Position numbers and translations under genes: made by a program | Shown here: positions 1-64,000 of the stretch, in pieces | Layout: every line of letters begins with the position of its first letter | Position numbering within the stretch: the stretch's first letter is position 1 | Notes under the pieces: generated by a model | What the model was told of the DNA's origin: nothing | The model's database searches: none | The model's input: the letters and a program-made list of their open reading frames with translations, nothing else | NCBI RefSeq assembly: GCF_900156455.1 | Contig: NZ_FTNQ01000001.1 | Coordinates: 1 to 64,000 of the forward strand | Direction: 5' to 3' | From: Microbacterium sp. RURRCA19A | GTDB lineage: Bacteria; Actinomycetota; Actinomycetes; Actinomycetales; Microbacteriaceae | DNA: 64,000 bases

Positions 1-73
1 CGAGGTCGAGACGGCGTACTACGCTGACCAAGAATCAGCCAATCCGGCACCGGCCGGACAAGGCTCCCGATAG
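1..73 (+). pseudogene. 3' end of an IS3-family transposase (OrfB), cut by the window edge
   Basis: The frame that is open from base 2 ends at a TAG at 71-73 and encodes about 23 residues (ETAYYADQESANPAPAGQGS near the end). This resembles the usual tail of IS3/IS150-type OrfB proteins, which often end in a PAEFE-x-AYYA-like stretch followed by a short polar tail. Only the tail is visible, so I cannot tell whether the element to the left is intact. It is a different copy from the fragment at 275-589, because both are C-terminal parts. The identification rests on a short motif. Confidence 0.4.
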
Positions 74-274
74 GAACGAAAGTCAGGCCGATTCACGCTG
101 CGCTGCACGCGTCCTCAGTCCTTGCGCCGCCGGCGATAGCGGCCCAGAACCTGACCCGATCCTCACGCCAGGCCACCGTCGGCGCACCCGGCGACGGGAT
201 CTGACCTCGATACGCCCGAGCTCGTGCCTGCTTCGCGCCGATACCACTAACCATGCTTCCACCTCTCGATCGAG

Positions 275-589
275 GTGTTGCAACCACCAGTTGAATCCGC
301 CCAGTACACCTCGTGGCTCTTTGGACACCGGCTGCGCCAAGCCGGGCTTCTCGGATCGATGGGCAGAGTCGCCTCCAGCGTCGACAACGCCCTGATCGAG
401 AGCTTCTGGTCGACCATGCAACGTGAGCTTCTGGACCGCACGAACTGGGACTCAAGGACGCAACTCGCGTCGGCGATGTTCGAATGGATCGAGGGCTTCT
501 ACAACCCTCGCCGCCGGCACTCCGCGCTCGACTACCTCAGCCCCGCCGACTACGAAGCCCTTCACGCCACCATCGAAATCGCGGCATGA
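275..589 (+). pseudogene. Truncated IS3-family transposase, C-terminal part of the rve integrase core
   Basis: The 104-residue frame carries the last third of a DDE transposase. QYTSW, the segment around ASSVDNALIESFWSTMQREL with the presumed catalytic Glu, the basic YNPRRRHSAL stretch and the closing LSPADYEA are all typical of IS3-group OrfB. A full OrfB is about 280-300 residues, so the N-terminal half with the first two catalytic Asp residues is missing. The residues just before QYTSW are degraded: the usual H(S/T)DRGS is replaced by QPPVESA. It is a dead remnant. No intact inverted repeats were recognised around it. Confidence 0.8.
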
Positions 590-844
590 TCAACACACAA
601 GAACCGTCCGGGAAACCGGGTCAAGCTCCTGTGGGTCAACGATGAGTGGCGTATCGACGGCAGTGAACCGAACCGCATCGCGACGAACATGCTGCGCGCG
701 TACGGCATTCACCTCTCCGACAACGACGATGTCTGCGGGAGTGTGCTGTTTGCCGGGACTGATGGAAACGGCGGGATGGCCAGCCTCACCGACCGACACC
801 GCGCGGTCCTCGCGGACGCGCTCGCTCATGCCTTCCGGATGTGA
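590..844 (+). pseudogene. 3' remnant of a DUF3846-like mobile-element gene
   Basis: Directly after the transposase stop, the same frame stays open to a TGA at 842-844, with no start codon near its beginning. The readable part contains LLWVNDEWRIDGSEPNRIAT, then a GSVLFAGTDGNGG turn and an ALAHAF tail. A WVNEEG...LPxNxxAT...G(D/S)VL pattern is characteristic of the DUF3846 family found on plasmids, phages and integrative elements. It looks like the 3' half of such a gene whose 5' end was removed when the IS3 copy landed or was deleted. The family assignment is from memory of the motif. Confidence 0.5.
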
Positions 845-845
845 C

Positions 846-1595
846 CTAGTCGTGAAAGAACGCCGTCACGAGGGCCATGGCAACGTGCTCGTCCGTGCCC
901 TCCTCGCGGAGCAGTCGGTAGACGAGCGTCACCACGAAGACGCTCAGGATGCGGTGCGCTTCGAGGTCTGGGTCGATAACCGGCGGCGTACCGCGACGGA
1001 GCGGAGGACCAGCGGGAGCGTAGGCACCAGCGAGAAATCCGCCCGCATGCGAGTAGTGGGTCTCGTCGCGCCACCATCGGTAGAGGTCGGCGGCTTTCAC
1101 GTCGGTCGCGTGGACAGCGGAGGCAAACTTCCTCGCTTGGTCCTTCACCGGCCCTTTGTCCGTGACATTGAGAACGAAATCGTTCATCTCGCTGAGGTCC
1201 ACCTCGACCGCTGCGCCGAGTGTCGCGAGATGCTCAAATGTCTTCGTTTCGTGCTCTCGTTCCTGGTCGAGCATCGCGTCTACGGCTCCGAGACGGTCCT
1301 CGTGCGGTAAGTCGTGGAGCCACTGCATCCGCAGAGCCGTTTCGAGCCAGCTTCGAGTGTTTGGCGACGCTGCGTAGGGTCTCCCGGCGAGCGTCAGCGT
1401 GGCGATGACGTGCGATTGTTCGAAGAAGTTCCGAAGCCAACCCACGATGAACTGAGTGACGTGGGTGGATGGGACACGCGACAGGTCTACGGCGAGGATT
1501 CGCTCTGCTGACGCGATGACCGACTCGGCGTTTACAACGCGAAGTGGACGCTGGCGCTCTACACGTCGCACGCGCTTGGCGCTGCTACCGCTCAT
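846..1595 (-). CDS. Accessory protein of unknown function, all-helical, paired with the gene at 1610-2737
   Basis: The product has 249 residues, no signal peptide and no clear membrane segment. Two stretches stand out. One is TRSWLETALRMQW near residue 80. The other is LYRWWRDETHYSHAGG near residue 170, which carries a conserved-looking Arg and His pair. The same two motif shapes occur in the neighbouring protein (RPVLESLAAAVW and FYRLWAICSAHAHAQ), so the two are probably distant homologues. The layout recalls DUF5677/HEPN-like helical proteins of mobile and defence regions, but I do not recognise the family. It lies 14 bases downstream of its partner in the same operon. The left flank is transposase debris, and the gene contains none of the GGATGCC words that are dense elsewhere, both of which point to transfer. 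Confidence 0.75.
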   Translation of the reverse strand: MSGSSAKRVRRVERQRPLRVVNAESVIASAERILAVDLSRVPSTHVTQFIVGWLRNFFEQSHVIATLTLAGRPYAASPNTRSWLETALRMQWLHDLPHEDRLGAVDAMLDQEREHETKTFEHLATLGAAVEVDLSEMNDFVLNVTDKGPVKDQARKFASAVHATDVKAADLYRWWRDETHYSHAGGFLAGAYAPAGPPLRRGTPPVIDPDLEAHRILSVFVVTLVYRLLREEGTDEHVAMALVTAFFHD

Positions 1596-1609
1596 GGGCG
1601 GGTTCTCAA

Positions 1610-2737
1610 CTACGCATCCGACGAGCGAGGTTCGGCCGCTTCGCCACCGGGTCTCGGACCGGTTTCGGCATCGAGGGAGTGGCCGCGCTCGTTCAGCAGC
1701 TTGCTCAGAACGTTCAGACCGTCCGCGGCAAACCGAACGACTTCGGCGAACATCTCGGAATCAGCCTCGACGTAGGTCCAGTCGCCGTGCGGGCCGGTAC
1801 CGGCAGACCGCGCGCCGTGCCTCATCACAGCGAAGAGCTGAGCGTGCGCGTGAGCCGAGCAGATGGCCCACAGACGGTAGAACTGCTTGTTCGAGCCTGG
1901 GATGAACCGGCTCGCCTTGTCCGGGAGCGAGGACGGGTCTATCGGGAGGCTCATCTTCGTCTTGTCGAAGCCCATCTTCGTGCACACCTCAGTGAGGATG
2001 CGGTCGAGTCCGCGGTTGACCTTCTCCGCTTCCTCGTCGGGCTGGCCGGACCGACGAACGCGGTCCGCGAACTTCTTGCCCTGGCTCAGTTCGGTCGCCA
2101 GCAGGCGCGTCGCGTTCTTCACACGCTCGCGGCCGTCCTTCGGTCCGAGCACCCACACCGCGGCGGCGAGAGACTCCAAGACCGGGCGGAAGAGCGTGTA
2201 ATCGGAGTACAGGCTCAGCCACATCGCTGGCTCTACCTCACGGCCACCGGTCTTATCCACCCATGCCTGAAGGTGGTCAACGATGGCTGACACGAATCCG
2301 TCCACTACGGTCCCTGGCACAACGTCGCTCCCTGAGAGCACCCGGTCGTTCGCGGCGTCGGAACCTGGCGCGACGAACCGGTATGACCGGTATACGAGCG
2401 CCGCAAATGCCTTCATTCCCTCGCGGGCACTGAGGATGGTCTGGTCTGCTTCGGACGCTGGTGTGAACACCGGCTCACCGAGCGGCGCCGACGGCTTCGA
2501 GACCGTCTTGATGTGCACCTCAATGGCTTCACGGAGCGCGTCAAGGGCTTCATCCTCGGTCTCGCCGAACCTCCGGGCGAGCTTCACTTCACTGCCGTCG
2601 AGTGGGCGGACCCACGCTTGCGCGACGAAGGCACCAGCGTCCCGCATCGTCTCAGGGGTAGACGCGACCGCTATGCGGCTATGGGTTCCCGGTTCGAGCG
2701 TTTCAGCAGACACGGAACCAGCGTAGGGGTACCGCAT
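1610..2737 (-). CDS. Accessory protein of unknown function with a short N-terminal beta domain and a helical body
   Basis: The product has 375 residues. Residues 1 to about 85 look like a small beta-rich domain ending in a helix (RRFGETEDEALDALREAIEV), a pattern seen in HicB-like and phage-integrase N-terminal folds; this resemblance is weak. The rest is predicted helical, with MWLSLYSDYTLFRPVLESLA near residue 190 and FYRLWAICSAHAHAQ near residue 305. Both motifs are echoed in the downstream partner at 846-1595. The tail is Gly/Pro/Glu-rich and probably disordered. The start is an ATG at 2737. It is the first gene of a two-gene unit in an accessory scar. The function is unknown; a nuclease or abortive-infection role is possible but unproven. 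Confidence 0.75.
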   Translation of the reverse strand: MRYPYAGSVSAETLEPGTHSRIAVASTPETMRDAGAFVAQAWVRPLDGSEVKLARRFGETEDEALDALREAIEVHIKTVSKPSAPLGEPVFTPASEADQTILSAREGMKAFAALVYRSYRFVAPGSDAANDRVLSGSDVVPGTVVDGFVSAIVDHLQAWVDKTGGREVEPAMWLSLYSDYTLFRPVLESLAAAVWVLGPKDGRERVKNATRLLATELSQGKKFADRVRRSGQPDEEAEKVNRGLDRILTEVCTKMGFDKTKMSLPIDPSSLPDKASRFIPGSNKQFYRLWAICSAHAHAQLFAVMRHGARSAGTGPHGDWTYVEADSEMFAEVVRFAADGLNVLSKLLNERGHSLDAETGPRPGGEAAEPRSSDA

Positions 2738-2812
2738 ATACGGTCGAGGGCGAGCACGGCGCCTCTCACGCCGTCGCAGAGGACGAAGTCAGCCGCGCCG
2801 GACGGCCTTTAG

Positions 2813-3007
2813 CAGCCGCAGCGTCAGCTCACCCATGCGGGCGCCGCGTGGAACGCCCTGTGGGAGACGAACTTCGACCCGTTCGACGGGTGGAAGGACG
2901 CGGCGGCCCGCGAGGCGTGGCGCGCGGCGGGCGAGGGCGTCGCGGCGCGACTCGCCGACGAGGTCTCGGCGTTCGCCGACGTCTGGTACGAGCCGTGGCC
3001 GCTCTGA
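2813..3007 (+). pseudogene. 3' remnant of an unidentified chromosomal gene
   Basis: An open frame runs from just after a TAG at 2810-2812 to a TGA at 3005-3007 and has no start codon. It encodes about 64 residues rich in Trp, Ala and acidic residues (AAWNALWETNFDPFDGW and, at the end, ADVWYEPWPL). The protein-like composition with GC-rich third positions suggests the true C-terminus of a gene whose 5' part was lost at the accessory junction. I do not recognise the family. The stretch 2738-2812 holds nothing I can identify. Confidence 0.45.
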
Positions 3008-3069
3008 GCAGAGCTCGGCGGTTCGTGGCACCGGGCGATTCCGGAGACCGTTCCCGCACCGACCTTCGC

Positions 3070-3075
3070 TAAAGT
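3070..3075 (+). promoter_or_regulatory. -10 box (TAAAGT) of a leaderless promoter
   Basis: TAAAGT is followed by exactly six bases and then the GTG start at 3082, so transcription should begin at the start codon itself. No ribosome binding site precedes the GTG. The same spacing recurs at many genes in the window. Confidence 0.6.
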
Positions 3076-3081
3076 CGGCGC

Positions 3082-4395
3082 GTGCATTCCACCCGCCCGG
3101 CTGCGGCCGCGTCGCATCAGGAGCGCCGCGCCCGGGTGCGGGCCGTCCTCGCCGGGTCCGTGCCCAACCTCGTGCAGTGGTTCAACCTGTACGTCTACGC
3201 GATCTTCGCGCCGTACTTCCGCACCGAGTTCTTCGACGCCGACTCGCCCGACTCGCTGATCTACGTCTACGCGCTGTTCGCCGTCACGTTCGTCGTCAGG
3301 CCGGTGGGCTCCTGGCTGTTCGGCCGGTTCGCAGATACGCGGGGGAGGATGGCCGCCCTCGTCGCGGCGGTCGCGCTCATGTCGGCCGGATCGCTCGCCC
3401 TCGCGATCGCGCCGACCGAGCGGGTCGTCGGCGCCTGGGCAGCCGTGATCCTCGTGGTCGTGAGCATCGTGCAGGGGATCGCAGCCGGAGGCGAGTACGC
3501 CGCGGCCACCGTGCTGCTCTCGGAGTCGGGGACGCGCGGGCATCGCGGATTCTTCGCTTCCTTCCAGGGCGCGACGATCGTCGGTGGTCTGGTGCTGGCT
3601 CAGGGTCTCCTCCTGGTGCTCCTGCTCATCGGCGATCGCACGTCGGTGTCGCAGTGGGGCTGGCGGGTCGCGTTCGCGGCGGGCGGCGCGGCGGGTCTCG
3701 TATCGCTGTGGTGGGCGCGCGGTCGCCGCCGCTCGGCATCCACCGCGGTCGCAGCGACCTCGACCCCGCCCTCGACGATGGCGGAGCTGCTCCGCTCGCA
3801 CTGGCGTCCGCTGGTGTGGGTGATGCTCCTCACGGCCGGAGGGAGCGCGGCGTTCTACACCGCGACGGTCACGGTTCCCTCGCTCTTCCGTGAGACCGCT
3901 TTCGGCGCGGGCGGCGCGCCCGCAGAACTCGCGGTCACGGGAGTGGTCTTCGCGGCCTTCGTCGTGCTCATGCTCCTCCAGCCGCTCGGCGGAGCGCTGA
4001 GCGACCGCATCGGCCGCAAGCCCCTCCTCATCGCCTTCGGCGCGGCGGGAGTGCTCGGCGCGGGACTGCTCGTGTCGACGGCCGAGCGGGAGACGACGTC
4101 CCCGGTGGTGTTCGGCATCCTCGTCCTCTCGTTCGCCGTTCTGACGTGCTACCTGTCCGTCAACGGCATCGCCAAGGCGGAGGTCTTCCCCGCGCACGTC
4201 CGTGCCCTCGGAGTCGGCTTCGGCTACGCGGTCGCGAACTCGCTCTTCGGCGGCACCGCGCCGCTGGTGTACCACGCCACCGGCGGAAGCACCGGCTTCA
4301 TCGTCTACCTGACCGTGCTGCTCGGGGTGACCCTGGCCGCCGCGCTCGCGATGCGCGGAGGGGTCGCGACCGCCCTGGACGCGCCTCGGCCGTAG
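3082..4395 (+). CDS. MFS transporter of the metabolite:H+ symporter (MHS) type
   Basis: The 437-residue protein has about 12 hydrophobic segments. The N-terminal region (VPNLVQWFNLYVYAIFAPYF) is the signature of the MHS family (KgtP, ProP, shikimate and citrate permeases), and the cytoplasmic loop GRFADTRGRM fits the MFS loop 2-3 motif. The second half repeats it as GALSDRIGRK. It should import an organic acid, osmolyte or similar solute with protons across the cytoplasmic membrane; the substrate cannot be read from sequence. The GTG start sits six bases after a TAAAGT -10 box. The gene stands alone, directly right of the accessory scar. Confidence 0.88.
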   Translation: MHSTRPAAAASHQERRARVRAVLAGSVPNLVQWFNLYVYAIFAPYFRTEFFDADSPDSLIYVYALFAVTFVVRPVGSWLFGRFADTRGRMAALVAAVALMSAGSLALAIAPTERVVGAWAAVILVVVSIVQGIAAGGEYAAATVLLSESGTRGHRGFFASFQGATIVGGLVLAQGLLLVLLLIGDRTSVSQWGWRVAFAAGGAAGLVSLWWARGRRRSASTAVAATSTPPSTMAELLRSHWRPLVWVMLLTAGGSAAFYTATVTVPSLFRETAFGAGGAPAELAVTGVVFAAFVVLMLLQPLGGALSDRIGRKPLLIAFGAAGVLGAGLLVSTAERETTSPVVFGILVLSFAVLTCYLSVNGIAKAEVFPAHVRALGVGFGYAVANSLFGGTAPLVYHATGGSTGFIVYLTVLLGVTLAAALAMRGGVATALDAPRP

Positions 4396-4408
4396 CCACC
4401 CGCGCGCA

Positions 4409-4437
4409 AGCCCCCGGCCGTCCAGGAACCGGGGGCT
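4409..4437. terminator. Bidirectional hairpin terminator
   Basis: AGCCCCCGG at 4409-4417 pairs with CCGGGGGCT at 4429-4437 across an 11-base loop. It lies between two convergent genes, 14 bases after the transporter stop and 14 bases before the end of the minus-strand gene. Confidence 0.75.
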
Positions 4438-4451
4438 CGAGTGCGACGGCG

Positions 4452-5306
4452 TCAGCCGCCGATGGGCGTCGGGTTCGACGGGTCGGGCGGGACGGGCAGC
4501 GAACCGTTGATCCGGTTCTGGGCCTGGCACTGGCTGGTGCAGTTCGTGGCTCCCGCCGACAGCTCGATGGCATCCTCACCGAGCACCCCGCCCATGCGAC
4601 CGCCGGACTGGACCGTCCACTTCGTGACCGTGGCATCCTGGTACGTCTTCGTCGCGACCTGCGGGCTGTCCTTGCCGAGGAGCATCTGGTGGGCGTCGGG
4701 GCCCGAGGCGACGGCATCCACTCCGTTGCCGAAGTTGATCTTCCCGGTGTACTGGTTCACGAAGTAGAACAGGCCCGGGCCGAGGGTGTGCACGAGTTCG
4801 ACGGGGGCGGCGAACTCGGGCTCCATCTGGAAGATGCCGCCCTGCGCACCGTCCTTCGCCTGGATCTTCAGCTTGCCGCCCGCTGTCGTGAAGATCGCGA
4901 CCACGGTGTCGTCGCGCACCTCGAGGCTCGACAGTCGGGTGCCGGCCCGCTGCGCGGCGGTGAGGGTCGGAACCTTCGACGAGAACACCACGGTGGGACT
5001 CGTCACCATGCGCTGCGTGTCCGGTGCGCCGGTGAGCGTGTAGTCGTACACGCCGAGGGTCGCAGGGTCGATCGTGAAGCGGTTGTTCCTGCCGCTGACG
5101 ACGATCGGCGTCGAGACCGTCAGGTCCTTCAGCTTCGCGTCCTTGCCCGGAGCGGGGTTGTACGTGGTGCTGTTGACGGTGACGGCGTAGTCGCCGCCCG
5201 TCGAGGTCGTCTTCGCCTGCGCGGCGGCGGGGAAGAGGAGACCGGATGCCGCCACCAGGGCGGCCGCGAGGACCGCCGTCGTGCGGGTGAATGTCGTGCT
5301 GCTCAT
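4452..5306 (-). CDS. Secreted protein of unknown function
   Basis: The 284-residue product begins with a clear Sec signal peptide of about 31 residues: a basic/polar start, an Ala/Leu core and an AQA cleavage site before Lys. The mature part is rich in beta-prone Thr, Val and Gly stretches, with no transmembrane segment and no lipobox. It ends in a Pro-rich tail. A Cys pair spaced by three residues (NCTSQC) near residue 265 is the only cysteine feature and may form a disulfide outside the cell. No enzyme motif was recognised. It is divergent from the exported Asp-rich protein at 5484, with a 177-base intergenic region that holds overlapping palindromes. Confidence 0.75.
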   Translation of the reverse strand: MSSTTFTRTTAVLAAALVAASGLLFPAAAQAKTTSTGGDYAVTVNSTTYNPAPGKDAKLKDLTVSTPIVVSGRNNRFTIDPATLGVYDYTLTGAPDTQRMVTSPTVVFSSKVPTLTAAQRAGTRLSSLEVRDDTVVAIFTTAGGKLKIQAKDGAQGGIFQMEPEFAAPVELVHTLGPGLFYFVNQYTGKINFGNGVDAVASGPDAHQMLLGKDSPQVATKTYQDATVTKWTVQSGGRMGGVLGEDAIELSAGATNCTSQCQAQNRINGSLPVPPDPSNPTPIGG

Positions 5307-5379
5307 GGATGCCTCGTTTCGTCAGGGGGCGAGCTGTGTCCACCCTCCCGGCGCGGCGCGGGACGCGACAATGCGACCT

Positions 5380-5405
5380 TGGTCGTACGACCATCGTCCG
5401 ATGGT
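5380..5405. promoter_or_regulatory. Two overlapping palindromes, candidate operator
   Basis: TGGTCGTACGACCA (5380-5393) is a perfect 14-base palindrome. It overlaps ACCATCG-TC-CGATGGT (5390-5405), also a perfect inverted repeat. They lie between the divergent genes at 5306 and 5484. A dimeric regulator, for example the NarL-type response regulator encoded at 7349-7963, is a plausible binder; that link is inference. Confidence 0.5.
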
Positions 5406-5483
5406 GCCCCGTCGGGCCTCCCGCGCACAGTGGACGCATCGTCTCTCGCGATCCACGCGAGAATGGCCGGAAGGACGGATGAC

Positions 5484-5930
5484 ATGAAGAAGCGGATCCT
5501 CATCGGCGCGGGCGCTCTGGCGCTCGCTGCCGCCCCCGCGGCCCTCGGGCTGTGGGGCAACACCTCATTCGCCGAATCGGTTCCCGTCCCCGTTCCGGTG
5601 TCGGGCCAGGTCGTGACGGTGTCGCCGTCGCCCTCGGTCGACGACCAGGGCGGCGAGACTCCCCGCGACCAGCGAGTGGAGCCCGGCGACGACCGCGGAG
5701 GGGCCTCGAGCGGGGCGGACGACGCGACCGGCAGCACCGACGACCGCGGCGGCGACGTCCCCCGCGACGCGCGGGTCGAGCCCGGCGACGACCGGGCGAC
5801 GCAGGATGCCACGGTCGACGACTCCGCGGTGCCGTCGACAACGCCCGATGACTCTTCCGGTTCCGGCCGGGGCTCGGACGACACCGGCTCGGGGCGGCGC
5901 GGCGGCGACCGTGGGGGAGAGGACGACTGA
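5484..5930 (+). CDS. Exported Asp/Gly-rich low-complexity protein in operon with a two-component system
   Basis: The 148-residue protein starts with MKKRILIGAGALALAAA, a signal peptide ending around the Phe-Ala-Glu at residue 30. The rest is disordered and strongly acidic. It contains two imperfect copies of a unit reading D-x-GG-x-x-PRD-x-RVEPGDDR, followed by Ser/Gly/Asp tails. The ATG at 5484 is preceded by GGAAGGA at a good distance; a nearby ATG at 5479 reads straight into a stop. Its TGA is directly followed by the GTG of the histidine kinase gene, so the three genes should be co-expressed. The acidic repeats could bind cations or act as an accessory of the sensor. Function unknown. Confidence 0.8.
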   Translation: MKKRILIGAGALALAAAPAALGLWGNTSFAESVPVPVPVSGQVVTVSPSPSVDDQGGETPRDQRVEPGDDRGGASSGADDATGSTDDRGGDVPRDARVEPGDDRATQDATVDDSAVPSTTPDDSSGSGRGSDDTGSGRRGGDRGGEDD

Positions 5931-7352
5931 GTGGCATCCGATCCCTCCACGCCACGATCACCGACCACGGATGCCGTTGAGGCGGTGCCGTGGTCGGTGC
6001 GCGTCGCCGGGCGCGCCGCCGAGGGCGTGCCGCGGTCGCTCTCGGCCCGCGCCGTGCTTCTGCGGCTGGGAGCGGTGCTCGTGACGGCGCTGGTCGCCGT
6101 CGCGGTTCTGGCCGGTTTCGGCGCGCAGTGGCTCGCTGAGCGCGAAGCGGTCAACGACGCCGCGCAGACGACCAACGTGCTGGCTCAGGCCGTCATCCGC
6201 CCCGCTCTCACGGACGCGCTCGCCGCGGGGGACCCCGCCGCGGTCGACGCGTTCGACGGGGTCGTGCGGTCGACGGTTCTGGGGTCGGACGTCGTCCGCG
6301 TGAAGATCTGGGATCCGCAGGGACGCGTGCTGTACGCCGACGAACCGCAGCTCATCGGGCGCACCTTCGCGCTCGACGACGCGCAACGCGCCGCTCTCGC
6401 TTCGCCGTCGACCCGCGCCACGGTCTCCGACCTGTCGGAGGACGAGAACGAGTTCGAGGACGCACCGCGCCTGCTCGAGGTGTACCGCCCGGTCTGGACG
6501 CCGTCGGGCCAACAGCTGCTCTTCGAGGTGTACTACCCCTACGAACCGGTGGCGGCCCGGTCGGCTGAACTGTGGCGCGGCTTCGCGGGGGTCACCACGA
6601 GCAGCCTGCTCCTGCTCGTCGTGCTCACCGCGCCGATCGTGTGGGGACTCATCCGCCGCCTGCGCGGCGCGGAGGCCCGCCGCGCAGAGCTCCTGCAGCG
6701 GGCGGTCGACGCGTCGGACGCCGAACGCCGTCGCATCGCCGGCACCCTCCACGACGGCCCCGTGCAGGACCTCGTGGCCACGAGCTTCGTCGCCGAGAGC
6801 GCCGCCGTCGCCGCCGACCGCGAAGGTCTGACGGATGCCGCGACCCGCGCCCGCGACGTGGCCGGTGCCGTGCGCGGCAACGTCCGCGTGCTGAGGTCGC
6901 TCCTCGTCGACATCTACCCCGAGAGCCTCCGCTCGACCGGGCTGACCGCCACGCTGCGCGACCTCGCCGCGACCGCCGCGGCGCGGGGGATCGAGGTCGA
7001 TCTGCATCTCGATCCGGCCACCGACGACCTCGCCGAGGACGACCAGCGCCTTCTCTACCGCGTCGCGCAGGAAGCGCTGCGCAATGCGGTGACGCACGGG
7101 GCACCGTGCCGCGTCCGGATCGCGGTGACGCTGACCGGGGGAGCGACCGTTCTGGAGGTCGCCGACGACGGCCCCGGCTTCGATCCCGCGGTTCTCGACC
7201 TTCCCCGCGACGACGGCCACCTCGGCACCCGCGTCATGCACGACCTCGCCGTCGAGGCGGGAGCGGAACTCTCGCTCGCCACCGCCCTCGGGCGCGGCAC
7301 CCGCTGGCGTCTGCGCCTGCCCGATCGAACGACACCCCGGGAGCACCCGTGA
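5931..7352 (+). CDS. Membrane sensor histidine kinase, NarL/LiaS type (HisKA_3)
   Basis: The 473-residue protein has transmembrane segments at about 42-65 and 222-242 that enclose an extracytoplasmic region of about 150 residues. That region looks like a PAS/Cache-type fold (VVRVKIWDPQGRVLYAD). The dimerisation helix carries the phosphoacceptor His274 in GTLHDGPVQD, the hallmark of HisKA_3 kinases. The ATPase domain has the N box EALRNAVTHG near 381 and the G box ADDGPGF near 411. It should phosphorylate the response regulator encoded next, whose GTG overlaps this stop codon. The acidic exported protein upstream is in the same operon and may act with the sensor domain. Confidence 0.9.
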   Translation: MASDPSTPRSPTTDAVEAVPWSVRVAGRAAEGVPRSLSARAVLLRLGAVLVTALVAVAVLAGFGAQWLAEREAVNDAAQTTNVLAQAVIRPALTDALAAGDPAAVDAFDGVVRSTVLGSDVVRVKIWDPQGRVLYADEPQLIGRTFALDDAQRAALASPSTRATVSDLSEDENEFEDAPRLLEVYRPVWTPSGQQLLFEVYYPYEPVAARSAELWRGFAGVTTSSLLLLVVLTAPIVWGLIRRLRGAEARRAELLQRAVDASDAERRRIAGTLHDGPVQDLVATSFVAESAAVAADREGLTDAATRARDVAGAVRGNVRVLRSLLVDIYPESLRSTGLTATLRDLAATAAARGIEVDLHLDPATDDLAEDDQRLLYRVAQEALRNAVTHGAPCRVRIAVTLTGGATVLEVADDGPGFDPAVLDLPRDDGHLGTRVMHDLAVEAGAELSLATALGRGTRWRLRLPDRTTPREHP

Positions 7353-7963
7353 TCCGCGTCCTCATCGCCGACGACCACGCCATGGTGCGCGAGGGTTTGG
7401 CATCCGTCCTCACGGCCGACGGAGACATCGAGATCGTCGCCACCGCGGCCGACGGAGCGGCCGCCGTCGAGGCCGTCACGTCGCACGAGGTCGACGTCGT
7501 CGTGATGGACCTGTCGATGCCCGTACTCGACGGCATCGAGGCGACACGGTCGGTCCGGTCGACGGAACCGAGCGTCCGCGTGCTCGTCCTCACCTCGTTC
7601 GGAGACCGGGATCGTGTCCGCCGCGCGCTCGCGGCGGGCGCGACCGGCTACCAGCTGAAGGATGCCGAGCCCGCCGAGCTCCGCGCGGCCGTGCGAGCGG
7701 TGCACGAGGGTCACGCGCCCCTGGATCCACGTGTCGCGGGCGTCCTTCTGCCCGAGCCCGCGTCCGCCGGAACCGGCCTGAGCGCGCGGGAGGAGGAGGT
7801 GCTGGGTCTTGTGGCGACGGGGCTGGCGAACAAGCAGATCGCCGCAGCGCTCGGCATCTCGGAGCGCACCGTCAAGGCGCACCTCGGCAGCATCTTCCGG
7901 CAGCTCGGCGTCGCCGACCGCACCAGCGCCGCGCTGTGGGCGCGGGACAATCTCGCGCGCTGA
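7349..7963 (+). CDS. NarL/FixJ-family response regulator
   Basis: The 204-residue protein has a receiver domain with the acidic pocket (IADDH), phosphoacceptor Asp54 (VVMDLSMP), a conserved Thr/Ser switch (VLTSF) and Lys (YQLKD). A C-terminal LuxR-type helix-turn-helix follows (LSAREEEVLGLVATGL, then ISERTVKAHLGSIF). It is the cognate partner of the kinase at 5931-7352, with a GTGA start/stop overlap. It probably controls its own operon and perhaps the divergent secreted protein, through the palindromes at 5380-5405; this target is a guess. It ends one base before the convergent peptidase gene. Confidence 0.93.
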   Translation: MIRVLIADDHAMVREGLASVLTADGDIEIVATAADGAAAVEAVTSHEVDVVVMDLSMPVLDGIEATRSVRSTEPSVRVLVLTSFGDRDRVRRALAAGATGYQLKDAEPAELRAAVRAVHEGHAPLDPRVAGVLLPEPASAGTGLSAREEEVLGLVATGLANKQIAAALGISERTVKAHLGSIFRQLGVADRTSAALWARDNLAR

Positions 7964-9295
7964 TCAGCCCCCGAGCTGTCCCGGATGGGTGAGCCGCCAC
8001 CACAGGGTCGGAGGTTCCAGATCGCCCACGATCTTCAGGTCCGAGGACGCGGTGTGCGGGCCCGCGGTCCAGGTGACGGTTCCGACCGTCTCGCCGTCGG
8101 CCCATATCTGCGGGGTCACGATCGCGACAGAGGGCGTGATCGGTGTGTCGGACCAGGTCCGGATCGCCACCGTGCGGGTGAGGACGACGCGCGCCTCCGC
8201 GCCCCACGCGGTCGTGATGGTGCCGAGGTCCTCACCGGGGGACGCGACCGGGACGTCGTGGAACCCGTCCTGCACGCTCTTCAGGAACGCCGCGACGTCC
8301 TGATCCGTCGAGTCGTGCGTCTCGCCGCCGAGCCGCACCCCGGTGATCTGCAGCGGTGCCTCCATCCCCACGTCGAGCAGCGAGCTGAACAGCAGGTTGA
8401 ACGTGCCCTCACCGAGGTTGCCGGTCTTGAGGCCGCGCACCCCGGCGGTGCCGAGGAGGTCGTTCGTGTTCGTCACGTAGCCCGGTCCGTCCGGCAGCGA
8501 GATCGAGGGGAGCGCGACGATCGCGGCCAGCGCGGCGTGGGACTCGGCGATCTTGCCGAGCGCGACGAGATCGCGCGGCGTCGACGTGTTGCGATCGTCG
8601 AGGCCCGTGGCATCCACGATCCGGGTCGAAGTGAGGCCGTTCGCCTCCAGCCACGCGTTCGCCGCGTCGACGTAGGCGCCCTCGGAGCCATAGCCCCAGC
8701 GCGCGAGGGCGACGGCATAGTTGCTCGCCGAGGGGAGCAGTATCGTGGCGAGCGCGTCGTGGAGGGACAGCGTCGTCCGATCGGGCATCTTCGCGATCGT
8801 CGCTCCCCTCACGTAGAACTGGTCGTAGAGGTCGGTGTCCGCCTCCGTGAACGCCACGGTCGGGCCCGGGTCGTTCGGTCCGTCGAGGGGATGCCGGTCC
8901 AAGACGACGAGAGCGGTGATGAGCTTCGCAACGCTGGCGATGGGGCGCGGGTCGTCGCCCCCGGAAGCGGCCCAGGCGCCATCGTCGTCCGCGCCGAGGT
9001 ACTGCTCGCCGCCGACGACGCTCACGCGCATCGCCCCCGTCGAGGGGAGGCGTACGGCGGCGGCCGCGCCTGCGGTGACGGGGGGCGGCTGGGTCGCCAA
9101 CGTGGGCGCGGGGAGGGGAGCCGAGGATGCCCACCACACGTAACCCCCGGTGCCGAGAGCGGCGACGAGCATCGTGATCAGCACGACGAGGAGCGCGATC
9201 CGACCGGCCCGCCCGGATCCGGATGCCGCCGGCGCGTCGTCCAGCAAATCGGCGAATCGACCCAGTTCGTCGACGTGTTCCGGTGCCTGCCCCAT
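7964..9295 (-). CDS. Membrane-anchored peptidase S11 (D-alanyl-D-alanine carboxypeptidase family)
   Basis: The 443-residue protein has a cytoplasmic N-terminus, one membrane anchor at about 33-55 and a Pro-rich linker, then an extracellular penicillin-binding fold. Motif 1 is SVAK with Ser121 and Lys124, and motif 3 is KTG in VRGLKTGNLG. Motif 2, normally S-x-N, reads PSASNY here, so the Asn is shifted or replaced by Ser. It should trim the terminal D-Ala from peptidoglycan peptides, if active. I chose the ATG at 9295 over the upstream in-frame start at 9358, because homologues with an MGQAPEH-like cytoplasmic start fit better. The gene is convergent with the response regulator, with no gap. 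Confidence 0.85.
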   Translation of the reverse strand: MGQAPEHVDELGRFADLLDDAPAASGSGRAGRIALLVVLITMLVAALGTGGYVWWASSAPLPAPTLATQPPPVTAGAAAAVRLPSTGAMRVSVVGGEQYLGADDDGAWAASGGDDPRPIASVAKLITALVVLDRHPLDGPNDPGPTVAFTEADTDLYDQFYVRGATIAKMPDRTTLSLHDALATILLPSASNYAVALARWGYGSEGAYVDAANAWLEANGLTSTRIVDATGLDDRNTSTPRDLVALGKIAESHAALAAIVALPSISLPDGPGYVTNTNDLLGTAGVRGLKTGNLGEGTFNLLFSSLLDVGMEAPLQITGVRLGGETHDSTDQDVAAFLKSVQDGFHDVPVASPGEDLGTITTAWGAEARVVLTRTVAIRTWSDTPITPSVAIVTPQIWADGETVGTVTWTAGPHTASSDLKIVGDLEPPTLWWRLTHPGQLGG

Positions 9296-9437
9296 CTGTA
9301 CCCCCCGCGTCGAACCTAACCCGTCGGGCTCGCTTCCCCACAACGTCCGGAATATCAACCCCCCGGATCGACCCAGGGGACGCGCCTACCGTGGCGTCAT
9401 TCCGGTACTACCGGTCCACCGAGCGGAAGGAGTCGAC

Positions 9438-9608
9438 ATGGGACTCGACGACAAGATCAAGAACGCCGCAGAAGACGTCGCCGGCAAGGCGAAGGAAGCC
9501 TGGGGCAAGACCACCGACAACGAGCGTCTCGAGGCGGAGGGCAAGGCCGAGCAGACCGAAGCCCACGTCAAGAAGGCCGGAGAGAACGTCAAGGACGCCT
9601 TCAAGTAA
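9438..9608 (+). CDS. CsbD family stress protein
   Basis: This is a 56-residue, highly charged, Lys/Glu/Ala-rich helical protein beginning MGLDDKIKNAAEDVAGKAKE, the standard CsbD pattern. CsbD proteins are induced by general stress in many bacteria; their molecular role is not settled. The ATG is preceded by AAGGAG at 9427-9432. A strong terminator follows 13 bases after the stop, so it is a single-gene unit. Confidence 0.9.
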   Translation: MGLDDKIKNAAEDVAGKAKEAWGKTTDNERLEAEGKAEQTEAHVKKAGENVKDAFK

Positions 9609-9621
9609 ACCGTCCTGCGGG

Positions 9622-9646
9622 CGCCCCGACCCTTCCGGTCGGGGCG
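9622..9646 (+). terminator. Rho-independent terminator after the CsbD gene
   Basis: CGCCCCGACC at 9622-9631 pairs with GGTCGGGGCG at 9637-9646 around a five-base loop, followed by TTCGTCGTTT. Confidence 0.85.
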
Positions 9647-9673
9647 TTCGTCGTTTCGGCGCTCCGAGATCGG

Positions 9674-9679
9674 GATAAT
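9674..9679 (+). promoter_or_regulatory. -10 box (GATAAT) of a leaderless promoter
   Basis: GATAAT ends six bases before the ATG at 9686, which puts the transcription start on the start codon. No ribosome binding site is present. Confidence 0.6.
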
Positions 9680-9685
9680 GGCCGG

Positions 9686-10651
9686 ATGACCGATGTCGCC
9701 GTGTCCGTGACCACCGCCGTGTCCGGAACCCCCGTCGTCCTCCGCGCCCACGGCTACGAAGCCGCGATCGCGAGCGTGGGCGCTTCCCTCCGTTCCCTGA
9801 CCCACGAGGGGCGCGACCTCGTCGTGCCGTTCGCGGCTGACGAAGTGCGCCCCGCCTTCCGCGGTGCGACTCTCGCGCCCTGGCCCAACCGCGTCGTCGA
9901 CGGCGTGTACCGCTTCGGCGGCGACGAGCATCGTCTCGCCCTCACCGAACCGAACCGCGGGCACGCTCTGCACGGTCTGCTCGGCTGGGCGGACTGGTCG
10001 ATCGTGCAGGTCGACGAGGCGTCGGTCACGCTGAGCGCGACCGTTCCCGCACAGGTCGGCTACCCCTGGTGGGTCGAGGTGTCGACGACCTACCGGCTGA
10101 ACGCCGACGGTCTGACGCAAACGGTCCGCGCGACCAATCTTTCGGACACCCCGGCTCCGTGGGGGACCGGCCCGCACCCCTACCTCGTCGCGGGTTCCGG
10201 TGACCTGGACTCGTGGACCCTCCACTTGCCGGCCGACACCGTGCTCGAGGTCACACCGGACCGCCTCGCCCCCGTGGCCGTGGCATCCGTCACCGTCGAC
10301 GCCGAGCGCTTCGATTTCCGCGAGCCCCGCGTTCTCGGCGCCGTCGAGATCGACCACGCCTACACCGACCTGATCCGGGATGCCGACGGCCGGGCGACGG
10401 TCACGCTCAGCGACCCGTCCGGGACCGGTGTGGCGATGACGTGGGACGCGGGCTGCCCGTGGGTCCAGATCCACACGGCCGACCTGCCGGCCGGGCCCGG
10501 AACCCCCGGCCACCGCGCGGGACTCGCCGTCGAGCCCATGACGTGCGCGCCCGACGCGTTCAACGACGATGCCTACGCCTTCGCGACCGGCCTCATCGCC
10601 GTGGCCCCGGGTGAGAGCCACGAGGTCGGCTGGACGATCTCCGCGCGCTGA
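9686..10651 (+). CDS. Aldose 1-epimerase (galactose mutarotase) family protein
   Basis: The 321-residue protein follows the GalM/YeaD-like fold. An NRVVDGVYRFGG stretch and the His-containing NRGHALHGLLGW come first, then the second catalytic-type His in GTGPHPYL. The presumed base Glu is in GLAVEPMTC near the C-terminus. It interconverts alpha and beta anomers of free hexoses such as glucose or galactose in the cytoplasm. The gene stands alone between two terminators and has a leaderless-type promoter. Substrate specificity within the family cannot be judged. Confidence 0.88.
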   Translation: MTDVAVSVTTAVSGTPVVLRAHGYEAAIASVGASLRSLTHEGRDLVVPFAADEVRPAFRGATLAPWPNRVVDGVYRFGGDEHRLALTEPNRGHALHGLLGWADWSIVQVDEASVTLSATVPAQVGYPWWVEVSTTYRLNADGLTQTVRATNLSDTPAPWGTGPHPYLVAGSGDLDSWTLHLPADTVLEVTPDRLAPVAVASVTVDAERFDFREPRVLGAVEIDHAYTDLIRDADGRATVTLSDPSGTGVAMTWDAGCPWVQIHTADLPAGPGTPGHRAGLAVEPMTCAPDAFNDDAYAFATGLIAVAPGESHEVGWTISAR

Positions 10652-10657
10652 GATGAA

Positions 10658-10695
10658 ACGACGCCGCCCCGGTCTCGCGACCGGGGCGGCGTCGT
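10658..10695. terminator. Strong bidirectional terminator
   Basis: ACGACGCCGCCCCGGTC at 10658-10674 is perfectly complementary to 10679-10695 with a four-base TCGC loop. This 17-bp stem lies between the convergent epimerase and zinc-ribbon genes. Confidence 0.9.
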
Positions 10696-10705
10696 TCTGC
10701 GCGGA

Positions 10706-11113
10706 TCAGACGACCTGCGCGCCGCACATGCCGCAGTCGCCGCCGGCCGAGACCTCGACGAAGCAGTCCGGGCACATCGCCCGCGTGGGGCGGTCAGTGA
10801 CCGGGGTGGCCTTCGGCGAGGAGGGGCGTCGCTCGGCCCGTGGGGCCGACGCGCGCGTCTTCTTCAGCTCGATCGGAGCCGGCGGCGCGGGCGCGGGCGC
10901 CGGCTTGTGCGCATCGCAATAGAAACGGACGAACCCGCCGTGGTGCTTCGGGTGGCGGTGCTTGACCGCCCACAGCTCGGTGCGCTCGAGCAGCACACCG
11001 TCGGCTCCGCACCCGACGCAGCGGGTGGGCTCACCGGGGACGACATCGGCGACGACGACGGGGACGTCGAAGGCGATGGCATCCCGCCAATCCGCGGACG
11101 AGACGATCTTCAT
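10706..11113 (-). CDS. Small protein with two Cys clusters, probably zinc-binding
   Basis: The 135-residue protein has a first cluster, CVGCG, near residue 32, and a second, CPDCFVEVSAGGDCGMCG, near the C-terminus. The second has two CxxC knuckles and looks like a zinc ribbon. Between them is a linker rich in Pro, Ala and Lys that is probably disordered. A His-rich stretch (KHRHPKHHGGF) may add ligands. Similar short proteins occur in other Microbacteriaceae and are sometimes labelled glucose-6-phosphate dehydrogenase, which nothing in this sequence supports. Function unknown. Confidence 0.75.
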   Translation of the reverse strand: MKIVSSADWRDAIAFDVPVVVADVVPGEPTRCVGCGADGVLLERTELWAVKHRHPKHHGGFVRFYCDAHKPAPAPAPPAPIELKKTRASAPRAERRPSSPKATPVTDRPTRAMCPDCFVEVSAGGDCGMCGAQVV

Positions 11114-11288
11114 GGGGGACCCTTCTTCGGCGGTTCGGGCCGCCTCACTCTCCACGGTACGCGCCCTCGGGGGCATGCGGGGACGACCGTCGTGTGCACA
11201 GGGGGGTGGACAGCGTCGGAGAGCCCCCCGATAGGTTGGAGGGAATTCCCCCCGCGTCGCCTCGGGCGGCGCCCATCGAAGGAGAAGC

Positions 11289-12698
11289 ATGGAAATCGCC
11301 GCCCTCGGGGCGATCGGTCTCGTCGTCGTCATCGCGCTCGTCGTCGTTATCGTCGTCATCCTGATCATCGCCGGGCTCATTCGCGGGTGGTACCGCGTCG
11401 CCAAGGCGGACGAAGCCCTGGTCATCGTCGGTAAGCGCCAGAGAGCCGCCGACGGCAACTCCTCGCGCATCACCGTCATCACCGGGGGCGGCGCGATCGT
11501 GAACCCCCTCACGCAGCGCGGCGAGATGATCTCGCTGCGCGCCCGCCAGATCAAGATGGAGCCGACGGCGCAGTCGTCGAACGGTGTCACCGTGAACGTG
11601 AGCGGCGTCGCCCTGGTGAAGATCGGTTCCGATCCGGAATCGGTGCGTCGGGCGGCCGAACGTTTCGCCTCGCAAGACAAGGCCATCGAGCAGTTCACGA
11701 CGGAGCAGCTCGAAGGCGCCCTCCGCGGCGTCGTCGCGACGCTGACGGTCGAGGAGCTCATGCGCGACCGGCAGCGTCTCTCGGACCAGATCGCCGAGGG
11801 CATCAAGGCTGACCTGTCGTCGCAGGGGCTCATCCTCGACTCGTTCCAGATCCAGGGCGTCACCGACGGCAACGGCTACATCGCCGCCCTCGGCGCCACC
11901 GAGGTCGAGCGCGTCAAGCGCGAGGCCGAGGTCGCCCGCATCAACGCGGTGCGCGAGATCCGTGCGCGGCAGATCGCCACCGACGAGGCGAACCTCATCG
12001 AGCAGACCGCGCTCGACAAGAACAGCGCCGCGGCGAAGGCCGAGGTCGGACGCGCCAACGCCGAGGCCGAGCAGGCCGAGGCGCTGACGCGGGCCGAGCG
12101 TCGGCAGGCCGTCCTGCAGCAGGAGGCGCAGAACACCCAGGCGCGGCTGGAGTCCGAGGTTTCCCGCGTCGCCGACGCCGATCTGTACCAGCGCCAGAAG
12201 GATGCCGACGCCGAGGCGTACGCGCAGATCAAGGCCGCCGAGGCGCGGGCGCAGATCGCCGAGCAGGAAGCCGCCGCCGTGCGCGTGCGCGCCGAAGCCG
12301 ACGCGCAGGCCGTCCGTCTGGCCGGTGAGGCCCGGGCCGAGGCGATCCGCGCGGAGGCGGAAGCGCTCTCGCACAACCAGGAGGCCCTGCTCGCGCAGCG
12401 CGCGCTCGAGGCCCTCGTCCCGATGATGGCCGAGTTCGCCAAGGGCTACGACCGCGTCGGCAACGTCACGGTGCTCGGCGGCGAAGGGGCCAGCGGCCAC
12501 CTCGCCGCGGAGTCTGCGGCGGGCCTCCGCTCGTCGTTCGAGGCGGTGCGCGCGGCGACCGGCATCGACCTGACCGCGATCATCCAGGGGCGCGCCGTGG
12601 CCGACGCCTTCGCCGACGCATCGCGGCGCCCGGTCGAGCCGGAGCCTGCTCCGGCGGCCCCGGCGACGGCACCGACCGCATCCGAGCCGGGAGCCTGA
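11289..12698 (+). CDS. Flotillin-like SPFH domain protein
   Basis: The 469-residue protein has an N-terminal membrane hairpin or anchor (about residues 5-30, almost pure Val/Ile) and an SPFH/band-7 domain (about 35-200). A long Ala/Glu/Arg coiled coil follows (about 205-370, with repeated EAE and RAE units), then an Ala/Pro tail. This is the architecture of flotillins, which scaffold membrane microdomains and affect membrane fluidity. The ATG follows GAAGGAGAAGC, a good ribosome binding site. The downstream DNA glycosylase starts 13 bases after the stop and is probably in the same transcript. Confidence 0.92.
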   Translation: MEIAALGAIGLVVVIALVVVIVVILIIAGLIRGWYRVAKADEALVIVGKRQRAADGNSSRITVITGGGAIVNPLTQRGEMISLRARQIKMEPTAQSSNGVTVNVSGVALVKIGSDPESVRRAAERFASQDKAIEQFTTEQLEGALRGVVATLTVEELMRDRQRLSDQIAEGIKADLSSQGLILDSFQIQGVTDGNGYIAALGATEVERVKREAEVARINAVREIRARQIATDEANLIEQTALDKNSAAAKAEVGRANAEAEQAEALTRAERRQAVLQQEAQNTQARLESEVSRVADADLYQRQKDADAEAYAQIKAAEARAQIAEQEAAAVRVRAEADAQAVRLAGEARAEAIRAEAEALSHNQEALLAQRALEALVPMMAEFAKGYDRVGNVTVLGGEGASGHLAAESAAGLRSSFEAVRAATGIDLTAIIQGRAVADAFADASRRPVEPEPAPAAPATAPTASEPGA

Positions 12699-12711
12699 GG
12701 AGCGCGCGACC

Positions 12712-13530
12712 GTGCCCGAGGCTCCCGAGGTCGAGGCGCTCACGCTGTTCCTGCGTGAGCGCCTCACCGGACGTGTCGTCGTCGCCGCGGAGCTGGCGGA
12801 GTTCCGCGCGCTGAAGACGCGGGCCCGCCCCCTCGAACGGCTCGTCGGGCGGTCGGTGACCGGGGTCTCCCGCTACGGGAAGCACATCGACGTCGATCTG
12901 GACGGAGCCCACCTCGCGATCGGATTCGGTCGCGCCGGCTGGGCGACGTGGAGCGAGGGTGACGTGGCATCCGCTCCGCCCGAAGGGGCGGCTCTGATCG
13001 CGAGCGTGACCTTCGACGACGGGGCGCTCGGCATCACCGACGCGGGCGGCTGGCTGTCCGTGCAGCTGCACGTCGTCGCCGACCCGCTCGACGTCCCCGC
13101 CGTGGCCAAGCTCGGACTGGATGCCGCCGACCCGGCGTTCTCGCGGGAAGACCTCGCCCACGCCCTCGGGACGCGGCGGAAACAGCTGAAGGCGCTGCTG
13201 CAGGAGCAGGAGTCGCTCGCGGGCATCGGCAACGCCTACTCGGACGAGATCCTCTTCGTCGCGCGGCTCTCGCCCTCGGCGCACGCCGCGTCCCTCAGTG
13301 AAGACGAAGTGACCCGTCTGCACGCGGCGCTGCGCGAGGTGCTCGACGAGGCGGTCGCCGCGCGGCGGAACGTGCCGATCGCGCAGCAGAAGGCGGCGAA
13401 GGTCGCGGCGATGCGCGTGCACGGCCGTACCGGCGAGCCCTGCCCGGACGGCGACGGAGTGATCGAGGACATCCCCGGCACGAAGGGCGGTGGTCAGTGG
13501 TGTCCGTCGTGTCAGGCATCACCGGCCTGA
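12712..13530 (+). CDS. Fpg/Nei family DNA glycosylase with an incomplete zinc finger
   Basis: The 272-residue product begins GTG-CCC-GAG, giving MPEAPEVEAL. Removal of Met would expose the catalytic Pro of this family, with the essential Glu next to it. A conserved Lys sits in SRYGKHIDVDL, and the helix-two-turn-helix reads LAGIGNAYSDEILF. These enzymes excise oxidised bases and nick abasic sites. The C-terminal zinc finger should carry CxxC...CxxC; here the first pair is only EPCPDGDG (one Cys), while the second, WCPSCQ, is intact. The finger may therefore be zinc-less or use another ligand. It lies in operon behind the flotillin gene. Confidence 0.88.
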   Translation: MPEAPEVEALTLFLRERLTGRVVVAAELAEFRALKTRARPLERLVGRSVTGVSRYGKHIDVDLDGAHLAIGFGRAGWATWSEGDVASAPPEGAALIASVTFDDGALGITDAGGWLSVQLHVVADPLDVPAVAKLGLDAADPAFSREDLAHALGTRRKQLKALLQEQESLAGIGNAYSDEILFVARLSPSAHAASLSEDEVTRLHAALREVLDEAVAARRNVPIAQQKAAKVAAMRVHGRTGEPCPDGDGVIEDIPGTKGGGQWCPSCQASPA

Positions 13531-13537
13531 AGGAAGC

Positions 13538-13565
13538 GGGGTCCCGAGCCGCAGCCCGAGACCCC
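13538..13565. terminator. Hairpin between convergent genes
   Basis: GGGGTC at 13538-13543 pairs with GACCCC at 13560-13565, with further partial pairing inside. It sits between the glycosylase and DJ-1 gene ends. The stem is imperfect. Confidence 0.5.
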
Positions 13566-13580
13566 ACGAGAGTGCGACGT

Positions 13581-14129
13581 TCAGGCCGTCTGGCCGGCGT
13601 GCTTCCCCTCGGCGACCTCTTCGATCAGCTTCGCGTTGAACGCCGGCAGATCGTCGGGGTTGCGGCTCGAGACGAGGCCCTGGTCGACGTGGACCTCCTC
13701 GTCGACCCACGTGGCTCCGGCGTTGCGCAGGTCCGTCTGCAGCGTCGGGTAGCTCGTCAGCGTGCGACCCTTCAGCACGTCGGCCTCGGTCAGGATCCAT
13801 CCACCGTGGCAGATGACGGCGACCGGCTTATGCTGGTCGAAGAACGCACGGGCGAAGTGCACGGCGTCCTTCACGATGCGGATGTCGTCCGCGTTCTGCA
13901 CGCCGCCGGGGAGGACCAGCGCGTCGAAGTCGTCGGCCGTGGCGGATCCGACGGGCAGGTCGATCTTCTGCTCGTGACCCTTCTCGCCCGTGACCGAGCC
14001 TTCGGCGGGGGACACGAGCACCGCCTCGGCACCGGCGGACGTGACCGCGTCCCACGGACTCGTGAGCTCGCTGTCTTCGAAGCCGTCGGTGAGCAGGAAG
14101 GCGATGCGCTTTCCGGTGAGGTCCGTCAT
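13581..14129 (-). CDS. DJ-1/PfpI family protein (type 1 glutamine amidotransferase-like)
   Basis: The 182-residue protein has the nucleophile elbow AVICHGGWIL with the reactive Cys near residue 106. A Glu lies in TDGFEDSE near the N-terminus and an LPGG turn follows in DALVLPGGVQ, as in PfpI/YhbO-type proteins. Members act as glyoxalases, chaperones or general stress proteins, and the exact activity is not predictable. The ATG at 14129 is preceded on its strand by GAGAGGAGT, a convincing ribosome binding site. The gene is monocistronic. Confidence 0.9.
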   Translation of the reverse strand: MTDLTGKRIAFLLTDGFEDSELTSPWDAVTSAGAEAVLVSPAEGSVTGEKGHEQKIDLPVGSATADDFDALVLPGGVQNADDIRIVKDAVHFARAFFDQHKPVAVICHGGWILTEADVLKGRTLTSYPTLQTDLRNAGATWVDEEVHVDQGLVSSRNPDDLPAFNAKLIEEVAEGKHAGQTA

Positions 14130-14267
14130 GGGGACTCCTCTCGATGGGGGCGGGGATGCCACCACGCTAGGAAGGGTCCTGAAGCCGCGGGCGGGGGTTG
14201 CGGATGCCGAGCGCCCGGGCTAGCGGAGCGTGGCGGAGACCGCGGCCCGTTCGGGCGCGCGCGGGCG

Positions 14268-14273
14268 TAGCAT
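14268..14273 (+). promoter_or_regulatory. -10 box (TAGCAT) of a leaderless promoter
   Basis: TAGCAT is followed by six bases (GGAGGG) and then the ATG at 14280. This spacing is the same as at other leaderless genes here, which supports the small ORF downstream. Confidence 0.5.
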
Positions 14274-14279
14274 GGAGGG

Positions 14280-14411
14280 ATGTCCGGTGAGACCACCCCT
14301 GAAACCGAGACGCCGTCGAAGCCGCTGATCGCGTTGCTGACGCCCCCGGCCGACGACGACGCCCCCGCTGCCTCCCGCTGCTGCGGCGGCGGTTCCTGCT
14401 CGCTGAACTGA
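14280..14411 (+). CDS. Small 43-residue protein with a C-terminal Cys cluster
   Basis: The frame starts at an ATG six bases after a TAGCAT -10 box and ends at a TGA at 14409-14411. It reads MSGETTPETETPSKPLIALL, then a Pro/Asp-rich linker, and ends with ASRCCGGGSCSLN. The RCCGGGSC tail could bind a metal or an Fe-S cluster, or be modified. The codon pattern has GC-rich third positions, like real genes nearby. It lies in the otherwise empty 320-base gap between the DJ-1 and exporter genes. I know no family for it. Confidence 0.55.
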   Translation: MSGETTPETETPSKPLIALLTPPADDDAPAASRCCGGGSCSLN

Positions 14412-14448
14412 CCGCGGCCCCGACGGGACGTCGAGTCCCCGGCGCCGA

Positions 14449-15939
14449 TCAGTGCGCCGGCATCGGAGCCCCGTCGATCTGATCGGCGGGCTTGCGGATC
14501 AGGAACGCGCCGACGATGAGCGGCAGCGAGACGATCGCCGCGACCATGAACGCCGTCCGAGCGCCCGCCGCGTCGCCCTCGACCCCGCCGCCGGCTGCGG
14601 CCGAGACGCTCGACATCAGTGTGACGAGCAGTGCGATGCCCGCTGCGCCCGCGACCTGCTGAACGGTGCCGACGACCGCGGAACCGTACGAGTAGAAGCG
14701 GGGCTCGAGCGAGCCGAGGGATGCCGTGAACAGCGGCGTGAACGACAGGGCGAGCCCGATCGACAGCACGGTCTGCGCCACGACGAGCAGCACGAACGAC
14801 GTGTCGGTGCCCACGGTCGCGTAGAACCACAGCACGGCGCTCGTGATGACCGCGCCGGGGATCAGCAGGATCTGCGTGCCGCGGCGATCGTAGATACGGC
14901 CGATGAGCGGACCCGCGAGGCCCATCGCGAGAGACCCGGGGAGAACCGCGAGGCCCGTCTCGAGCGCGGTGCGTCCGAGGACGTTCTGCAGGTAGAGCGG
15001 TACGAGCGTGATCGCCCCGAAGAACGCGAGCGACATCACCCCGAGCTGCACGACCGAGAGCGTGAAGTTGAGCGAGCGGAACACGCGCAGATCGAGCAGC
15101 GCGGCATCCGTGCGCTGCAGGCGCACCTGCCGCCATCCGAACAGCGCCAGGGCGACGACGCCGATGGTGAACGAGGCGACGAGCGTCACCGTCGCGGTGG
15201 CACCGGCAGCGCCGGCATCCGTCGAACCGCCGTGTCCGCCGCCGATCTGGCTGAGGCCGAACACCACGCCGCCGAAACCGAGCGCCGAAAGGACGACCGA
15301 GAGGACGTCGATGGGAGCTTCTCGGGTCTCGCCGAGGTTTCGGATCCAGCGGGCACCGACGAAGAGCGAGATCAGGGCGATGGGGAGGACGATCCCGAAG
15401 ATCCAGTGCCAGCCGAGCGAGTCGAGGACGACGCCCGACATGGTCGGGCCGATCGCCGGAGCGAGCGCCATCACGATGCTGACACGGCCCATCATGCGCC
15501 CGCGGTGCTGCGGCGGGACGATCGTCATGAGGGTCGTCATGAGCAGCGGCATCATCATCGCCGTGCCCGACGCCTGGATGACCCGCGCGGTGACGAGCAG
15601 TTCGAACCCGGGGGAGAGGAACGCCACGAGCGTGCCGAGCGAGAACAGCGTCATCGCCGTGATGAAGATCTGGCGCGTGGTGTAGCGCTGGAGCAGGAAG
15701 CCGGTGACGGGGATGACCACCGCCATCGTCAGCATGAACGCCGTCGTCAACCACTGGGCCGCGACCGCCGTGATGCTCAGATCGCGGATGAGGTGCGGAA
15801 TCGCCACGTTCATCGTGGTCTCGTTGAGAATCGCCACGAACGCCGCCACGAGCAGCAGCCAGATGACGCGGTTCTGTTCGGAGGTCACCCCCGACGCGGT
15901 CGTCGGGGCAGCGGTGGGGGTTCCGGTGGTGGCGGCCAT
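14449..15939 (-). CDS. DHA2-family drug:H+ antiporter (EmrB/QacA type)
   Basis: The 496-residue protein has about 14 membrane segments. It carries the DHA2 marker VAILNETTMNVAIPHL in segment 1, the motif A-like loop and the motif C-like stretch ALAPAIGPTMSGVVLD. It should export toxic hydrophobic compounds using the proton gradient. The upstream in-frame start at 15951 is a TTG without a ribosome binding site, so the ATG at 15939 was taken. No linked regulator is seen, and the substrate is unknown. Confidence 0.9.
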   Translation of the reverse strand: MAATTGTPTAAPTTASGVTSEQNRVIWLLLVAAFVAILNETTMNVAIPHLIRDLSITAVAAQWLTTAFMLTMAVVIPVTGFLLQRYTTRQIFITAMTLFSLGTLVAFLSPGFELLVTARVIQASGTAMMMPLLMTTLMTIVPPQHRGRMMGRVSIVMALAPAIGPTMSGVVLDSLGWHWIFGIVLPIALISLFVGARWIRNLGETREAPIDVLSVVLSALGFGGVVFGLSQIGGGHGGSTDAGAAGATATVTLVASFTIGVVALALFGWRQVRLQRTDAALLDLRVFRSLNFTLSVVQLGVMSLAFFGAITLVPLYLQNVLGRTALETGLAVLPGSLAMGLAGPLIGRIYDRRGTQILLIPGAVITSAVLWFYATVGTDTSFVLLVVAQTVLSIGLALSFTPLFTASLGSLEPRFYSYGSAVVGTVQQVAGAAGIALLVTLMSSVSAAAGGGVEGDAAGARTAFMVAAIVSLPLIVGAFLIRKPADQIDGAPMPAH

Positions 15940-16121
15940 GGCGAGATCCAATCCAGGGAGGGCGTCGTGGCGTCACGGAAGGCGACGGACGTGGGGAGAA
16001 ACCGCCGAGCGCGGCCTCGTATTCCCGGTCGGCCGGCGGGGGCGGGTCTCGAGCGGTGTGGGGGGAGTCTATCGAGGACCTATGACATCGGCTCGTGCGT
16101 CCGGGTGTCCGTGGGCGGACG

Positions 16122-16127
16122 TAGGCT
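16122..16127 (+). promoter_or_regulatory. -10 box (TAGGCT) of a probable leaderless promoter
   Basis: TAGGCT ends seven bases before the ATG at 16135. No ribosome binding site is present between them. Confidence 0.5.
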
Positions 16128-16134
16128 GACGCGC

Positions 16135-18078
16135 ATGAGCATGGGCGGCATGGGCGGAGGAATGTTCCGCGGTGTGTACGCGGAGACGCAGCGGCAGCGG
16201 AACGCCGAGGCGCCCCGCGTTCCCGATCTCGGACGGCGGGTGGCGTCGCTGTTCCGCCCCTACCGCCGCCGCATCGCCGTGACGGTGATCCTCGTCGTGC
16301 TCGGCGCCGCCGTGGCCGTCATCCCTCCGCTGCTCGTGCAGCGCATCTTCGACGACGCGCTGTTCCCCGTCGACGGCTCGCCCGTCGACCTTCGGCTCCT
16401 CGCGGTCCTGGTCGCGGCGATGATCGGCCTCTTCCTCCTCTCGGGCGGCCTCGGGGTCGCTCAGACGTGGTTCACCGCGACGGTCGGCAACCGGGTCACG
16501 GGCGATCTGCGCGTGCGACTGTTCGACCATCTCCAAGCGATGGAGCTCGGTTTCTTCACGCGGACCAAGACCGGCGTCATCCAGTCGCGTCTGCAGAACG
16601 ACGTCGGGGGCGTGTCCGGTGTGCTCACCAACACCGTCACCAGCATCCTCGGCAACTCGGTGACGGTGGTGGCCTCGCTCGTGGCGATGATCCTCATCGA
16701 CTGGCGCCTGACGCTGATCGCCGTGGTCATCATGCCCGTCCTGGTCCTCGTGCAACGCCGCGTCGGACAGGTGCGGGCGCGGATCGCCGCCCAGACGCAG
16801 GAGTCGCTCTCCGAGCTGTCCGCGATCACGCAGGAGACCCTGAGCGTGTCCGGCATCCTGCTGTCGAAGTCGTTCAACCGGCAGCGCACCGAGTCGGCCC
16901 GGTACGACGCCGAGAACGCCAACCAGGTCCGCCTCCAGGTGCGTCAGGCGATGAGCGGACAGCGGTTCTTCGCGGTCGTCCAGGTGATCATGGCGAGCGT
17001 CCCCGCGATCATCTACCTCGTCGCGGGGATCCTTGTGGGCGCCGGCGCGGGCACGCTCACGGCGGGAACGATCGTCGCCTTCACGACCGTGCAGGCGAGA
17101 TTGCTGATGCCGCTGATGGGGCTCATGCGCGTCGCCCTCGATGTGCAGACCTCATCGGCGCTGTTCGCGCGCATCTTCGAGTACCTCGATCTGAAGCCCG
17201 CGATCGCCGACGCGCCGGACGCCATCCCGGTGTCGGCGGCGCCCGGTCCCGTCGGTCGCATCGAGTTCCGCGACGTCGTGTTCCGTTACCCCGACGCGCC
17301 GGAGCAGGCGCGCCCCACCCTCGGTGGAGTCTCGTTCGTCGTGGAGCCGGGTCAGCACGTCGCCTTCGTCGGCCCGTCGGGTGCGGGCAAGACGACCATC
17401 CTCTACCTCACGCCGCGCATGTACGAGGCGAGCGGGGGAGCGGTGATGTTCTCGGGGGCCGACGTCCGCTCGCTCGAACGCGCGTCGATCATCGACGACA
17501 TCGGCATCGTCTCGCAGGAGACGTACCTCTTCCACGCCTCGGTCCGCGAGAACCTGCGGTACGCGAAGCCCGAGGCCACGGATGCCGAGATCGAGGCGGC
17601 GTGCCGCGCGGCGAACATCCACCACGTCATCGCCGGTTTCGAGGACGGGTACGACACGATCGTGGGCGAGCGCGGCTATCGCCTCTCGGGCGGCGAGAAG
17701 CAGCGCATCGCGATCGCCCGCGTGCTGCTGAAAGACCCGCCGGTGCTTCTGCTCGATGAGGCGACGAGCGCCCTGGACACCGTGTCGGAGCGGATCGTCC
17801 AGGAGGCGCTGGAGACGGCCGCGCACGGGCGCACCACGCTGTCGATCGCGCACCGCCTGTCGACGGTCATCGGCGCCGACCGGATCCACGTCGTCGACGC
17901 CGGACGCATCGTCGAATCGGGCACGCATGCCGAACTGCTCGCCGCCGGAGGGCTCTACGCCGGACTCGCCGCCGAGCAGATGGCCGCGTCGTTCGTGCTC
18001 ACCGAGGAGGAGCGCGACAGCGTCGATCTCGCGCGTCCCGCCCTGGTCTCTCGCCGCGGCGACCAGCCACCGGAGTAG
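16135..18078 (+). CDS. ABC-type exporter, fused membrane and ATPase domains
   Basis: The 647-residue protein starts with MSMGGMGGGMFRGVY, a Gly/Met-rich leader common in actinobacterial exporters. A six-helix type IV exporter domain follows (about 55-345), then an ATPase domain. That domain has Walker A GPSGAGKTT, Q-loop VSQETYLF, signature LSGGEKQR, Walker B VLLLDEAT and switch His in IAHRLST. All catalytic residues are present, so it should work as a homodimer that exports a lipid, peptide or drug. A much longer open frame extends upstream to 14452, but it is the shadow of the opposite-strand exporter gene. Confidence 0.92.
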   Translation: MSMGGMGGGMFRGVYAETQRQRNAEAPRVPDLGRRVASLFRPYRRRIAVTVILVVLGAAVAVIPPLLVQRIFDDALFPVDGSPVDLRLLAVLVAAMIGLFLLSGGLGVAQTWFTATVGNRVTGDLRVRLFDHLQAMELGFFTRTKTGVIQSRLQNDVGGVSGVLTNTVTSILGNSVTVVASLVAMILIDWRLTLIAVVIMPVLVLVQRRVGQVRARIAAQTQESLSELSAITQETLSVSGILLSKSFNRQRTESARYDAENANQVRLQVRQAMSGQRFFAVVQVIMASVPAIIYLVAGILVGAGAGTLTAGTIVAFTTVQARLLMPLMGLMRVALDVQTSSALFARIFEYLDLKPAIADAPDAIPVSAAPGPVGRIEFRDVVFRYPDAPEQARPTLGGVSFVVEPGQHVAFVGPSGAGKTTILYLTPRMYEASGGAVMFSGADVRSLERASIIDDIGIVSQETYLFHASVRENLRYAKPEATDAEIEAACRAANIHHVIAGFEDGYDTIVGERGYRLSGGEKQRIAIARVLLKDPPVLLLDEATSALDTVSERIVQEALETAAHGRTTLSIAHRLSTVIGADRIHVVDAGRIVESGTHAELLAAGGLYAGLAAEQMAASFVLTEEERDSVDLARPALVSRRGDQPPE

Positions 18079-18101
18079 GTCGGCGGCGCGGCCACCGCTG
18101 C

Positions 18102-18159
18102 CGAGTGTCCAGAACACGCCGTCAGCGCTGCCCCCGATGCGGCGTGTCGTGGACACTCG
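18102..18159. repeat. 58-nt palindromic repeat (copy 1), likely terminator
   Basis: A 20-base arm at 18102-18121 pairs with 18140-18159 with two mismatches around an 18-base loop. Each arm contains the nearly self-complementary core GTGTCC-A-GAACAC. The same structure, with the same arm and loop lengths, recurs at 53353-53410. Both copies lie between convergent genes. Confidence 0.75.
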
Positions 18160-18177
18160 CGGGGTGCCGGACGTCGG

Positions 18178-19074
18178 CTACTCCGGCAGCGTCTCGAGGA
18201 ACGCCTCGAGCGCGATCCGGTACACCGGGTCCGGATGCGTTTCAGCGATTCGCATCAGCGGCGGCAGGTCGAGGGTGCGGATGAGGCGCCCGCGCTCGAC
18301 GACGGCGGCCTCGGCGCCGGCCGCCCGGAGGACGCCGATGCCCTCGCCGAGCGCCTCCAGGTAGTCGCGCAGCACGTCGACTTCGCTCAGGCGCTGCGTG
18401 ATGGAACTGCGGTCGCGGCGCTCCCGCCACTCGACCACGACGTCGGGGACGACGTCGAACGCCGTCGCGAGCGTGTACATGCGTTGCGCGACGACCTGGT
18501 CCTCGTAGTAGCGGCCCTCGGGGAAGCGCAGTCCGTGGGCGCGCCAGAAGTCGGTGCGGCTCAGCTTGGACCACGCCACGATGTTCCCGGATGCCGCGGG
18601 GTGCTGCGCGAGTGTCGTTCCCTCGCGGGCGGGGTCGGTGGCCGCCGTCACCCATGGCTGCACGTCGCCCGCGATGTAGCCCGGGCCGTCGGCATCCGGT
18701 CGCAGCCGCACGTAGGCGCCCAGGACGAAGTCGCTGCCCGTCGTCTCCAGCGTCTGCCGGAGCCGCTCGAGCGCGTACGGGCGGAGGATGTCGTCGGCGT
18801 CGAGGAACGCGGTGTAGGGCGTGTCGACGAGGTCGAGGCCGCTGTTGCGGGCGGCGCCGAGCCCGCGCGGCTCGTCGTGTTCGACGAGCACGAAGCGGGG
18901 GTCGGCCGCGGCCGCGTCGGCGAACAGCCGGCGGGTGCCGTCGGTCGAGCCGTCGTCGACGAGGACGGCTCTCCAGCTGTCGAGGGTCTGCGTCTGCAGC
19001 GATCGCAGGGCTTCACCGGCGAACGCGGCCACATCGCGGCCGGGGACGATCACGGTGATCGCGGGGGAACTCAC
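18178..19074 (-). CDS. Glycosyltransferase family 2
   Basis: The 298-residue protein has the GT-A fold hallmarks. The nucleotide-binding motif is LVDDGSTDGT near residue 37, the DxD-type metal site is FLDADDIL near 88, and a FPEGRYYEDQVV segment near 190 is typical of EpsH/WcaA-like enzymes. It transfers a sugar from a nucleotide donor to a cell-surface glycan or lipid; the acceptor is unknown. The GTG start overlaps the stop of the cysteine desulfurase by four bases (GTGA), so it is translated as the last gene of the NAD operon, although its role seems unrelated. Confidence 0.87.
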   Translation of the reverse strand: MSSPAITVIVPGRDVAAFAGEALRSLQTQTLDSWRAVLVDDGSTDGTRRLFADAAAADPRFVLVEHDEPRGLGAARNSGLDLVDTPYTAFLDADDILRPYALERLRQTLETTGSDFVLGAYVRLRPDADGPGYIAGDVQPWVTAATDPAREGTTLAQHPAASGNIVAWSKLSRTDFWRAHGLRFPEGRYYEDQVVAQRMYTLATAFDVVPDVVVEWRERRDRSSITQRLSEVDVLRDYLEALGEGIGVLRAAGAEAAVVERGRLIRTLDLPPLMRIAETHPDPVYRIALEAFLETLPE

Positions 19075-20201
19075 CCGCGTGATCCTACGGCGGTCACCGC
19101 CTCGGCGACGGCGGTTGCCACGGCGTCGAGATTCTGCGTCATACGGTGCGGGAAGGTGAACCGGACGGCGGTGCGGGCGTCGTCGGGGTCGACACCCAGG
19201 GCGAGCAGGACGTGCGACGCCTCTTCGCTGCCCGCGGCACACGCCGAGCCGCTCGACGACACGATCCCCCGGCGCTCGAGCTCGAGCAGCACGGTCTCCC
19301 CGTTCACGCCGGGGAACACGAAGCTGGCCGTGGCGGGGAGACGCCGTTCCGGGTGGCCGGTGAGGCGGGCCCCGGGCACGCCCGCGAGCACTCCGGCGAT
19401 GAACGCGTCGCGATACCGGGCCGCCGCGGCGGCGTCCGCGGTCCGTTCGGCTTCGGCCAGCGCCAGTGCGGTCGCGACGGCCACAGCGCCGGCGACGTCG
19501 GGGGTCCCCGATCTCCGGCCGCGCTCCTGACCGCCCCCGTGCAGCAACGGCTCGAGGGGGAGTCGCCCGCGGACCGCGAGGATGCCGGTGCCCTTCGGCG
19601 CGCCGACCTTGTGCCCCGCGATGGTGATCGCGTCCGCGCCGAGCCCCGCGAGGGGCAGCCATCCGGCCGCTTGGACGGCGTCGAGATGCAGCGGAACCCC
19701 CCGGGCGTGGGCGACGGCGGCGAGGGCGGCGGCATCCTGGACCGTCCCGACCTCGTTGTTGGCGTATCCGACGCTCACCAGCGCCGTGTCGTCGCGGAGT
19801 GCGTCGGCGAGGGCGGCGGGCGAGAGCGTGCCGGTCCCGTCGACGGGCGCATACGTCACCTCCACGCCGTGCAGACGTGCGAGGTAGTCGGCCGAGGCGA
19901 GCACCGACTCGTGCTCGATCGCCGTCGTGACGAGGTGCTTCTTCCCGGAGCCGAGCACGAGCCCCTTGATCGCGGTGTTGTTCGACTCGGTGCCGCCCGA
20001 GGTGAACACGATGTCACCCGACCGCATCCCGAGGATCGCCGCCACGCGCGCGCGGGCGCCCTCGAGGGCGGATGCGGCGGCCTCGCCGACCTCGTGGTGG
20101 CTCGACGGGTTGCCGAACCACCGGGTGAGGTACGGCGCCATCGCCTCGACGACCTCGGGGCGCACTGGGGTCGTCGCGGCGTTGTCGAGGTACAGGTTCA
20201 C
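19071..20201 (-). CDS. Cysteine desulfurase, NifS/IscS type, of the NAD operon
   Basis: The 376-residue protein has the PLP-binding stretch ITIAGHKVGAPKG, whose Lys forms the Schiff base, and the active-site loop SSSGSACAAGSEEA with the nucleophilic Cys. It opens with LYLDNAATTP, a family hallmark. It moves sulfur from cysteine to a persulfide for Fe-S assembly. Its place right behind nadA-nadB-nadC suggests it serves the oxygen-sensitive [4Fe-4S] cluster of NadA. The GTG start overlaps the nadC stop (GTGA). Confidence 0.9.
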   Translation of the reverse strand: MNLYLDNAATTPVRPEVVEAMAPYLTRWFGNPSSHHEVGEAAASALEGARARVAAILGMRSGDIVFTSGGTESNNTAIKGLVLGSGKKHLVTTAIEHESVLASADYLARLHGVEVTYAPVDGTGTLSPAALADALRDDTALVSVGYANNEVGTVQDAAALAAVAHARGVPLHLDAVQAAGWLPLAGLGADAITIAGHKVGAPKGTGILAVRGRLPLEPLLHGGGQERGRRSGTPDVAGAVAVATALALAEAERTADAAAAARYRDAFIAGVLAGVPGARLTGHPERRLPATASFVFPGVNGETVLLELERRGIVSSSGSACAAGSEEASHVLLALGVDPDDARTAVRFTFPHRMTQNLDAVATAVAEAVTAVGSRG

Positions 20202-21055
20202 GCTGTGCGGATGCGGATGTCGAGGCCGAGGTCGAGAGCGGGGGCGGAGTGGGTGAGCGCCCCGACGGAGATGACGTCGACGCCGGTCTCGGCGATCGCG
20301 CGCACCGTGTCGAGGGTCACCCCGCCGGACGCCTCGACGACGACGCTCCCCGCGATCTTCTCGACGCCGGCACGCAGGTCGTCGAGCGAGAAGTTGTCGA
20401 GCATGATCGTGTCGACCCCCGCGGCCAGGACGGCGTCGATCTGATCCAGACGGTCGACCTCGACCTCGACGTGCGTGGTGTGCGGGAGCCTCGCGATCGC
20501 GCTTTCGAGCGCCTGGGTGAGCGGCAGGCCGCTGGCGGCGAGCACCGCGAGGTGGTTGTCCTTCGCCATGACGGCATCCGAGAGGGAGAAGCGGTGGTTG
20601 TGGCCGCCCCCGTCGCGGACCGCCTGCCGCTCGATCGCGCGGAGCCCCGGCGTCGTCTTGCGGGTGTCGACGATGCGCGCGCCCGTGTGGGCGACGGCGG
20701 CGACGTAGCGGCTCGTGAGGGTGGCGATGCCCGACATGCGCTGGACGAAGTTCAGCCCGATCCGTTCCGCGGTCAGCACCGCCCGCGCGGGGCCGGTCAC
20801 CACGGCGAGCACTTCGCCGGGGACGAACTCGACGCCGTCCGCGACACGGATGTCGACGTCGATCGTCGGATCGGTCAGCGTGAACGCCGCGCGGAACACG
20901 GCGGCTCCGCTGAAGACGCCGATCTCCCGGGCGATGAGCTCGGCGCGGGCGGTCGCGTCAGCGGGGATGAGGGTCTCGCTGGTGAGATCGCCCCAGGGGG
21001 CGTCTTCCTCCAGCGCGGCCGTGACGACGCGGTCGATGGTGGCACGGGTCAGCAT
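20198..21055 (-). CDS. nadC: Nicotinate-nucleotide pyrophosphorylase (carboxylating), quinolinate phosphoribosyltransferase
   Basis: The 285-residue enzyme converts quinolinate and PRPP to nicotinate mononucleotide. Visible signatures are EDAPWGDLTSET at the N-terminus, NFVQRMSGIATLT, the substrate-binding DTRKTTPGLR, KDNHL, and the C-terminal barrel motifs IMLDNFS and EASGGV. Length is normal. The ATG at 21055 lies seven bases inside the end of nadB, so translation is coupled. Confidence 0.96.
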   Translation of the reverse strand: MLTRATIDRVVTAALEEDAPWGDLTSETLIPADATARAELIAREIGVFSGAAVFRAAFTLTDPTIDVDIRVADGVEFVPGEVLAVVTGPARAVLTAERIGLNFVQRMSGIATLTSRYVAAVAHTGARIVDTRKTTPGLRAIERQAVRDGGGHNHRFSLSDAVMAKDNHLAVLAASGLPLTQALESAIARLPHTTHVEVEVDRLDQIDAVLAAGVDTIMLDNFSLDDLRAGVEKIAGSVVVEASGGVTLDTVRAIAETGVDVISVGALTHSAPALDLGLDIRIRTA

Positions 21056-22554
21056 GCGAGGGCCTCCGGAGCGGGAAGGGATGCCACGGCGGGGGACTCG
21101 TCGGAGCGGAAGTGGGCGCCGACCGAGTCGGTGCGGGCGAGGGCTGCGGCGACGACGTGCTGCGCCACGAGCAGCAGTCCCGCGTCCTCGATGGATCGGG
21201 GCCGAGGGTCGGCGGCCCAGGCGGCGAGGACGCCGGCCGCCCGTCGGAGTCCGGCCTCGTCGCGGACCAGTCCGGCGTGCTCCCACATGAGCTCCTGCAG
21301 CGCGGTGCGGGAGAACGCCGGGGCGTTCTTCGCGGCCGCGACGAGCGGGAGCGGGACCGGCGCGGGTGCCGCGATCTGCGGCCACGCGGTGTCGGTGGCC
21401 GCGGCTTCTCCAGCACGGGCACCGAAGACGGCGCCCTCGAGGAGCGAGTTGGATGCCAGCCGATTCGCGCCGTGCACGCCGGTGCGGGCGGTCTCACCGA
21501 CCGCGTACAGTCCGGGCACCGTGGTGCGTCCGTCGAGATCGGTGACGACTCCGCCCATGAGGTAGTGCGCCGCGGGGGTGACCGGGATCGGTTCGCGCGA
21601 CCAGTCGAGGCCGCGGGCGCGGACGGCGGCGTCGATCGTCGGGAACCGCTGCGCGAGGCGCTCGGCCCCGAGGGCCGTGGCATCCAGACGCACCGGACGA
21701 CCGCCCTGCCGGGCCATGGCCCGGGCGTTGGCGCGCGCGACCACGTCGCGCGGCGCCAGCTCGCCGTCGGGGTGGGCGTCGAAGGCGAATCGACGTCCGG
21801 CATCGTCGATCAGGGTCGCGCCGTCGCCGCGCACCGCCTCGGAGACGAGGAACGGCGCGCCGACGGCGAGGGCCGTGGGGTGGAACTGCACGAACTCGAG
21901 GTCGGCGACGGCCGCCCCCGCGCGCACGGCCGCGGCGATGCCGTCGCCGGTCGCCGAGGCGGGGTTGGTGGTGTGGGCGTAGAGCTGGCCCGCGCCGCCC
22001 GTCGCCAGGATGACCGCGTCGGCGCGCAGGCGCCGCCGGTGGCCGTCGGTCTCGACGTCGATCCCCACGACGCGGCCGCCCTCGACCACGAGGTCGCGCA
22101 GCAGCGTGTGCTCTCGGACGTCCACGGCACTCGCGCGGGCCGCGGAGCCGAGCGCCGCCTGGATCGCCGCACCCGTGGCATCCCCTCCGGCGTGCAGCAC
22201 CCGCGGGCGGGCGTGCGCCGCTTCGAGACCGCGGGCGAAGTCGCCGTCCGCGGCGCGGTCGAAGGCGACTCCGCGCCGGACGAGCTCGGCGATGCGGTCG
22301 GGGCCCTCGGTCACCAGCGTCCGCACGGCGACGGGGTCGTTCAGCCCTCCACCCGCGGTGAGGGTGTCGGCGATGTGCGAGTCGACCGTGTCGTCCGGGG
22401 CGGTGACCGCCGCCACCCCGCCCTGCGCCCAGCGCGTGTTGGTGTCGGCCAGGGCCCCCTTGGTCACGACGGTGACGTGGCATCCCTTCTCCGCCGCGTG
22501 CAGAGCCGCGGTGAGACCGGCGATGCCGCTGCCGACGACGACGACGTCGGTCAT
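21049..22554 (-). CDS. nadB: L-aspartate oxidase
   Basis: The 501-residue flavoenzyme oxidises L-aspartate to iminoaspartate, the substrate of NadA. It has the FAD-binding VVVGSGIAGLTAALHA at the N-terminus, the DTNTRWAQGGVAAV segment, HAGGDATGAA, and the GLYAVGETARTGVHGANRL flavin motif near residue 355. A C-terminal helical domain has the EL-W-x-x-A-G pattern. The ATG overlaps the nadA stop (ATGA). Confidence 0.96.
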   Translation of the reverse strand: MTDVVVVGSGIAGLTAALHAAEKGCHVTVVTKGALADTNTRWAQGGVAAVTAPDDTVDSHIADTLTAGGGLNDPVAVRTLVTEGPDRIAELVRRGVAFDRAADGDFARGLEAAHARPRVLHAGGDATGAAIQAALGSAARASAVDVREHTLLRDLVVEGGRVVGIDVETDGHRRRLRADAVILATGGAGQLYAHTTNPASATGDGIAAAVRAGAAVADLEFVQFHPTALAVGAPFLVSEAVRGDGATLIDDAGRRFAFDAHPDGELAPRDVVARANARAMARQGGRPVRLDATALGAERLAQRFPTIDAAVRARGLDWSREPIPVTPAAHYLMGGVVTDLDGRTTVPGLYAVGETARTGVHGANRLASNSLLEGAVFGARAGEAAATDTAWPQIAAPAPVPLPLVAAAKNAPAFSRTALQELMWEHAGLVRDEAGLRRAAGVLAAWAADPRPRSIEDAGLLLVAQHVVAAALARTDSVGAHFRSDESPAVASLPAPEALAC

Positions 22555-23882
22555 TTCACGGCGCCGTTCGGCTTGGCCGCGAGCATGCGCTCGAGGGCGA
22601 CGGTGGCGGGCTCGGCGACGTCGGCGGGCACCGTGATGCGGTTGACCACGGAGCCGGCGACGAGCGACTCGAGCACCCAGGCGAGGTATCCGGGGTGGAT
22701 GCGGTACATCGTCGAGCAGGGGCACACGACCGGGTCGAGGCAGAAGATCTCGTGCTGCGGGTACTGGGCGGCCAGGCGCTGCACGAGGTTGATCTCGGTG
22801 CCGATCGCGAAAGTGGTGGGTTCCGTGGCCGCGGCGATCGCCTTGCGGATGATGTCGGTGGACCCGGCCTCGTCGGCGGCATCCACCACGTCCATGGGGC
22901 ACTCGGGGTGCACGATCACGCGGACGCCGGGGTGCTCGGCGCGGGCCTTGTCGATCTGGTCCACGCTGAACCGGCGGTGCACCGAGCAGAAGCCGTGCCA
23001 GAGGATCACGCGGCTGTCCTCGAGCTGCTCCGCGGTGGAGCCGCCGAGCGGACGGCGCGGGTTCCACATCGGCATCTGCTCCAGCGGCACGCCCATCGCC
23101 TTCGCGGTGTTGCGGCCGAGGTGCTGGTCAGGGAAGAAGAGCACGCGCCGCCCCCGCGCGAAGGCCCACTCCAGCACGGTGCGGGCGTTGGAGGAGGTGC
23201 AGACGATCCCGCCGTGGCGCCCGACGAAGCCCTTGATGGCGGCGCTGGAGTTCATGTACGTGACGGGGATCACGGGCAGGAGGCCCTCGGCATCCGGGGT
23301 CTCCAGGTCGCCGAGGACGTCTTCCAGCTGCTCCCAGCACTCCTCGACCTGGTCGATGTCGGCCATGTCGGCCATGGAGCACCCGGCGGCCAGGTTCGGC
23401 AGGATCACCGCCTGCTCGGGGCGCGAGAGCAGGTCGGCGGTCTCGGCCATGAAGTGCACGCCGCAGAAGACGATCGCCTCGGCCTCGGGGCGGTCCTTCG
23501 CCGCGTTGGCGAGCTGGAACGAGTCGCCGACGTAGTCGGCGTGCCGCACGACCTCTTCGCGCTGGTAGAAGTGGCCGAGCACGACGACCCGGTCGCCGAG
23601 CGTCGCCTTGGCCGCACGGATGCGGGCGTCGAGCTCGTCGTCGGACGCATCGCGGTACTCCCGCGGGAGTTCGCCCTGCCGCGGCGCGCCGGTGGGGATG
23701 ACGTCGCCCATCGACGAGCCGGGGCCGTAGCCGGGCCGCGTGTCGAAGTCCCACGGGCCCACCGCCAGGTCGGTGGTGCAGGTGGCGTCGGTCGACGCGC
23801 CCGAGACGATCGCCTGGATGACGTGATCGACGGAGGGGTCGATCTCGGGGCGAGGCTGCAGGGTGAGGGGTGTCGTGCTCAT
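22551..23882 (-). CDS. nadA: Quinolinate synthase A
   Basis: The 443-residue enzyme condenses iminoaspartate with dihydroxyacetone phosphate to quinolinate using a [4Fe-4S] cluster. The three cluster Cys are seen in IVFCGVHFM, HPECPMDV and DPVVCPCSTM. Other family motifs are LGHFYQREEV, GDSFQLA, NLAAGCSMAD, YMNSSAAIKG and FFPDQHLGRN. About 85 extra N-terminal residues precede the catalytic core, as in other actinobacterial NadA proteins. It begins 11 bases after the NrtR stop. Confidence 0.96.
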   Translation of the reverse strand: MSTTPLTLQPRPEIDPSVDHVIQAIVSGASTDATCTTDLAVGPWDFDTRPGYGPGSSMGDVIPTGAPRQGELPREYRDASDDELDARIRAAKATLGDRVVVLGHFYQREEVVRHADYVGDSFQLANAAKDRPEAEAIVFCGVHFMAETADLLSRPEQAVILPNLAAGCSMADMADIDQVEECWEQLEDVLGDLETPDAEGLLPVIPVTYMNSSAAIKGFVGRHGGIVCTSSNARTVLEWAFARGRRVLFFPDQHLGRNTAKAMGVPLEQMPMWNPRRPLGGSTAEQLEDSRVILWHGFCSVHRRFSVDQIDKARAEHPGVRVIVHPECPMDVVDAADEAGSTDIIRKAIAAATEPTTFAIGTEINLVQRLAAQYPQHEIFCLDPVVCPCSTMYRIHPGYLAWVLESLVAGSVVNRITVPADVAEPATVALERMLAAKPNGAVK

Positions 23883-23893
23883 GGACGGTCCGA

Positions 23894-24619
23894 TCAGTGA
23901 CGGGACGTGAGAGGCCCGCGGTCGGCGAGCTCCACGTCACGGTTGTAGCGGTACAGGCGGGCGGGGCGGTGGCTTCCGGTGCGGAAGCGCTCGGTCGGGA
24001 TCAGGGTGTCGGAGGTGTCGACCTGCCGTCGGAAGTTCGCCGGGTCGAGCCGTCGCCCGATGATCGTCTCGGTGACCTCTCGCAGATCGGCGAGGGTGAA
24101 CTCGTCCGGCAGGAGCCCGTGCGCGATGCGGCTGTAGCCGACCTTGTTGCGCAGGCGCCACAGCGTGTAGTCGACGATGTGGTTGTGGTCGAAGGCGAGC
24201 GTGGGCAGCGCGGTCGCATCGAACCACTCGACGTTCTCGGGGGCGTCGCCCTCGCGCGCGTGGGCGGCCACTTGCGCGTCGACCTCGTCGGAGCGCAGCA
24301 GCGCCCAGTACACGATCGACACGACTCGTGTGGGGGAGCGGTCCACGGCCCCGAAAGCGTAGAGCTGCTCCAGGTAGCTCGGTGTGAGTCCCGTCGTCTC
24401 TTCCAGGGTCCGGGATGCCGCGGAGTCCAGGCTCTCGGCCGGGTCGAGCCACCCGCCGGGGAGTGCCCACCGGCCGTCGTAGGGGTCGCGTGTCCGCCGG
24501 ACGAGGGGGAGCGAGAGCACCGGCTCGTCGTCGGCGTCGCGGCGGACGCTGAAGATCACCGTCGACACCGCGACACGCACATCGGCGTCGCGGGACTCGG
24601 GCTCGGGGGTTCGTGTCAT
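23894..24619 (-). CDS. nrtR: NrtR-type Nudix transcriptional regulator of NAD synthesis
   Basis: The 241-residue protein has an N-terminal Nudix fold and a C-terminal winged helix. The Nudix box (GGWLDPAESLDSAASRTLEE) keeps the first Gly, Glu and Arg but has Thr at two of the usual Glu positions, so hydrolysis is unlikely. This fits NrtR, which senses ADP-ribose or related NAD metabolites and represses NAD genes. It is the first gene of nrtR-nadA-nadB-nadC-nifS-GT2. A start at 24619 has GGAG at a good distance; an ATG at 24628 is the alternative. Both starts lie inside a GTGTCATCGTGAC-like box, and a perfect copy lies upstream. Confidence 0.9.
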   Translation of the reverse strand: MTRTPEPESRDADVRVAVSTVIFSVRRDADDEPVLSLPLVRRTRDPYDGRWALPGGWLDPAESLDSAASRTLEETTGLTPSYLEQLYAFGAVDRSPTRVVSIVYWALLRSDEVDAQVAAHAREGDAPENVEWFDATALPTLAFDHNHIVDYTLWRLRNKVGYSRIAHGLLPDEFTLADLREVTETIIGRRLDPANFRRQVDTSDTLIPTERFRTGSHRPARLYRYNRDVELADRGPLTSRH

Positions 24620-24627
24620 CGTGACCA
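24613..24627. promoter_or_regulatory. Second NrtR-like box, overlapping the nrtR start
   Basis: GTGTCA-TCG-TGACCA differs from the perfect palindrome at 24648-24662 by a single base in the last arm. It covers the start codons of nrtR and would add a second binding site for autorepression. Confidence 0.55.
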
Positions 24628-24641
24628 TATCTCCGCGGTCG

Positions 24642-24662
24642 ATCTTAGTGTCATCGTGACAC
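24642..24662 (-). promoter_or_regulatory. NAD operon promoter with a perfect NrtR-type operator
   Basis: GTGTCA-TCG-TGACAC at 24648-24662 is a perfect inverted repeat. On the minus strand it directly abuts a -10 box, TAAGAT (24642-24647), so a bound repressor would cover the spacer of the promoter. The start point would fall near 24635. GTGTCA...TGACAC-type boxes fit what I recall of NrtR sites in Actinobacteria. The divergent protease gene at 24727 could be affected too, but its own -10 box (TACCCT, 24698-24703) is 36 bases away. Confidence 0.7.
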
Positions 24663-24726
24663 GAAGGGCAAAACGGGACTCTCCCAGCGCTGCCGCGTAC
24701 CCTGGCGCTCGACTCTGGAGGTGCGG

Positions 24727-25902
24727 ATGCCGCTCGTCGACATCGTGTTGATCGTGCTTCTCGCGCTCGCGCTCATCGTGGGCATCGCGCGCGGATTCCT
24801 CGCCACGATCGGCTTCTTCGCGGGGCTCGCCCTCGGCGGCATCGCGGCGTTCTGGCTGATCCCGTACGTCGGGCAATGGGTGACCGACCCGATGTGGCGC
24901 GGCGCCGCGATCGTCGCCGCGGGAGTGCTCCTGCTCCTGCTGGGCGCGGCGCTCGGCACCGCCGTGGGCAACGCCCTGCGTCGGGGCGTCGACCGCATCA
25001 AGCTGCGCGTGCCCGAGCGCATCCTCGGCGGGGTCGTCAACCTCGCCGCGGCCGCCCTGGCGCTGTCGTTCTTCGCCGGCACCCTCACCACCGCCGGTGT
25101 CCCCGTCGTCTCTGCCGCGCTGGCCTCGTCGAACGTCGTGCGCACGATCGACCGCCTCACCCCCGATCCGGTGCGCGCCGCCCTCGCCGAACTCCGCGGC
25201 ACGGTGTTCGCCGACGGCATCCCGCGCCTCGGCGAGCTCATCCAGATCGGTTCCGTGCCGAGCGCCCCCGCCGTGGCCCTCGACGACCCGGCCCTCACGC
25301 AGGCCGCGCAGTCGGTCGCGCGCATCACCGGCACCGCCTACGCGTGCGGCATCACCGCGAGCGGATCGGGCTTCGTCGTCGCCGACGACCGCGTCGTCAC
25401 CAACGCGCACGTCGTCGCCGGTGTCGACGCGCCGCTCGTCGAGCTCCCGGGGCAGGCGGCGAAGGAAGGGCGCGTGGTGTACTTCGACCCCATCGACGAC
25501 CTCGCCGTCATCGCCGTCGACGGACTGGATGCCACTGCCCTCCCGGTCGTTCCCGCGCTCTCCGTCGGGTCGGCGGCCGTCGTGCAGGGCTACCCCTACG
25601 GCGGGCCCTTCACCTCCGGGAACGCCACGGTGCTCTCCGAGGGCACGGTGCCGGTCCCCGACATCTACGGCGACCAGTCCGCTCCCCGCGAGATCTACGC
25701 GCTGGGAGCCGTGGTGCGGCCGGGGAACTCCGGCGGGCCGCTGCTCACGCCCGCGGGCGAGGTCGCGGGCGTCGTGTTCGCCCGGTCCGAGACCGACGAC
25801 GACGTCGGCTACGCCATGACCCCCGCCGAGCTCGCGCCCGTGATCGCACAGCTCGGATCGCTCTCCGCCCCCGTGGCATCCGGGAGTTGCACGACGCGGT
25901 GA
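24727..25902 (+). CDS. MarP-like membrane serine protease (CvpA domain plus trypsin-like domain)
   Basis: The 391-residue protein has four membrane helices in an N-terminal CvpA-like domain (about 1-125) and an extracytoplasmic chymotrypsin-like protease domain (about 190-385). The catalytic triad is visible: His in VTNAHVVAG, Asp in PIDDLAVIAV and Ser in PGNSGGPLLT. Cys residues in YACGIT and near the C-terminus could form a regulatory disulfide, as in mycobacterial MarP, which is needed for acid and oxidative stress survival. The ATG at 24727 lies six bases after CTGGAG. It is divergent from the NAD operon. Confidence 0.9.
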   Translation: MPLVDIVLIVLLALALIVGIARGFLATIGFFAGLALGGIAAFWLIPYVGQWVTDPMWRGAAIVAAGVLLLLLGAALGTAVGNALRRGVDRIKLRVPERILGGVVNLAAAALALSFFAGTLTTAGVPVVSAALASSNVVRTIDRLTPDPVRAALAELRGTVFADGIPRLGELIQIGSVPSAPAVALDDPALTQAAQSVARITGTAYACGITASGSGFVVADDRVVTNAHVVAGVDAPLVELPGQAAKEGRVVYFDPIDDLAVIAVDGLDATALPVVPALSVGSAAVVQGYPYGGPFTSGNATVLSEGTVPVPDIYGDQSAPREIYALGAVVRPGNSGGPLLTPAGEVAGVVFARSETDDDVGYAMTPAELAPVIAQLGSLSAPVASGSCTTR

Positions 25903-25969
25903 CGCGCCGACGGGCTGTGGAGGCGCGTCGCCTCGGATATGCTGGCGCCCACAAGTCCACACCGGCCCC

Positions 25970-26160
25970 ATGATCGATGCGGGAGAGCTCCGGCGAACGC
26001 AGCCGGGCACCGAAGGAGCAAGCCTCCCCGCCAATCTCTCAGGTACGCGTACCGCGTCGATCGGGCCACTCTGGAAAGAGACCCGGGTGCAACCGGCCGG
26101 GTCCGCCGACGGTGAAAGCCCGCGTCCCCGCGACGCCCGGGCGAAACTCTCAGGTTCATG
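25970..26160 (+). promoter_or_regulatory. Tandem glycine riboswitch
   Basis: Two consecutive aptamers are readable. The first (about 25974-26045) starts GCGGGAGAG and closes with CCAATCTCTCAGG. The second (about 26070-26158) has GGAAAGAGACC, GGTGAAAGCCC and closes with GCGAAACTCTCAGG. The GGAGAG/CTCTCAGG and GAAA-CTCTCAGG elements are the signature of the gcvT RNA. It sits in the long leader 60 bases before gcvT and should turn the glycine cleavage operon on when glycine is abundant. Exact ends are approximate. Confidence 0.92.
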
Positions 26161-26221
26161 ACAGAGGGGGAGTTCTCAGGCGTCGACCGGCGCCTGACCG
26201 TCCTTGCGAACGGCAGAACTC

Positions 26222-27367
26222 ATGACCGACACCCCCGCTCCACCGCGCTCGTCCCCGCTGCACGATCGACACGAGACCCTCGGGGCCTCGTTCACCGACT
26301 TCGGCGGCTGGAACATGCCCGTGCGGTACACCTCGGACCTCGCCGAGCACCGTGCCGTCCGCGAGGCCGCCGGCCTGTTCGACATCTCCCACATGGCCGA
26401 GTTCTGGGTGCACGACGGTCACGCTGCGGAGTTCCTCGACTACGCGCTCGCCGGCCGCGTCTCGACGATGAAGATCGGGAAGGCCAAGTACTCGCTCGTG
26501 CTCGCGGAATCCGGCGGCATCGTCGACGACGTGATCGTCTACCGCACGGGCGAGCAGTACTACCTCGTCATCGCGAACGCGGGCAACCGCGACGCGGTCG
26601 CCGCCGCGTTCGCGCGGGCGCGGGAGACCTGGCCGGCCGCACCGGCATCCGCGGACGGATATCCGACGGTGAAGGACGTCACCGACCACGTCGCCCTCAT
26701 CGCCCTGCAGGGGCCCCGCGCCCGTGGCATCCTCGAATCCGTTCCCGCGGTCACCATTCTGGGCACGCCGCTGGACGAACTCGGCTACTACGCCTTCACC
26801 GAGGGGACCTTCGACGGGGACTCGCTCTTCGTCGCGCGCACCGGGTACACCGGCGAGGACGGGTACGAACTGCTCGTGCCCGTGGATCGTGCCGCCGACC
26901 TGTGGGACGCCGTCCTGGCGGCCGGGGCCCCGGCGGGTCTGATCCCGTGCGGCCTCGCCGCCCGCGACACCCTCCGGCTCGAGGCCGGGATGCCCCTCTA
27001 CGGTCACGAGCTGTCGCTCGACGTGGTTCCGGCGCAGGCGGGGCTCGGCCGTGTCGTCGCCGCGGACAAGCCCGCGTTCGTCGGTGAGGACGGCCTCGCC
27101 GCGGCCCCCGCGGACGCCCCGGTGCTCGTCGGCCTCGTCTCGGAGGGCAAACGTGCCGGCCGTGCCGGTTACGCGGTCCTCCACGGCGACGACGTCGTCG
27201 GCGAGATCACCAGCGGGGCCCTCAGCCCCACCCTCGGCCACCCGGTGGCCATGGCCTACGTCTCCCCGGCCGCGGCCGAACCCGGCACCACCCTGACCAT
27301 CGACGTCCGCGGTACACGCATCCCCGCGACCGTCACCGCCCTTCCCTTCTACCGGAGGAACGCATGA
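26222..27367 (+). CDS. gcvT: Glycine cleavage system aminomethyltransferase (T protein)
   Basis: The 381-residue enzyme transfers the methylene group from the lipoyl arm of the H protein to tetrahydrofolate and releases ammonia. Family marks are the N-terminal [43 protein letters not shown] and [16 protein letters not shown]. The ATG at 26222 was preferred to the in-frame TTG at 26204 because family members begin close to it. It is the first gene of gcvT-gcvH-gcvP and is controlled by the glycine riboswitch upstream. Its TGA overlaps the gcvH ATG. Confidence 0.96.
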
Positions 27368-27738
27368 CCGACCTGACCGCACTCCGCTACACCTCCGAGC
27401 ACGAATGGATCGCCGTCGACGGCGAGGTCGCGACCGTCGGCATCACCGACTTCGCGGCCGAGAAGCTCGGTGACGTGGTGTTCGTCGAGCTCCCCGCCGC
27501 CGATGCCGCCGTCGCCGCCGGCGACGTGTGCGGCGAGATCGAATCGACCAAGTCGGTGGGCGAGCTCTACGCCCCGCTGAACGGCACCGTCGTCGAGGTC
27601 AACGACGCCGTCGTCGACGACCCCTCTCTCGTCAACGCCGACCCGTTCGGAGACGGCTGGCTCATCAAGATCCGCCTCGACGGCGACCTGCCCGGCGACC
27701 TGCTCGACCGCGCCGCGTACGAGGACCTCACCGCATGA
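27364..27738 (+). CDS. gcvH: Glycine cleavage system H protein
   Basis: The 124-residue lipoyl carrier has the YTSEHEWI opening, the GDVVFVELP turn and the lipoylation site in [14 protein letters not shown], whose Lys carries the lipoyl group. It shuttles the aminomethyl group between the P, T and L proteins. Start and stop codons overlap both neighbours by ATGA. GGAGGAACGC before the ATG gives a strong ribosome binding site. Confidence 0.97.
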
Positions 27739-30614
27739 GCCTGACCACAGCCCCCCGGACGGATGCCACGGCCCCCGCCGCGTTCACCGATCGCCACATC
27801 GGCATCGGCGCCCACGACCGTGCGCACATGCTCGAGGTCGTCGGGTACGACAGCGTCGAACAGCTCGTGCAGACCGCCGTTCCGGCATCCATCCACGTCC
27901 GACCCCGCGAGACGAGCGAGCTTCCGCCCGCCGCCACCGAGGCCGAGGCGCTGGCCGAACTGCGGGAACTCGCCTCGGCGAACCGCTCGGCGCGCCCGAT
28001 GATCGGCCTGGGCTACTACGACACGTTCACGCCCTCGGTGATCCAGCGGAACGTGCTGGAGAACCCCTCGTGGTACACCGCCTACACGCCGTATCAGCCC
28101 GAGATCTCGCAGGGGCGCCTCGAGGCGCTCATCAACTTCCAGACCATGGTCACCGACCTCACGGGGCTCGCCACGGCGAACGCGTCGATGCTCGACGAGT
28201 CCACCGCGGTCGTCGAGGGAATGCTCGTCGCCCGCCGTGCGTCCAAGGCGAAGACCGACGTCTTCCTCGTCGACGCCGATGCCCTGCCGCAGACCAAGGC
28301 CCTTCTGGCGCACCGTGCCGCCGCCGTGGGCATCGAGCTGGTCGAGACGTCGTACGACGGGGAGATCCCCGAGAGCTTCGGCGCCTTCGTGCAGTACCCC
28401 GGCGCCACCGGCCGCGTGTGGGACTTCTCCGACGTCGCGTCCGCCGTCCACCGTCACGGCGGTCTCGTCGTCGCCGCGGCCGATCTGCTGGCCCTCACGC
28501 TCCTGCGCTCGCCGGGCACCCTCGGCGCCGACGTGGCTGTGGGCACGACCCAGCGCTTCGGTGTGCCGCTCGGCTTCGGCGGTCCGCATGCGGGCTACAT
28601 GGCCGTGCGCGCGGGCCTCGAGCGCCAGCTGCCCGGGCGTCTGGTGGGCGTGTCGGTCGATGCCGCCGGCAACCCCGCGTACCGCCTGTCGCTGCAGACG
28701 CGCGAGCAGCACATCCGCCGCGAGAAGGCCACCTCCAACATCTGCACCGCGCAGGTGCTCCTGGCCGTGATGGCCGCGATGTACGCGGTCTACCACGGGC
28801 CGGATGGCCTGCGCGCGATCGCGACGCGCGTCGCGCGGACCGCCGACTCCCTGGCATCCGCTCTGATCGCGTACGACCTGCACCTCGCGGCGGACGCGTT
28901 CTTCGACACGGTGCGCGTGCACGTCCCGGGGCGCGCGCAGGACGTCGTGGACCGTGCCCGCGAGCGGGGCTACCAGCTGCTGTGGGTCGACGACGCCACC
29001 GTGGGCGTCTCGGTCGACGAGACCACGACGGATGCCGATGTCGCCGCGATCGTGGCATCCTTCGGGCTTCCCGCCGAGGAACTGCCCGCGGGGGAGGCTC
29101 TCCGCGGCGTCCCGGAACGACTGCACCGCGAGGACGCCTATCTGACGCACCCCGTCTTCCACACGCACCGCAGTGAGACGGCGATGATGCGGTACCTCAA
29201 GACGCTCGCCGACCGCGACTACGCGCTCGACCGCGGCATGATCCCGCTCGGCTCGTGCACGATGAAGCTGAACGCCGCGACCGAGATGGCGGCGGTGTCG
29301 TGGCCGGAGTTCTCGCGCGTCCACCCGTTCGCGCCCGAGGCCGATGTGCACGGGTACCTCTCGATGATCGAGCAGCTGGAACGGTGGCTCGCCGAGGTCA
29401 CCGGGTACGACGCCGTCTCGCTGCAGCCGAACGCCGGCTCGCAGGGCGAACTCGCGGGTCTCCTCGCGATCCGCGGCTACCACCACGCGAACGGTGACGT
29501 CGAGCGGACCGTGTGCCTCATCCCGTCGTCCGCGCACGGGACGAACGCCGCCTCCGCGATCCTCGCCGGCATGCGCGTCGTCGTCGTCGCGTGCGACGAG
29601 GCCGGCAACGTGGACCTCGACGATCTGCGGGCGAAGATCGCCCAGCACGCCGCCGAACTGGCGGCCCTGATGATCACCTACCCGTCGACCCACGGCGTGT
29701 ACGAGCACGACGTGCTCGAGATCACGCAGGCCGTGCACGACGCCGGCGGCCAGGTCTACGTCGACGGGGCGAACCTCAACGCCCTCCTCGGGTTCGCCCG
29801 GTTCGGCGACCTCGGCGGCGACGTGTCGCACCTGAACCTCCACAAGACGTTCGCGATCCCGCACGGCGGCGGAGGCCCGGGAGTGGGGCCGGTGGCGGCC
29901 AAGGCGCACCTCGCGCCCTTCCTGCCGTCGCACCCGTTCGCGCAGCGGGCGGATCACGCGGGCGGAGTGTTCGACGGCGGGCCCGTGTCGGCCGCCCCGT
30001 ACGGCTCGGCCGGCATCCTGCCCATCTCCTGGGCGTACGTGCGGATGATGGGCGCGGAGGGGCTGCGACAGGCGACCGCGGCGGCCGTGCTCTCGGCGAA
30101 CTACATCGCCACGCGCCTGCGCGCGCACTATCCGGTGCTGTACTCGGGCGAGGGCGGTCTCGTCGCGCACGAGTGCATCCTCGATCTGCGTCCGCTGAAG
30201 GAACAGACCGGCATCACCGTCGACGACGTCGCCAAGCGCCTCATCGACTACGGGTTCCACGCACCGACGATGTCGTTCCCCGTCGCCGGCACCTTGATGG
30301 TCGAGCCGACCGAGAGTGAAGACCTCGCCGAACTCGACCGGTTCGTGGAAGCCATGATCGCGATCAAGAAAGAGGCCCTCGCGGTCGCCGCGGGGGAGTG
30401 GCCCGCCGACGACAACCCGCTCGTGAACGCCCCGCACACCGCGGAGGCGGCGGTCGCGAACGAGTGGTCGCACGCCTACCCCCGGGAGACGGCCGTGTAC
30501 CCGCAGCGCTCGCTGGTGCGCGGGAAGTACTGGCCGCCGGTGCGCCGGATCGATCAGGCCTACGGCGACCGGAACCTCGTGTGCTCCTGCCCGCCTCCGG
30601 AGGCGTTCGCGTAG
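27735..30614 (+). CDS. gcvP: Glycine dehydrogenase (decarboxylating), P protein
   Basis: The 959-residue single-chain enzyme has the two homologous halves of long-form GcvP. It decarboxylates glycine with PLP and passes the aminomethyl group to GcvH. The PLP Lys lies in [17 protein letters not shown] near residue 705. Other marks are FTDRHIG at the N-terminus, [16 protein letters not shown] and MKLNAATEM. No lipoamide dehydrogenase gene lies here. The ATG overlaps the gcvH stop. Confidence 0.97.
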
Positions 30615-30618
30615 GTCG

Positions 30619-30691
30619 GACCGGGACCCGGCCCGCCGGCGCGGCGGGGCGGTTCCCGGGACCCGGCCCACCGGTATGGCGGCCGGGCGCG
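30619..30691. repeat. GC-rich hairpin repeat B, two diverged tandem copies
   Basis: A unit beginning CCGGGACCCGGCCC occurs at about 30619-30649 and again, better conserved, at 30651-30691 (GGTTCCCGGGACCCGG...GGTATGGCGGCCGGG). The unit can fold through CCCGGCC/GGCCGGG. The better copy is nearly repeated at 31960-32003. It follows gcvP by five bases and may serve as its terminator. Confidence 0.6.
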
Positions 30692-30733
30692 GCGGCGGTC
30701 GCGAGGGTTCCGGATCGCGAGGGCGCCGGATCG

Positions 30734-30800
30734 CGAGACTGCATCCCGCCGACATCTCCACTGCACGCTGCAGTAGAGATGTCAGGCGAGTGCAGTCTCG
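30734..30800. repeat. 67-nt nested palindrome A, copy 1
   Basis: CGAGACTGCA at 30734-30743 pairs with TGCAGTCTCG at 30791-30800. Inside it GACATCTC pairs with GAGATGTC, and inside that ACTGCA-CGC-TGCAGT forms a perfect hairpin. A second copy of the same 67-base length, with about eight differences, lies at 31892-31958. The two bracket the minus-strand gene 30831-31805. Confidence 0.8.
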
Positions 30801-30830
30801 CGGTCGGGAGGAGCGGATCATCGTGCTGCG

Positions 30831-31805
30831 TCAGCGCTCGGCACGCAAGAGGCGTCCGAGTCCCGACAGCCGATGGAGGTCGGGCGCGCAGTTCGGCGTG
30901 AGGCCGGCGGACAGCAGGATGTCGCGGAGACCCGACGGCTCGGCGACGTCGGCCCACGACCAGTGCGGGACCGTTCTCGCGCCGTGGCGGCGCAATCGAC
31001 GGTCCCGTTCCTCGCGCGCACGCAGCGCCGCCCCCGGATTGCCGAATCGGCCGTCGTACTTGAGGTGCCCGTCGGCCTCGCCCGCCACTCGGATGTCCGG
31101 CCACCACATGTCCGTGCGGTCGCCGTCGTCGTCCGACGACCCGATCCAGCGCTGCAACTCGGGCGCGGGGAAGCCCCACCACTCCGCAGCCGCACGGCTC
31201 ACCGACTCCAACGCGGACTCCGCTGCGCCGTGGGCGCGTGCGAGCGCCCAGCGCGCCTGGCGGCGACCTCGAGCGGAAGCGCGATCCTCGTTGAGTGGCA
31301 CCAACGTCGTAGCGGCGGTCGAGCCCCGGCGGATCGTTGCATCCGCCGTGACGAGACCAGCGGCCGGATGACGAACGCGCGCGATGTCGACACAGGTGTC
31401 GGTCGGTGAAGTGAGCAGTATGCCGCCCCGTTCCTCGACGAGACGGTCGGAGTGGGCGCTCGTGTGGACACGAACGCCGCTGACGCGACGCGATGTCGCC
31501 GTATCGCTCGCGAGCACGTGAACGGCGTCGATCTGCCCCACCACCGGAAGTCCCCACACGAGCGCCGCGGACTCGAGACAGAGCACGGCGTCGGGATCCC
31601 GGAGGAGGTGCGCGTGCACTCGAGCGAGATCACGTTCCCAGCGGGGGAGCGGATGCCAGTCGCTCGCCGCCGCGTATACCCCGCGGAGCACGAGCACCAT
31701 CTCGCCTCGGCGGATGCTTCGCGTCGAGTGGGTCAGTTCGGTCGCCCGCAGAAGCGGGATCGGCGTCGCGCTCGGTATCGATGTCACGACCCCAGGCTGT
31801 GGCAT
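30831..31805 (-). CDS. AbiEi-like / DUF559 (Vsr-type endonuclease fold) protein
   Basis: The 324-residue protein has an N-terminal part resembling the winged AbiEi antitoxin region (RRGEMVLVLRGVYAAASDWH) and a middle segment (LTSPTDTCVDIARV) common in AbiEi-family proteins. The C-terminal PD-(D/E)xK-like core has WWPDIRVAGEADGHLKYDG, with the Asp, Glu-x-Asp and Lys spacing of DUF559 nucleases. Such proteins are widespread in Actinobacteria and scattered in accessory positions. No toxin gene (AbiEii) lies next to it. Matching palindromes flank it on both sides. A nuclease role is inference. Confidence 0.75.
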   Translation of the reverse strand: MPQPGVVTSIPSATPIPLLRATELTHSTRSIRRGEMVLVLRGVYAAASDWHPLPRWERDLARVHAHLLRDPDAVLCLESAALVWGLPVVGQIDAVHVLASDTATSRRVSGVRVHTSAHSDRLVEERGGILLTSPTDTCVDIARVRHPAAGLVTADATIRRGSTAATTLVPLNEDRASARGRRQARWALARAHGAAESALESVSRAAAEWWGFPAPELQRWIGSSDDDGDRTDMWWPDIRVAGEADGHLKYDGRFGNPGAALRAREERDRRLRRHGARTVPHWSWADVAEPSGLRDILLSAGLTPNCAPDLHRLSGLGRLLRAER

Positions 31806-31891
31806 CCACGTCTACCTTTCGGTGCTGTCCACAGGCCCGGGCTCGCTCCGTCCGCGTGTGGAGGAAGGGTCCGCCCGCCCGCGCCCGTCGC

Positions 31892-31958
31892 CGAGACTGC
31901 ATCCGCGTGACATCTCGACTGCAGGCTGCAGTGGAGATGTCAGGCGCGTGCAGTCTCG
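31892..31958. repeat. 67-nt nested palindrome A, copy 2
   Basis: CGAGACTGCA at 31892-31901 pairs with TGCAGTCTCG at 31949-31958, with the same inner GACATCTC/GAGATGTC and ACTGCA/TGCAGT stems as copy 1. It lies 86 bases upstream of the minus-strand gene's start, so it is unlikely to be just that gene's terminator. Confidence 0.8.
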
Positions 31959-31959
31959 T

Positions 31960-32003
31960 GGTTCCCGGGACCCGACCCACCCGTATGGCGGCCGGGGACG
32001 CGG
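31960..32003. repeat. GC-rich hairpin repeat B, copy next to palindrome A2
   Basis: GGTTCCCGGGACCCG and TATGGCGGCCGGG at 31960-32003 match 30651-30691 closely and in the same orientation. At the left site B precedes A; here B follows A directly. Confidence 0.65.
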
Positions 32004-32031
32004 CCCAGGGGAACCCTCAGGGTCGATTGGG

Positions 32032-32037
32032 TAGGGT
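32032..32037 (+). promoter_or_regulatory. -10 box (TAGGGT) of a leaderless promoter
   Basis: TAGGGT is followed by exactly six bases and the GTG at 32044. This favours that start over the ATG at 32074. Confidence 0.55.
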
Positions 32038-32043
32038 GCCCCT

Positions 32044-33780
32044 GTGCACCTCGGGCAGTACCAGCAGACCTCGATGACATCGCGACGCCGCCTCGGCCGG
32101 TTCGGGATCCTCGGCGTGGCCGCCGCGGTCGCACTGGCCGGGTGCTCGGCGCCGGAACCCACCCCCCAGGAGCAGCCTCCCGCCCGGACGACGCTCACGA
32201 TCGGCGTGGTCGGCACTCCCACGAGCTTCAACTCCGAGACCGCCCACGGTGACACGGCCGCCAACCGCGCGATCGCCGCCCTCATCGACGAGCACCTCGG
32301 CACGCTCGACGGCGACCTGCAGGTCATCCCCAACGACGGGCTCGGACGGATCACGCGCATCGAAGGCGATCCGCTCACCGTCAGCTACGAGCTCTTCCCC
32401 GACCGCGTCTGGTCGGACGGCACACCGATCACCCTCGACGACCTCATGTTCGGGTGGGCCGTCTCGTCGCACTACTTCGATGATGCGACCTACGACGAGG
32501 CCGGTGCGGTGGTCTCCGGTACGCGCTACTTCGAGACGGCGAGTCCGCCCGACCCCAACGCCCGGACGTCACGTCCCACCCTGGACCGCGCCGCCGACAC
32601 CCTCACCCTCACCTACGACGAGCCGTTCGCCGACTGGAACCGCCAGTGGCTGCTCGACCGGCCGGTGCACGTCGTCGCGGCGAAGGCCGGAGTGACGGTG
32701 CGAGACCTCATGACGGCGATCCTGACCACGCCCGAGGGTGATCCGTCCGCGCCCGTCGCACCCAACCCTGTACTGGCCGCCGCCGCCGCCGCGTGGAACA
32801 CCGGGTTCGACGCCACCGGAGGCGCCCTGGATCCGGCTGCCGCCGTGGCATCCGGCCCGTGGACGATCGGTGAAGCCACGACGACGTCCATCTCGCTCGC
32901 GCGCCGCGACGACTACCAGGGCGGCCACTACCCGGCCCTCGAAGGCGTGACGATCCGGTTCTTCCCCGACCAGGCGGCGCAGGTCGCTGCGGTCGCCGCC
33001 GGCGAGGTCGACGTCGCCAACATCGGCGACCCGGAGGCGACCGAGCTCAAGACCCTCGCCGACGCCGGCGTGACCGTGACGACCGGTCCGACGGCGCAGA
33101 CGCTCCAGCTCCGGTTCGCGGACGCCACGCCGGACACGCTGCGCGAGGCGATCAGCCTGTCGCTGGACCGGGATGCCATCGTGAAGGAGGCGCTGGGAGA
33201 GGTCCGCCCCGACGCGCGGCCGCTGCAGTCGTTCCTCTCCTCGCCGGCGACGGGGCCGACGTATCGGGAGCTCACGTCGGGAAACGGCGCCCCGGGGACG
33301 GGGAGCGACGCCGGAGCGGCACGCGCGGCGCTGGACGACCGGCCGGCCGTGCTCCGTGTCGCCTACGACGCATCCGACCCCGTCTCCGCGACGGTGTTCT
33401 CCCAGATGGTCGCGATGGGCGCCGAGGCGGGCATCGCGGTACGCGCAGCGTCCACGACCGAGACTCCGGATGCCACCCTCGCCTGGGTCGGCGAAGACGA
33501 GAGTCTCTATCGCTCGGCGCGAGACCGCCTGGCCGAAGGCGTCACGACCGTCGAGGCCGAGAAGACCTTCGACAAGATGACCCGCGACACCGATCCCGTC
33601 GATGTGCTCGCCGCCGCGAAGGAGATCGATCGAGCCCTGTTCGACGCCTACGCCGGAGTGCCGCTGCTGGAGCGCACGGGAGCCGTCGCGGTCGGGAAGG
33701 GCGTCGGGGGAGTCACCTACACGTCGGAACCGAACGGCATCCCACCGTCGTTCTGGACCTGGACGCCGCCGGCTCCCTGA
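32044..33780 (+). CDS. Peptide ABC transporter substrate-binding lipoprotein (SBP family 5), first paralogue
   Basis: The 578-residue protein carries a lipoprotein signal ending in AVALAGC with the lipidated Cys at residue 34 (24 if the ATG at 32074 is used). The rest is a DppA/OppA-type binding protein: LTVSYELFPDRVWSDGTPIT is the usual strand-loop that positions the peptide backbone. It is clearly related to the protein at 34782 (LTVKYTINEGLTWSDGEPIN) but more diverged from the family. The GTG start is supported by a -10 box six bases upstream. It is separated from the permease genes by a protease and the second paralogue, so it may be an orphan feeding the same transporter. Confidence 0.88.
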   Translation: MHLGQYQQTSMTSRRRLGRFGILGVAAAVALAGCSAPEPTPQEQPPARTTLTIGVVGTPTSFNSETAHGDTAANRAIAALIDEHLGTLDGDLQVIPNDGLGRITRIEGDPLTVSYELFPDRVWSDGTPITLDDLMFGWAVSSHYFDDATYDEAGAVVSGTRYFETASPPDPNARTSRPTLDRAADTLTLTYDEPFADWNRQWLLDRPVHVVAAKAGVTVRDLMTAILTTPEGDPSAPVAPNPVLAAAAAAWNTGFDATGGALDPAAAVASGPWTIGEATTTSISLARRDDYQGGHYPALEGVTIRFFPDQAAQVAAVAAGEVDVANIGDPEATELKTLADAGVTVTTGPTAQTLQLRFADATPDTLREAISLSLDRDAIVKEALGEVRPDARPLQSFLSSPATGPTYRELTSGNGAPGTGSDAGAARAALDDRPAVLRVAYDASDPVSATVFSQMVAMGAEAGIAVRAASTTETPDATLAWVGEDESLYRSARDRLAEGVTTVEAEKTFDKMTRDTDPVDVLAAAKEIDRALFDAYAGVPLLERTGAVAVGKGVGGVTYTSEPNGIPPSFWTWTPPAP

Positions 33781-33795
33781 GCCCGCGAGAAACGC

Positions 33796-34638
33796 TCACG
33801 CCGACGGGCTCGGGGACGGCGACGGCGGCGCGAACACGCCCGGCCACCAGGCGGCGGCGAGGGGGTATCCGACGAACGCGATCACGTCGATGAGAGTGTG
33901 GGCCACCACGAGCGGCATGACGCGTCCCCACCGCCGGTAGCACCAGCCGAAGACCAACCCCATGACGACGTTGCCCAGGGCCGAAGGCCAGCCCTGGTAG
34001 AGGTGATAGCTGCCGCGGAGGAGCGCGGTCGACACGACGATCCCCGTCCAGGACCACCCGAGGCGTCGCAGGCGATCGAAGAGATAGCCGAGGAAGATCA
34101 CCTCCTCCGTCAGTCCCGCGCGCAGAGCCGCCAGGACCAGCAGGGCGATCACCCACCACGACGAGTCCAGCGGCGCGGGCACCACGGTGATGCTCTGGCC
34201 GAGGAGTCGGCCGACCGCGTAGACCCCGATACCGGGAACCCCGATCAGGGCGACGAGCGCGAGGCCCCGCAGGACGTCCGAACCGAACCGACGGAAGTCC
34301 AGGCCGATGCGGCGGAGGGCGTTGTCCGCGGGCTCCCACAGCAGGTAGACGGCGAGGGCGACGAGCGCGAGCGAGAAGAAGATGCCGAGGAACTGGTAGA
34401 CCGCGTCCCAGAACGGCTCGTCGCTGCGCGACGGGTTCAACTGCGTCTGCTGCTGCGAGATCGGCGCCCGCGTCGCGGCGCGGATGAACGCGACGACGGA
34501 GTAGATCGCCGATTGGCCGACGCTCACCAGGAGGACGAGCACGATCTCCCACGGGAGCCTTCGACGGCGGAAGGCGTCTTGTTCGATTCCGGGATCGGAT
34601 ACGCCCAGGGTGCGCGGCATGTTGTCAGATTGCCACAT
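33796..34638 (-). CDS. CPBP-family intramembrane metalloprotease
   Basis: The 280-residue membrane protein has about six to seven helices and the three motifs of the CAAX-protease/bacteriocin-processing family. These are the Glu pair in LTEEVIFLGY, the second-motif His in SYHLYQGW, and HTLIDVIAF. Arg is expected after the Glu pair (EExxxR), but Gly is found here. Members process or degrade membrane-associated substrates or confer bacteriocin immunity. The C-terminus is a Ser/Pro repeat tail (PSPSPSPSA). The start could also be the ATG at 34620. It runs against the two binding-protein genes. Confidence 0.82.
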   Translation of the reverse strand: MWQSDNMPRTLGVSDPGIEQDAFRRRRLPWEIVLVLLVSVGQSAIYSVVAFIRAATRAPISQQQTQLNPSRSDEPFWDAVYQFLGIFFSLALVALAVYLLWEPADNALRRIGLDFRRFGSDVLRGLALVALIGVPGIGVYAVGRLLGQSITVVPAPLDSSWWVIALLVLAALRAGLTEEVIFLGYLFDRLRRLGWSWTGIVVSTALLRGSYHLYQGWPSALGNVVMGLVFGWCYRRWGRVMPLVVAHTLIDVIAFVGYPLAAAWWPGVFAPPSPSPSPSA

Positions 34639-34684
34639 GTAGCGGGCTTCGAATTAAAGGTATGTAACGGTTTCCCCAGGAGTT

Positions 34685-34713
34685 TTGACCAACGCAGAGC
34701 GTTTACCTATCGT
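34685..34713 (+). promoter_or_regulatory. Sigma-70-type promoter of the second binding-protein gene
   Basis: TTGACC at 34685-34690 and TATCGT at 34708-34713 are separated by 17 bases. The leader to the GTG at 34782 is about 62 bases and holds AGGAGG close to the start. This is the clearest -35/-10 pair in the window and fits a strongly expressed lipoprotein. Confidence 0.7.
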
Positions 34714-34781
34714 TTCCGTATCCACGGCCCCCCGCTGTCCCGGCAGTTCGGGGTGCCGTCAAACCTTGCACAGGAGGCAAA

Positions 34782-36575
34782 GTGTCTGAAAAGACTCGGC
34801 GCACGCGCGCCCTGGCGGCGGGAGCAGGTGTCGCCGTTGCGGCGCTCGCGCTCGCCGGCTGCACCACCACCGCCACGCCCGACGCGGGCGCGAGCAGCGG
34901 TGGCACCATCACCATCGCCACGACCAACGCGTTCACCTCGTTCAACGGCGACACCCCCGAGGCGAACCTGGACACCAACGGCATGGTGGGCTACCTCACC
35001 GGTGTCAGCGGCGGCCTCGGTCTCGGCGGCTTCCAGCGCCTCGACAAGGACTTCAGCGTCCTCGACAACACCGACTTCGGTACCTACGAGAAGGTCTCCG
35101 ACGACCCGCTCACGGTGAAGTACACGATCAACGAGGGCCTCACCTGGTCCGACGGCGAGCCCATCAACGCCGACGACATGCTCGTCAACTGGGCCATCAA
35201 CTCGGGCTACTACGACGACGCCAAGCTCGACCCCGCCTCGGGCGAGGTCACCAACGGCGGCACCCAGTACTTCACGCTCGCCGGCTCCACCGCGGGCCTG
35301 GACACCACGGCGTTCCCGACGATCAGCGACGACAACATGTCGATGACCCTCGTCTACTCGAAGCCCTTCGTGGACTACGAGCTCGTCAACCCCATCGGCA
35401 AGCCCGCCCACGTGCTCGCCGAGAAGGCCGGCGTCTCCGAGGCCGACTTCATCCAGCTCCTGAAGGACACCCCCAAGGGCAACCCCGACGCCCCCGTCGC
35501 CCCCAACGCGACGCTGAAGGCCGCGGCGGACTTCTGGAACACGGGCTACGACGTCACGGCCATGCCGACCGACCAGAGCCTCCTCGTCGCGAGCGGTCCG
35601 TTCATCGTGACCGACTTCACCCCCGAGCAGAGCATCACGCTGGGGAAGAACCCCAACTACAAGGGCAGCATGTCGCCCAAGTACGACCAGCTGATCATCC
35701 GCTTCATCGGTGACGCCAACGCGCAGGTCACGGCCCTCCAGAACGGCGAGGTCCAGGCCATCCAGCCGCAGGCCTCCGCCGACACGCTGACGGCGCTCGA
35801 GAACGCCAACGCGAAGGTCCACTCCGGCAGCCAGCTCGCCTACGACCACGTCGACCTGAGCTTCGGCGGCGTGTTCGCCGACGCGAACGTCCGCGAGGCG
35901 TTCCTCAAGACGATCCCGCGTCAGCAGATCCTCGACTCGATCGTCAAGCCGGTCAACCCGGACGCCGAGGTGCTGAACTCGCAGATCTTCCTGCCGACCG
36001 ACGGTGACCAGTACACCACCGCCGTCGCGGCCAGCGGCTACGACAAGTTCACCGAGCCGGACATCGAGGGCGCGAAGGCACTGCTCGCCGGTGCGACCCC
36101 GACGGTCCGCATCCTCTACAACACCAACAACCCCAACCGTGTCGACAGCTTCCGCGCCATCCAGCAGTCGGCGCAGCAGGCCGGATTCAACATCGTGGAC
36201 GCCGGCTCGCCCGACTGGAGCTCGCTCCTGGGCAGCGGCAGCTACGACGTCTCCATCTTCGGATGGGTCTCGCCCGGTGCCGGTAACGCGGCCCTCCCGC
36301 AGATCTTCAAGAGCGGCGGCGGCGGAAACTACAACAACTACAGCAACGCGACCGTCGACACCCTCGTCGACGAGAGCCAGGTCTCGCTCGACCCGGCCGA
36401 GCTCGCCGACATCAAGGTGAAGATCGACGCAGAGACGGCGAAGGACTTCTACGGTCTGCCGCTGTTCCAGTCGCCCGGTCTCTTCGCTGACAACGGGTCC
36501 ATCACGGGCGTCGACTACTTCGGCGGCCAGACGGGCATCGTGTGGAACGCGCAGGAGTGGACGCTGGCGGGTTGA
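34782..36575 (+). CDS. Peptide ABC transporter substrate-binding lipoprotein (SBP family 5), main copy
   Basis: The 597-residue lipoprotein has the signal ALALAGC with the lipidated Cys27 and a full-length DppA/OppA-type body. It captures peptides outside the membrane and delivers them to the permeases encoded next. The GTG start is preceded by CAGGAGGCAAA. Codon choice is almost purely C/G in third position, and the gene contains none of the GGATGCC words frequent around it, both suggesting high expression. A hairpin at 36593-36628 follows and should lower transcription into the permease genes. Confidence 0.93.
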   Translation: MSEKTRRTRALAAGAGVAVAALALAGCTTTATPDAGASSGGTITIATTNAFTSFNGDTPEANLDTNGMVGYLTGVSGGLGLGGFQRLDKDFSVLDNTDFGTYEKVSDDPLTVKYTINEGLTWSDGEPINADDMLVNWAINSGYYDDAKLDPASGEVTNGGTQYFTLAGSTAGLDTTAFPTISDDNMSMTLVYSKPFVDYELVNPIGKPAHVLAEKAGVSEADFIQLLKDTPKGNPDAPVAPNATLKAAADFWNTGYDVTAMPTDQSLLVASGPFIVTDFTPEQSITLGKNPNYKGSMSPKYDQLIIRFIGDANAQVTALQNGEVQAIQPQASADTLTALENANAKVHSGSQLAYDHVDLSFGGVFADANVREAFLKTIPRQQILDSIVKPVNPDAEVLNSQIFLPTDGDQYTTAVAASGYDKFTEPDIEGAKALLAGATPTVRILYNTNNPNRVDSFRAIQQSAQQAGFNIVDAGSPDWSSLLGSGSYDVSIFGWVSPGAGNAALPQIFKSGGGGNYNNYSNATVDTLVDESQVSLDPAELADIKVKIDAETAKDFYGLPLFQSPGLFADNGSITGVDYFGGQTGIVWNAQEWTLAG

Positions 36576-36592
36576 TGACCCGCTGATCCCTC

Positions 36593-36628
36593 GTGAGGCG
36601 CCGGAGTCGCTCGGCTCCGGCGCCTCAC
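36593..36628 (+). terminator. Attenuating hairpin inside the peptide transport operon
   Basis: GTGAGGCGCCGGAG at 36593-36606 is perfectly complementary to 36615-36628 around an eight-base loop, followed by TTCGTC. It lies 18 bases after the binding-protein stop and 101 bases before the first permease, so it probably makes the binding protein more abundant than the channel. Confidence 0.7.
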
Positions 36629-36728
36629 TTCGTCTGCGCGCGGTGCGCCCCACCCCCGCGCACGCGCGACTATCCTTTCCTGGGCGCCTACAGGCGTCCG
36701 TCACCCGATCGAAAGAAGTCCTCCCGCG

Positions 36729-38273
36729 ATGGTCGGATTCATCCTCAGGCGCATCGCCGTCTCGATCCTGGTCCTCCTGGCTGCGTCGTTCATCATGTAC
36801 GTGCTGGCCGCCAACTCCGGCGACCCCCTGCAGGACCTGCGCGACAGCTCCGCCGCCAACCGCGATCAGCTCATCGCCGCGCGTGTCGCGGCCCTCGACC
36901 TGAACGTCCCCGTTCCCCTGCGTTACTTCCTCTGGCTCGGAGGCGCCGCCGGCTGCCTCATCCCGTTCGCCGGTACGTGCAACCTCGGTCTCACGATCTC
37001 GAACGCCGCCGTCCTCGACATCCTTCCGACCGCGATCGGGTCGACCCTCCAGCTCGTCACAGCGTCGTTCGTGCTGGCCATCGTCCTGGGCATCGTGGTC
37101 GGTGTCGTCTCCGCTCTGCGTCAGTACAGCGGATTCGACTTCGGGATCACCCTGCTGAGCTTCTTCCTCTTCTCGCTCCCGTCGTTCCTCGTCGCCGTGC
37201 TCCTGAAGGAGTTCCTGGCACTGGGCTTCAACAACTTCCTGGAGTCCACGACCGCCATCCCGGTCTGGCTCATCGTCGTGCTGGGCGTGGTCATGGCCGT
37301 CGTCTGGCAGGCCATGATCGGGGGAGACGCCCGTCGGCGGCTCATCGTCGCGGGTTCCGCGGGCCTCGCGACCGTCGCCCTGCTGGTGTACTTCAACCTG
37401 ACCGACTGGTTCCGCAACCCGGGCCTCGGCCCGGTCGGCCTCCTACTGCTGATCGCCGGCATCGTCGTGATCACGACCGCGCTGATCGCGGGTCTGCAGA
37501 ACCGCCGGGCGCTCGTCGTCGCGGCCCTCAACGGTGCGATCGCCTACGTCTGCTACTTCGCCCTGCAGGGCCTGTTCGACATCTCGACCTTCGCGACGAT
37601 CATCATCCTGGGCGTCGTCGCGGTGGCCGTCGGGCTCGTCTCGGGCTACGTCCTCGGTGCTCCGGACCGCGGCATGGTCGCGCGTATCGGCGCTCTCGTG
37701 GCGTTCCTCTCCGGCGCGCTCGTCGTGCTGGACCGCTACATGCAGTCGTGGCCGCAGTACGTCAACAACCCGCGCATCAACGGCCGGCCGATCGCCACCG
37801 TGGGCGCGGCCACCCCGGGATTCAGCGGTGACATGTGGATCACCGGCATCGACACGTTCACTCACCTGTTGCTGCCGACGATCTCCCTGCTGCTGATCTC
37901 GTTCGCCGGGTACACGCGCTACGCGCGTGCCGGGATGCTCGAGGTGATGAACCAGGACTACATCCGCACGGCACGGGCCAAGGGCCTGCCCGAGCGGACC
38001 GTCATCCTGCGCCACGGCCTCCGGAACATGCTGATCCCGATCGTGACCCTCGTCGCGACCGATGTCGGCGCGCTCCTGGGTGGCGCCGTCATCACCGAGC
38101 GGGTCTTCGCGATCTCGGGCATGGGGGCGTTGTTCGTCACGTCGATCCAGCGCGTGGACGTGAACCCCGTGATGGGCTACTTCCTCGTCATCGCCATCAC
38201 GGCGATCGTCTTCAACTTCCTGGCCGATCTCGCCTACGCCACGCTCGACCCCCGCGTGCGAGTGGTCGCATGA
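36729..38273 (+). CDS. Peptide ABC transporter permease, DppB type, with a large membrane insertion
   Basis: The 514-residue protein begins like DppB (MVGFILRRIAVSILVLLAAS) and ends with a normal permease domain. The EAA-type loop is NQDYIRTARAKGLPERTVIL, and GGAVITERVFAISGMG follows. Typical DppB proteins have about 310-340 residues. Here roughly 170 extra residues, with five or six added hydrophobic segments, sit between about 165 and 340. Similar long DppB-like permeases occur in other Actinobacteria, as I recall. The ATG follows GAAAGAAG. It partners with the permease at 38305. Confidence 0.92.
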   Translation: MVGFILRRIAVSILVLLAASFIMYVLAANSGDPLQDLRDSSAANRDQLIAARVAALDLNVPVPLRYFLWLGGAAGCLIPFAGTCNLGLTISNAAVLDILPTAIGSTLQLVTASFVLAIVLGIVVGVVSALRQYSGFDFGITLLSFFLFSLPSFLVAVLLKEFLALGFNNFLESTTAIPVWLIVVLGVVMAVVWQAMIGGDARRRLIVAGSAGLATVALLVYFNLTDWFRNPGLGPVGLLLLIAGIVVITTALIAGLQNRRALVVAALNGAIAYVCYFALQGLFDISTFATIIILGVVAVAVGLVSGYVLGAPDRGMVARIGALVAFLSGALVVLDRYMQSWPQYVNNPRINGRPIATVGAATPGFSGDMWITGIDTFTHLLLPTISLLLISFAGYTRYARAGMLEVMNQDYIRTARAKGLPERTVILRHGLRNMLIPIVTLVATDVGALLGGAVITERVFAISGMGALFVTSIQRVDVNPVMGYFLVIAITAIVFNFLADLAYATLDPRVRVVA

Positions 38274-38304
38274 TCGCCGCCGTCCGAACCCCGGAGGTCT
38301 CCCG

Positions 38305-39354
38305 ATGACCCAGATGCTCCCCGAGCCCGCCCACGTCGACGCGCCGCCGCCATCCGACGAGCGCCACACCGTCGGCGTCAGCCAGGGACGCCTCATCCTG
38401 CGGCGTTTCCTCTCGAACAAGGTCGCCGTCGTCTCCGGCATCCTGTTCGTGCTCCTCGCGATCTTCTCGATCTCGGCGATCGGCCTCGGGCCCATCCCCG
38501 GCTGGTGGAAGCACGACTACACCTCGCTCAACCCGCAGAACGACGGCGGAGCGCCGACGCTCACGCTGTGGCCGTTCTCGTTCGGCGAGCACCCGTTCGG
38601 TCAGGATCGCATCGGCATCGACTATTTCGCGATGACGATGCGCGGCATCCAGAACTCGATCCTGGTGATGATCATCATCAGCGTCGTGGGAACCGCCGTC
38701 GGCACCGTCATCGGCGCCCTCGCCGGCTACTACCGCGGGTGGATCGACGCGGTCCTGATGCGCATCACGGACGTGTTCATCGTCATCCCGATCATCGTGA
38801 TCGGCGCCGTCGTCGGTCGTGCGACCGGTGGTCTCGGCGTGATCCCGCTGGCGTTCTTCCTCGCCATGGTGTCGTGGACGACGATCGCCCGCCTCGTGAG
38901 AGCGGAGTTCCTGTCGCTGCGCGAGCGCGAGTTCGTCGAGGCCGCCCGTGTGGCCGGGGCCAGCGACGCCCGCATCATCTTCAAGCACATCCTGCCGAAC
39001 GCCATCGGCGTGGTCATCGTGGCGGCGACGCTGCTGGCCGCCTCCGCCATCCTCCTCGAGACGGCGCTGAGCTACCTGCAGCTCGGCGTGCGCCCGCCGG
39101 ACGTGTCGCTCGGCCTGATCATCTCCGACAACCAGTCGGCGTTCCAGACGCGGCCGTGGCTGTTCTGGTGGCCGGCCGTGTTCATCGTGCTGCTCGCTGT
39201 CTTGGTGAACTTCGTCGGCGACGGCCTGCGTGACGCGTTCGATCCTCGCCAGAAGCGGTTCTCGCTGCGCCGCACGAAGGAGCAGGCCGCCCCGTCGACC
39301 ACCGCTCCCGCCAGCGTCGAGGGACGCACGCACCCGGAGACGCCCTCGTCATGA
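38305..39354 (+). CDS. Peptide ABC transporter permease, DppC type
   Basis: The 349-residue protein has the N-terminal OppC/DppC extension with one helix, then a binding-protein-dependent transport domain. Its EAA loop (REREFVEAARVAGASDARII) docks the ATPase, and the following LETALSYLQLGVRPPDVSLG is a hallmark of DppC. The ATG is preceded by CCGGAGGTC. It forms the channel together with the preceding permease. Confidence 0.93.
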   Translation: MTQMLPEPAHVDAPPPSDERHTVGVSQGRLILRRFLSNKVAVVSGILFVLLAIFSISAIGLGPIPGWWKHDYTSLNPQNDGGAPTLTLWPFSFGEHPFGQDRIGIDYFAMTMRGIQNSILVMIIISVVGTAVGTVIGALAGYYRGWIDAVLMRITDVFIVIPIIVIGAVVGRATGGLGVIPLAFFLAMVSWTTIARLVRAEFLSLREREFVEAARVAGASDARIIFKHILPNAIGVVIVAATLLAASAILLETALSYLQLGVRPPDVSLGLIISDNQSAFQTRPWLFWWPAVFIVLLAVLVNFVGDGLRDAFDPRQKRFSLRRTKEQAAPSTTAPASVEGRTHPETPSS

Positions 39355-39374
39355 CGACGGGCATCCTCGCGATG

Positions 39375-39977
39375 TCAGCCCAGGACGATCGCCAGCACGA
39401 CGCCGGCCGCCCCCGCGGCCAGCAGCAGCAGGTTGTCGACTCGCGGGCGGACACGCACGGGAACCGTCTCGGCGATGCCGGCCTCGACACGGCCGGCATC
39501 GCGCAGGGCGTGCCAGCGGTCGCGCACCAGCGCCGCCGCCCGGCCGGAGTCGGTCGTGGGCAGCTCTCCCGGACGCGTGCCGGGGGCGGTCACGCCCTCG
39601 CTCCGGCGGTGCGCCCGCGCGGCGCGCAGCGAGCCGGTGGCACCGGGCGCGGGTGCGGCGGTCACGCCGATGCGTCGGCCCGGCGTGTGCAGCTGGAGCG
39701 AGTAGCGCGTGTCGACGTGGATGAGTGCGGCCCACGGCACCTCGTACGCGAGCGCGATGTTGTCGACCCGGACGCCGTCGTCGTCGACGCTGACCGCGGG
39801 CGACCACAGGATGCCGTAGACCAGCGCTGCGCAACCGAGCGCGCCGACGATGACCAGGACGGGCGACACGGTCGCCGCGGGAACGGCCAGCAGGCCGATC
39901 GCGGCCACGGCGATCAACGCCCACAGGATGCCGCACAGGATGCGGGTGAACGTCGAACGGAACGTCTGGCGTGGCAT
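39375..39977 (-). CDS. Small membrane protein with a PH-like (bPH) domain
   Basis: The 200-residue protein has two N-terminal membrane helices (about 12-55). A short beta-rich region resembling bacterial PH domains follows (SPAVSVDDDGVRVDNIALAY then EVPWAALIHVDTRYSL), then a basic Ala/Gly linker, and a C-terminal hydrophobic helix. The function is unknown; proteins of this kind may respond to envelope stress. It is encoded against the flow of the peptide transport operon, between permease and ATPase. Confidence 0.75.
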   Translation of the reverse strand: MPRQTFRSTFTRILCGILWALIAVAAIGLLAVPAATVSPVLVIVGALGCAALVYGILWSPAVSVDDDGVRVDNIALAYEVPWAALIHVDTRYSLQLHTPGRRIGVTAAPAPGATGSLRAARAHRRSEGVTAPGTRPGELPTTDSGRAAALVRDRWHALRDAGRVEAGIAETVPVRVRPRVDNLLLLAAGAAGVVLAIVLG

Positions 39978-40039
39978 CCCCCGATTCTTTCATTCCCCGA
40001 TCACTCACTCCCGCTGTGCGGGACGGAGAGGACAGCCTC

Positions 40040-41794
40040 ATGAGCACGACCGAGAACACGGGCGTTCCTGCGCTCGAGATGACCGACGTCAGCGTCGACT
40101 TCGCGGTGGACGATGTCTGGGTCCCCGCGGCGAAGAACCTCACCTACTCCATCGCCCGTGGTCAGGTCGTCGCCGTCGTCGGCGAGTCCGGGTCGGGCAA
40201 GAGCGTGAGCTCGATGGCGGTGCTCGATCTTCTGCCGCGGAACAGCCGCGTGCGCGGAAGCATCAAGGTCAACGGCCGCGAGGTCACCACGCTCAGCACG
40301 AACCAGATGCGGCAGCTGCGTGGCCCCGAGGTCGCGGCGATCTTCCAGGAGCCGATGACGGCGCTGAACCCGGTGCTGACGGTGGGATCGCAGATCATCG
40401 AGGCGCTGCGCGCGCACACGACGATGGCGCCGTCCGAGGCGAAGTCGCGGGCGCTGGAGCTGTTGGACATGGTCGGGCTGCCCGACCCGCAGAAGGCGTT
40501 CGCGTCGTACCCCCACCAGCTGTCGGGCGGTCAGCGCCAGCGCGCGATGATCGCGCAGTCGATCAGCCTGGAGCCCGCGCTCCTCATCGCCGACGAGCCG
40601 ACCACGGCCCTCGACGTCACGGTGCAGGCCGAGATCCTCGACCTGATCCGCGACCTCCGCGACCGCCTCGACTCCGCCGTGCTGCTGATCACGCACGACA
40701 TGGGTGTCGTGGCGGACCTCGCCGACTGGATCGTCGTGATGAAGGCGGGCGAGGTCGTCGAGCAGGGTCCCGCCGCGCGGGTGCTCGGCGATCCGCAGGA
40801 CGCCTACACGAAGGAGCTGCTGGCATCCGTCCCCCGTCTGGGCGAGACGCTCGAGGGAGAGGCCACCGTCGACGTCGTCGAGTCGCTGGCCGCGGCCGTG
40901 GCGAGCGGACCGGCCCGTACCGAGACGCTCCGTCTGGCCGCCGAGGCGCCGGAGATCGCACATCCCGTGCTCTCGCTCGAGAACGTGTCGATCGAGTACG
41001 GCAAGAAGGGCCGGGTCGCCGCTTTCCGTGCCGTCGACGACGTCACGCTCGGCATCGCCGAGGGCGAGATCGTGGGCCTGGTCGGCGAGTCCGGTTCGGG
41101 CAAGTCGACCATCGGTCGCGCGGCGATCGGGCTCCAGCCGATCGCCGACGGGCGTCTGATCGTCGACGGCGTCGACATCTCCAGCGGCTCCCGCAAGCTC
41201 ATCAAGTCGCTCCGCCGCCGCGTCGGCATCGTGTTCCAGGACCCGTCGTCGTCGCTGAACCCGCGCCTGCCCATCGGCGAGTCGATCGGGGAGCCGCTCT
41301 TCCTCGCGGGCGAGGCGAAGGGCGCGGCCCTCGACGCCCGCGTCGAGAAGCTCCTCGACGAGGTGCGCCTCCCGCGCAGCTACCGCAACCGCTACCCGCA
41401 CGAGCTCTCCGGCGGTCAGAAGCAGCGTGTCGGCATCGCGCGCGCGCTCTCGCTCCAGCCGCGTCTGCTCGTCGCCGACGAGCCCACGAGCGCACTGGAC
41501 GTGTCGGTGCAGGCGCGCGTGCTCGAGCTGCTCAGCGAGTTGCAGCAGGAGCACCGGTTCGCCTGCCTGTTCATCAGCCACGACCTGGCCGTGGTGGATG
41601 CCATGGCGGACCGCATCGTCGTCCTCAACCGCGGCAAGATCGCCGAGCAGGGCACGCGGGATCAGATCCTGCGCGCTCCGAAGGAGCCGTACACGCAGCG
41701 CCTCATCGCGGCCATCCCGGTGCCCGATGTCGAGGTGCAGGCGGCCCGTCGCGAGCTGCGGCACGAGCTGCTGAAGAACACCCCGGCGTCCTGA
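40040..41794 (+). CDS. Peptide ABC transporter, double ATPase (DppD-DppF fusion)
   Basis: The 584-residue protein holds two complete ATPase domains. The first has Walker A GESGSGKSV near residue 45, signature LSGGQRQR and Walker B LLIADEPTT. The second has GESGSGKST near 350, LSGGQKQR and LLVADEPTSALD. Both keep the oligopeptide-type C-terminal extension that ends in the (KE)PYT(Q/K)xLxAxxP motif. Both sites look catalytic. It should power the permeases at 36729 and 38305, although a minus-strand gene lies between. The ATG at 40040 follows GGAGAGGAC and was preferred to an upstream frame opening. Confidence 0.93.
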   Translation: MSTTENTGVPALEMTDVSVDFAVDDVWVPAAKNLTYSIARGQVVAVVGESGSGKSVSSMAVLDLLPRNSRVRGSIKVNGREVTTLSTNQMRQLRGPEVAAIFQEPMTALNPVLTVGSQIIEALRAHTTMAPSEAKSRALELLDMVGLPDPQKAFASYPHQLSGGQRQRAMIAQSISLEPALLIADEPTTALDVTVQAEILDLIRDLRDRLDSAVLLITHDMGVVADLADWIVVMKAGEVVEQGPAARVLGDPQDAYTKELLASVPRLGETLEGEATVDVVESLAAAVASGPARTETLRLAAEAPEIAHPVLSLENVSIEYGKKGRVAAFRAVDDVTLGIAEGEIVGLVGESGSGKSTIGRAAIGLQPIADGRLIVDGVDISSGSRKLIKSLRRRVGIVFQDPSSSLNPRLPIGESIGEPLFLAGEAKGAALDARVEKLLDEVRLPRSYRNRYPHELSGGQKQRVGIARALSLQPRLLVADEPTSALDVSVQARVLELLSELQQEHRFACLFISHDLAVVDAMADRIVVLNRGKIAEQGTRDQILRAPKEPYTQRLIAAIPVPDVEVQAARRELRHELLKNTPAS

Positions 41795-41806
41795 CCCGGC
41801 GTCTCG

Positions 41807-41838
41807 AGGGGCGGCATTCCTGAGGGGATGCCGCCCCT
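41807..41838 (+). terminator. Rho-independent terminator of the peptide transport operon
   Basis: AGGGGCGGCAT at 41807-41817 pairs perfectly with ATGCCGCCCCT at 41828-41838 around a ten-base loop and is followed by TT. Confidence 0.85.
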
Positions 41839-41874
41839 TTCGCGTCCACTGCCGGGAGTTCGGCGGGCGCCCGG

Positions 41875-41908
41875 TAGACTGGGGTGGCCCGATTCCGGGC
41901 GCCACCCC
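41875..41908 (+). promoter_or_regulatory. typA promoter -10 box and leader hairpin
   Basis: TAGACT at 41875-41880 is a good -10 box. The expected transcript starts near 41887, inside a hairpin in which GGGGTGGC (41881-41888) pairs with GCCACCCC (41901-41908) around an inner CCG/CGG stem. The DNA palindrome may bind a regulator, or the RNA may retain part of it. The typA ATG is 22 bases further on, with CTGGAGA before it. Confidence 0.45.
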
Positions 41909-41929
41909 GAATTTTCCTGGAGACCCTCC

Positions 41930-43842
<1,913 letters not shown>

Positions 43843-43843
<1 letters not shown>

Positions 43844-44568
43844 TGCTCGAGCTGGCCGGCGCCACGTCCGATGAAGTCCGCGACTTCGTGGCGTCCGGCC
43901 GGCGCCTCGCCGTCGTCGCGATCGGCGCGCTCGAGGCGCACGGCGCGCACCTGCCGCTGAGCACCGACACGGTCGTCGCGGAGCGGGTGGCGCGCGAGCT
44001 CGCGAATCGGCACGACGGGGCGTTGCTGCCGTCCGTGGCGTACGGCGAGACGTGGGCCACCTCCGGGTGGCCGGGCACGATCTCGCTCTCGCCCGAGACG
44101 GTGCGCCTGCTCGCGATCGATCTCGCCCGCGGAGCGGTGGCCTCCGGTCTCGACCGCGTCGTCGTCGTCAACGGCGACTTCGGCAACCGACTGCCGCTCG
44201 CCGCCGCCGCGCGCGATCTCGCGGCGGAGGGCATCCGGGTCCTGGTCCTCGATCATCCGGGGCTCGCGGAGGCGGCGGATGCCGTCCGCGAGTCCGCGCC
44301 CGCCGTGCCGGGGATGCACCACGGCGAGGAGATCGAGACCTCGATGGTGCTCGCCGCCGCGCCCGACCTCGTGCACCTGGAGCGCGCGGCGCCGCAGTAT
44401 CCGGACTTTCCCGTCGATTTCGGCACGCGCCCCGTGCGGCTGCACGAGATCGGCGAGAACGCCGTGTTCGGCGATCCCCGACCGGCGACGGCCGCGAAGG
44501 GTGAGACGCTGTTCGCCGCCGTCATCGCCGCGGCGTCCGTCCAGGTGGAGCGGTTCCTCGCGGGCTGA
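43843..44568 (+). CDS. Creatininase-family amidohydrolase
   Basis: The 241-residue protein has the family's metal-binding pattern. GALEAHGAHLPLSTDT near residue 28 provides Glu, His and Asp ligands, VVNGDFGN near 107 stands where NGHGGN is usual, and MHHGEEIETSMVLA near 155 carries His and Glu. NGHGGN reading NGDFGN removes a His from the second motif. Family members hydrolyse cyclic amides (creatinine, formamidopyrimidine, mycofactocin precursor); this substrate is unknown. The start ATG shares a base with the typA stop, so the two are translated together. Confidence 0.85.
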
Positions 44569-44571
44569 GGC

Positions 44572-45981
44572 TCAGGGCGCGTAGTCCTGCACGCGCCGTC
44601 CGTGCGAGCGTTCGGTGAGGGCGGGGAGCCGCTCGGACAGTTCGTCGACGGCCGCGTCGATGTCGATCGTCAGAAGCTGCCGATCGCGCACGACGACGCG
44701 ACCGTCCACGATCACCGTCGAGACGTCGCCCTGGTGCGCGGCCAGCGCGAGCGAGTGCGCGACGTCGTGCACGGGCTGCAGGTGCGGCGCACGGAAGTCG
44801 ATGAGCACGATGTCGGCCCGGAGCCCCGGGCGCAGGGCGCCGACGCGATCGGCGAGCCCGAAGACCTCGGCGTTCTGCCGGGTCGCGAGGTCCAGGAGAT
44901 GGGCGGACGTCGCCCAGGTGGCATCCTTCGACGTGAACTTCTCGATCATGCCGAGGAGGCGCATGTTCTCGAGCACGTCGAGCGTGATGCTGCCGGCGGC
45001 GCCGTCCGTGCCGATGCCCACGTTGATGCCGGCGTCGTGGAGGAGACGCAGCGGCGTGGTCCCCTCCTGTGCGTGCAGCAGATACGTCTTGGTGCAGGAC
45101 GCGACACCGACGCGGTCGGCGTACGGCTGCAGCAGTGCGACGTCCTCGGGCACGATGCCCGCTCCGTGCGCGATGATCGCGCCGGCTTCGAGGATGCCGG
45201 TGTCGTGCAGGATGCCGATGGGCGAGCGCCCGCGCCGACCGAGGCTCGACGCCGTCTGCGTGAGGTTCTCGGCGGCGTGGATGTGGATGCGGACGCCGAG
45301 GCGCTCGGCATCCTGAGCCGTCCGACGGAGATCGTCGTCGTCGACCGTGTACGGGGCGTGGGGTCCCAGGGCCGTGGTGATGCGTCCGCCGGCCGCGCCG
45401 TTCGCGTCGCGGGCGAAGGCGGCGCTGCGCTCACGCCCGGCCGCACCCTCGGACGAGAAGAAGGTCGACGCGAGGAGCGCGCGGATGCCGGCGGCCTCGA
45501 CCTCCTCGGCGATCGTGTCCATGCCGAAGTAGTGGTCGGCGAACGAGGTGACCCCGGACAGCAGCAACTCGCCGATCGCGATGCGCGCTCCGAGGCGGAT
45601 GTCGTGGTCGGTGAGGTTGACTTCCATCGGCCACACGTGCTGGTTGAACCACTCGTCGGTCGGAACGTCGGAGGCCGCGCCGCGGAACATGACCATCGGC
45701 GTGTGCGTGTGACTGTTCAACAGGCCCGGGATGGCGACGTGGCCCGTCGCGTCGACGACCTCGGCGCGGGCGATCGCGGCCGGGTCGACGTCGTCGTCGG
45801 GGAGGATCCACGCGATGACTCCGTCCCTCACCCCGATGCTGTGCCCGGAGAACTCCTGGATGCCACCGCGGGCGGCGGTGTCGTCGCGAGGGAGGTCGGG
45901 GTAGCCGACGGACGGGCGGCGGGTCTCGGTCACGACGCGGGCGTGCCGCACGACGAGGTCGACGGGATCGGTCACGTTCAC
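44572..45981 (-). CDS. ATZ/TRZ-type amidohydrolase (MTA/SAH deaminase-like)
   Basis: The 469-residue protein has the metal-dependent hydrolase core. The HxH ligands are in LLNSHTHTPMVMFRG, a further His is in IHIHAAEN and another in IIAHGAGI, and the catalytic Asp is in GIGTDGAAGS. A composite beta domain is formed by both ends (VDATGHVAIPGLL and LRADIVLIDF). Relatives deaminate 5'-methylthioadenosine, S-adenosylhomocysteine, guanine or s-triazines. The LacI regulator precedes it with a GTGA overlap, and the BMP-type transporter is divergent, so a purine or nucleoside substrate is likely; this is inference. Confidence 0.88.
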   Translation of the reverse strand: MNVTDPVDLVVRHARVVTETRRPSVGYPDLPRDDTAARGGIQEFSGHSIGVRDGVIAWILPDDDVDPAAIARAEVVDATGHVAIPGLLNSHTHTPMVMFRGAASDVPTDEWFNQHVWPMEVNLTDHDIRLGARIAIGELLLSGVTSFADHYFGMDTIAEEVEAAGIRALLASTFFSSEGAAGRERSAAFARDANGAAGGRITTALGPHAPYTVDDDDLRRTAQDAERLGVRIHIHAAENLTQTASSLGRRGRSPIGILHDTGILEAGAIIAHGAGIVPEDVALLQPYADRVGVASCTKTYLLHAQEGTTPLRLLHDAGINVGIGTDGAAGSITLDVLENMRLLGMIEKFTSKDATWATSAHLLDLATRQNAEVFGLADRVGALRPGLRADIVLIDFRAPHLQPVHDVAHSLALAAHQGDVSTVIVDGRVVVRDRQLLTIDIDAAVDELSERLPALTERSHGRRVQDYAP

Positions 45982-47000
45982 TCCTCAGGGGTCCGGGTGC
46001 TGGCTCCGCGCACGAGCTCGGCGGGCAGGCTGGTGCGGCGGCGGGCGGCGACGCGGGTGCGACGCGCGAGTTCGAGCATCTCCACGGCTTCGGCCCCCAT
46101 CTCGTGCCACGGGTGACGGAGGGAGGTGAGCGGCATGCCCTGCGCGTCGGGGTAGAGCTGCAGCAGGCTCGCGATCTGCACGTCGTCGGGGACGCGCACG
46201 CCCCGCGCGCGCAGCACCGTGAGCACGCCGGTCGCGACGTCGTCGTTCGCGCACACGAGCGCCTCGTCGCGTGCGACACGGTCCCACAGGCCTTCGGCCG
46301 ACGTCACGCCGGCGAGCAGGTCGCTGCCCCGATAGACCACCGAGGTCACGGCGGGACCGGCAGCAGCGCACGCTTCGGACACCGACGCGATGCGCCGGGC
46401 GTCGGCGGGGGAGTCGGGGTCGAGTCCGATGACGGTGACGGTGCGTGTCCGGGTGCGAGCAAGATGGTCGGCGAGTACCGCAGCGGACGCCGCTTCGTCG
46501 AGGCTCACGGCGCTCGGGGTCTGCGGGTCGAGGAAGCGGCCCACCTGCACGAGGGGGAGGCCGTGGGACATCCGCTGCGCGTGGCCGCTCGCCTCGATCG
46601 TCGGCGGGCACACGATCAGGCCGTCGACGCGGCGGTCGAGGAGGTCGGCGACGCGGTCGTCGTGGTCGGCGCCGTCGGGGGCGACGTAGCGCAGCAGCGC
46701 GCCGATGCCCTGCGCGTCGAGGTTCTCGGTCACCGACTCGATGAGCGCGGAGAGGAACACCGTGGCGTACCGGGGCAGTACGAGCCCGACGCTCTGCGTG
46801 CGGCTGGAGCGCAGGGCGCTCGCGACCGCGTTGTGGCGGTAGCCGAGGCGCGCGGCGGCGGCCCGGATGCGCTTGAGCGTCTCCGGTGACACGGGGCGGG
46901 AGCCCGACAGGGCGCGGGACGCCGTCGCGGTGGAGACGCCGGCCTCCGCGGCCACGTCGGACAGAGTGGCGCGGTCGTCTCCCGGGTCCAGATCGCTCAC
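45978..47000 (-). CDS. LacI-family transcriptional regulator
   Basis: The 340-residue repressor has an N-terminal helix-turn-helix (TLSDVAAEAGVSTATASRAL) and hinge helix (NAVASALRSSRT), then a periplasmic-binding-like effector domain. The GTG start lies six bases after a TAGCAT -10 box on its strand, so the gene is probably leaderless. A perfect 16-base palindrome, ACGCAATCGATTGCGT, overlaps that -10 box, and a related one precedes the divergent lipoprotein gene. It should repress itself with the downstream amidohydrolase, and the transporter operon. The ligand may be a nucleoside or base. Confidence 0.93.
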   Translation of the reverse strand: MSDLDPGDDRATLSDVAAEAGVSTATASRALSGSRPVSPETLKRIRAAAARLGYRHNAVASALRSSRTQSVGLVLPRYATVFLSALIESVTENLDAQGIGALLRYVAPDGADHDDRVADLLDRRVDGLIVCPPTIEASGHAQRMSHGLPLVQVGRFLDPQTPSAVSLDEAASAAVLADHLARTRTRTVTVIGLDPDSPADARRIASVSEACAAAGPAVTSVVYRGSDLLAGVTSAEGLWDRVARDEALVCANDDVATGVLTVLRARGVRVPDDVQIASLLQLYPDAQGMPLTSLRHPWHEMGAEAVEMLELARRTRVAARRRTSLPAELVRGASTRTPEE

Positions 47001-47006
47001 ACCGTC

Positions 47007-47027
47007 ATGCTACGCAATCGATTGCGT
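47007..47027 (-). promoter_or_regulatory. LacI-type operator overlapping the regulator's own -10 box
   Basis: ACGCAATCGATTGCGT (47012-47027) is a perfect palindrome with the central CG of LacI-family sites. On the minus strand it touches the -10 box TAGCAT (47007-47012), which lies six bases before the GTG start at 47000. This is the layout of tight autorepression. Confidence 0.75.
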
Positions 47028-47133
47028 CACGGTACGCGGGAAACGTGAACGCAACACAGCCGAAATCGCGCGAGAAGACAAGCGTGACTAGGGTGGCTCT
47101 CGGTCGCGTTCCCCCGACTCAGTCCGACCGGCT

Positions 47134-47147
47134 TGCAATCGATTACA
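47134..47147 (+). promoter_or_regulatory. LacI-type operator upstream of the BMP transport operon
   Basis: TGCAATCGATTACA matches the core of the operator at 47012-47027 (GCAATCGATT) with one broken base pair. It overlaps a possible -10 box, TACATT (47144-47149), 31 bases before the lipoprotein ATG. Confidence 0.65.
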
Positions 47148-47180
47148 TTTCGACCCCGCACCCCACCCGAAGGAGTCCCC

Positions 47181-48227
47181 ATGCCTCGCCCCCTCACCCG
47201 ATCCCTCATGACGATGGGTGGCGTGCTCACCGTCGCCGCCCTCGCCCTCACCGGCTGCGGCGGCAAGACCGCCGACACCGGCTCGGCCAGCGCGTCTGCG
47301 AGCGGCCCCACCGTCGCCCTCCTGTACGGCACCACGGGCGACTTCTCGTTCATGGACAGCGCCTACAAGGGCTTCACCGAGGCGGAGGGCGAGTACGACT
47401 TCACGCCCCTCGAGCTCTCGAGCCCCAACACCGATGACTACCAGGACCGCGTCGACCTCGCCCTGTCGCAGAACGCGGCCCTCGCGATCGGCATCGGCTT
47501 CCAGTGGCAGCAGCCCATGTCGGAGACCGCGCACCCCGACACCGCGTTCGTCCAGGTGGATGCCGACGCCGGCACCGTGATCGACGACGTCACGACGATC
47601 TCGTTCGCCGCGGAGCAGTCCTCCTACCTCGTGGGTGTCGCCGCCGCGCTGACGTCGAAGAGCAAGCACGTCGGGTTCGTGGGCGGCGTGGACCAGCCCA
47701 GCATCCAGAACTTCTACACCGGCTACGAGGCGGGCGTGCACTCGATCGACCCGTCGATCGTCGTCGACAAGACCTACCTCGCCCCGCTCGGCGACTTCAC
47801 CGGCTTCTCCGACCCCACCAAGGGCAAGGAGGCGGCCGCGTCGATGTACGCGGGTGGCGCGGACGTCGTGTACACCGCCGCCGGCGGCTCGGGCCAGGGC
47901 GTCTACGAGGAGGCCGCCGCCAGCTCCACCTCGGACAAGAAGAACTGGGCGATCGGTGTCGACGCAGACGTATACCAGACGGTCGCGGACTCCATCAAGC
48001 CGTACATCCTGACCTCGGCGATCAAGAACGTCGACGTCGCGGTGAAGACCTCGATCGGCGAGTTCCTCGACGGCACGCTCAAGCCCGGTGAGGTCCGCTA
48101 CGACCTGTCCAACGACGGCGTCGGCTACTCGACCTCGGGTGGCTTCCTCGACGCGTTCGCCGACCAGATGGCATCCATCAAGCAGGACATCATCGACGGC
48201 AAGATCACGGTCCCGACGGCACTGTGA
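47181..48227 (+). CDS. BMP-family ABC transporter substrate-binding lipoprotein (nucleoside type)
   Basis: The 348-residue lipoprotein has the signal ALALTGC with lipidated Cys26 and a basic membrane protein/PnrA-like domain (GTTGDFSFMDSAYKGF, FVGGVDQPSIQNFYTGYEAG, NWAIGVDADVYQ). PnrA-type proteins bind purine nucleosides. The ATG follows AAGGAG. It is the first gene of a five-gene operon that includes the ATPase, two permeases and an amidohydrolase. A LacI-type operator lies just upstream. Confidence 0.92.
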   Translation: MPRPLTRSLMTMGGVLTVAALALTGCGGKTADTGSASASASGPTVALLYGTTGDFSFMDSAYKGFTEAEGEYDFTPLELSSPNTDDYQDRVDLALSQNAALAIGIGFQWQQPMSETAHPDTAFVQVDADAGTVIDDVTTISFAAEQSSYLVGVAAALTSKSKHVGFVGGVDQPSIQNFYTGYEAGVHSIDPSIVVDKTYLAPLGDFTGFSDPTKGKEAAASMYAGGADVVYTAAGGSGQGVYEEAAASSTSDKKNWAIGVDADVYQTVADSIKPYILTSAIKNVDVAVKTSIGEFLDGTLKPGEVRYDLSNDGVGYSTSGGFLDAFADQMASIKQDIIDGKITVPTAL

Positions 48228-49759
48228 TGACCGACGGGCAGGAGGTGCTGGTGCGCCTGAGCGGAATCGTGAAGAGGTTCGGCACGTTCGTCGCGAACGA
48301 CCGGATCGACCTCACGGTCCGCGCGGGCAGCGTGCACGCGGTCGTCGGTGAGAACGGCGCGGGCAAGTCGACGCTCATGAAGATCCTCTCCGGTGAGGAG
48401 AGCCCCGACGAGGGGACGATCGAGATCGACGGCCGCGCGACGGTCTTCCGTTCGCCGCGCGACGCGCAGGCGGCCGGTATCGGCATCGTGCACCAGCACT
48501 TCCTGCTCGCTCCCGGGCTGCGCGTCTGGGAGAACATCGTGCTCGCCGGCGAGCCCGGGGGGCCGGTCTTCATCGACTCCGCCCGGGCGCGCCGCGAGGT
48601 CACCGAACTCGCCGGCCGCACCGGGTTCCCGGTCGCCGTCGACGCCGAGGTCGAGACCCTCGGGGTCGGCATGCGTCAGCGCGTCGAGATCCTGAAGGTG
48701 CTCTACCGCGACGCGCGCATCATCATCCTCGACGAGCCGACCGCGGTGCTCGTCCCGGCCGAGGCCGAGGCGCTCTTCGCCGCCATGCGGGCGTTCACCG
48801 CAGCCGGTGCCGCGGTGATCTTCATCTCCCACAAGCTCGACGAGGTGCTGTCCTTCGCGGACGACATCACCGTGATCCGCGCGGGTCGGGTCGTCGGAAC
48901 CGCGGTCCCCGCCGAGACCACCGCCCCGCAGCTCGCCCGTCTCATGGTCAAGGCCGAGATGCCCGTCGTCGCCCCGCGCGACCAGCCCGCGTCCGACCGC
49001 GTCGTCCTCGAGACCCGTGGCCTCGGAGTGCGCGGCGACGACCAGGTCGCGCCGCTCGCCGACGTCGATCTGCGCGTCCACGCCGGCGAGATCGTCGGCA
49101 TCGCCGGCGTCGAGGGGAACGGGCAGTCCGAACTCCTCGCGGCCCTCATCGGACGGGCGGATGCGACGGGCACCGTGCTCCTCGACGGTGACGACGTCAC
49201 CGCGCTCAGTACCGTCGACCGCCGCGCGCGCGGCATGGGGTACATCTCCGAAGACCGTCACCGTGACGGCATCGTGCTTCCGCTGGCCCTCCGTGAGAAC
49301 GCCGTGCTCGGCTACCAGCAGCTGCCGCCGGTGCGCCGCGGTCCGTGGTTCCGTCGCGCTGAGGCCGCGCGCGCTGCGGCGGAGATCATCGCCGCGTACG
49401 ACGTCCGCGGCGGCGACGCGTCCACTCGCGCGTCGGCGCTGTCGGGCGGCAACCAGCAGAAGTTCATCGTCGGGCGCGAGCTCCTCCGCGAGCCGCGTCT
49501 GCTCCTCGCCGCCCACCCGACCCGCGGCGTCGACATCGGCGCGCAGGCTGCGATCTGGAGCGAGCTCGTCGCGGCTCGCGACCGTGGACTCGCGACCCTC
49601 CTCGTCTCCGCCGACCTCGACGAGATCCTCGCGCTGTCGGACCGGGTCCTGGTGCTGCACCGCGGCCGCATCGTCGCCGAGATCGACGCGCGCGGAGCAG
49701 ACGTCGGCACGATCGGCGAGTACATGACCGGCGCGCGCGGGGGAGAGGCCGCCGCATGA
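48227..49759 (+). CDS. Nucleoside/sugar ABC transporter, double ATPase (YufO/RbsA-like)
   Basis: The 510-residue protein has two fused ATPase domains. The first has Walker A GENGAGKST and Walker B IIILDEPTAVL, with an unusual signature (VGMRQRVEI). The second keeps LSGGNQQK but lacks a proper Walker A (GVEGNGQSE), and its Walker B reads LLLAAHPTRGVD, without the usual Asp-Glu. This asymmetry is standard for the family, in which the second site is non-hydrolytic. It powers uptake through the two permeases that follow. The ATG overlaps the lipoprotein stop; a GTG three bases earlier is possible. Confidence 0.92.
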   Translation: MTDGQEVLVRLSGIVKRFGTFVANDRIDLTVRAGSVHAVVGENGAGKSTLMKILSGEESPDEGTIEIDGRATVFRSPRDAQAAGIGIVHQHFLLAPGLRVWENIVLAGEPGGPVFIDSARARREVTELAGRTGFPVAVDAEVETLGVGMRQRVEILKVLYRDARIIILDEPTAVLVPAEAEALFAAMRAFTAAGAAVIFISHKLDEVLSFADDITVIRAGRVVGTAVPAETTAPQLARLMVKAEMPVVAPRDQPASDRVVLETRGLGVRGDDQVAPLADVDLRVHAGEIVGIAGVEGNGQSELLAALIGRADATGTVLLDGDDVTALSTVDRRARGMGYISEDRHRDGIVLPLALRENAVLGYQQLPPVRRGPWFRRAEAARAAAEIIAAYDVRGGDASTRASALSGGNQQKFIVGRELLREPRLLLAAHPTRGVDIGAQAAIWSELVAARDRGLATLLVSADLDEILALSDRVLVLHRGRIVAEIDARGADVGTIGEYMTGARGGEAAA

Positions 49760-50844
49760 TCCGCCGCATCCTCAAGACCGTCGCGGGCCCCGTCATCGCG
49801 ATCGTCCTCGCCCTCGTCGTCACGGCGGTGTTCCTCACCGTCGCCGGCTACTCCGCGTCCTCCGCCTTCGAGGTGATGTGGGACTACGGCACGACCCCCG
49901 AGTCCCTGGCATCCACGGTCAACAACGCCATGCCGCTGTACTTCGCGGGCATCGCGGCGGCGTTCTCGCTGCGCATGGGACTGTTCAACATCGGCGTCGA
50001 CGGGCAGTACCGCATCGCGGCGCTCGTCGGGGCGGTGGTCGCCGCCTCGCTGCCGCTGCCGCTGTGGCTCACGCTGCCGATCACCTTGCTGGCGAGCATG
50101 GCGGCCGGGGCGCTCTGGGCGCTCGTGCCGGCGCTGCTGAAGGTGTACCGCGGCGTCAACGAAGTGATCACCTCGATCCTCATGAACGCGATCGCCACCA
50201 CGGTCGTCGCGGTGCTGCTGGCGGACGTCTTCCGCTCCGGCGGCGGGCAGAACACCGGTTCGGCGCCGATCGGACCCGACGGGTCCATGCCCGTGCTGCT
50301 GGACCTCGGGGGTCGCGTGCAGATCTCCGGCTTCCTGCCGTTGGCCGTGCTCCTCGGGATCGGGTTCTTCCTGCTCCACGACCGGACGGTCTGGGGCTAC
50401 ACCGTGACCGTGGCGAACCTGTCCCCGGATGCCGCCGAGTCCGCCGGCATCTCGGTCAAGCGCCGCATCGTCACCTCGCTCCTCGCCTCCGGCGCGATCG
50501 CCGGACTCGTGGGTCTGCCGCACGTCCTGGGCACCGCGCACCGCCTCGACGGCACGCTCCCGACCGATCTGATGTTCACGGGTCTCGCGGCGGCGCTGCT
50601 GGGCCGCTCGCACCCGATCGGTACGGCGATCGGCGCGCTCGTGCTGGCGTTCGTCGAGCGCAGCGCGCAGGTCCTCGGGATCGTGAAACTCCCCACGGAG
50701 GTCGGCACGCTCTTCCTCGCCGTCGTCCTGCTCAGCTCGGCGCTCGGCTACTGGGTCGTCGAGAACGGCGAGCGCCGCCTCGCGCTCATCGCCGCGATCC
50801 GGCGTGCGCGCGCCGGACGAACGAAGGAGGCGTCGGCGGTATGA
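49756..50844 (+). CDS. Nucleoside-type ABC transporter permease 1 (BPD_transp_2)
   Basis: The 362-residue membrane protein has about nine helices and the conserved loop RMGLFNIGVDGQYRIAAL, then VYRGVNEVITSILMN, both typical of YufP-like permeases. The second cytoplasmic loop (AAESAGISVKRRIVTSLLAS) fits the ATPase-docking region. It forms a heterodimeric channel with the next gene product. ATGA overlaps join it to both neighbours, so the operon is tightly coupled. Confidence 0.92.
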   Translation: MIRRILKTVAGPVIAIVLALVVTAVFLTVAGYSASSAFEVMWDYGTTPESLASTVNNAMPLYFAGIAAAFSLRMGLFNIGVDGQYRIAALVGAVVAASLPLPLWLTLPITLLASMAAGALWALVPALLKVYRGVNEVITSILMNAIATTVVAVLLADVFRSGGGQNTGSAPIGPDGSMPVLLDLGGRVQISGFLPLAVLLGIGFFLLHDRTVWGYTVTVANLSPDAAESAGISVKRRIVTSLLASGAIAGLVGLPHVLGTAHRLDGTLPTDLMFTGLAAALLGRSHPIGTAIGALVLAFVERSAQVLGIVKLPTEVGTLFLAVVLLSSALGYWVVENGERRLALIAAIRRARAGRTKEASAV

Positions 50845-52115
50845 GCGCTGTCACCACTGTCTCACCCGCCCCGCGGTCGACCGACGCGCGGCGTGTGCGC
50901 GCTCGCGCGGTCCTCTCGTGGATCCTCCTGGGCTTCGGGCTGATCCTCATCGCCTCGTGGGTCTGCGACGCGCCCGGCATCGCCTCGTCCTCGACGTGGG
51001 GATCGGCGCTGCGTCTGACGGTTCCCATCGCCGTCGTCGCGATCGGTGCCCTGTACTCCGAGCGCGCCGGCGTCATCAACGTGGGCCTCGAGGGCATGAT
51101 GATCGGCGGCACGTGGGGTGCCGGCCTGTTCGGATGGTTCGGGGGTCCGTGGCTCGCCCTCGTCGGCGGTGTCCTCGGCGGGCTCGTCCTCGGGCTGCTC
51201 ATGGCGGTGCTCTGTCTCGAGCTGGGTCTCAACCAGCTCGTCGTCGGTGTCGCCATCAACGTGCTCGCAGCGGCCCTGGCCCGCTTCCTCTCCGACATCG
51301 TGTTCAGCGGCATCGACGGCGGCAGCGTCGCGCGATCGCCGCGCATCGACGGCAACGTCCCGCGGGTGAGCCTGCCGTTCCTCTCCGGCGGCTTCGGCAC
51401 CCCCGATCCGCTCCGCGACCTCGAGGCCGGTGGCATCCCGGTCGTGTCGCAGCTCGCCGGGATCGTCGGGGGCCTCACCCGCGACGTGTCGGTCGCCGCG
51501 ATCATCGGGCTCGCGCTCATCCCGCTGACCGCCCTCGTGCTGTGGCGGACGCGGTTCGGCCTGCGCATGCGCGCGGCCGGCGAGGAACCCGCGGCGCTGC
51601 AGGCTCTGGGCGGTCACGTGCACCGGACGCGGTACCTCGCGGTCCTCGTCGGCAGCGGTATGGCCGGCTTCGCCGGCGGCTACCTCGTGCTGATCTCGCA
51701 GGGCTACGTCGAGAACCAGGTCGCCGGTCGCGGCTTCATCGGTCTCGCCACGCTGATCTTCGGCAACTGGATGCCGGGAGGGGTGTTCGCGGGGTCGGCG
51801 CTGTTCGGTTTCAGCGACGCCGTCGGTCTCGGTCGACCCGAGACGTTCACGGCGATGCTGTTCGTGCTCGGTGCGGTCTTCCTCGTCCTCGCCGCGCTGC
51901 GGGTGCGCCGGGGACTCGGTGTGCGCGCCGCGGTGCCGAGCCTCGTCCTCGGCGTCGTGCTGCTCGTCGCCGCCCTGTTCATCCCCCTGCCGAGCGCTCT
52001 CGCGTCCGCCGCTCCGTACCTGGTGACCCTCGCGGTGCTCGTGGTCGCGGGCACGCGCATGCGTCCGCCGCGCGCGCTCGGTCAGTTCTTCCCCCGCCGC
52101 AACTCCTCGAGGTGA
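50841..52115 (+). CDS. Nucleoside-type ABC transporter permease 2 (BPD_transp_2)
   Basis: The 424-residue protein has about ten membrane segments and the YufQ-like motif SERAGVINVGLEGMMIGG, then GLNQLVVGVAINVLA. The docking loop reads RMRAAGEEPAALQALGGHV. Extra hydrophobic segments after residue 330 make it longer than the usual 310-320 residues. It pairs with the preceding permease. The following amidohydrolase starts at the stop codon. Confidence 0.92.
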   Translation: MSAVTTVSPAPRSTDARRVRARAVLSWILLGFGLILIASWVCDAPGIASSSTWGSALRLTVPIAVVAIGALYSERAGVINVGLEGMMIGGTWGAGLFGWFGGPWLALVGGVLGGLVLGLLMAVLCLELGLNQLVVGVAINVLAAALARFLSDIVFSGIDGGSVARSPRIDGNVPRVSLPFLSGGFGTPDPLRDLEAGGIPVVSQLAGIVGGLTRDVSVAAIIGLALIPLTALVLWRTRFGLRMRAAGEEPAALQALGGHVHRTRYLAVLVGSGMAGFAGGYLVLISQGYVENQVAGRGFIGLATLIFGNWMPGGVFAGSALFGFSDAVGLGRPETFTAMLFVLGAVFLVLAALRVRRGLGVRAAVPSLVLGVVLLVAALFIPLPSALASAAPYLVTLAVLVVAGTRMRPPRALGQFFPRRNSSR

Positions 52116-52120
52116 CTTCT

Positions 52121-53344
52121 GTGATCCACCCCCACCTGTCCCGTGTCCACGTCTGGGACGGTGCCTCCCACCTCGGTGTCGGCACCGTGCGATGGAGCGA
52201 CGGCGCGCCCGCCGGACGCATCGACGCGGTGGACGTGACCGATCCCGAGGGCACCGCCGAGTACTCCGTGCTGCCCGGGCTCATCGACACGCACGTGCAT
52301 CTCATCGGCAACGCGTCCGACACCCCCGCGGACTTCCTGGCCTGGCCGCTCATCACCCGCCCCGAGGAGCAGGTGCTGCACGGCCTCGCGCACGCCCGCC
52401 GCGCGCTGTCGGTCGGCGTCACGACCGTGCGTGACCTCGCGGCCGACGACGTGCAGTTCTCGCTCGCGCGGGCGCTCGAGTCAGGGATCGTCGAGGGCCC
52501 GCGCGTGCTCGCGCACGGCCTCGTGAACATGACCGGCGGACACGGCGACCTCTTCATCCCGCCGGCGGTGGTGGAGCGCAAACCCGTCGCCGACGGTCCC
52601 GATGCGTGCCGGGCCCTCGTGCGGCGCTGGGCGCGCTCCGGGGCGGACGGGATCAAGGTGCCGGTGAGCGGTGGCGTGCTGTCGGTCGGCGACAAGGCGT
52701 CGTGGCGCAACTACACGGATGCCGAGCTCGCGGCCGTGGTCGACGAGGCGCACGCGCTCGGCCTGCGGGTGGCGGCGCACGCCCACACCGAGGACGGCAT
52801 CCGTCGGGCCCTCGCGCACGGCGTCGACTCGATCGAGCACGCGACCAAGCTCACCGCCTCGCTCGCCGATGACATCGTCGTGGCCGGGACCACGGTGGCT
52901 CCCACCCTCCTCATCAACGACCGGATCGCCGATGGCACGGCCCCCGCCGCGCCCGCGCAGCGCGAGATCGCTCGGGAACTCGTCGCCGGTCGCGATGTCG
53001 CGTTCCGTTCCGCCGCCGCCGCCGGGGTGGAGTTCGTCCTGGGAACGGATGCCAACGGCTTCCACGTCGACTTCTCCGATCAGTGGGACGAGATGCGGGC
53101 GATGGCCCGCGTTCTCGGGTGGGATGCCGAACGGGTGCTGCAGGCCGCGACCTCCCGCGCCGCGCGGGCGATCGGGCGCGACGCCGACCTTGGCCGCGTC
53201 GCCGAGGGCTTCGCCGCCGACCTGGTGGTCGTCCGAGGCCGCCCGTGGGAGGACCCGGACGCGCTCCGCGCCGACGCGGTCGTCGCCGTCGTGCGCCGCG
53301 GGCGGGTGGTGGCCGGGTCGCTCCCCGCGTCCTCGACGTCGTGA
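52121..53344 (+). CDS. Metal-dependent amidohydrolase (imidazolonepropionase/prolidase-like)
   Basis: The 407-residue protein has the amidohydrolase core: DTHVHLIG (HxH ligands), a bridging Lys region in GIKVPVSGG, His ligands in AAHAHTEDG and SIEHATKL, and the catalytic Asp in LGTDANG. The beta domain closes with GFAADLVVVRGRP. It should hydrolyse a cyclic amide, peptide or related bond in the cytoplasm. As the last gene of the BMP-type transport operon it probably acts on the imported compound. The GTG at 52121 has GAGG eight bases upstream; a GTG at 52112 overlaps the permease stop and is the alternative. Confidence 0.88.
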   Translation: MIHPHLSRVHVWDGASHLGVGTVRWSDGAPAGRIDAVDVTDPEGTAEYSVLPGLIDTHVHLIGNASDTPADFLAWPLITRPEEQVLHGLAHARRALSVGVTTVRDLAADDVQFSLARALESGIVEGPRVLAHGLVNMTGGHGDLFIPPAVVERKPVADGPDACRALVRRWARSGADGIKVPVSGGVLSVGDKASWRNYTDAELAAVVDEAHALGLRVAAHAHTEDGIRRALAHGVDSIEHATKLTASLADDIVVAGTTVAPTLLINDRIADGTAPAAPAQREIARELVAGRDVAFRSAAAAGVEFVLGTDANGFHVDFSDQWDEMRAMARVLGWDAERVLQAATSRAARAIGRDADLGRVAEGFAADLVVVRGRPWEDPDALRADAVVAVVRRGRVVAGSLPASSTS

Positions 53345-53352
53345 CCCCCGGG

Positions 53353-53410
53353 TGAGTGTCCAGGACACGCCGTATCGCCGCCCTCGCGAACGGCGTGTCC
53401 TGGACACTCG
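53353..53410. repeat. 58-nt palindromic repeat (copy 2), likely terminator
   Basis: The 20-base arm at 53353-53372 pairs with 53391-53410 (19 matches and a wobble) around an 18-base loop. Each arm contains the perfect palindrome GTGTCC-A-GGACAC. Arm sequence, arm length and loop length match copy 1 at 18102-18159. It lies between convergent genes. Confidence 0.8.
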
Positions 53411-53447
53411 ATGGACCGTTGCGGGGCGGCGCGCGGGGGCTGCGCGG

Positions 53448-53999
53448 TCAGTGCGACTCGACGATGCAGACCGCGCTCATACCGGGGGTGAGGGCCTCGA
53501 ACACGTGCGGGGCGTCGCCGGGGTAGGAGAGGTAGTCGCCGGGCGAGAGATCGTAGGGCGCGTCGACCGGGCCGATACGCCCCCGCCCGGTGACGAGCAC
53601 CACGTGCTCGACCGTCCCGCGCGGGTGGGGGTCGGACACGCGGGGGCTCCCCGGATCCGCGCTCAGCACGTAGATGTCGCGACGCGCGTGCGGCGGACTC
53701 GCCGACAGCAGCACCGCGAGGTAGTCGGCCGAACTCGCGGGGACGGCAGCCGTGCCTTCTCCCGCACGGATGAGCGTGGGGGAGCGGACGCCCTCGTCCA
53801 CCAGCACCGCGAACGGCACTTCCAACGCCGACGCCAGGGCCCAGAGGGTCTCGACGCTGGGGTTGCCGCCGCCGTTCTCGAGCTGCGACACCGTGGCCTT
53901 GGCGACGCCGGCGCGGCGCGCCAGTTCGGACACGCTGAGGTCGCGCCGCTCGCGCTCGCGGCGCAGGGTCGTCGCGATGCGGTCGCCGAGGTCACTCAT
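53448..53999 (-). CDS. XRE-family regulator with C-terminal cupin domain
   Basis: The 183-residue protein has a helix-turn-helix at about 8-62 (LSVSELARRAGVAKATVSQL) and a cupin sensor domain at about 105-180 (HPRGTVEHVVLVTGRGRI, then YLSYPGDAPHVFEAL). This is the SutR/PuuR-like design, in which a small ligand bound in the cupin changes DNA binding. The ATG at 53999 lies six bases after a CATAAT -10 box on its strand, so it is probably leaderless. It is divergent from azlC-azlD, and repeats of ATCGTTCGA fill the gap. It probably controls that branched-chain amino acid exporter. Confidence 0.9.
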   Translation of the reverse strand: MSDLGDRIATTLRRERERRDLSVSELARRAGVAKATVSQLENGGGNPSVETLWALASALEVPFAVLVDEGVRSPTLIRAGEGTAAVPASSADYLAVLLSASPPHARRDIYVLSADPGSPRVSDPHPRGTVEHVVLVTGRGRIGPVDAPYDLSPGDYLSYPGDAPHVFEALTPGMSAVCIVESH

Positions 54000-54018
54000 G
54001 CGTTCATTATGCTCGCCA

Positions 54019-54087
54019 ATCGTTCGACTTGACGAACGAACGCCGATCGTTCGAAGATCTGACCATGCGTTCATTACGTCGAACGAT
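54019..54087. promoter_or_regulatory. Operator array of ATCGTTCGA boxes between the XRE gene and azlC
   Basis: ATCGTTCGA occurs at 54019-54027 and 54046-54054 as direct repeats 27 bases apart, and in reverse at 54079-54087 inside azlC. In addition, TCGTTCG-ACTTGA-CGAACGA (54020-54039) is a perfect inverted repeat. This density is not expected by chance and fits binding by the XRE/cupin regulator. Confidence 0.7.
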
Positions 54088-54784
54088 TCAGAAGTCGGTC
54101 GTCCGTCAGGGGCTCGCCGTGGCGGTGGCGACCAGCGCCTACGGAATCTCGTTCGGTGCGCTGTCCGTGGCATCCGGTCTCGACGTGTGGCAGACGTGCG
54201 TGCTGAGCCTCGTGATGTTCACCGGGGGCTCGCAGTTCGCCTTCGTCGGTGTGATCGCCGCCGGGGGACTCGCGGCCGCCCCCGCGGCGATCGCGTCGGC
54301 GGGTCTGTTGGGCGTGCGGAACGCGGCCTACGCGATGCGGATGTCGCCCGTGATCGGGCCGGGCCGCGTGCGCCGTTCCCTCGCGACCCCGTTCACGATC
54401 GACGAGTCGGTGGCCGTGTCGCTGGCGCAGTCGACGGCCGCGGCGCGCCGCACCGGATTCTGGGTCACGGGGATCGCGATCTGGATCGGCTGGAACGTCA
54501 CGACGCTCGCCGGTGCGCTCCTCGGCGACGTGTTGGGCGATCCGCGCGCGTGGGGATTGGATGCCGCGGCGGCCGCCGCCTTCCTCGCCCTTCTGTGGCC
54601 GCGCCTGCGCGGGCGTCAGCCCCTCGCCGTCGCGGTCGGCGCGGCGGCCGTCGCCGGGCTGCTCACGCCGTGGGTGATGCCCGGGATCCCCGTCATCGCC
54701 GCGGCGGGTGTCGCCGTCGCGCTGGGGTGGTTCGACCCGCGTCCGCGCACGACGCCGGACGACGACGAGAAGGGGATGCCATGA
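54065..54784 (+). CDS. azlC: AzlC family branched-chain amino acid exporter, large subunit
   Basis: The 239-residue membrane protein has the AzlC/YgaZ start (YGISFGALSVASGLDVWQTC), FTGGSQFAFVGVI and RNAAYAMRMSPVI. It forms a two-subunit exporter for branched-chain or similar amino acids with AzlD. The ATG at 54065 was preferred to an in-frame TTG at 54029, because the family starts close to it and the upstream stretch is operator-like DNA. It overlaps azlD by ATGA. Confidence 0.92.
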   Translation: MRSLRRTIQKSVVRQGLAVAVATSAYGISFGALSVASGLDVWQTCVLSLVMFTGGSQFAFVGVIAAGGLAAAPAAIASAGLLGVRNAAYAMRMSPVIGPGRVRRSLATPFTIDESVAVSLAQSTAAARRTGFWVTGIAIWIGWNVTTLAGALLGDVLGDPRAWGLDAAAAAAFLALLWPRLRGRQPLAVAVGAAAVAGLLTPWVMPGIPVIAAAGVAVALGWFDPRPRTTPDDDEKGMP

Positions 54785-55095
54785 CCCTGTGGACCGCCGT
54801 GCTCGCGGCATCCGTGCTCTGTCTGGGACTGAAGGCGGCGGGGTATCTCCTGCCGCAGGGATGGCTCGACGCCCCGCGCCCCGCCCGTATCGCCGACCTG
54901 CTCACGGTCGCGCTGCTCTCGGCACTGGTCGTCGTGCAGGCTCTGGGAGCCGGGCCCGCGATCGTCGTCGATGCGCGGCTCCCCGCCGTCGGGGTGGCGG
55001 CCGTGCTGCTGTGGCGCCGGGCGCCGTTCCTCGTGGTGGTGGCCGCCGCGGCCGTGACCGCCGCATTGCTGCGCGCGCTCGGCTGGGCCACATGA
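54781..55095 (+). CDS. azlD: AzlD family branched-chain amino acid exporter, small subunit
   Basis: The 104-residue protein has three to four helices and the AzlD/YgaH pattern (LCLGLKAAGYLLPQGW, then LLTVALLSALVVVQAL, and a C-terminal VVAAAAVTAALLRAL). It is the partner of AzlC and is translationally coupled to it. Confidence 0.92.
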   Translation: MTLWTAVLAASVLCLGLKAAGYLLPQGWLDAPRPARIADLLTVALLSALVVVQALGAGPAIVVDARLPAVGVAAVLLWRRAPFLVVVAAAAVTAALLRALGWAT

Positions 55096-55104
55096 ACCCG
55101 CGCC

Positions 55105-55110
55105 TAGACT
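55105..55110 (+). promoter_or_regulatory. -10 box (TAGACT) of a leaderless promoter
   Basis: TAGACT is followed by six bases and the GTG at 55117. Confidence 0.6.
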
Positions 55111-55116
55111 GACGTC

Positions 55117-55512
55117 GTGGGTTCAGGAATCGTTCGCGTCATCGGGTGGATCGTCGCGTTCGTCGTCGGTGCCTTCTACGGGACCGCGGCCACCGTCGGA
55201 CATGCCTTCCGGCTCGGGTTCGTCCCGGTCGGGCTCATCCTCGGGACCGTGGGATGCGCGGGACTCCTCATCGCCCTGCGCACGCTGACGCAGGACCGGG
55301 TCAACGCCATCGCGGGCGGACTCGGCATCATCGCCGCGACGTACCTGTTCTCGCAGGTCGGCCCGGGCGGCTCCGCGATCGTGGCCGCCGCCACACCCGA
55401 CACCGAATGGATCGCGATCGCCTGGACCTTCGTCGGCCCGATCCTGCTCGCCCTGGTGGCCTTCTTCCCCGACCTGTCGAAGATGCGCCCCGAGCCCGCC
55501 GACGGATCATAG
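55117..55512 (+). CDS. Small integral membrane protein, DUF6113-like
   Basis: The 131-residue protein has four hydrophobic segments, with a Gly-rich first helix (IVRVIGWIVAFVVGAFYGTA) and a short polar C-terminus. It matches small actinobacterial membrane proteins found next to the seven-iron ferredoxin and dapC, which I associate with DUF6113. No function is known. It is leaderless by promoter spacing, and the ferredoxin gene downstream has its own promoter. Confidence 0.75.
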   Translation: MGSGIVRVIGWIVAFVVGAFYGTAATVGHAFRLGFVPVGLILGTVGCAGLLIALRTLTQDRVNAIAGGLGIIAATYLFSQVGPGGSAIVAAATPDTEWIAIAWTFVGPILLALVAFFPDLSKMRPEPADGS

Positions 55513-55551
55513 GACACCGGCGCGCGGCCCGGTCCCCGTCGCCGTCACGCG

Positions 55552-55557
55552 TAGACT
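55552..55557 (+). promoter_or_regulatory. -10 box (TAGACT) of the leaderless ferredoxin promoter
   Basis: TAGACT ends six bases before the GTG at 55564; the same hexamer and spacing are seen upstream at 55105. Confidence 0.6.
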
Positions 55558-55563
55558 GAGCGG

Positions 55564-55884
55564 GTGACTTACGTGATCGCCCTCCCGTGTGTCGATGTCA
55601 AGGATCGCGCGTGCATCGACGAGTGTCCCGTCGACTGCATCTACGAGGGTGAGCGGTCGCTCTACATCCACCCCGACGAATGCGTCGACTGCGGTGCGTG
55701 CGAGCCCGTCTGCCCCGTCGAGGCGATCTACTACGAGGACGACCTCCCCGAAGAGTGGTCGGACTACTACAAGGCCAATGTCGAGTTCTTCGACGACATC
55801 GGTTCGCCCGGCGGTGCCGCCAAGGTCGGTGTGATCGCCAAGGATCACCCCGTGATCTCGGCGCTCCCCCCGCAGAGCCACTGA
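55564..55884 (+). CDS. fdxA: Seven-iron ferredoxin (3Fe-4S and 4Fe-4S), FdxA type
   Basis: The 106-residue protein has the FdxA pattern. Cys residues in [20 protein letters not shown] supply the 3Fe-4S and part of the 4Fe-4S cluster, and [16 protein letters not shown] supplies the rest. The acidic tail ([20 protein letters not shown]) is the usual extension in Actinobacteria. It is a low-potential electron carrier. dapC follows three bases after the stop. Confidence 0.95.
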
Positions 55885-55887
55885 CCC

Positions 55888-56991
55888 GTGGGCGTCGCCG
55901 ATCTCGCCGACTACCCCTGGGACGCGGTCGCTCCGTACGCCGAGCGCGCCCGCCGTCATCCCGCCGGCATCGTCGACCTCTCGATCGGTTCGCCCGTCGA
56001 CCCGACTCCGGCCGTCGTTGCTGAGGCGCTCGCGGCGGCGACCGACGCGCACGCCTATCCCCAGACGATGGGGACTCCGGCGTTGCGCGAGGCGATCGTG
56101 GACTGGTACACCCGGCGCCGCGGCGTCCCGGGTCTGACTCCCGCTCACGTGCTGCCCACCGTGGGCTCGAAAGAACTCGTCGCCCTGCTGCCGCTGCTCC
56201 TCGGCATCGGTCCCGGTGACGCCGTCGTCCACCCCCGGGCGGCGTACCCGACCTACGAGGTCGGCGCCCGTCTCGTGGGCGCGGATGCCGTGGCATCCGA
56301 CGATCCCGCGGAATGGCCCGAGAACACCCGCCTGGTGTGGATCAATTCGCCGGGGAACCCCGACGGCCGCGTGCTGTCGACGGACGAACTCGCGGATGCC
56401 GTGACCCGGGCTCGCGCCCTCGGTGCGGTGCTGGCCTCCGACGAGTGCTACGCCGAGCTCGGCTGGGACGCGCCCTGGGACACCACGGGTGTCCCGAGCG
56501 TGCTGGATCCGGCGGTCGTCGGTGACGACCTCTCCGGTGTGCTCTCGGTCTACTCCCTCAGTAAGCAGTCGAACCTCGCGGGATATCGCGCGGCGTTCCT
56601 CGCCGGCGACCCCGAGGTCGTGGCCCGTCTGCTGACCGGCCGCAAGCACCTCGGGCTCATGCCGCCCGCTCCGGTGCAGCGCGCCATGACGGTCGCGCTC
56701 GGCGACGACGCGCACGTCGCGGAGCAGCGCGAGCGCTACGCCCGCCGCCGCGCGGTGCTGAAGCCCGCGATCGACGCCGCCGGGTTCCGCGTCGACCGCA
56801 GCGAGGGCGGTCTGTACCTCTGGGCGACCGAAGGGCGGGACGCGTGGGACAGCGTCGGACGCCTCGCCGATCTCGGCATCCTGGTCGGCCCCGGGCACTT
56901 CTACGGCACGCATTTCCCCCAGCACGTCCGCTTCTCGCTGACGGCCACGGACGAGCGCATCGCCGCCGCGGCCGAGCGCCTGGCGCCCTGA
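55888..56991 (+). CDS. dapC: Succinyldiaminopimelate transaminase
   Basis: The 367-residue class I/II aminotransferase has the PLP Lys in YSLSKQSNLAGYRAAF near residue 232 and the substrate-binding INSPGNPDGRVLS and RFSLTATDERI. The start PWDAVAPYAERARRHPAGIVDLSIG is typical of actinobacterial DapC. It makes N-succinyl-2-amino-6-oxopimelate's amine partner in the succinylase route to diaminopimelate and lysine. The GTG start follows fdxA by three bases. dapD and dapE lie 1.7 kb downstream, beyond citrate synthase. Confidence 0.92.
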   Translation: MGVADLADYPWDAVAPYAERARRHPAGIVDLSIGSPVDPTPAVVAEALAAATDAHAYPQTMGTPALREAIVDWYTRRRGVPGLTPAHVLPTVGSKELVALLPLLLGIGPGDAVVHPRAAYPTYEVGARLVGADAVASDDPAEWPENTRLVWINSPGNPDGRVLSTDELADAVTRARALGAVLASDECYAELGWDAPWDTTGVPSVLDPAVVGDDLSGVLSVYSLSKQSNLAGYRAAFLAGDPEVVARLLTGRKHLGLMPPAPVQRAMTVALGDDAHVAEQRERYARRRAVLKPAIDAAGFRVDRSEGGLYLWATEGRDAWDSVGRLADLGILVGPGHFYGTHFPQHVRFSLTATDERIAAAAERLAP

Positions 56992-57066
56992 GGCGGGAGG
57001 ACAGGAGGATCCCTCCATCGGGAGGGGGCATCCTTTGGCGATGTCATCTGTACGTCGTCGGCCCCG

Positions 57067-57072
57067 ATAGGC
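57067..57072 (+). promoter_or_regulatory. -10 box (TAGGCT) of the citrate synthase promoter
   Basis: TAGGCT lies 122 bases before the GTG at 57195, so the transcript would have a long leader, unlike its leaderless neighbours. I see no known riboswitch in the leader. Confidence 0.4.
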
Positions 57073-57194
57073 TGTAGGGGCACTTCGAGCGGGCCACCCT
57101 CCGCCGGGTGCCGTGTCGGGAATCGCGCAGTCGGATCCCGGCCGCGGACCACGGTCCGGACGACAAGGGCGACCAGAAATCGCAAGGAGGCGCG

Positions 57195-58490
<1,296 letters not shown>

Positions 58491-58502
58491 CCGTCCCGCC
58501 GC

Positions 58503-58532
58503 CGCCCCGTCCCTCTCGCGAGGGGCGGGGCG
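58503..58532 (+). terminator. Rho-independent terminator of gltA
   Basis: CGCCCCGTCCCTC at 58503-58515 pairs with GAGGGGCGGGGCG at 58520-58532 around TCGC, with one wobble pair, followed by TTT. Confidence 0.88.
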
Positions 58533-58582
58533 TTTCGCTGCGGCGCCGTCCGTGCGTGCGCGACGGCCACACCGCAAACGAG

Positions 58583-58641
58583 AAACGCCCTCCCCGGCGA
58601 GACACGGCGCCTCGTGGCGTGTCTCGCCGGAAAGAGCGTTT
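58583..58641. terminator. Long hairpin in front of the dapD end
   Basis: CCGGCGAGACAC (58594-58605) pairs with GTGTCTCGCCGG (58619-58630). Outside an internal bulge, AAACGC (58583-58588) pairs with GCGTTT (58636-58641). It lies 12 bases beyond the dapD stop on the opposite strand and is the likely dapD terminator. Confidence 0.75.
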
Positions 58642-58653
58642 ATCGAGGAGTGG

Positions 58654-59568
58654 TCAGGCGTGCAGCGCGGCGTTGAGCGTGACGCCGACACCGGCTCGCG
58701 CCGAGGCCTCGACGGCGCCCGTCAGCGAGTTGCGGCGGAACAGGATGCCGTCGCGGCCCGACAGCTCCCCGGCCTTGACGGTCTCGTCGCCGACGCGCAC
58801 CTTCGTGCCCGCGGTGACGTACAACCCGGCCTCCACGACGCAGTCGTCGCCGAGCGAGATCCCGATCCCGGCATTGGCGCCAAGGAGCGTCCGCGCGCCG
58901 ATCGAGACGCGGTGCGTGCCACCGCCGGACAGCGTCCCCATGATGGACGCGCCCCCGCCGATGTCGGTCCCGTCGCCGATCACCACGCCCTGCGACACGC
59001 GGCCCTCGATCATCGAGGACCCGAGGGTCCCGGCGTTGAAGTTCACGAAGCCCTCGTGCATGACCGTCGTGCCGGGAGAGAGGTAGGCGCCCAGACGGAC
59101 GCGGGACGCGTCGGCGATGCGGACACCGGCGGGCGTGACGTAGTCGAGCAGGCGCGGGAACTTGTCGAGACCCTGGATCTGGATGCCATGGCGCAGCAGC
59201 GTGGGACGCAGGCGCGTCGCGTCGTCGGGGTGCATCGGGCCGGCGGTGGTCCACGCGACATTGGGCAGGTGCGCGAAGATGCCGTCGAGCGAGATCTCGT
59301 TCGGGCGGACGAGCCGGTGCGACAGGGCCTGCAGCCGGAGGTACGCGTCCACGGTCGAGGCCGGCGCGGCATCCGCGTCGATCGTCACCGTGACGACCTC
59401 CACGTGCACGGCGCGGCGATCGTCGGGGCCCGCGAGGTCGGCGAGGGCGTGGTCCGCGCCGGCGTCGGTCGTGCCGAGCGCGGGAGCGGGGAACCACGCG
59501 TCCAACACCGTCCCGTCCGCTGCGATGGTGGAGAGGCCGGTACCGGTGATCAGTCGTTCGTTCGTCAC
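58654..59568 (-). CDS. dapD: 2,3,4,5-tetrahydropyridine-2,6-dicarboxylate N-succinyltransferase, actinobacterial type
   Basis: The 304-residue enzyme has an N-terminal alpha/beta region and a left-handed beta-helix of hexapeptide repeats ([20 protein letters not shown], then [20 protein letters not shown]). It succinylates tetrahydrodipicolinate, the first step of the succinylase branch to diaminopimelate. The GTG lies six bases after a TAGCCT -10 box on its strand, so it is probably leaderless. It is divergent from dapE. Confidence 0.95.
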
Positions 59569-59574
59569 TCCGAC

Positions 59575-59601
59575 AGGCTAGCGGGGCGCCCTGGGTAGGA
59601 T
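59575..59601. promoter_or_regulatory. Divergent, closely packed -10 boxes of dapD and dapE
   Basis: TAGCCT on the minus strand (59575-59580) ends six bases before the dapD GTG. TAGGAT on the plus strand (59596-59601) ends seven bases before the dapE ATG. Only 15 bases separate the boxes, so each -35 region would lie in the other gene's -10 or coding part, and the two polymerases should compete. Confidence 0.6.
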
Positions 59602-59608
59602 CGGACGC

Positions 59609-60685
59609 ATGCCCACGCTCGACCTGACCGCGTCCTCCGTCGAGATCACCCGGGCGATCTGCGACATCCCCAGCGTCTCCGGCGACGAGACCCCGCTCGC
59701 GGATGCCATCCAGGCGGCGGTCTCCGGACACCCGCACCTCGAGGTGATCCGCGACGGCGACACGATCGTCGCCCGCACGAATCTCGGACGTGACCGCCGG
59801 GTCGTGATCGCCGGCCACATCGACACGGTTCCGATCAACGACAATCTGCCGGTGCAGCACCGCGAGATCGACGGGCAGCCCTTCCTCTGGGGGCGCGGCA
59901 CGGTCGACATGAAGGCGGGCGTCGCCGTACAGCTCAAGCTGGCCGTCGAGCTGACCTCCCCTCCCGTCGACATCACGTGGATGTGGTACGACCACGAAGA
60001 AGTCGACTCGTCGCTCAACGGCCTCGGCCGACTCGCCCGCAACCGTCCCGACCTCTTCGTGGGAGACTTCGCGATCCTCGGCGAGCCGAGCAACGGAGAG
60101 GTCGAGGGCGGCTGCAACGGCACGCTCCGGGCGCTGGTCCGGACCGCCGGCGTCCGCGCGCACAGCGCCCGCTCGTGGATCGGCGAGAACGCGATCCACA
60201 AGGCCGCCCCGATCCTGACCCGACTCGCGGAGTACCGCGCGCGGGAGATCGAGGTCGAGGGCCTCGTGTACCGAGAAGGTCTGAACGCGGTACGCATCAG
60301 CGGCGGTGTGGCCGGCAACGTCATCCCCGACGCGTGCGAGGTGGAGGTCAACTACCGCTTCGCCCCCAGCCGCGACGCGGCCGCCGCCGAGCGGGTGGTG
60401 CGCGACGTGTTCACCGGATTCGACATCGAGATCGTCGACGTCGCCGAGGGGGCTCGCCCCGGATTGGATGCCGCCCTCGCCCGGGACTTCGTCGCCGCCG
60501 TCGGCGCCACCCCCCAGCCGAAGTACGGCTGGACCGACGTCGCGCGGTTCTCGGCTCTCGGCATCCCGGCCGTCAACTACGGTCCCGGCGACCCGCACCT
60601 CGCGCACCACGACGAGGAACGCGTCCCGCTCGGCCAGATCGACTCCGTCGAGCGCGGGCTGCGGTCCTGGCTGACCGGATCGTGA
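59609..60685 (+). CDS. dapE: Succinyl-diaminopimelate desuccinylase
   Basis: The 358-residue M20-family metalloenzyme has the zinc ligands and catalytic residues in IAGHIDTVP (His, Asp), WGRGTVDMKAG (bridging Asp), WYDHEEVDSS (catalytic Glu pair) and the C-terminal His in LAHHDEERV. It releases LL-diaminopimelate for cell wall and lysine synthesis. The start is leaderless by spacing. The next gene overlaps its stop by GTGA. Confidence 0.95.
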   Translation: MPTLDLTASSVEITRAICDIPSVSGDETPLADAIQAAVSGHPHLEVIRDGDTIVARTNLGRDRRVVIAGHIDTVPINDNLPVQHREIDGQPFLWGRGTVDMKAGVAVQLKLAVELTSPPVDITWMWYDHEEVDSSLNGLGRLARNRPDLFVGDFAILGEPSNGEVEGGCNGTLRALVRTAGVRAHSARSWIGENAIHKAAPILTRLAEYRAREIEVEGLVYREGLNAVRISGGVAGNVIPDACEVEVNYRFAPSRDAAAAERVVRDVFTGFDIEIVDVAEGARPGLDAALARDFVAAVGATPQPKYGWTDVARFSALGIPAVNYGPGDPHLAHHDEERVPLGQIDSVERGLRSWLTGS

Positions 60686-61905
60686 GCACGGAGACCGCGA
60701 CACCTGCCCGGGCACGCTCCTGGCAGGGCTGGCCCGTGGTGGCGAGGATCGCGGTCGTCTACGTCGCGGCCCGTCTGGTGACGACCTGTTTCTTCCTGCT
60801 GACTGCGGCGCTGTCGGGGCCCGGGTCCCGGTACGGGGTCGCGCCCTCCCTCGGCGAGCTGGCGCTCGGCTGGGATGCCCAGTGGTACTGGTTCGCGGCC
60901 GTCAACGGATACCCGGCCGAGCTACCCCTGACCGCGCAGGGCGGCGTCGCCGAGAACGCGTGGGCCTTCCTGCCGGTGTTCCCGTACCTGGCCGCGGGCC
61001 TCGGGACGATCCTCGGCTCGTGGGCCGCGGGCGCGGTCGTCATCTCGCTGCTCTCGGGCTTCGGGGCGAGCGTCGTCCTCTACGGACTGCTGCGCGAGCG
61101 CATCGGCGGATCGGCCGCGATGTGGGCGGTCGCGTTCTTCGCCTGCGGACCGCTCGCCGCCATGTTCCAGGTCGGATACGCCGAGTCGCTCTTCCTCTTC
61201 CTGCTCTTCCTCGCTCTGCGTTGCGTGCAGCGGCGTCGCTGGGTGTGGCTGTACGTCCTCGTCCCCGTGATGGGGTTCACGCGTCCCGGCATCCTGGCCT
61301 TCGCGCTCTTCCTCGGGCTGTACGGCCTTCACCGATTCTTGCGACGTCGAGCGGAGCCGCTGCCGCTGCGCGACGTCGCGCACCTCGTCGGGGTGGCCGG
61401 CGTGGCGGTCGTGGTCGGGTTCGCCTGGCAGTTCATCGCGGGTGCCGTGACGGGCGACCCCGGGGCGTACCTCGCCACCGAGCTCGCCTGGCGACGCAAT
61501 TGGATCGCCGACAGCACCGGGGGCTTCATCCCCGTCGACGGGTGGATCCAGGCCGCCGGATTCTGGTTCACGCAGTGGGGCCTGGGCCCGGTGGCAGGGT
61601 ATGCGGCGCTCGTGCTCCTCGTGCTCGGAACCGCTGCGGTGCTGCTGTTCGCCCCGCAGGTGAAGCGTCTGGGTGTCGAGCTGCGCCTCTGGTCGGCGAG
61701 CTACCTCATCTATCTGCTGTTGGTGTTCTTCCCGCAGTCGAGTGTCTTCCGGCTTCTCCTGCCGATCTCGCCGCTGTGGGGAGCGCTGGCCGTTCCCCCT
61801 TCGCGCACCTGGCGCGTCGCCGTGCTGGCGGCCGCGCTGCTCGGCCAGTGGTGGTGGATCTACAACATGTACGCCCTGGGGAACACGTACTGGCAGATCC
61901 CGTGA
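60682..61905 (+). CDS. Polytopic membrane protein, PIG-V/mannosyltransferase-like
   Basis: The 407-residue protein has about ten hydrophobic segments. Its first outer loop carries WDAQWYW (FAAVNGYP), which resembles the WD(A/S)xWY motif of PIG-V and related GT-C mannosyltransferases, and the second carries FLPVFPYL. Such enzymes use a polyprenyl-linked sugar at the outer face of the membrane. The acceptor is unknown. The GTG overlaps the dapE stop, so the two are co-translated, although the functional link is not obvious. Confidence 0.82.
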   Translation: MSTETATPARARSWQGWPVVARIAVVYVAARLVTTCFFLLTAALSGPGSRYGVAPSLGELALGWDAQWYWFAAVNGYPAELPLTAQGGVAENAWAFLPVFPYLAAGLGTILGSWAAGAVVISLLSGFGASVVLYGLLRERIGGSAAMWAVAFFACGPLAAMFQVGYAESLFLFLLFLALRCVQRRRWVWLYVLVPVMGFTRPGILAFALFLGLYGLHRFLRRRAEPLPLRDVAHLVGVAGVAVVVGFAWQFIAGAVTGDPGAYLATELAWRRNWIADSTGGFIPVDGWIQAAGFWFTQWGLGPVAGYAALVLLVLGTAAVLLFAPQVKRLGVELRLWSASYLIYLLLVFFPQSSVFRLLLPISPLWGALAVPPSRTWRVAVLAAALLGQWWWIYNMYALGNTYWQIP

Positions 61906-62000
61906 CATCGCGTGACGCCACCGCGAGAGGCGCGGCAACTCGGGGTACTCCGAGGACCGACTAAACTAGTCCGTAGACCAACGACGAAAAGGGGGCCGCG

Positions 62001-62174
62001 ATGGCAGCCATGAAGCCGCGTACCGGTGACGGACCGATGGAGGCCGTGAAGGAGGGCCGGCTCATCATCGTGCGTGTTCCGCTCGAAGGCGGCGGGCGCC
62101 TGGTGGTGTCCGTCAACGACGCCGAGGCCAAAGAACTGTACGACGTTCTCGGTGGTGTCGTCGGCGCAGCCTGA
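62001..62174 (+). CDS. DUF3117 domain protein
   Basis: The 57-residue protein begins MAAMKPRTGDGPMEAVKEGR and has RVPLEGGGRLVVSVNDAEA, a near-invariant pattern of the actinobacterial DUF3117 family. Its function is unknown; high conservation suggests a core role. The ATG follows AAAAGGGGG, and a TAAACT -10 box lies at 61962-61967. A strong terminator follows the stop. Confidence 0.9.
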   Translation: MAAMKPRTGDGPMEAVKEGRLIIVRVPLEGGGRLVVSVNDAEAKELYDVLGGVVGAA

Positions 62175-62183
62175 CGCATCTTC

Positions 62184-62219
62184 GACGAAGGCCGGTCCCC
62201 GCGGGGGCCGGCCTTCGTC
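62184..62219 (+). terminator. Rho-independent terminator of the DUF3117 gene
   Basis: GACGAAGGCCGG at 62184-62195 pairs with CCGGCCTTCGTC at 62208-62219, extended by CCCC/GGGG around a short GC loop. Confidence 0.88.
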
Positions 62220-62249
62220 GTCGGTGGAGGGGTGAGGCGATCACGCCTC

Positions 62250-62888
62250 TCAGGTGATCGGGGTGACCGTCGTCAGTTGGAGGAGTCCCTCGCCGGTGGT
62301 CGACAGGGCGCCGAAGACGGCGGGGGAGGTCTGCACCTCCTGGATCAGCGAGCGGTACGCGGTCGTGACGGCATCGCGGCGGACGGGGTCGGCCACGGAC
62401 CCCCCGGCGAGCACGCGCGGGACGAGGACCGTGCCTCCGGCACGCACCAGACGCAGACCGTGCTCGACGTACTCGATGACTCCCTCGGCGTCGGCGTCGA
62501 TGAGGACGATGTCGTAGGACGCTTCGTTCATCCGCGGGAGGACGTCGGCGGCGCGGCCGGTGATGAACCGGGCGCGAGCCGCGGGAATCCGGGCCTCGGC
62601 GAAGGCCGCGCGGGCGGCCCCGAGGTGCTCGGGTTCGCTGTCGATCGTGGTGAGCGTCGCGCGCGGCGAGCCGTGGAGGAGCCAGAGGCCCGAGACGCCG
62701 CCGCCCGTGCCGACCTCGACGACGTTGAGGGCTCGGGATGCCGCGGCGAGCACGGCGATCTGCGCGCCGACGGCGGGGCTGATCGGCGCCGCTCCGAGCT
62801 CGAGCGCGTGCGCCCGCGCGCGGGCGATGTGCTCCGGCTCGACCGTCGACTCCTGCACGAACCGCTCGTTCGCTTCATAACCGCTCAC
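62250..62888 (-). CDS. O-methyltransferase, class I SAM-dependent (catechol OMT-like)
   Basis: The 212-residue enzyme has the SAM-binding motif VVEVGTGGGVSGLWLL near residue 56, the acidic ribose contact TTIDSEPEHL, and the metal-type motif DIVLIDADAEGVIEYVEH near 127. This matches the MdmC/CCoAOMT-like family (methyltransf_24/3). It methylates a small hydroxylated compound; the substrate is unknown. The GTG start is preceded on its strand by GGGGAGGTCC. It is divergent from tatB. Confidence 0.88.
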   Translation of the reverse strand: MSGYEANERFVQESTVEPEHIARARAHALELGAAPISPAVGAQIAVLAAASRALNVVEVGTGGGVSGLWLLHGSPRATLTTIDSEPEHLGAARAAFAEARIPAARARFITGRAADVLPRMNEASYDIVLIDADAEGVIEYVEHGLRLVRAGGTVLVPRVLAGGSVADPVRRDAVTTAYRSLIQEVQTSPAVFGALSTTGEGLLQLTTVTPIT

Positions 62889-62947
62889 GTGGACCTCCCC
62901 GCTCAGGCTAGACGGGTGGGTGGTGCGGACGGCCGAGGCGCGGCGGG

Positions 62948-62953
62948 TAATCT
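62948..62953 (+). promoter_or_regulatory. -10 box (TAATCT) of the leaderless tatB promoter
   Basis: TAATCT is followed by six bases and the ATG at 62960. Confidence 0.6.
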
Positions 62954-62959
62954 GAACTC

Positions 62960-63343
62960 ATGTTCTTCGGGCTCACGATCGAGAAGCTTCTGCTGATCGG
63001 TGTGATCGCCGCACTCATCATCGGACCGGAGCGCCTCCCGAAGTATGCGGAGTCGCTCGCTCGCTTGAGCAAGCGTGCGCGCGAGGCGATGCAGGGCGCC
63101 AAGACGCGCATGCGCGACGAGATGGGTCCCGAGTTCGACGACGTCGACTGGCGCAAGCTCGACCCGCGGCAGTACGACCCCCGCCGCATCATCCGTGAGG
63201 CGCTTCTCGAAGACACTCCGACGGCGACGATGCGCGCCGCCGGCGCCGCCGCGCTCGCGACGCAGGCGGCATCCGACAAGCCGGCCGTCGCCCCGATCTT
63301 CGTCCCGGGTGAGACTCCGCCGTTCGACGACGAAGCCACCTGA
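62960..63343 (+). CDS. tatB: Twin-arginine translocase subunit TatB
   Basis: The 127-residue protein has a single N-terminal membrane helix (LTIEKLLLIGVIAALIIGPE), then the Gly-Pro hinge, the RLPKYAESLARLSKRAREAM amphipathic helix and an acidic, disordered tail. The FGL...LIIGPERLP pattern favours TatB over TatA. It receives folded twin-arginine substrates and passes them to TatC. No tatC lies here. It is convergent with mrp, with a three-base gap. Confidence 0.9.
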   Translation: MFFGLTIEKLLLIGVIAALIIGPERLPKYAESLARLSKRAREAMQGAKTRMRDEMGPEFDDVDWRKLDPRQYDPRRIIREALLEDTPTATMRAAGAAALATQAASDKPAVAPIFVPGETPPFDDEAT

Positions 63344-63346
63344 TCC

Positions 63347-64000
63347 TCAGCCGAGGCGCAGCGGCAGCGAGCGTCCCGACAACCCCCGCGGGCGCACCGC
63401 GAGAGCCGCCGCCGCCGCGTCGATGGCGATCGAGGCGGGGTCGTCCGGCCGGGAGATCACGACGGGACGGCCGTCGTCGCCGCCGGTCCTGAGCGCAGGA
63501 CTCAGCGGGACGGATGCCAGCAGCGGCACGTCGTGACCCTCGTTCGACAGCGCACGGGCGACCGCTTCGCCGCCACCCGAGCCGAACAGGTCGAGCAGCG
63601 TCCCGTCGGGCAGGGACATCGCGGCCATGTTCTCGATGACGCCGATGGGCGTCTGACCCGTCTGGCGCGCCACGACACCCGACCGCACGGCCACGTCGGC
63701 GGCGGCGGCCTGCGGGGTCGTCACGACCAGGACGTCCGCGTGGGGGAGGAGTTGTCCGACCGAGATCGCGACATCGCCGGTGCCCGGCGGCATGTCGAGC
63801 AGGAGCACATCGAGGTCGCCGAAGTACACGTCCGTCAGGAACTGCTGGACGGTCCGGTGGAGCATCGGACCGCGCCACGCGACCGCTCCGGCGGCCTCCT
63901 CGCCCGGACGGCGCAGGAACATCCCGATCGAGATCACCTTCACGCCGTAGGCCACCGGCGGGAGGATCAGGTCATCGAGGCGGGTGGGCGCCGGGGGCAG
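63347..64000 (-). CDS. Mrp/ApbC/NBP35-family iron-sulfur carrier ATPase (5' end beyond the window)
   Basis: The visible 218 residues are the C-terminal part of a P-loop Mrp protein. YGVKVISIGMF, the Switch-like WRGPMLHRTVQQFLTDVYFG, DVLLLDMPPGTGDVAI (Walker B region) and IGVIENMAAM are all present. The CxxC usually found after NM is missing: the sequence runs MAAMSLPDGT, so the bridging cluster cysteines seem absent, as in many actinobacterial Mrp proteins. The frame remains open to the window edge, so the N-terminal part with the Walker A is outside. Confidence 0.92.
   Translation of the reverse strand: MPPAPTRLDDLILPPVAYGVKVISIGMFLRRPGEEAAGAVAWRGPMLHRTVQQFLTDVYFGDLDVLLLDMPPGTGDVAISVGQLLPHADVLVVTTPQAAAADVAVRSGVVARQTGQTPIGVIENMAAMSLPDGTLLDLFGSGGGEAVARALSNEGHDVPLLASVPLSPALRTGGDDGRPVVISRPDDPASIAIDAAAAALAVRPRGLSGRSLPLRLG

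What the first reader, a model, noticed from the sequence alone, without database searches (positions are those of the whole stretch)
30615..32043. AbiEi/DUF559 gene bracketed by matching palindromes A and hairpins B
Left of the gene the order is B, B, A; right of it, A, B. Palindrome A is 67 bases at both sites with about eight differences and three nested stems. Repeat B is in direct orientation at both. The flanks resemble ends of a non-autonomous cassette or an REP/BIME cluster that hosts accessory genes. The gene separates the glycine cleavage operon from the peptide transport locus.
Basis: partly seen in the sequence, partly recalled or inferred. Interest (0 to 1): 0.6.

Follow-up and report, generated by a model that had tools for sequence, protein, structure and literature searches.

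The report
Nuclease gene with cognate genomic palindromes
A bacterial gene for a probable DNA-binding nuclease is bracketed by two matching 67-letter hairpin sequences that are also scattered through the genome, and relatives of the gene carry their own, different matching hairpins, which looks like a second, unrelated enzyme family that has teamed up with small repeated palindromes.

Summary
In detail: two 67-nt palindromes (8 differences) bracket a 324-aa gene. The cassette reading is not supported; the REP-like reading is, but with an unrelated enzyme: an AbiEi-type DNA-binding half fused to a Vsr/EDxHD-type nuclease half (AlphaFold pLDDT 91.8). Palindrome A has 23 copies in this (by inference Microbacterium) genome. 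Five diverged paralogs are each bracketed by their own pair; at least three of those types are dispersed, one at 41 places. A matched pair was found at 32 of 34 and 45 of 55 gene loci (9 genes common to both sets) against 0 of 34 and 0 of 46 controls. Palindrome similarity tracks protein similarity (Mantel r 0.68, not corrected for phylogeny). Dispersed copies resemble their lineage's gene-flanking pair, though not resolved among the closest species. No Y1 (RAYT) transposase was found. Sites differ between species: 10 of 13 placed copies are absent in the closest relative. Most likely the protein recognises its palindromes and drives their slow copying or conversion, a REPIN/RAYT-like life style with an unrelated nuclease. 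Binding, cutting and copying are inferred. In one Rhodococcus the pair is present but not dispersed.

The parts
30831..31805 (-). 324-aa protein: N-terminal AbiEi-like DNA-binding region (about 15-192) and C-terminal Vsr/EDxHD-type nuclease domain (about 196-304)
   Evidence: ORF; PADLOC AbiEi 6.8e-8; model pLDDT 91.8; fold matches; E200, D232, E243, D245 invariant in 49 homologs
30734..30800 (.). left palindrome A, 67 nt, hexamer layout 6-13-6-17-6-13-6
   Evidence: genome-wide copies
31892..31958 (.). right palindrome A, 67 nt, 8 differences from the left one
30651..30687 (+). B, left copy of a 37-nt direct repeat outside the A-gene-A unit, not a hairpin
31960..31996 (+). B, right copy (35 of 37 identical)
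30616..30652 (+). weak third B-like stretch (68%), probably GC-rich background
58579..58645 (.). dispersed copy of a different palindrome family (CGATAA..TTATCG type), whose gene-flanking pair brackets the paralog at G000:C5:71363-72286

Best explanation
The gene and its flanking palindromes form one unit: a resident, mostly vertically inherited AbiEi-Vsr nuclease and the 67-nt palindrome it recognises. SHOWN: the gene family is bracketed by a matched repeat pair, usually palindromic; gene clades have their own palindrome types; several types are dispersed as small families in one genome; dispersed copies resemble the gene-flanking pair of their lineage; sites differ between species. INFERRED: the AbiEi half binds the palindrome as a dimer, one protomer per 32-nt arm (AbiEi of Streptococcus is reported to bind two 23-bp inverted repeats 3 bp apart; the EDxHD enzyme I-Bth0305I is reported to dimerise on a target of nearly 60 bp). 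The nuclease half nicks or cuts at the palindrome, or at its single-stranded hairpin during replication, and repair copies a palindrome to a new place or overwrites an existing one. The result is a REPIN-like population served by a single-copy enzyme, like RAYT/REPIN in life style but with an unrelated enzyme.
For: Bracketing: 32 of 34 loci and 45 of 55 score at least 40, controls 0 of 34 and 0 of 46; 9 genes are common to the two sets. Own pair for each of six paralogs. Dispersal: A 23 copies, L040 type 41 places with its own pair counted, L043 type 5 and L044 type 2 (adjacent) extra copies in 285 kb. Co-divergence: Mantel r 0.68, n 40, 0 of 2000 permutations. Lineage-wise resemblance: 47 of 51 dispersed copies closest to their own genome's flanking pair among seven genomes. 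Co-occurrence: all 24 genomes with the GAGACTGCA element are among the 80 of 119 with a homolog (hypergeometric 1.9e-5). No Y1 transposase found. Turnover and slot swaps. Fold and invariant acidic residues. AbiEi binding geometry, PMC3985639 passages; I-Bth0305I target length, PMC3943268 passages.
Against: No biochemical evidence. In Rhodococcus the flanking pair occurs but no dispersed copy. L041 and L042 types show no convincing extra copy in 285 kb. Ten of 55 loci score below 40. G054 and G079 hold 7 and 45 GAGACTGCA elements although the homolog I read there is flanked by a GAGACGG type. Elements persist in G009 and G053, whose gcvP locus lacks the gene. Gain and loss at the differing sites are not polarised. 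The co-occurrence and Mantel tests do not correct for phylogeny. Fold Z-scores are modest.
Confidence: 0.57

Rival explanations
1. Operator reading: the palindromes are binding sites of an AbiEi-type regulator. The flanking pair autoregulates the gene, and the dispersed copies are its regulon or chromosome-organising sites; no copying by the protein is involved, the nuclease half having another role.
For: AbiEi of Streptococcus represses its own promoter through two inverted repeats (PMC3985639 passages). AbiEi-like fold. Outer arms stay conserved at shared sites while neighbouring sequence diverges (by eye).
Against: A second copy lies on the other side of the gene in nearly all loci. Of 23 own A copies, by a rough GC3 estimate, 10 lie between convergent genes, 10 tandem, 3 divergent, so most are not obviously in promoters. 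Sites are poorly shared between close species, and copies differ between lineages in ways that match the gene-flanking pair (weaker at close range), which is easier with copying or conversion.
Confidence: 0.22
2. Palindromic mobile element with homing-like spread: palindrome-gene-palindrome is (or was) an autonomous element, a free-standing homing-type nuclease gene with hairpin ends, and the solo palindromes are MITE-like derivatives; the gene is now mostly fixed and only decays.
For: Closest fold is a homing endonuclease catalytic domain (3r3p, Z 10.2, rmsd 2.9, 94 residues). Occupied, relic (palindromes without gene) and empty states of the gcvP locus. At least three homologs with an in-frame stop (G018, G035, G073). 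Direct repeat B just outside the unit.
Against: Paralogs in one genome are 37% identical or less to the window gene, so no recent copies of this gene. The gene keeps the same place behind gcvP in many species. No homolog on plasmids or phages at E 1e-5. B is not seen in the relatives whose flanks I read (by eye).
Confidence: 0.12
3. Passive hairpins: the palindromes are bidirectional terminators or other structural repeats spread by recombination, and their presence beside the gene is a by-product of selection for isolating it.
For: Strong hairpins; 10 of 23 own copies lie between convergent genes by a rough estimate; different palindrome types occupy the same slot in different species.
Against: Terminators do not explain why gene clades have their own palindrome sequence, why left and right copies match each other (median score 75 against 18 between loci, in the 40 loci that were chosen for having a pair), or why the span is constant at 67 nt in A.
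Confidence: 0.06

Closest known systems
RAYT / REPIN (REPtrons; also TIRtrons)
   Same: Single-copy resident gene flanked by palindromes; same palindromes dispersed; several orthogonal gene-repeat pairs in one genome; vertical inheritance with loss (PMC3116915, PMC8049555, PMC3733652 passages).
   Different: Enzyme is AbiEi plus Vsr/EDxHD fold, not Y1/HUH; no Y1 found in this genome; no GTAG foot, instead CGAGAC-type hexamers with a 67-nt span.
AbiEi antitoxin of the AbiE type IV toxin-antitoxin system
   Same: N-terminal half has the AbiEi fold (6y8q Z 9.5, rmsd 6.6, 164 residues; 45 of 49 homologs hit one PADLOC AbiEi model); AbiEi is reported to bind a 23-3-23 inverted repeat.
   Different: C-terminal nuclease domain added; no AbiEii toxin gene beside it; palindromes on both sides of the gene and dispersed.
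EDxHD homing endonuclease I-Bth0305I and Vsr endonuclease
   Same: Nuclease-domain fold (Z 10.2 and 9.0); I-Bth0305I is reported to dimerise on a target of nearly 60 bp.
   Different: No intron or intein seen; different DNA-binding half; cleavage not shown; active-site letters not superposed.
DUF559 / REase_MTES_1575 Pfam families
   Same: 5 and 4 of 49 homologs match at E up to 0.01, own paralogs L043 and L044 and the Rhodococcus protein match both.
   Different: The window protein itself matches neither; no repeat association was found in the paper searches made.

Membership tests
RAYT/REPIN | Y1 (HUH) tyrosine transposase encoded beside the palindromes | tested here: not met
   PF01797 has 0 matches in the genome at E up to 1, rings in 10 of 14 control genomes; the bracketed protein has another fold
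RAYT/REPIN | gene flanked by the palindromes that are dispersed in the same genome | tested here: met
   not so in the one Rhodococcus tested
RAYT/REPIN | GTAG (or CGTC) tag at the foot of the stem | tested here: not met
   feet are CGAGAC, CGATAA, GCATAA, TGAGAC and similar
RAYT/REPIN | replication of the palindromes by the associated enzyme | not testable with these tools
   only indirect: lineage-wise resemblance, site turnover
AbiE type IV toxin-antitoxin | AbiEi-type fold in the N-terminal half | tested here: met
   rmsd 6.6 over 164 residues, so a loose match
AbiE type IV toxin-antitoxin | adjacent AbiEii nucleotidyltransferase toxin gene | tested here: not met
   on reading the ORFs no other plausible gene lies between the two palindromes; neighbours are gcvP and a peptide-binding protein
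EDxHD homing endonucleases | Vsr-like catalytic fold | tested here: met
   3r3p Z 10.2, 1cw0 Z 9.0, top of the list for this domain though modest in size
EDxHD homing endonucleases | EDxHD active-site residues | tested here: inconclusive
   E200, D232, E243, D245 invariant in 49 homologs, K249 nearly so; no residue-level structural superposition was made
EDxHD homing endonucleases | cleavage of the empty allele and self-propagation | not testable with these tools
   loci without the gene exist, cleavage unknown
DUF559 / REase_MTES_1575 | match above the curated cut-off | tested here: inconclusive
   window protein no match; Rhodococcus homolog and own paralog L043 pass the DUF559 cut-off
Classical DNA transposon / IS | several near-identical gene copies in one genome | tested here: not met
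   paralogs share 37% identity or less with the window gene
Classical DNA transposon / IS | target-site duplication at insertions | tested here: inconclusive
   sites absent in G198 differ by whole short intergenic stretches, so boundaries are unclear; repeat B may be a duplication but is not seen in the relatives read

The most novel reading that the evidence does not exclude
A second, independent invention of the RAYT/REPIN life style: a large actinobacterial family of AbiEi-Vsr nucleases, often several per genome, each maintaining and slowly multiplying its own 67-nt palindrome population through a dimer that reads two hexamers per arm and cuts or nicks the hairpin.
Probability: 0.48. Interest if true: 0.92.

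Novelty: new variant of a known kind. Interest (0 to 1): 0.83.

Why it matters
Dispersed palindromes in bacteria are usually explained by Y1 transposases or left unexplained. Here a different nuclease family shows a clade-by-clade match with palindromes, with four such types dispersed in one genome. That gives a directly testable partner for orphan palindromes in Actinobacteria and a natural set of orthogonal protein-DNA pairs. It also offers a function other than antitoxin for proteins whose domains are now named AbiEi or DUF559.

Tried and rejected
Rfam: only two sub-threshold microRNA hits on the hairpins, taken as chance. NCBIfam and Pfam found nothing for the window protein; a sequence profile found no solved structure at E 1; Foldseek alone gave no match at E 0.001 or better (best Rv2827c, E 8e-3). 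Cassette hypothesis: rejected on five pairs that bracket resident genes. Mismatched-pair controls were polluted by synteny of the conserved flanking genes (95% point 331; 18 of 300 at 45 or more), so I rely on the far-flank control. The flank-pair score does not itself demand a hairpin; in some loci the matched part is weakly palindromic as trimmed (for example L044, L096, L174, L206). Boundaries of insertions could not be fixed from G198. Gain and loss were not polarised; two sites read across 14 relatives are patchy. Plasmid and phage collections: no homolog at E 1e-5. Papers: the listings (15 of 137 listed) showed no report of AbiEi or DUF559 genes with cognate palindromes in the open-access library; most subscription papers were not searchable.

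Full report
WHAT IS IN THE WINDOW. Two 67-nt palindromes, 30734-30800 and 31892-31958, differ at 8 positions and bracket one gene, 30831-31805 on the minus strand. They fold with z-scores of -8.2 and -7.5. A 37-nt direct repeat B lies just outside on both sides (30651-30687, 31960-31996; 35 of 37 identical). It is no hairpin, and no other copy was found in the 285 kb of this genome that I held, apart from a short partial core. The gene sits between gcvP and a peptide-binding-protein gene.

THE PALINDROME IS A DISPERSED FAMILY. A DNA search of the own genome gave 48 hits on the two strands. In stretches taken around the hits I count 23 near-complete copies including the two here, all with exactly 65 nt from the start of GAGACTGCA to the end of TGCAGTCTC (67 with the outer C and G), plus a degenerate one at C4:733774. 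In other genomes a few elements are 66 or 67 nt by the same measure (G063, G112). Layout by hexamers is 6-13-6-17-6-13-6: outer CGAGAC/GTCTCG and inner hexamers that begin 19 bp further in. The same 67-nt layout holds for the quite different palindrome of paralog L040 (CGATAA outer, CGAGAC inner). Of 45 automatically trimmed pairs elsewhere, 14 come out at exactly 67 nt, others at 50 to 79.

EVERY PARALOG HAS ITS OWN PAIR. The genome has five more homologs, 28 to 37% identical by tblastn. All five are bracketed by a matched repeat pair of another sequence (L042 and L044 with scores of only 47 and 45). The L040 type occurs at 41 distinct places, its own pair counted (65 hits; merged; 40 of 81 first-look candidates were scored, so a lower bound). 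The L043 type has 5 further copies and the L044 type 2 adjacent ones in the 285 kb held; L041 and L042 types have none that convince me.

THE BRACKETING IS GENERAL. I scored the best local match between the 500-550 bp upstream and downstream of each gene. In 34 loci (six own genes and 28 genus homologs; one more, L073, dropped at a contig end) 32 score 40 or more; the two below are L091 (29) and L069 (35). The far flanks of the same 34 loci never reach 40 (maximum 34). In 59 loci from named genomes (48 titled Microbacterium) 4 were dropped at contig ends, and 45 of 55 score 40 or more against 0 of 46 far-flank controls (Fisher 2.6e-19). The two sets overlap: 9 genes are in both, 8 of them among the 55. 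Of the 47 others 39 score 40 or more. Below 40 are L153, L168, L171, L172, L181, L191, L205, L207, L208 and L209. Distant homologs from a Propionibacteriaceae MAG, a Solirubrobacterales MAG and a Rhodococcus (29 to 33% identity) also have matched pairs. The score does not demand a hairpin; most matched parts are palindromic as trimmed, some only weakly. The Rhodococcus element forms a hairpin when taken whole.

PALINDROME AND PROTEIN CHANGE TOGETHER. In 40 loci chosen for having a pair, left and right copies resemble each other (median score 75), those of different loci do not (18), and palindrome distance follows protein distance (Mantel r 0.68, 0 of 2000 permutations; not corrected for phylogeny). 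By eye, homologs with CGATAA or GCATAA feet occur in several records (L177, L179, L186, L187, L190 and own L040), while strain ACRRU holds both a GAGAC type (L153) and a GCATAA type (L187); so the type goes with the gene clade rather than the host. Among the flanking pairs of seven genomes, dispersed copies match their own genome's pair best in 17 of 21 (own; 3 ties, 1 other), 16 of 16 (G063) and 14 of 14 (G085) cases (16 of the 25 G063 and 14 of the 16 G085 elements were used). That comparison left out this genome's closest gene-bearing relatives. With G198, G167, G248 and G027 added (and G113 and G035 left out), only 9 of 21 own copies fit the own pair best, 4 tie with it, 4 fit G167 and 4 fit G198 better. 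So the resemblance is lineage-wise, not species-wise.

GENE AND PALINDROME IN OTHER GENOMES. Of 119 genus genomes, 80 have a homolog at E 1e-30 or better and 24 have the GAGACTGCA element, 1 to 45 copies; the reversed pattern has none in any. All 24 are among the 80 (1.9e-5 if independent). Against a simple picture: G054 and G079 carry 7 and 45 such elements, but the homolog I read there is flanked by a GAGACGG type. G009 and G053 keep 3 and 6 elements although their gcvP locus lacks the gene.

HISTORY OF THE LOCUS. The 3' end of gcvP was found in 285 of 295 genus genomes, and coordinates place the homolog directly behind gcvP in many of them (compare). In the 30 closest (window included) the gene is at the locus in 9 (own, G198, G055, G027, G167, G063, G016, G248, G104; G055 cut by a contig end) and not found in 21. 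Among these 21, G053 has two A-like palindromes without gene, G150 one, and G084 and G073 a CGATAA-type palindrome instead; by eye G268 has a degenerate A and G204 a CGAGACGGC variant; the other 15 have no A- or CGATAA-type palindrome by the scan, one of them (G220) another hairpin. So this looks like an old resident that is lost repeatedly, with relics.

TURNOVER OF DISPERSED COPIES. In G198, the closest by gcvP, I could place 13 of the 21 own sites away from the gene: two (C3:213707, C3:843711) share the palindrome with a changed inner part, one (C4:717202) has lost the inner hairpin, and 10 lack it. At C4:102762 G198 keeps only the first hexamer. The degenerate own copy at C4:733774 is intact in G198. 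At two sites read in 14 relatives, the first holds an A-type or variant in 6 of 14, and by eye four of the other eight (G070, G171, G104, G248) hold a shorter hairpin with GAAACGGCA-like arms. The second holds A in 1 of 13 readable and, in G248, the L043-type palindrome in the same slot. Direction of change is not resolved.

THE PROTEIN. PADLOC AbiEi models hit the window protein (6.8e-8), and one of them hits 45 of 49 homologs. The AlphaFold model from 49 sequences has mean pLDDT 91.8 and pTM 0.89. By VIA-align, residues 15-192 match AbiEi of Streptococcus agalactiae (6y8q, Z 9.5, rmsd 6.6, 164 residues). Residues 197-304 match the catalytic domain of homing endonuclease I-Bth0305I (3r3p, Z 10.2, rmsd 2.9, 94 residues) and 195-303 match Vsr (1cw0, Z 9.0, rmsd 2.7, 102 residues). 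These Z values are modest; the tool notes that best Z of 7 to 8 is common by chance arrangement, and two mitoribosome chains reach 8.7 and 8.3. Foldseek alone was weak. E200, D232, E243, D245 and R267 are invariant in 49 homologs, which fits an active nuclease but does not prove it. No Y1 transposase was found in the genome.

MECHANISM. AbiEi of Streptococcus is reported to bind two 23-bp inverted repeats spaced by 3 bp (PMC3985639, passages). Palindrome A is 32-3-32. The EDxHD enzyme I-Bth0305I is reported to dimerise on nearly 60 bp (PMC3943268, passages). I therefore propose a dimer that reads the palindrome through its AbiEi halves and cuts or nicks with its Vsr halves, so that repair copies or converts palindromes. 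The binding, cutting and copying steps are inferred. The operator reading is the main rival; the two can both be true.

COMPARISON. RAYT genes are described as single-copy, flanked by REPs and vertically inherited, and several REP types can each sit beside a different RAYT in one genome (PMC3116915, PMC8049555, PMC3733652, passages). The life style here is the same; the enzyme, the tag and the span are not. I therefore file it as working like RAYT/REPIN without being a member. Searches of the open-access library for DUF559 or AbiEi with palindromes, REPs or each other listed nothing relevant. PMC3710099 (passages) describes MTES_1575 as a Vsr-family nuclease domain, and its main text has no word beginning 'palindrom'. 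The Rhodococcus shows the flanking pair with no dispersal, so the pair is the core feature and dispersal is lineage-specific.

Noticed in passing
window 58579-58645: A dispersed copy of the CGATAA-type palindrome that belongs to the paralog on contig C5.
   Followed up: partly
window 30651-30687 and 31960-31996: Direct repeat B just outside the A-gene-A unit is 95% identical although the locus is old; it may be a recent duplication or conversion. Not explained.
   Followed up: partly
L040 and L042 (own contig C5): Two paralogs sit next to what read by eye as ribosomal protein genes rplK and rplJ (translation by eye).
   Followed up: no
L143 (G084), L141 (G073), L269 (G248): Same intergenic slot holds a palindrome of a different family in another species.
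   Followed up: partly
L231 (G198), site of own C4:717202: Palindrome with only its inner part deleted and the outer arms kept.
   Followed up: no
L102 (G053) against own C9:91466 and C9:102289: The two flanks of one palindrome in G053 map beside two different palindromes 11 kb apart in the own genome, as if palindromes were recombination points.
   Followed up: no
L084 (G018), L087 (G035), and G073:C4:189274: Homologs with one in-frame stop each, probably decaying genes; G035 still has 26 elements.
   Followed up: no
L223 (G198), beside the site of own C3:213707: About 1.5 kb of extra sequence next to a shared palindrome.
   Followed up: no
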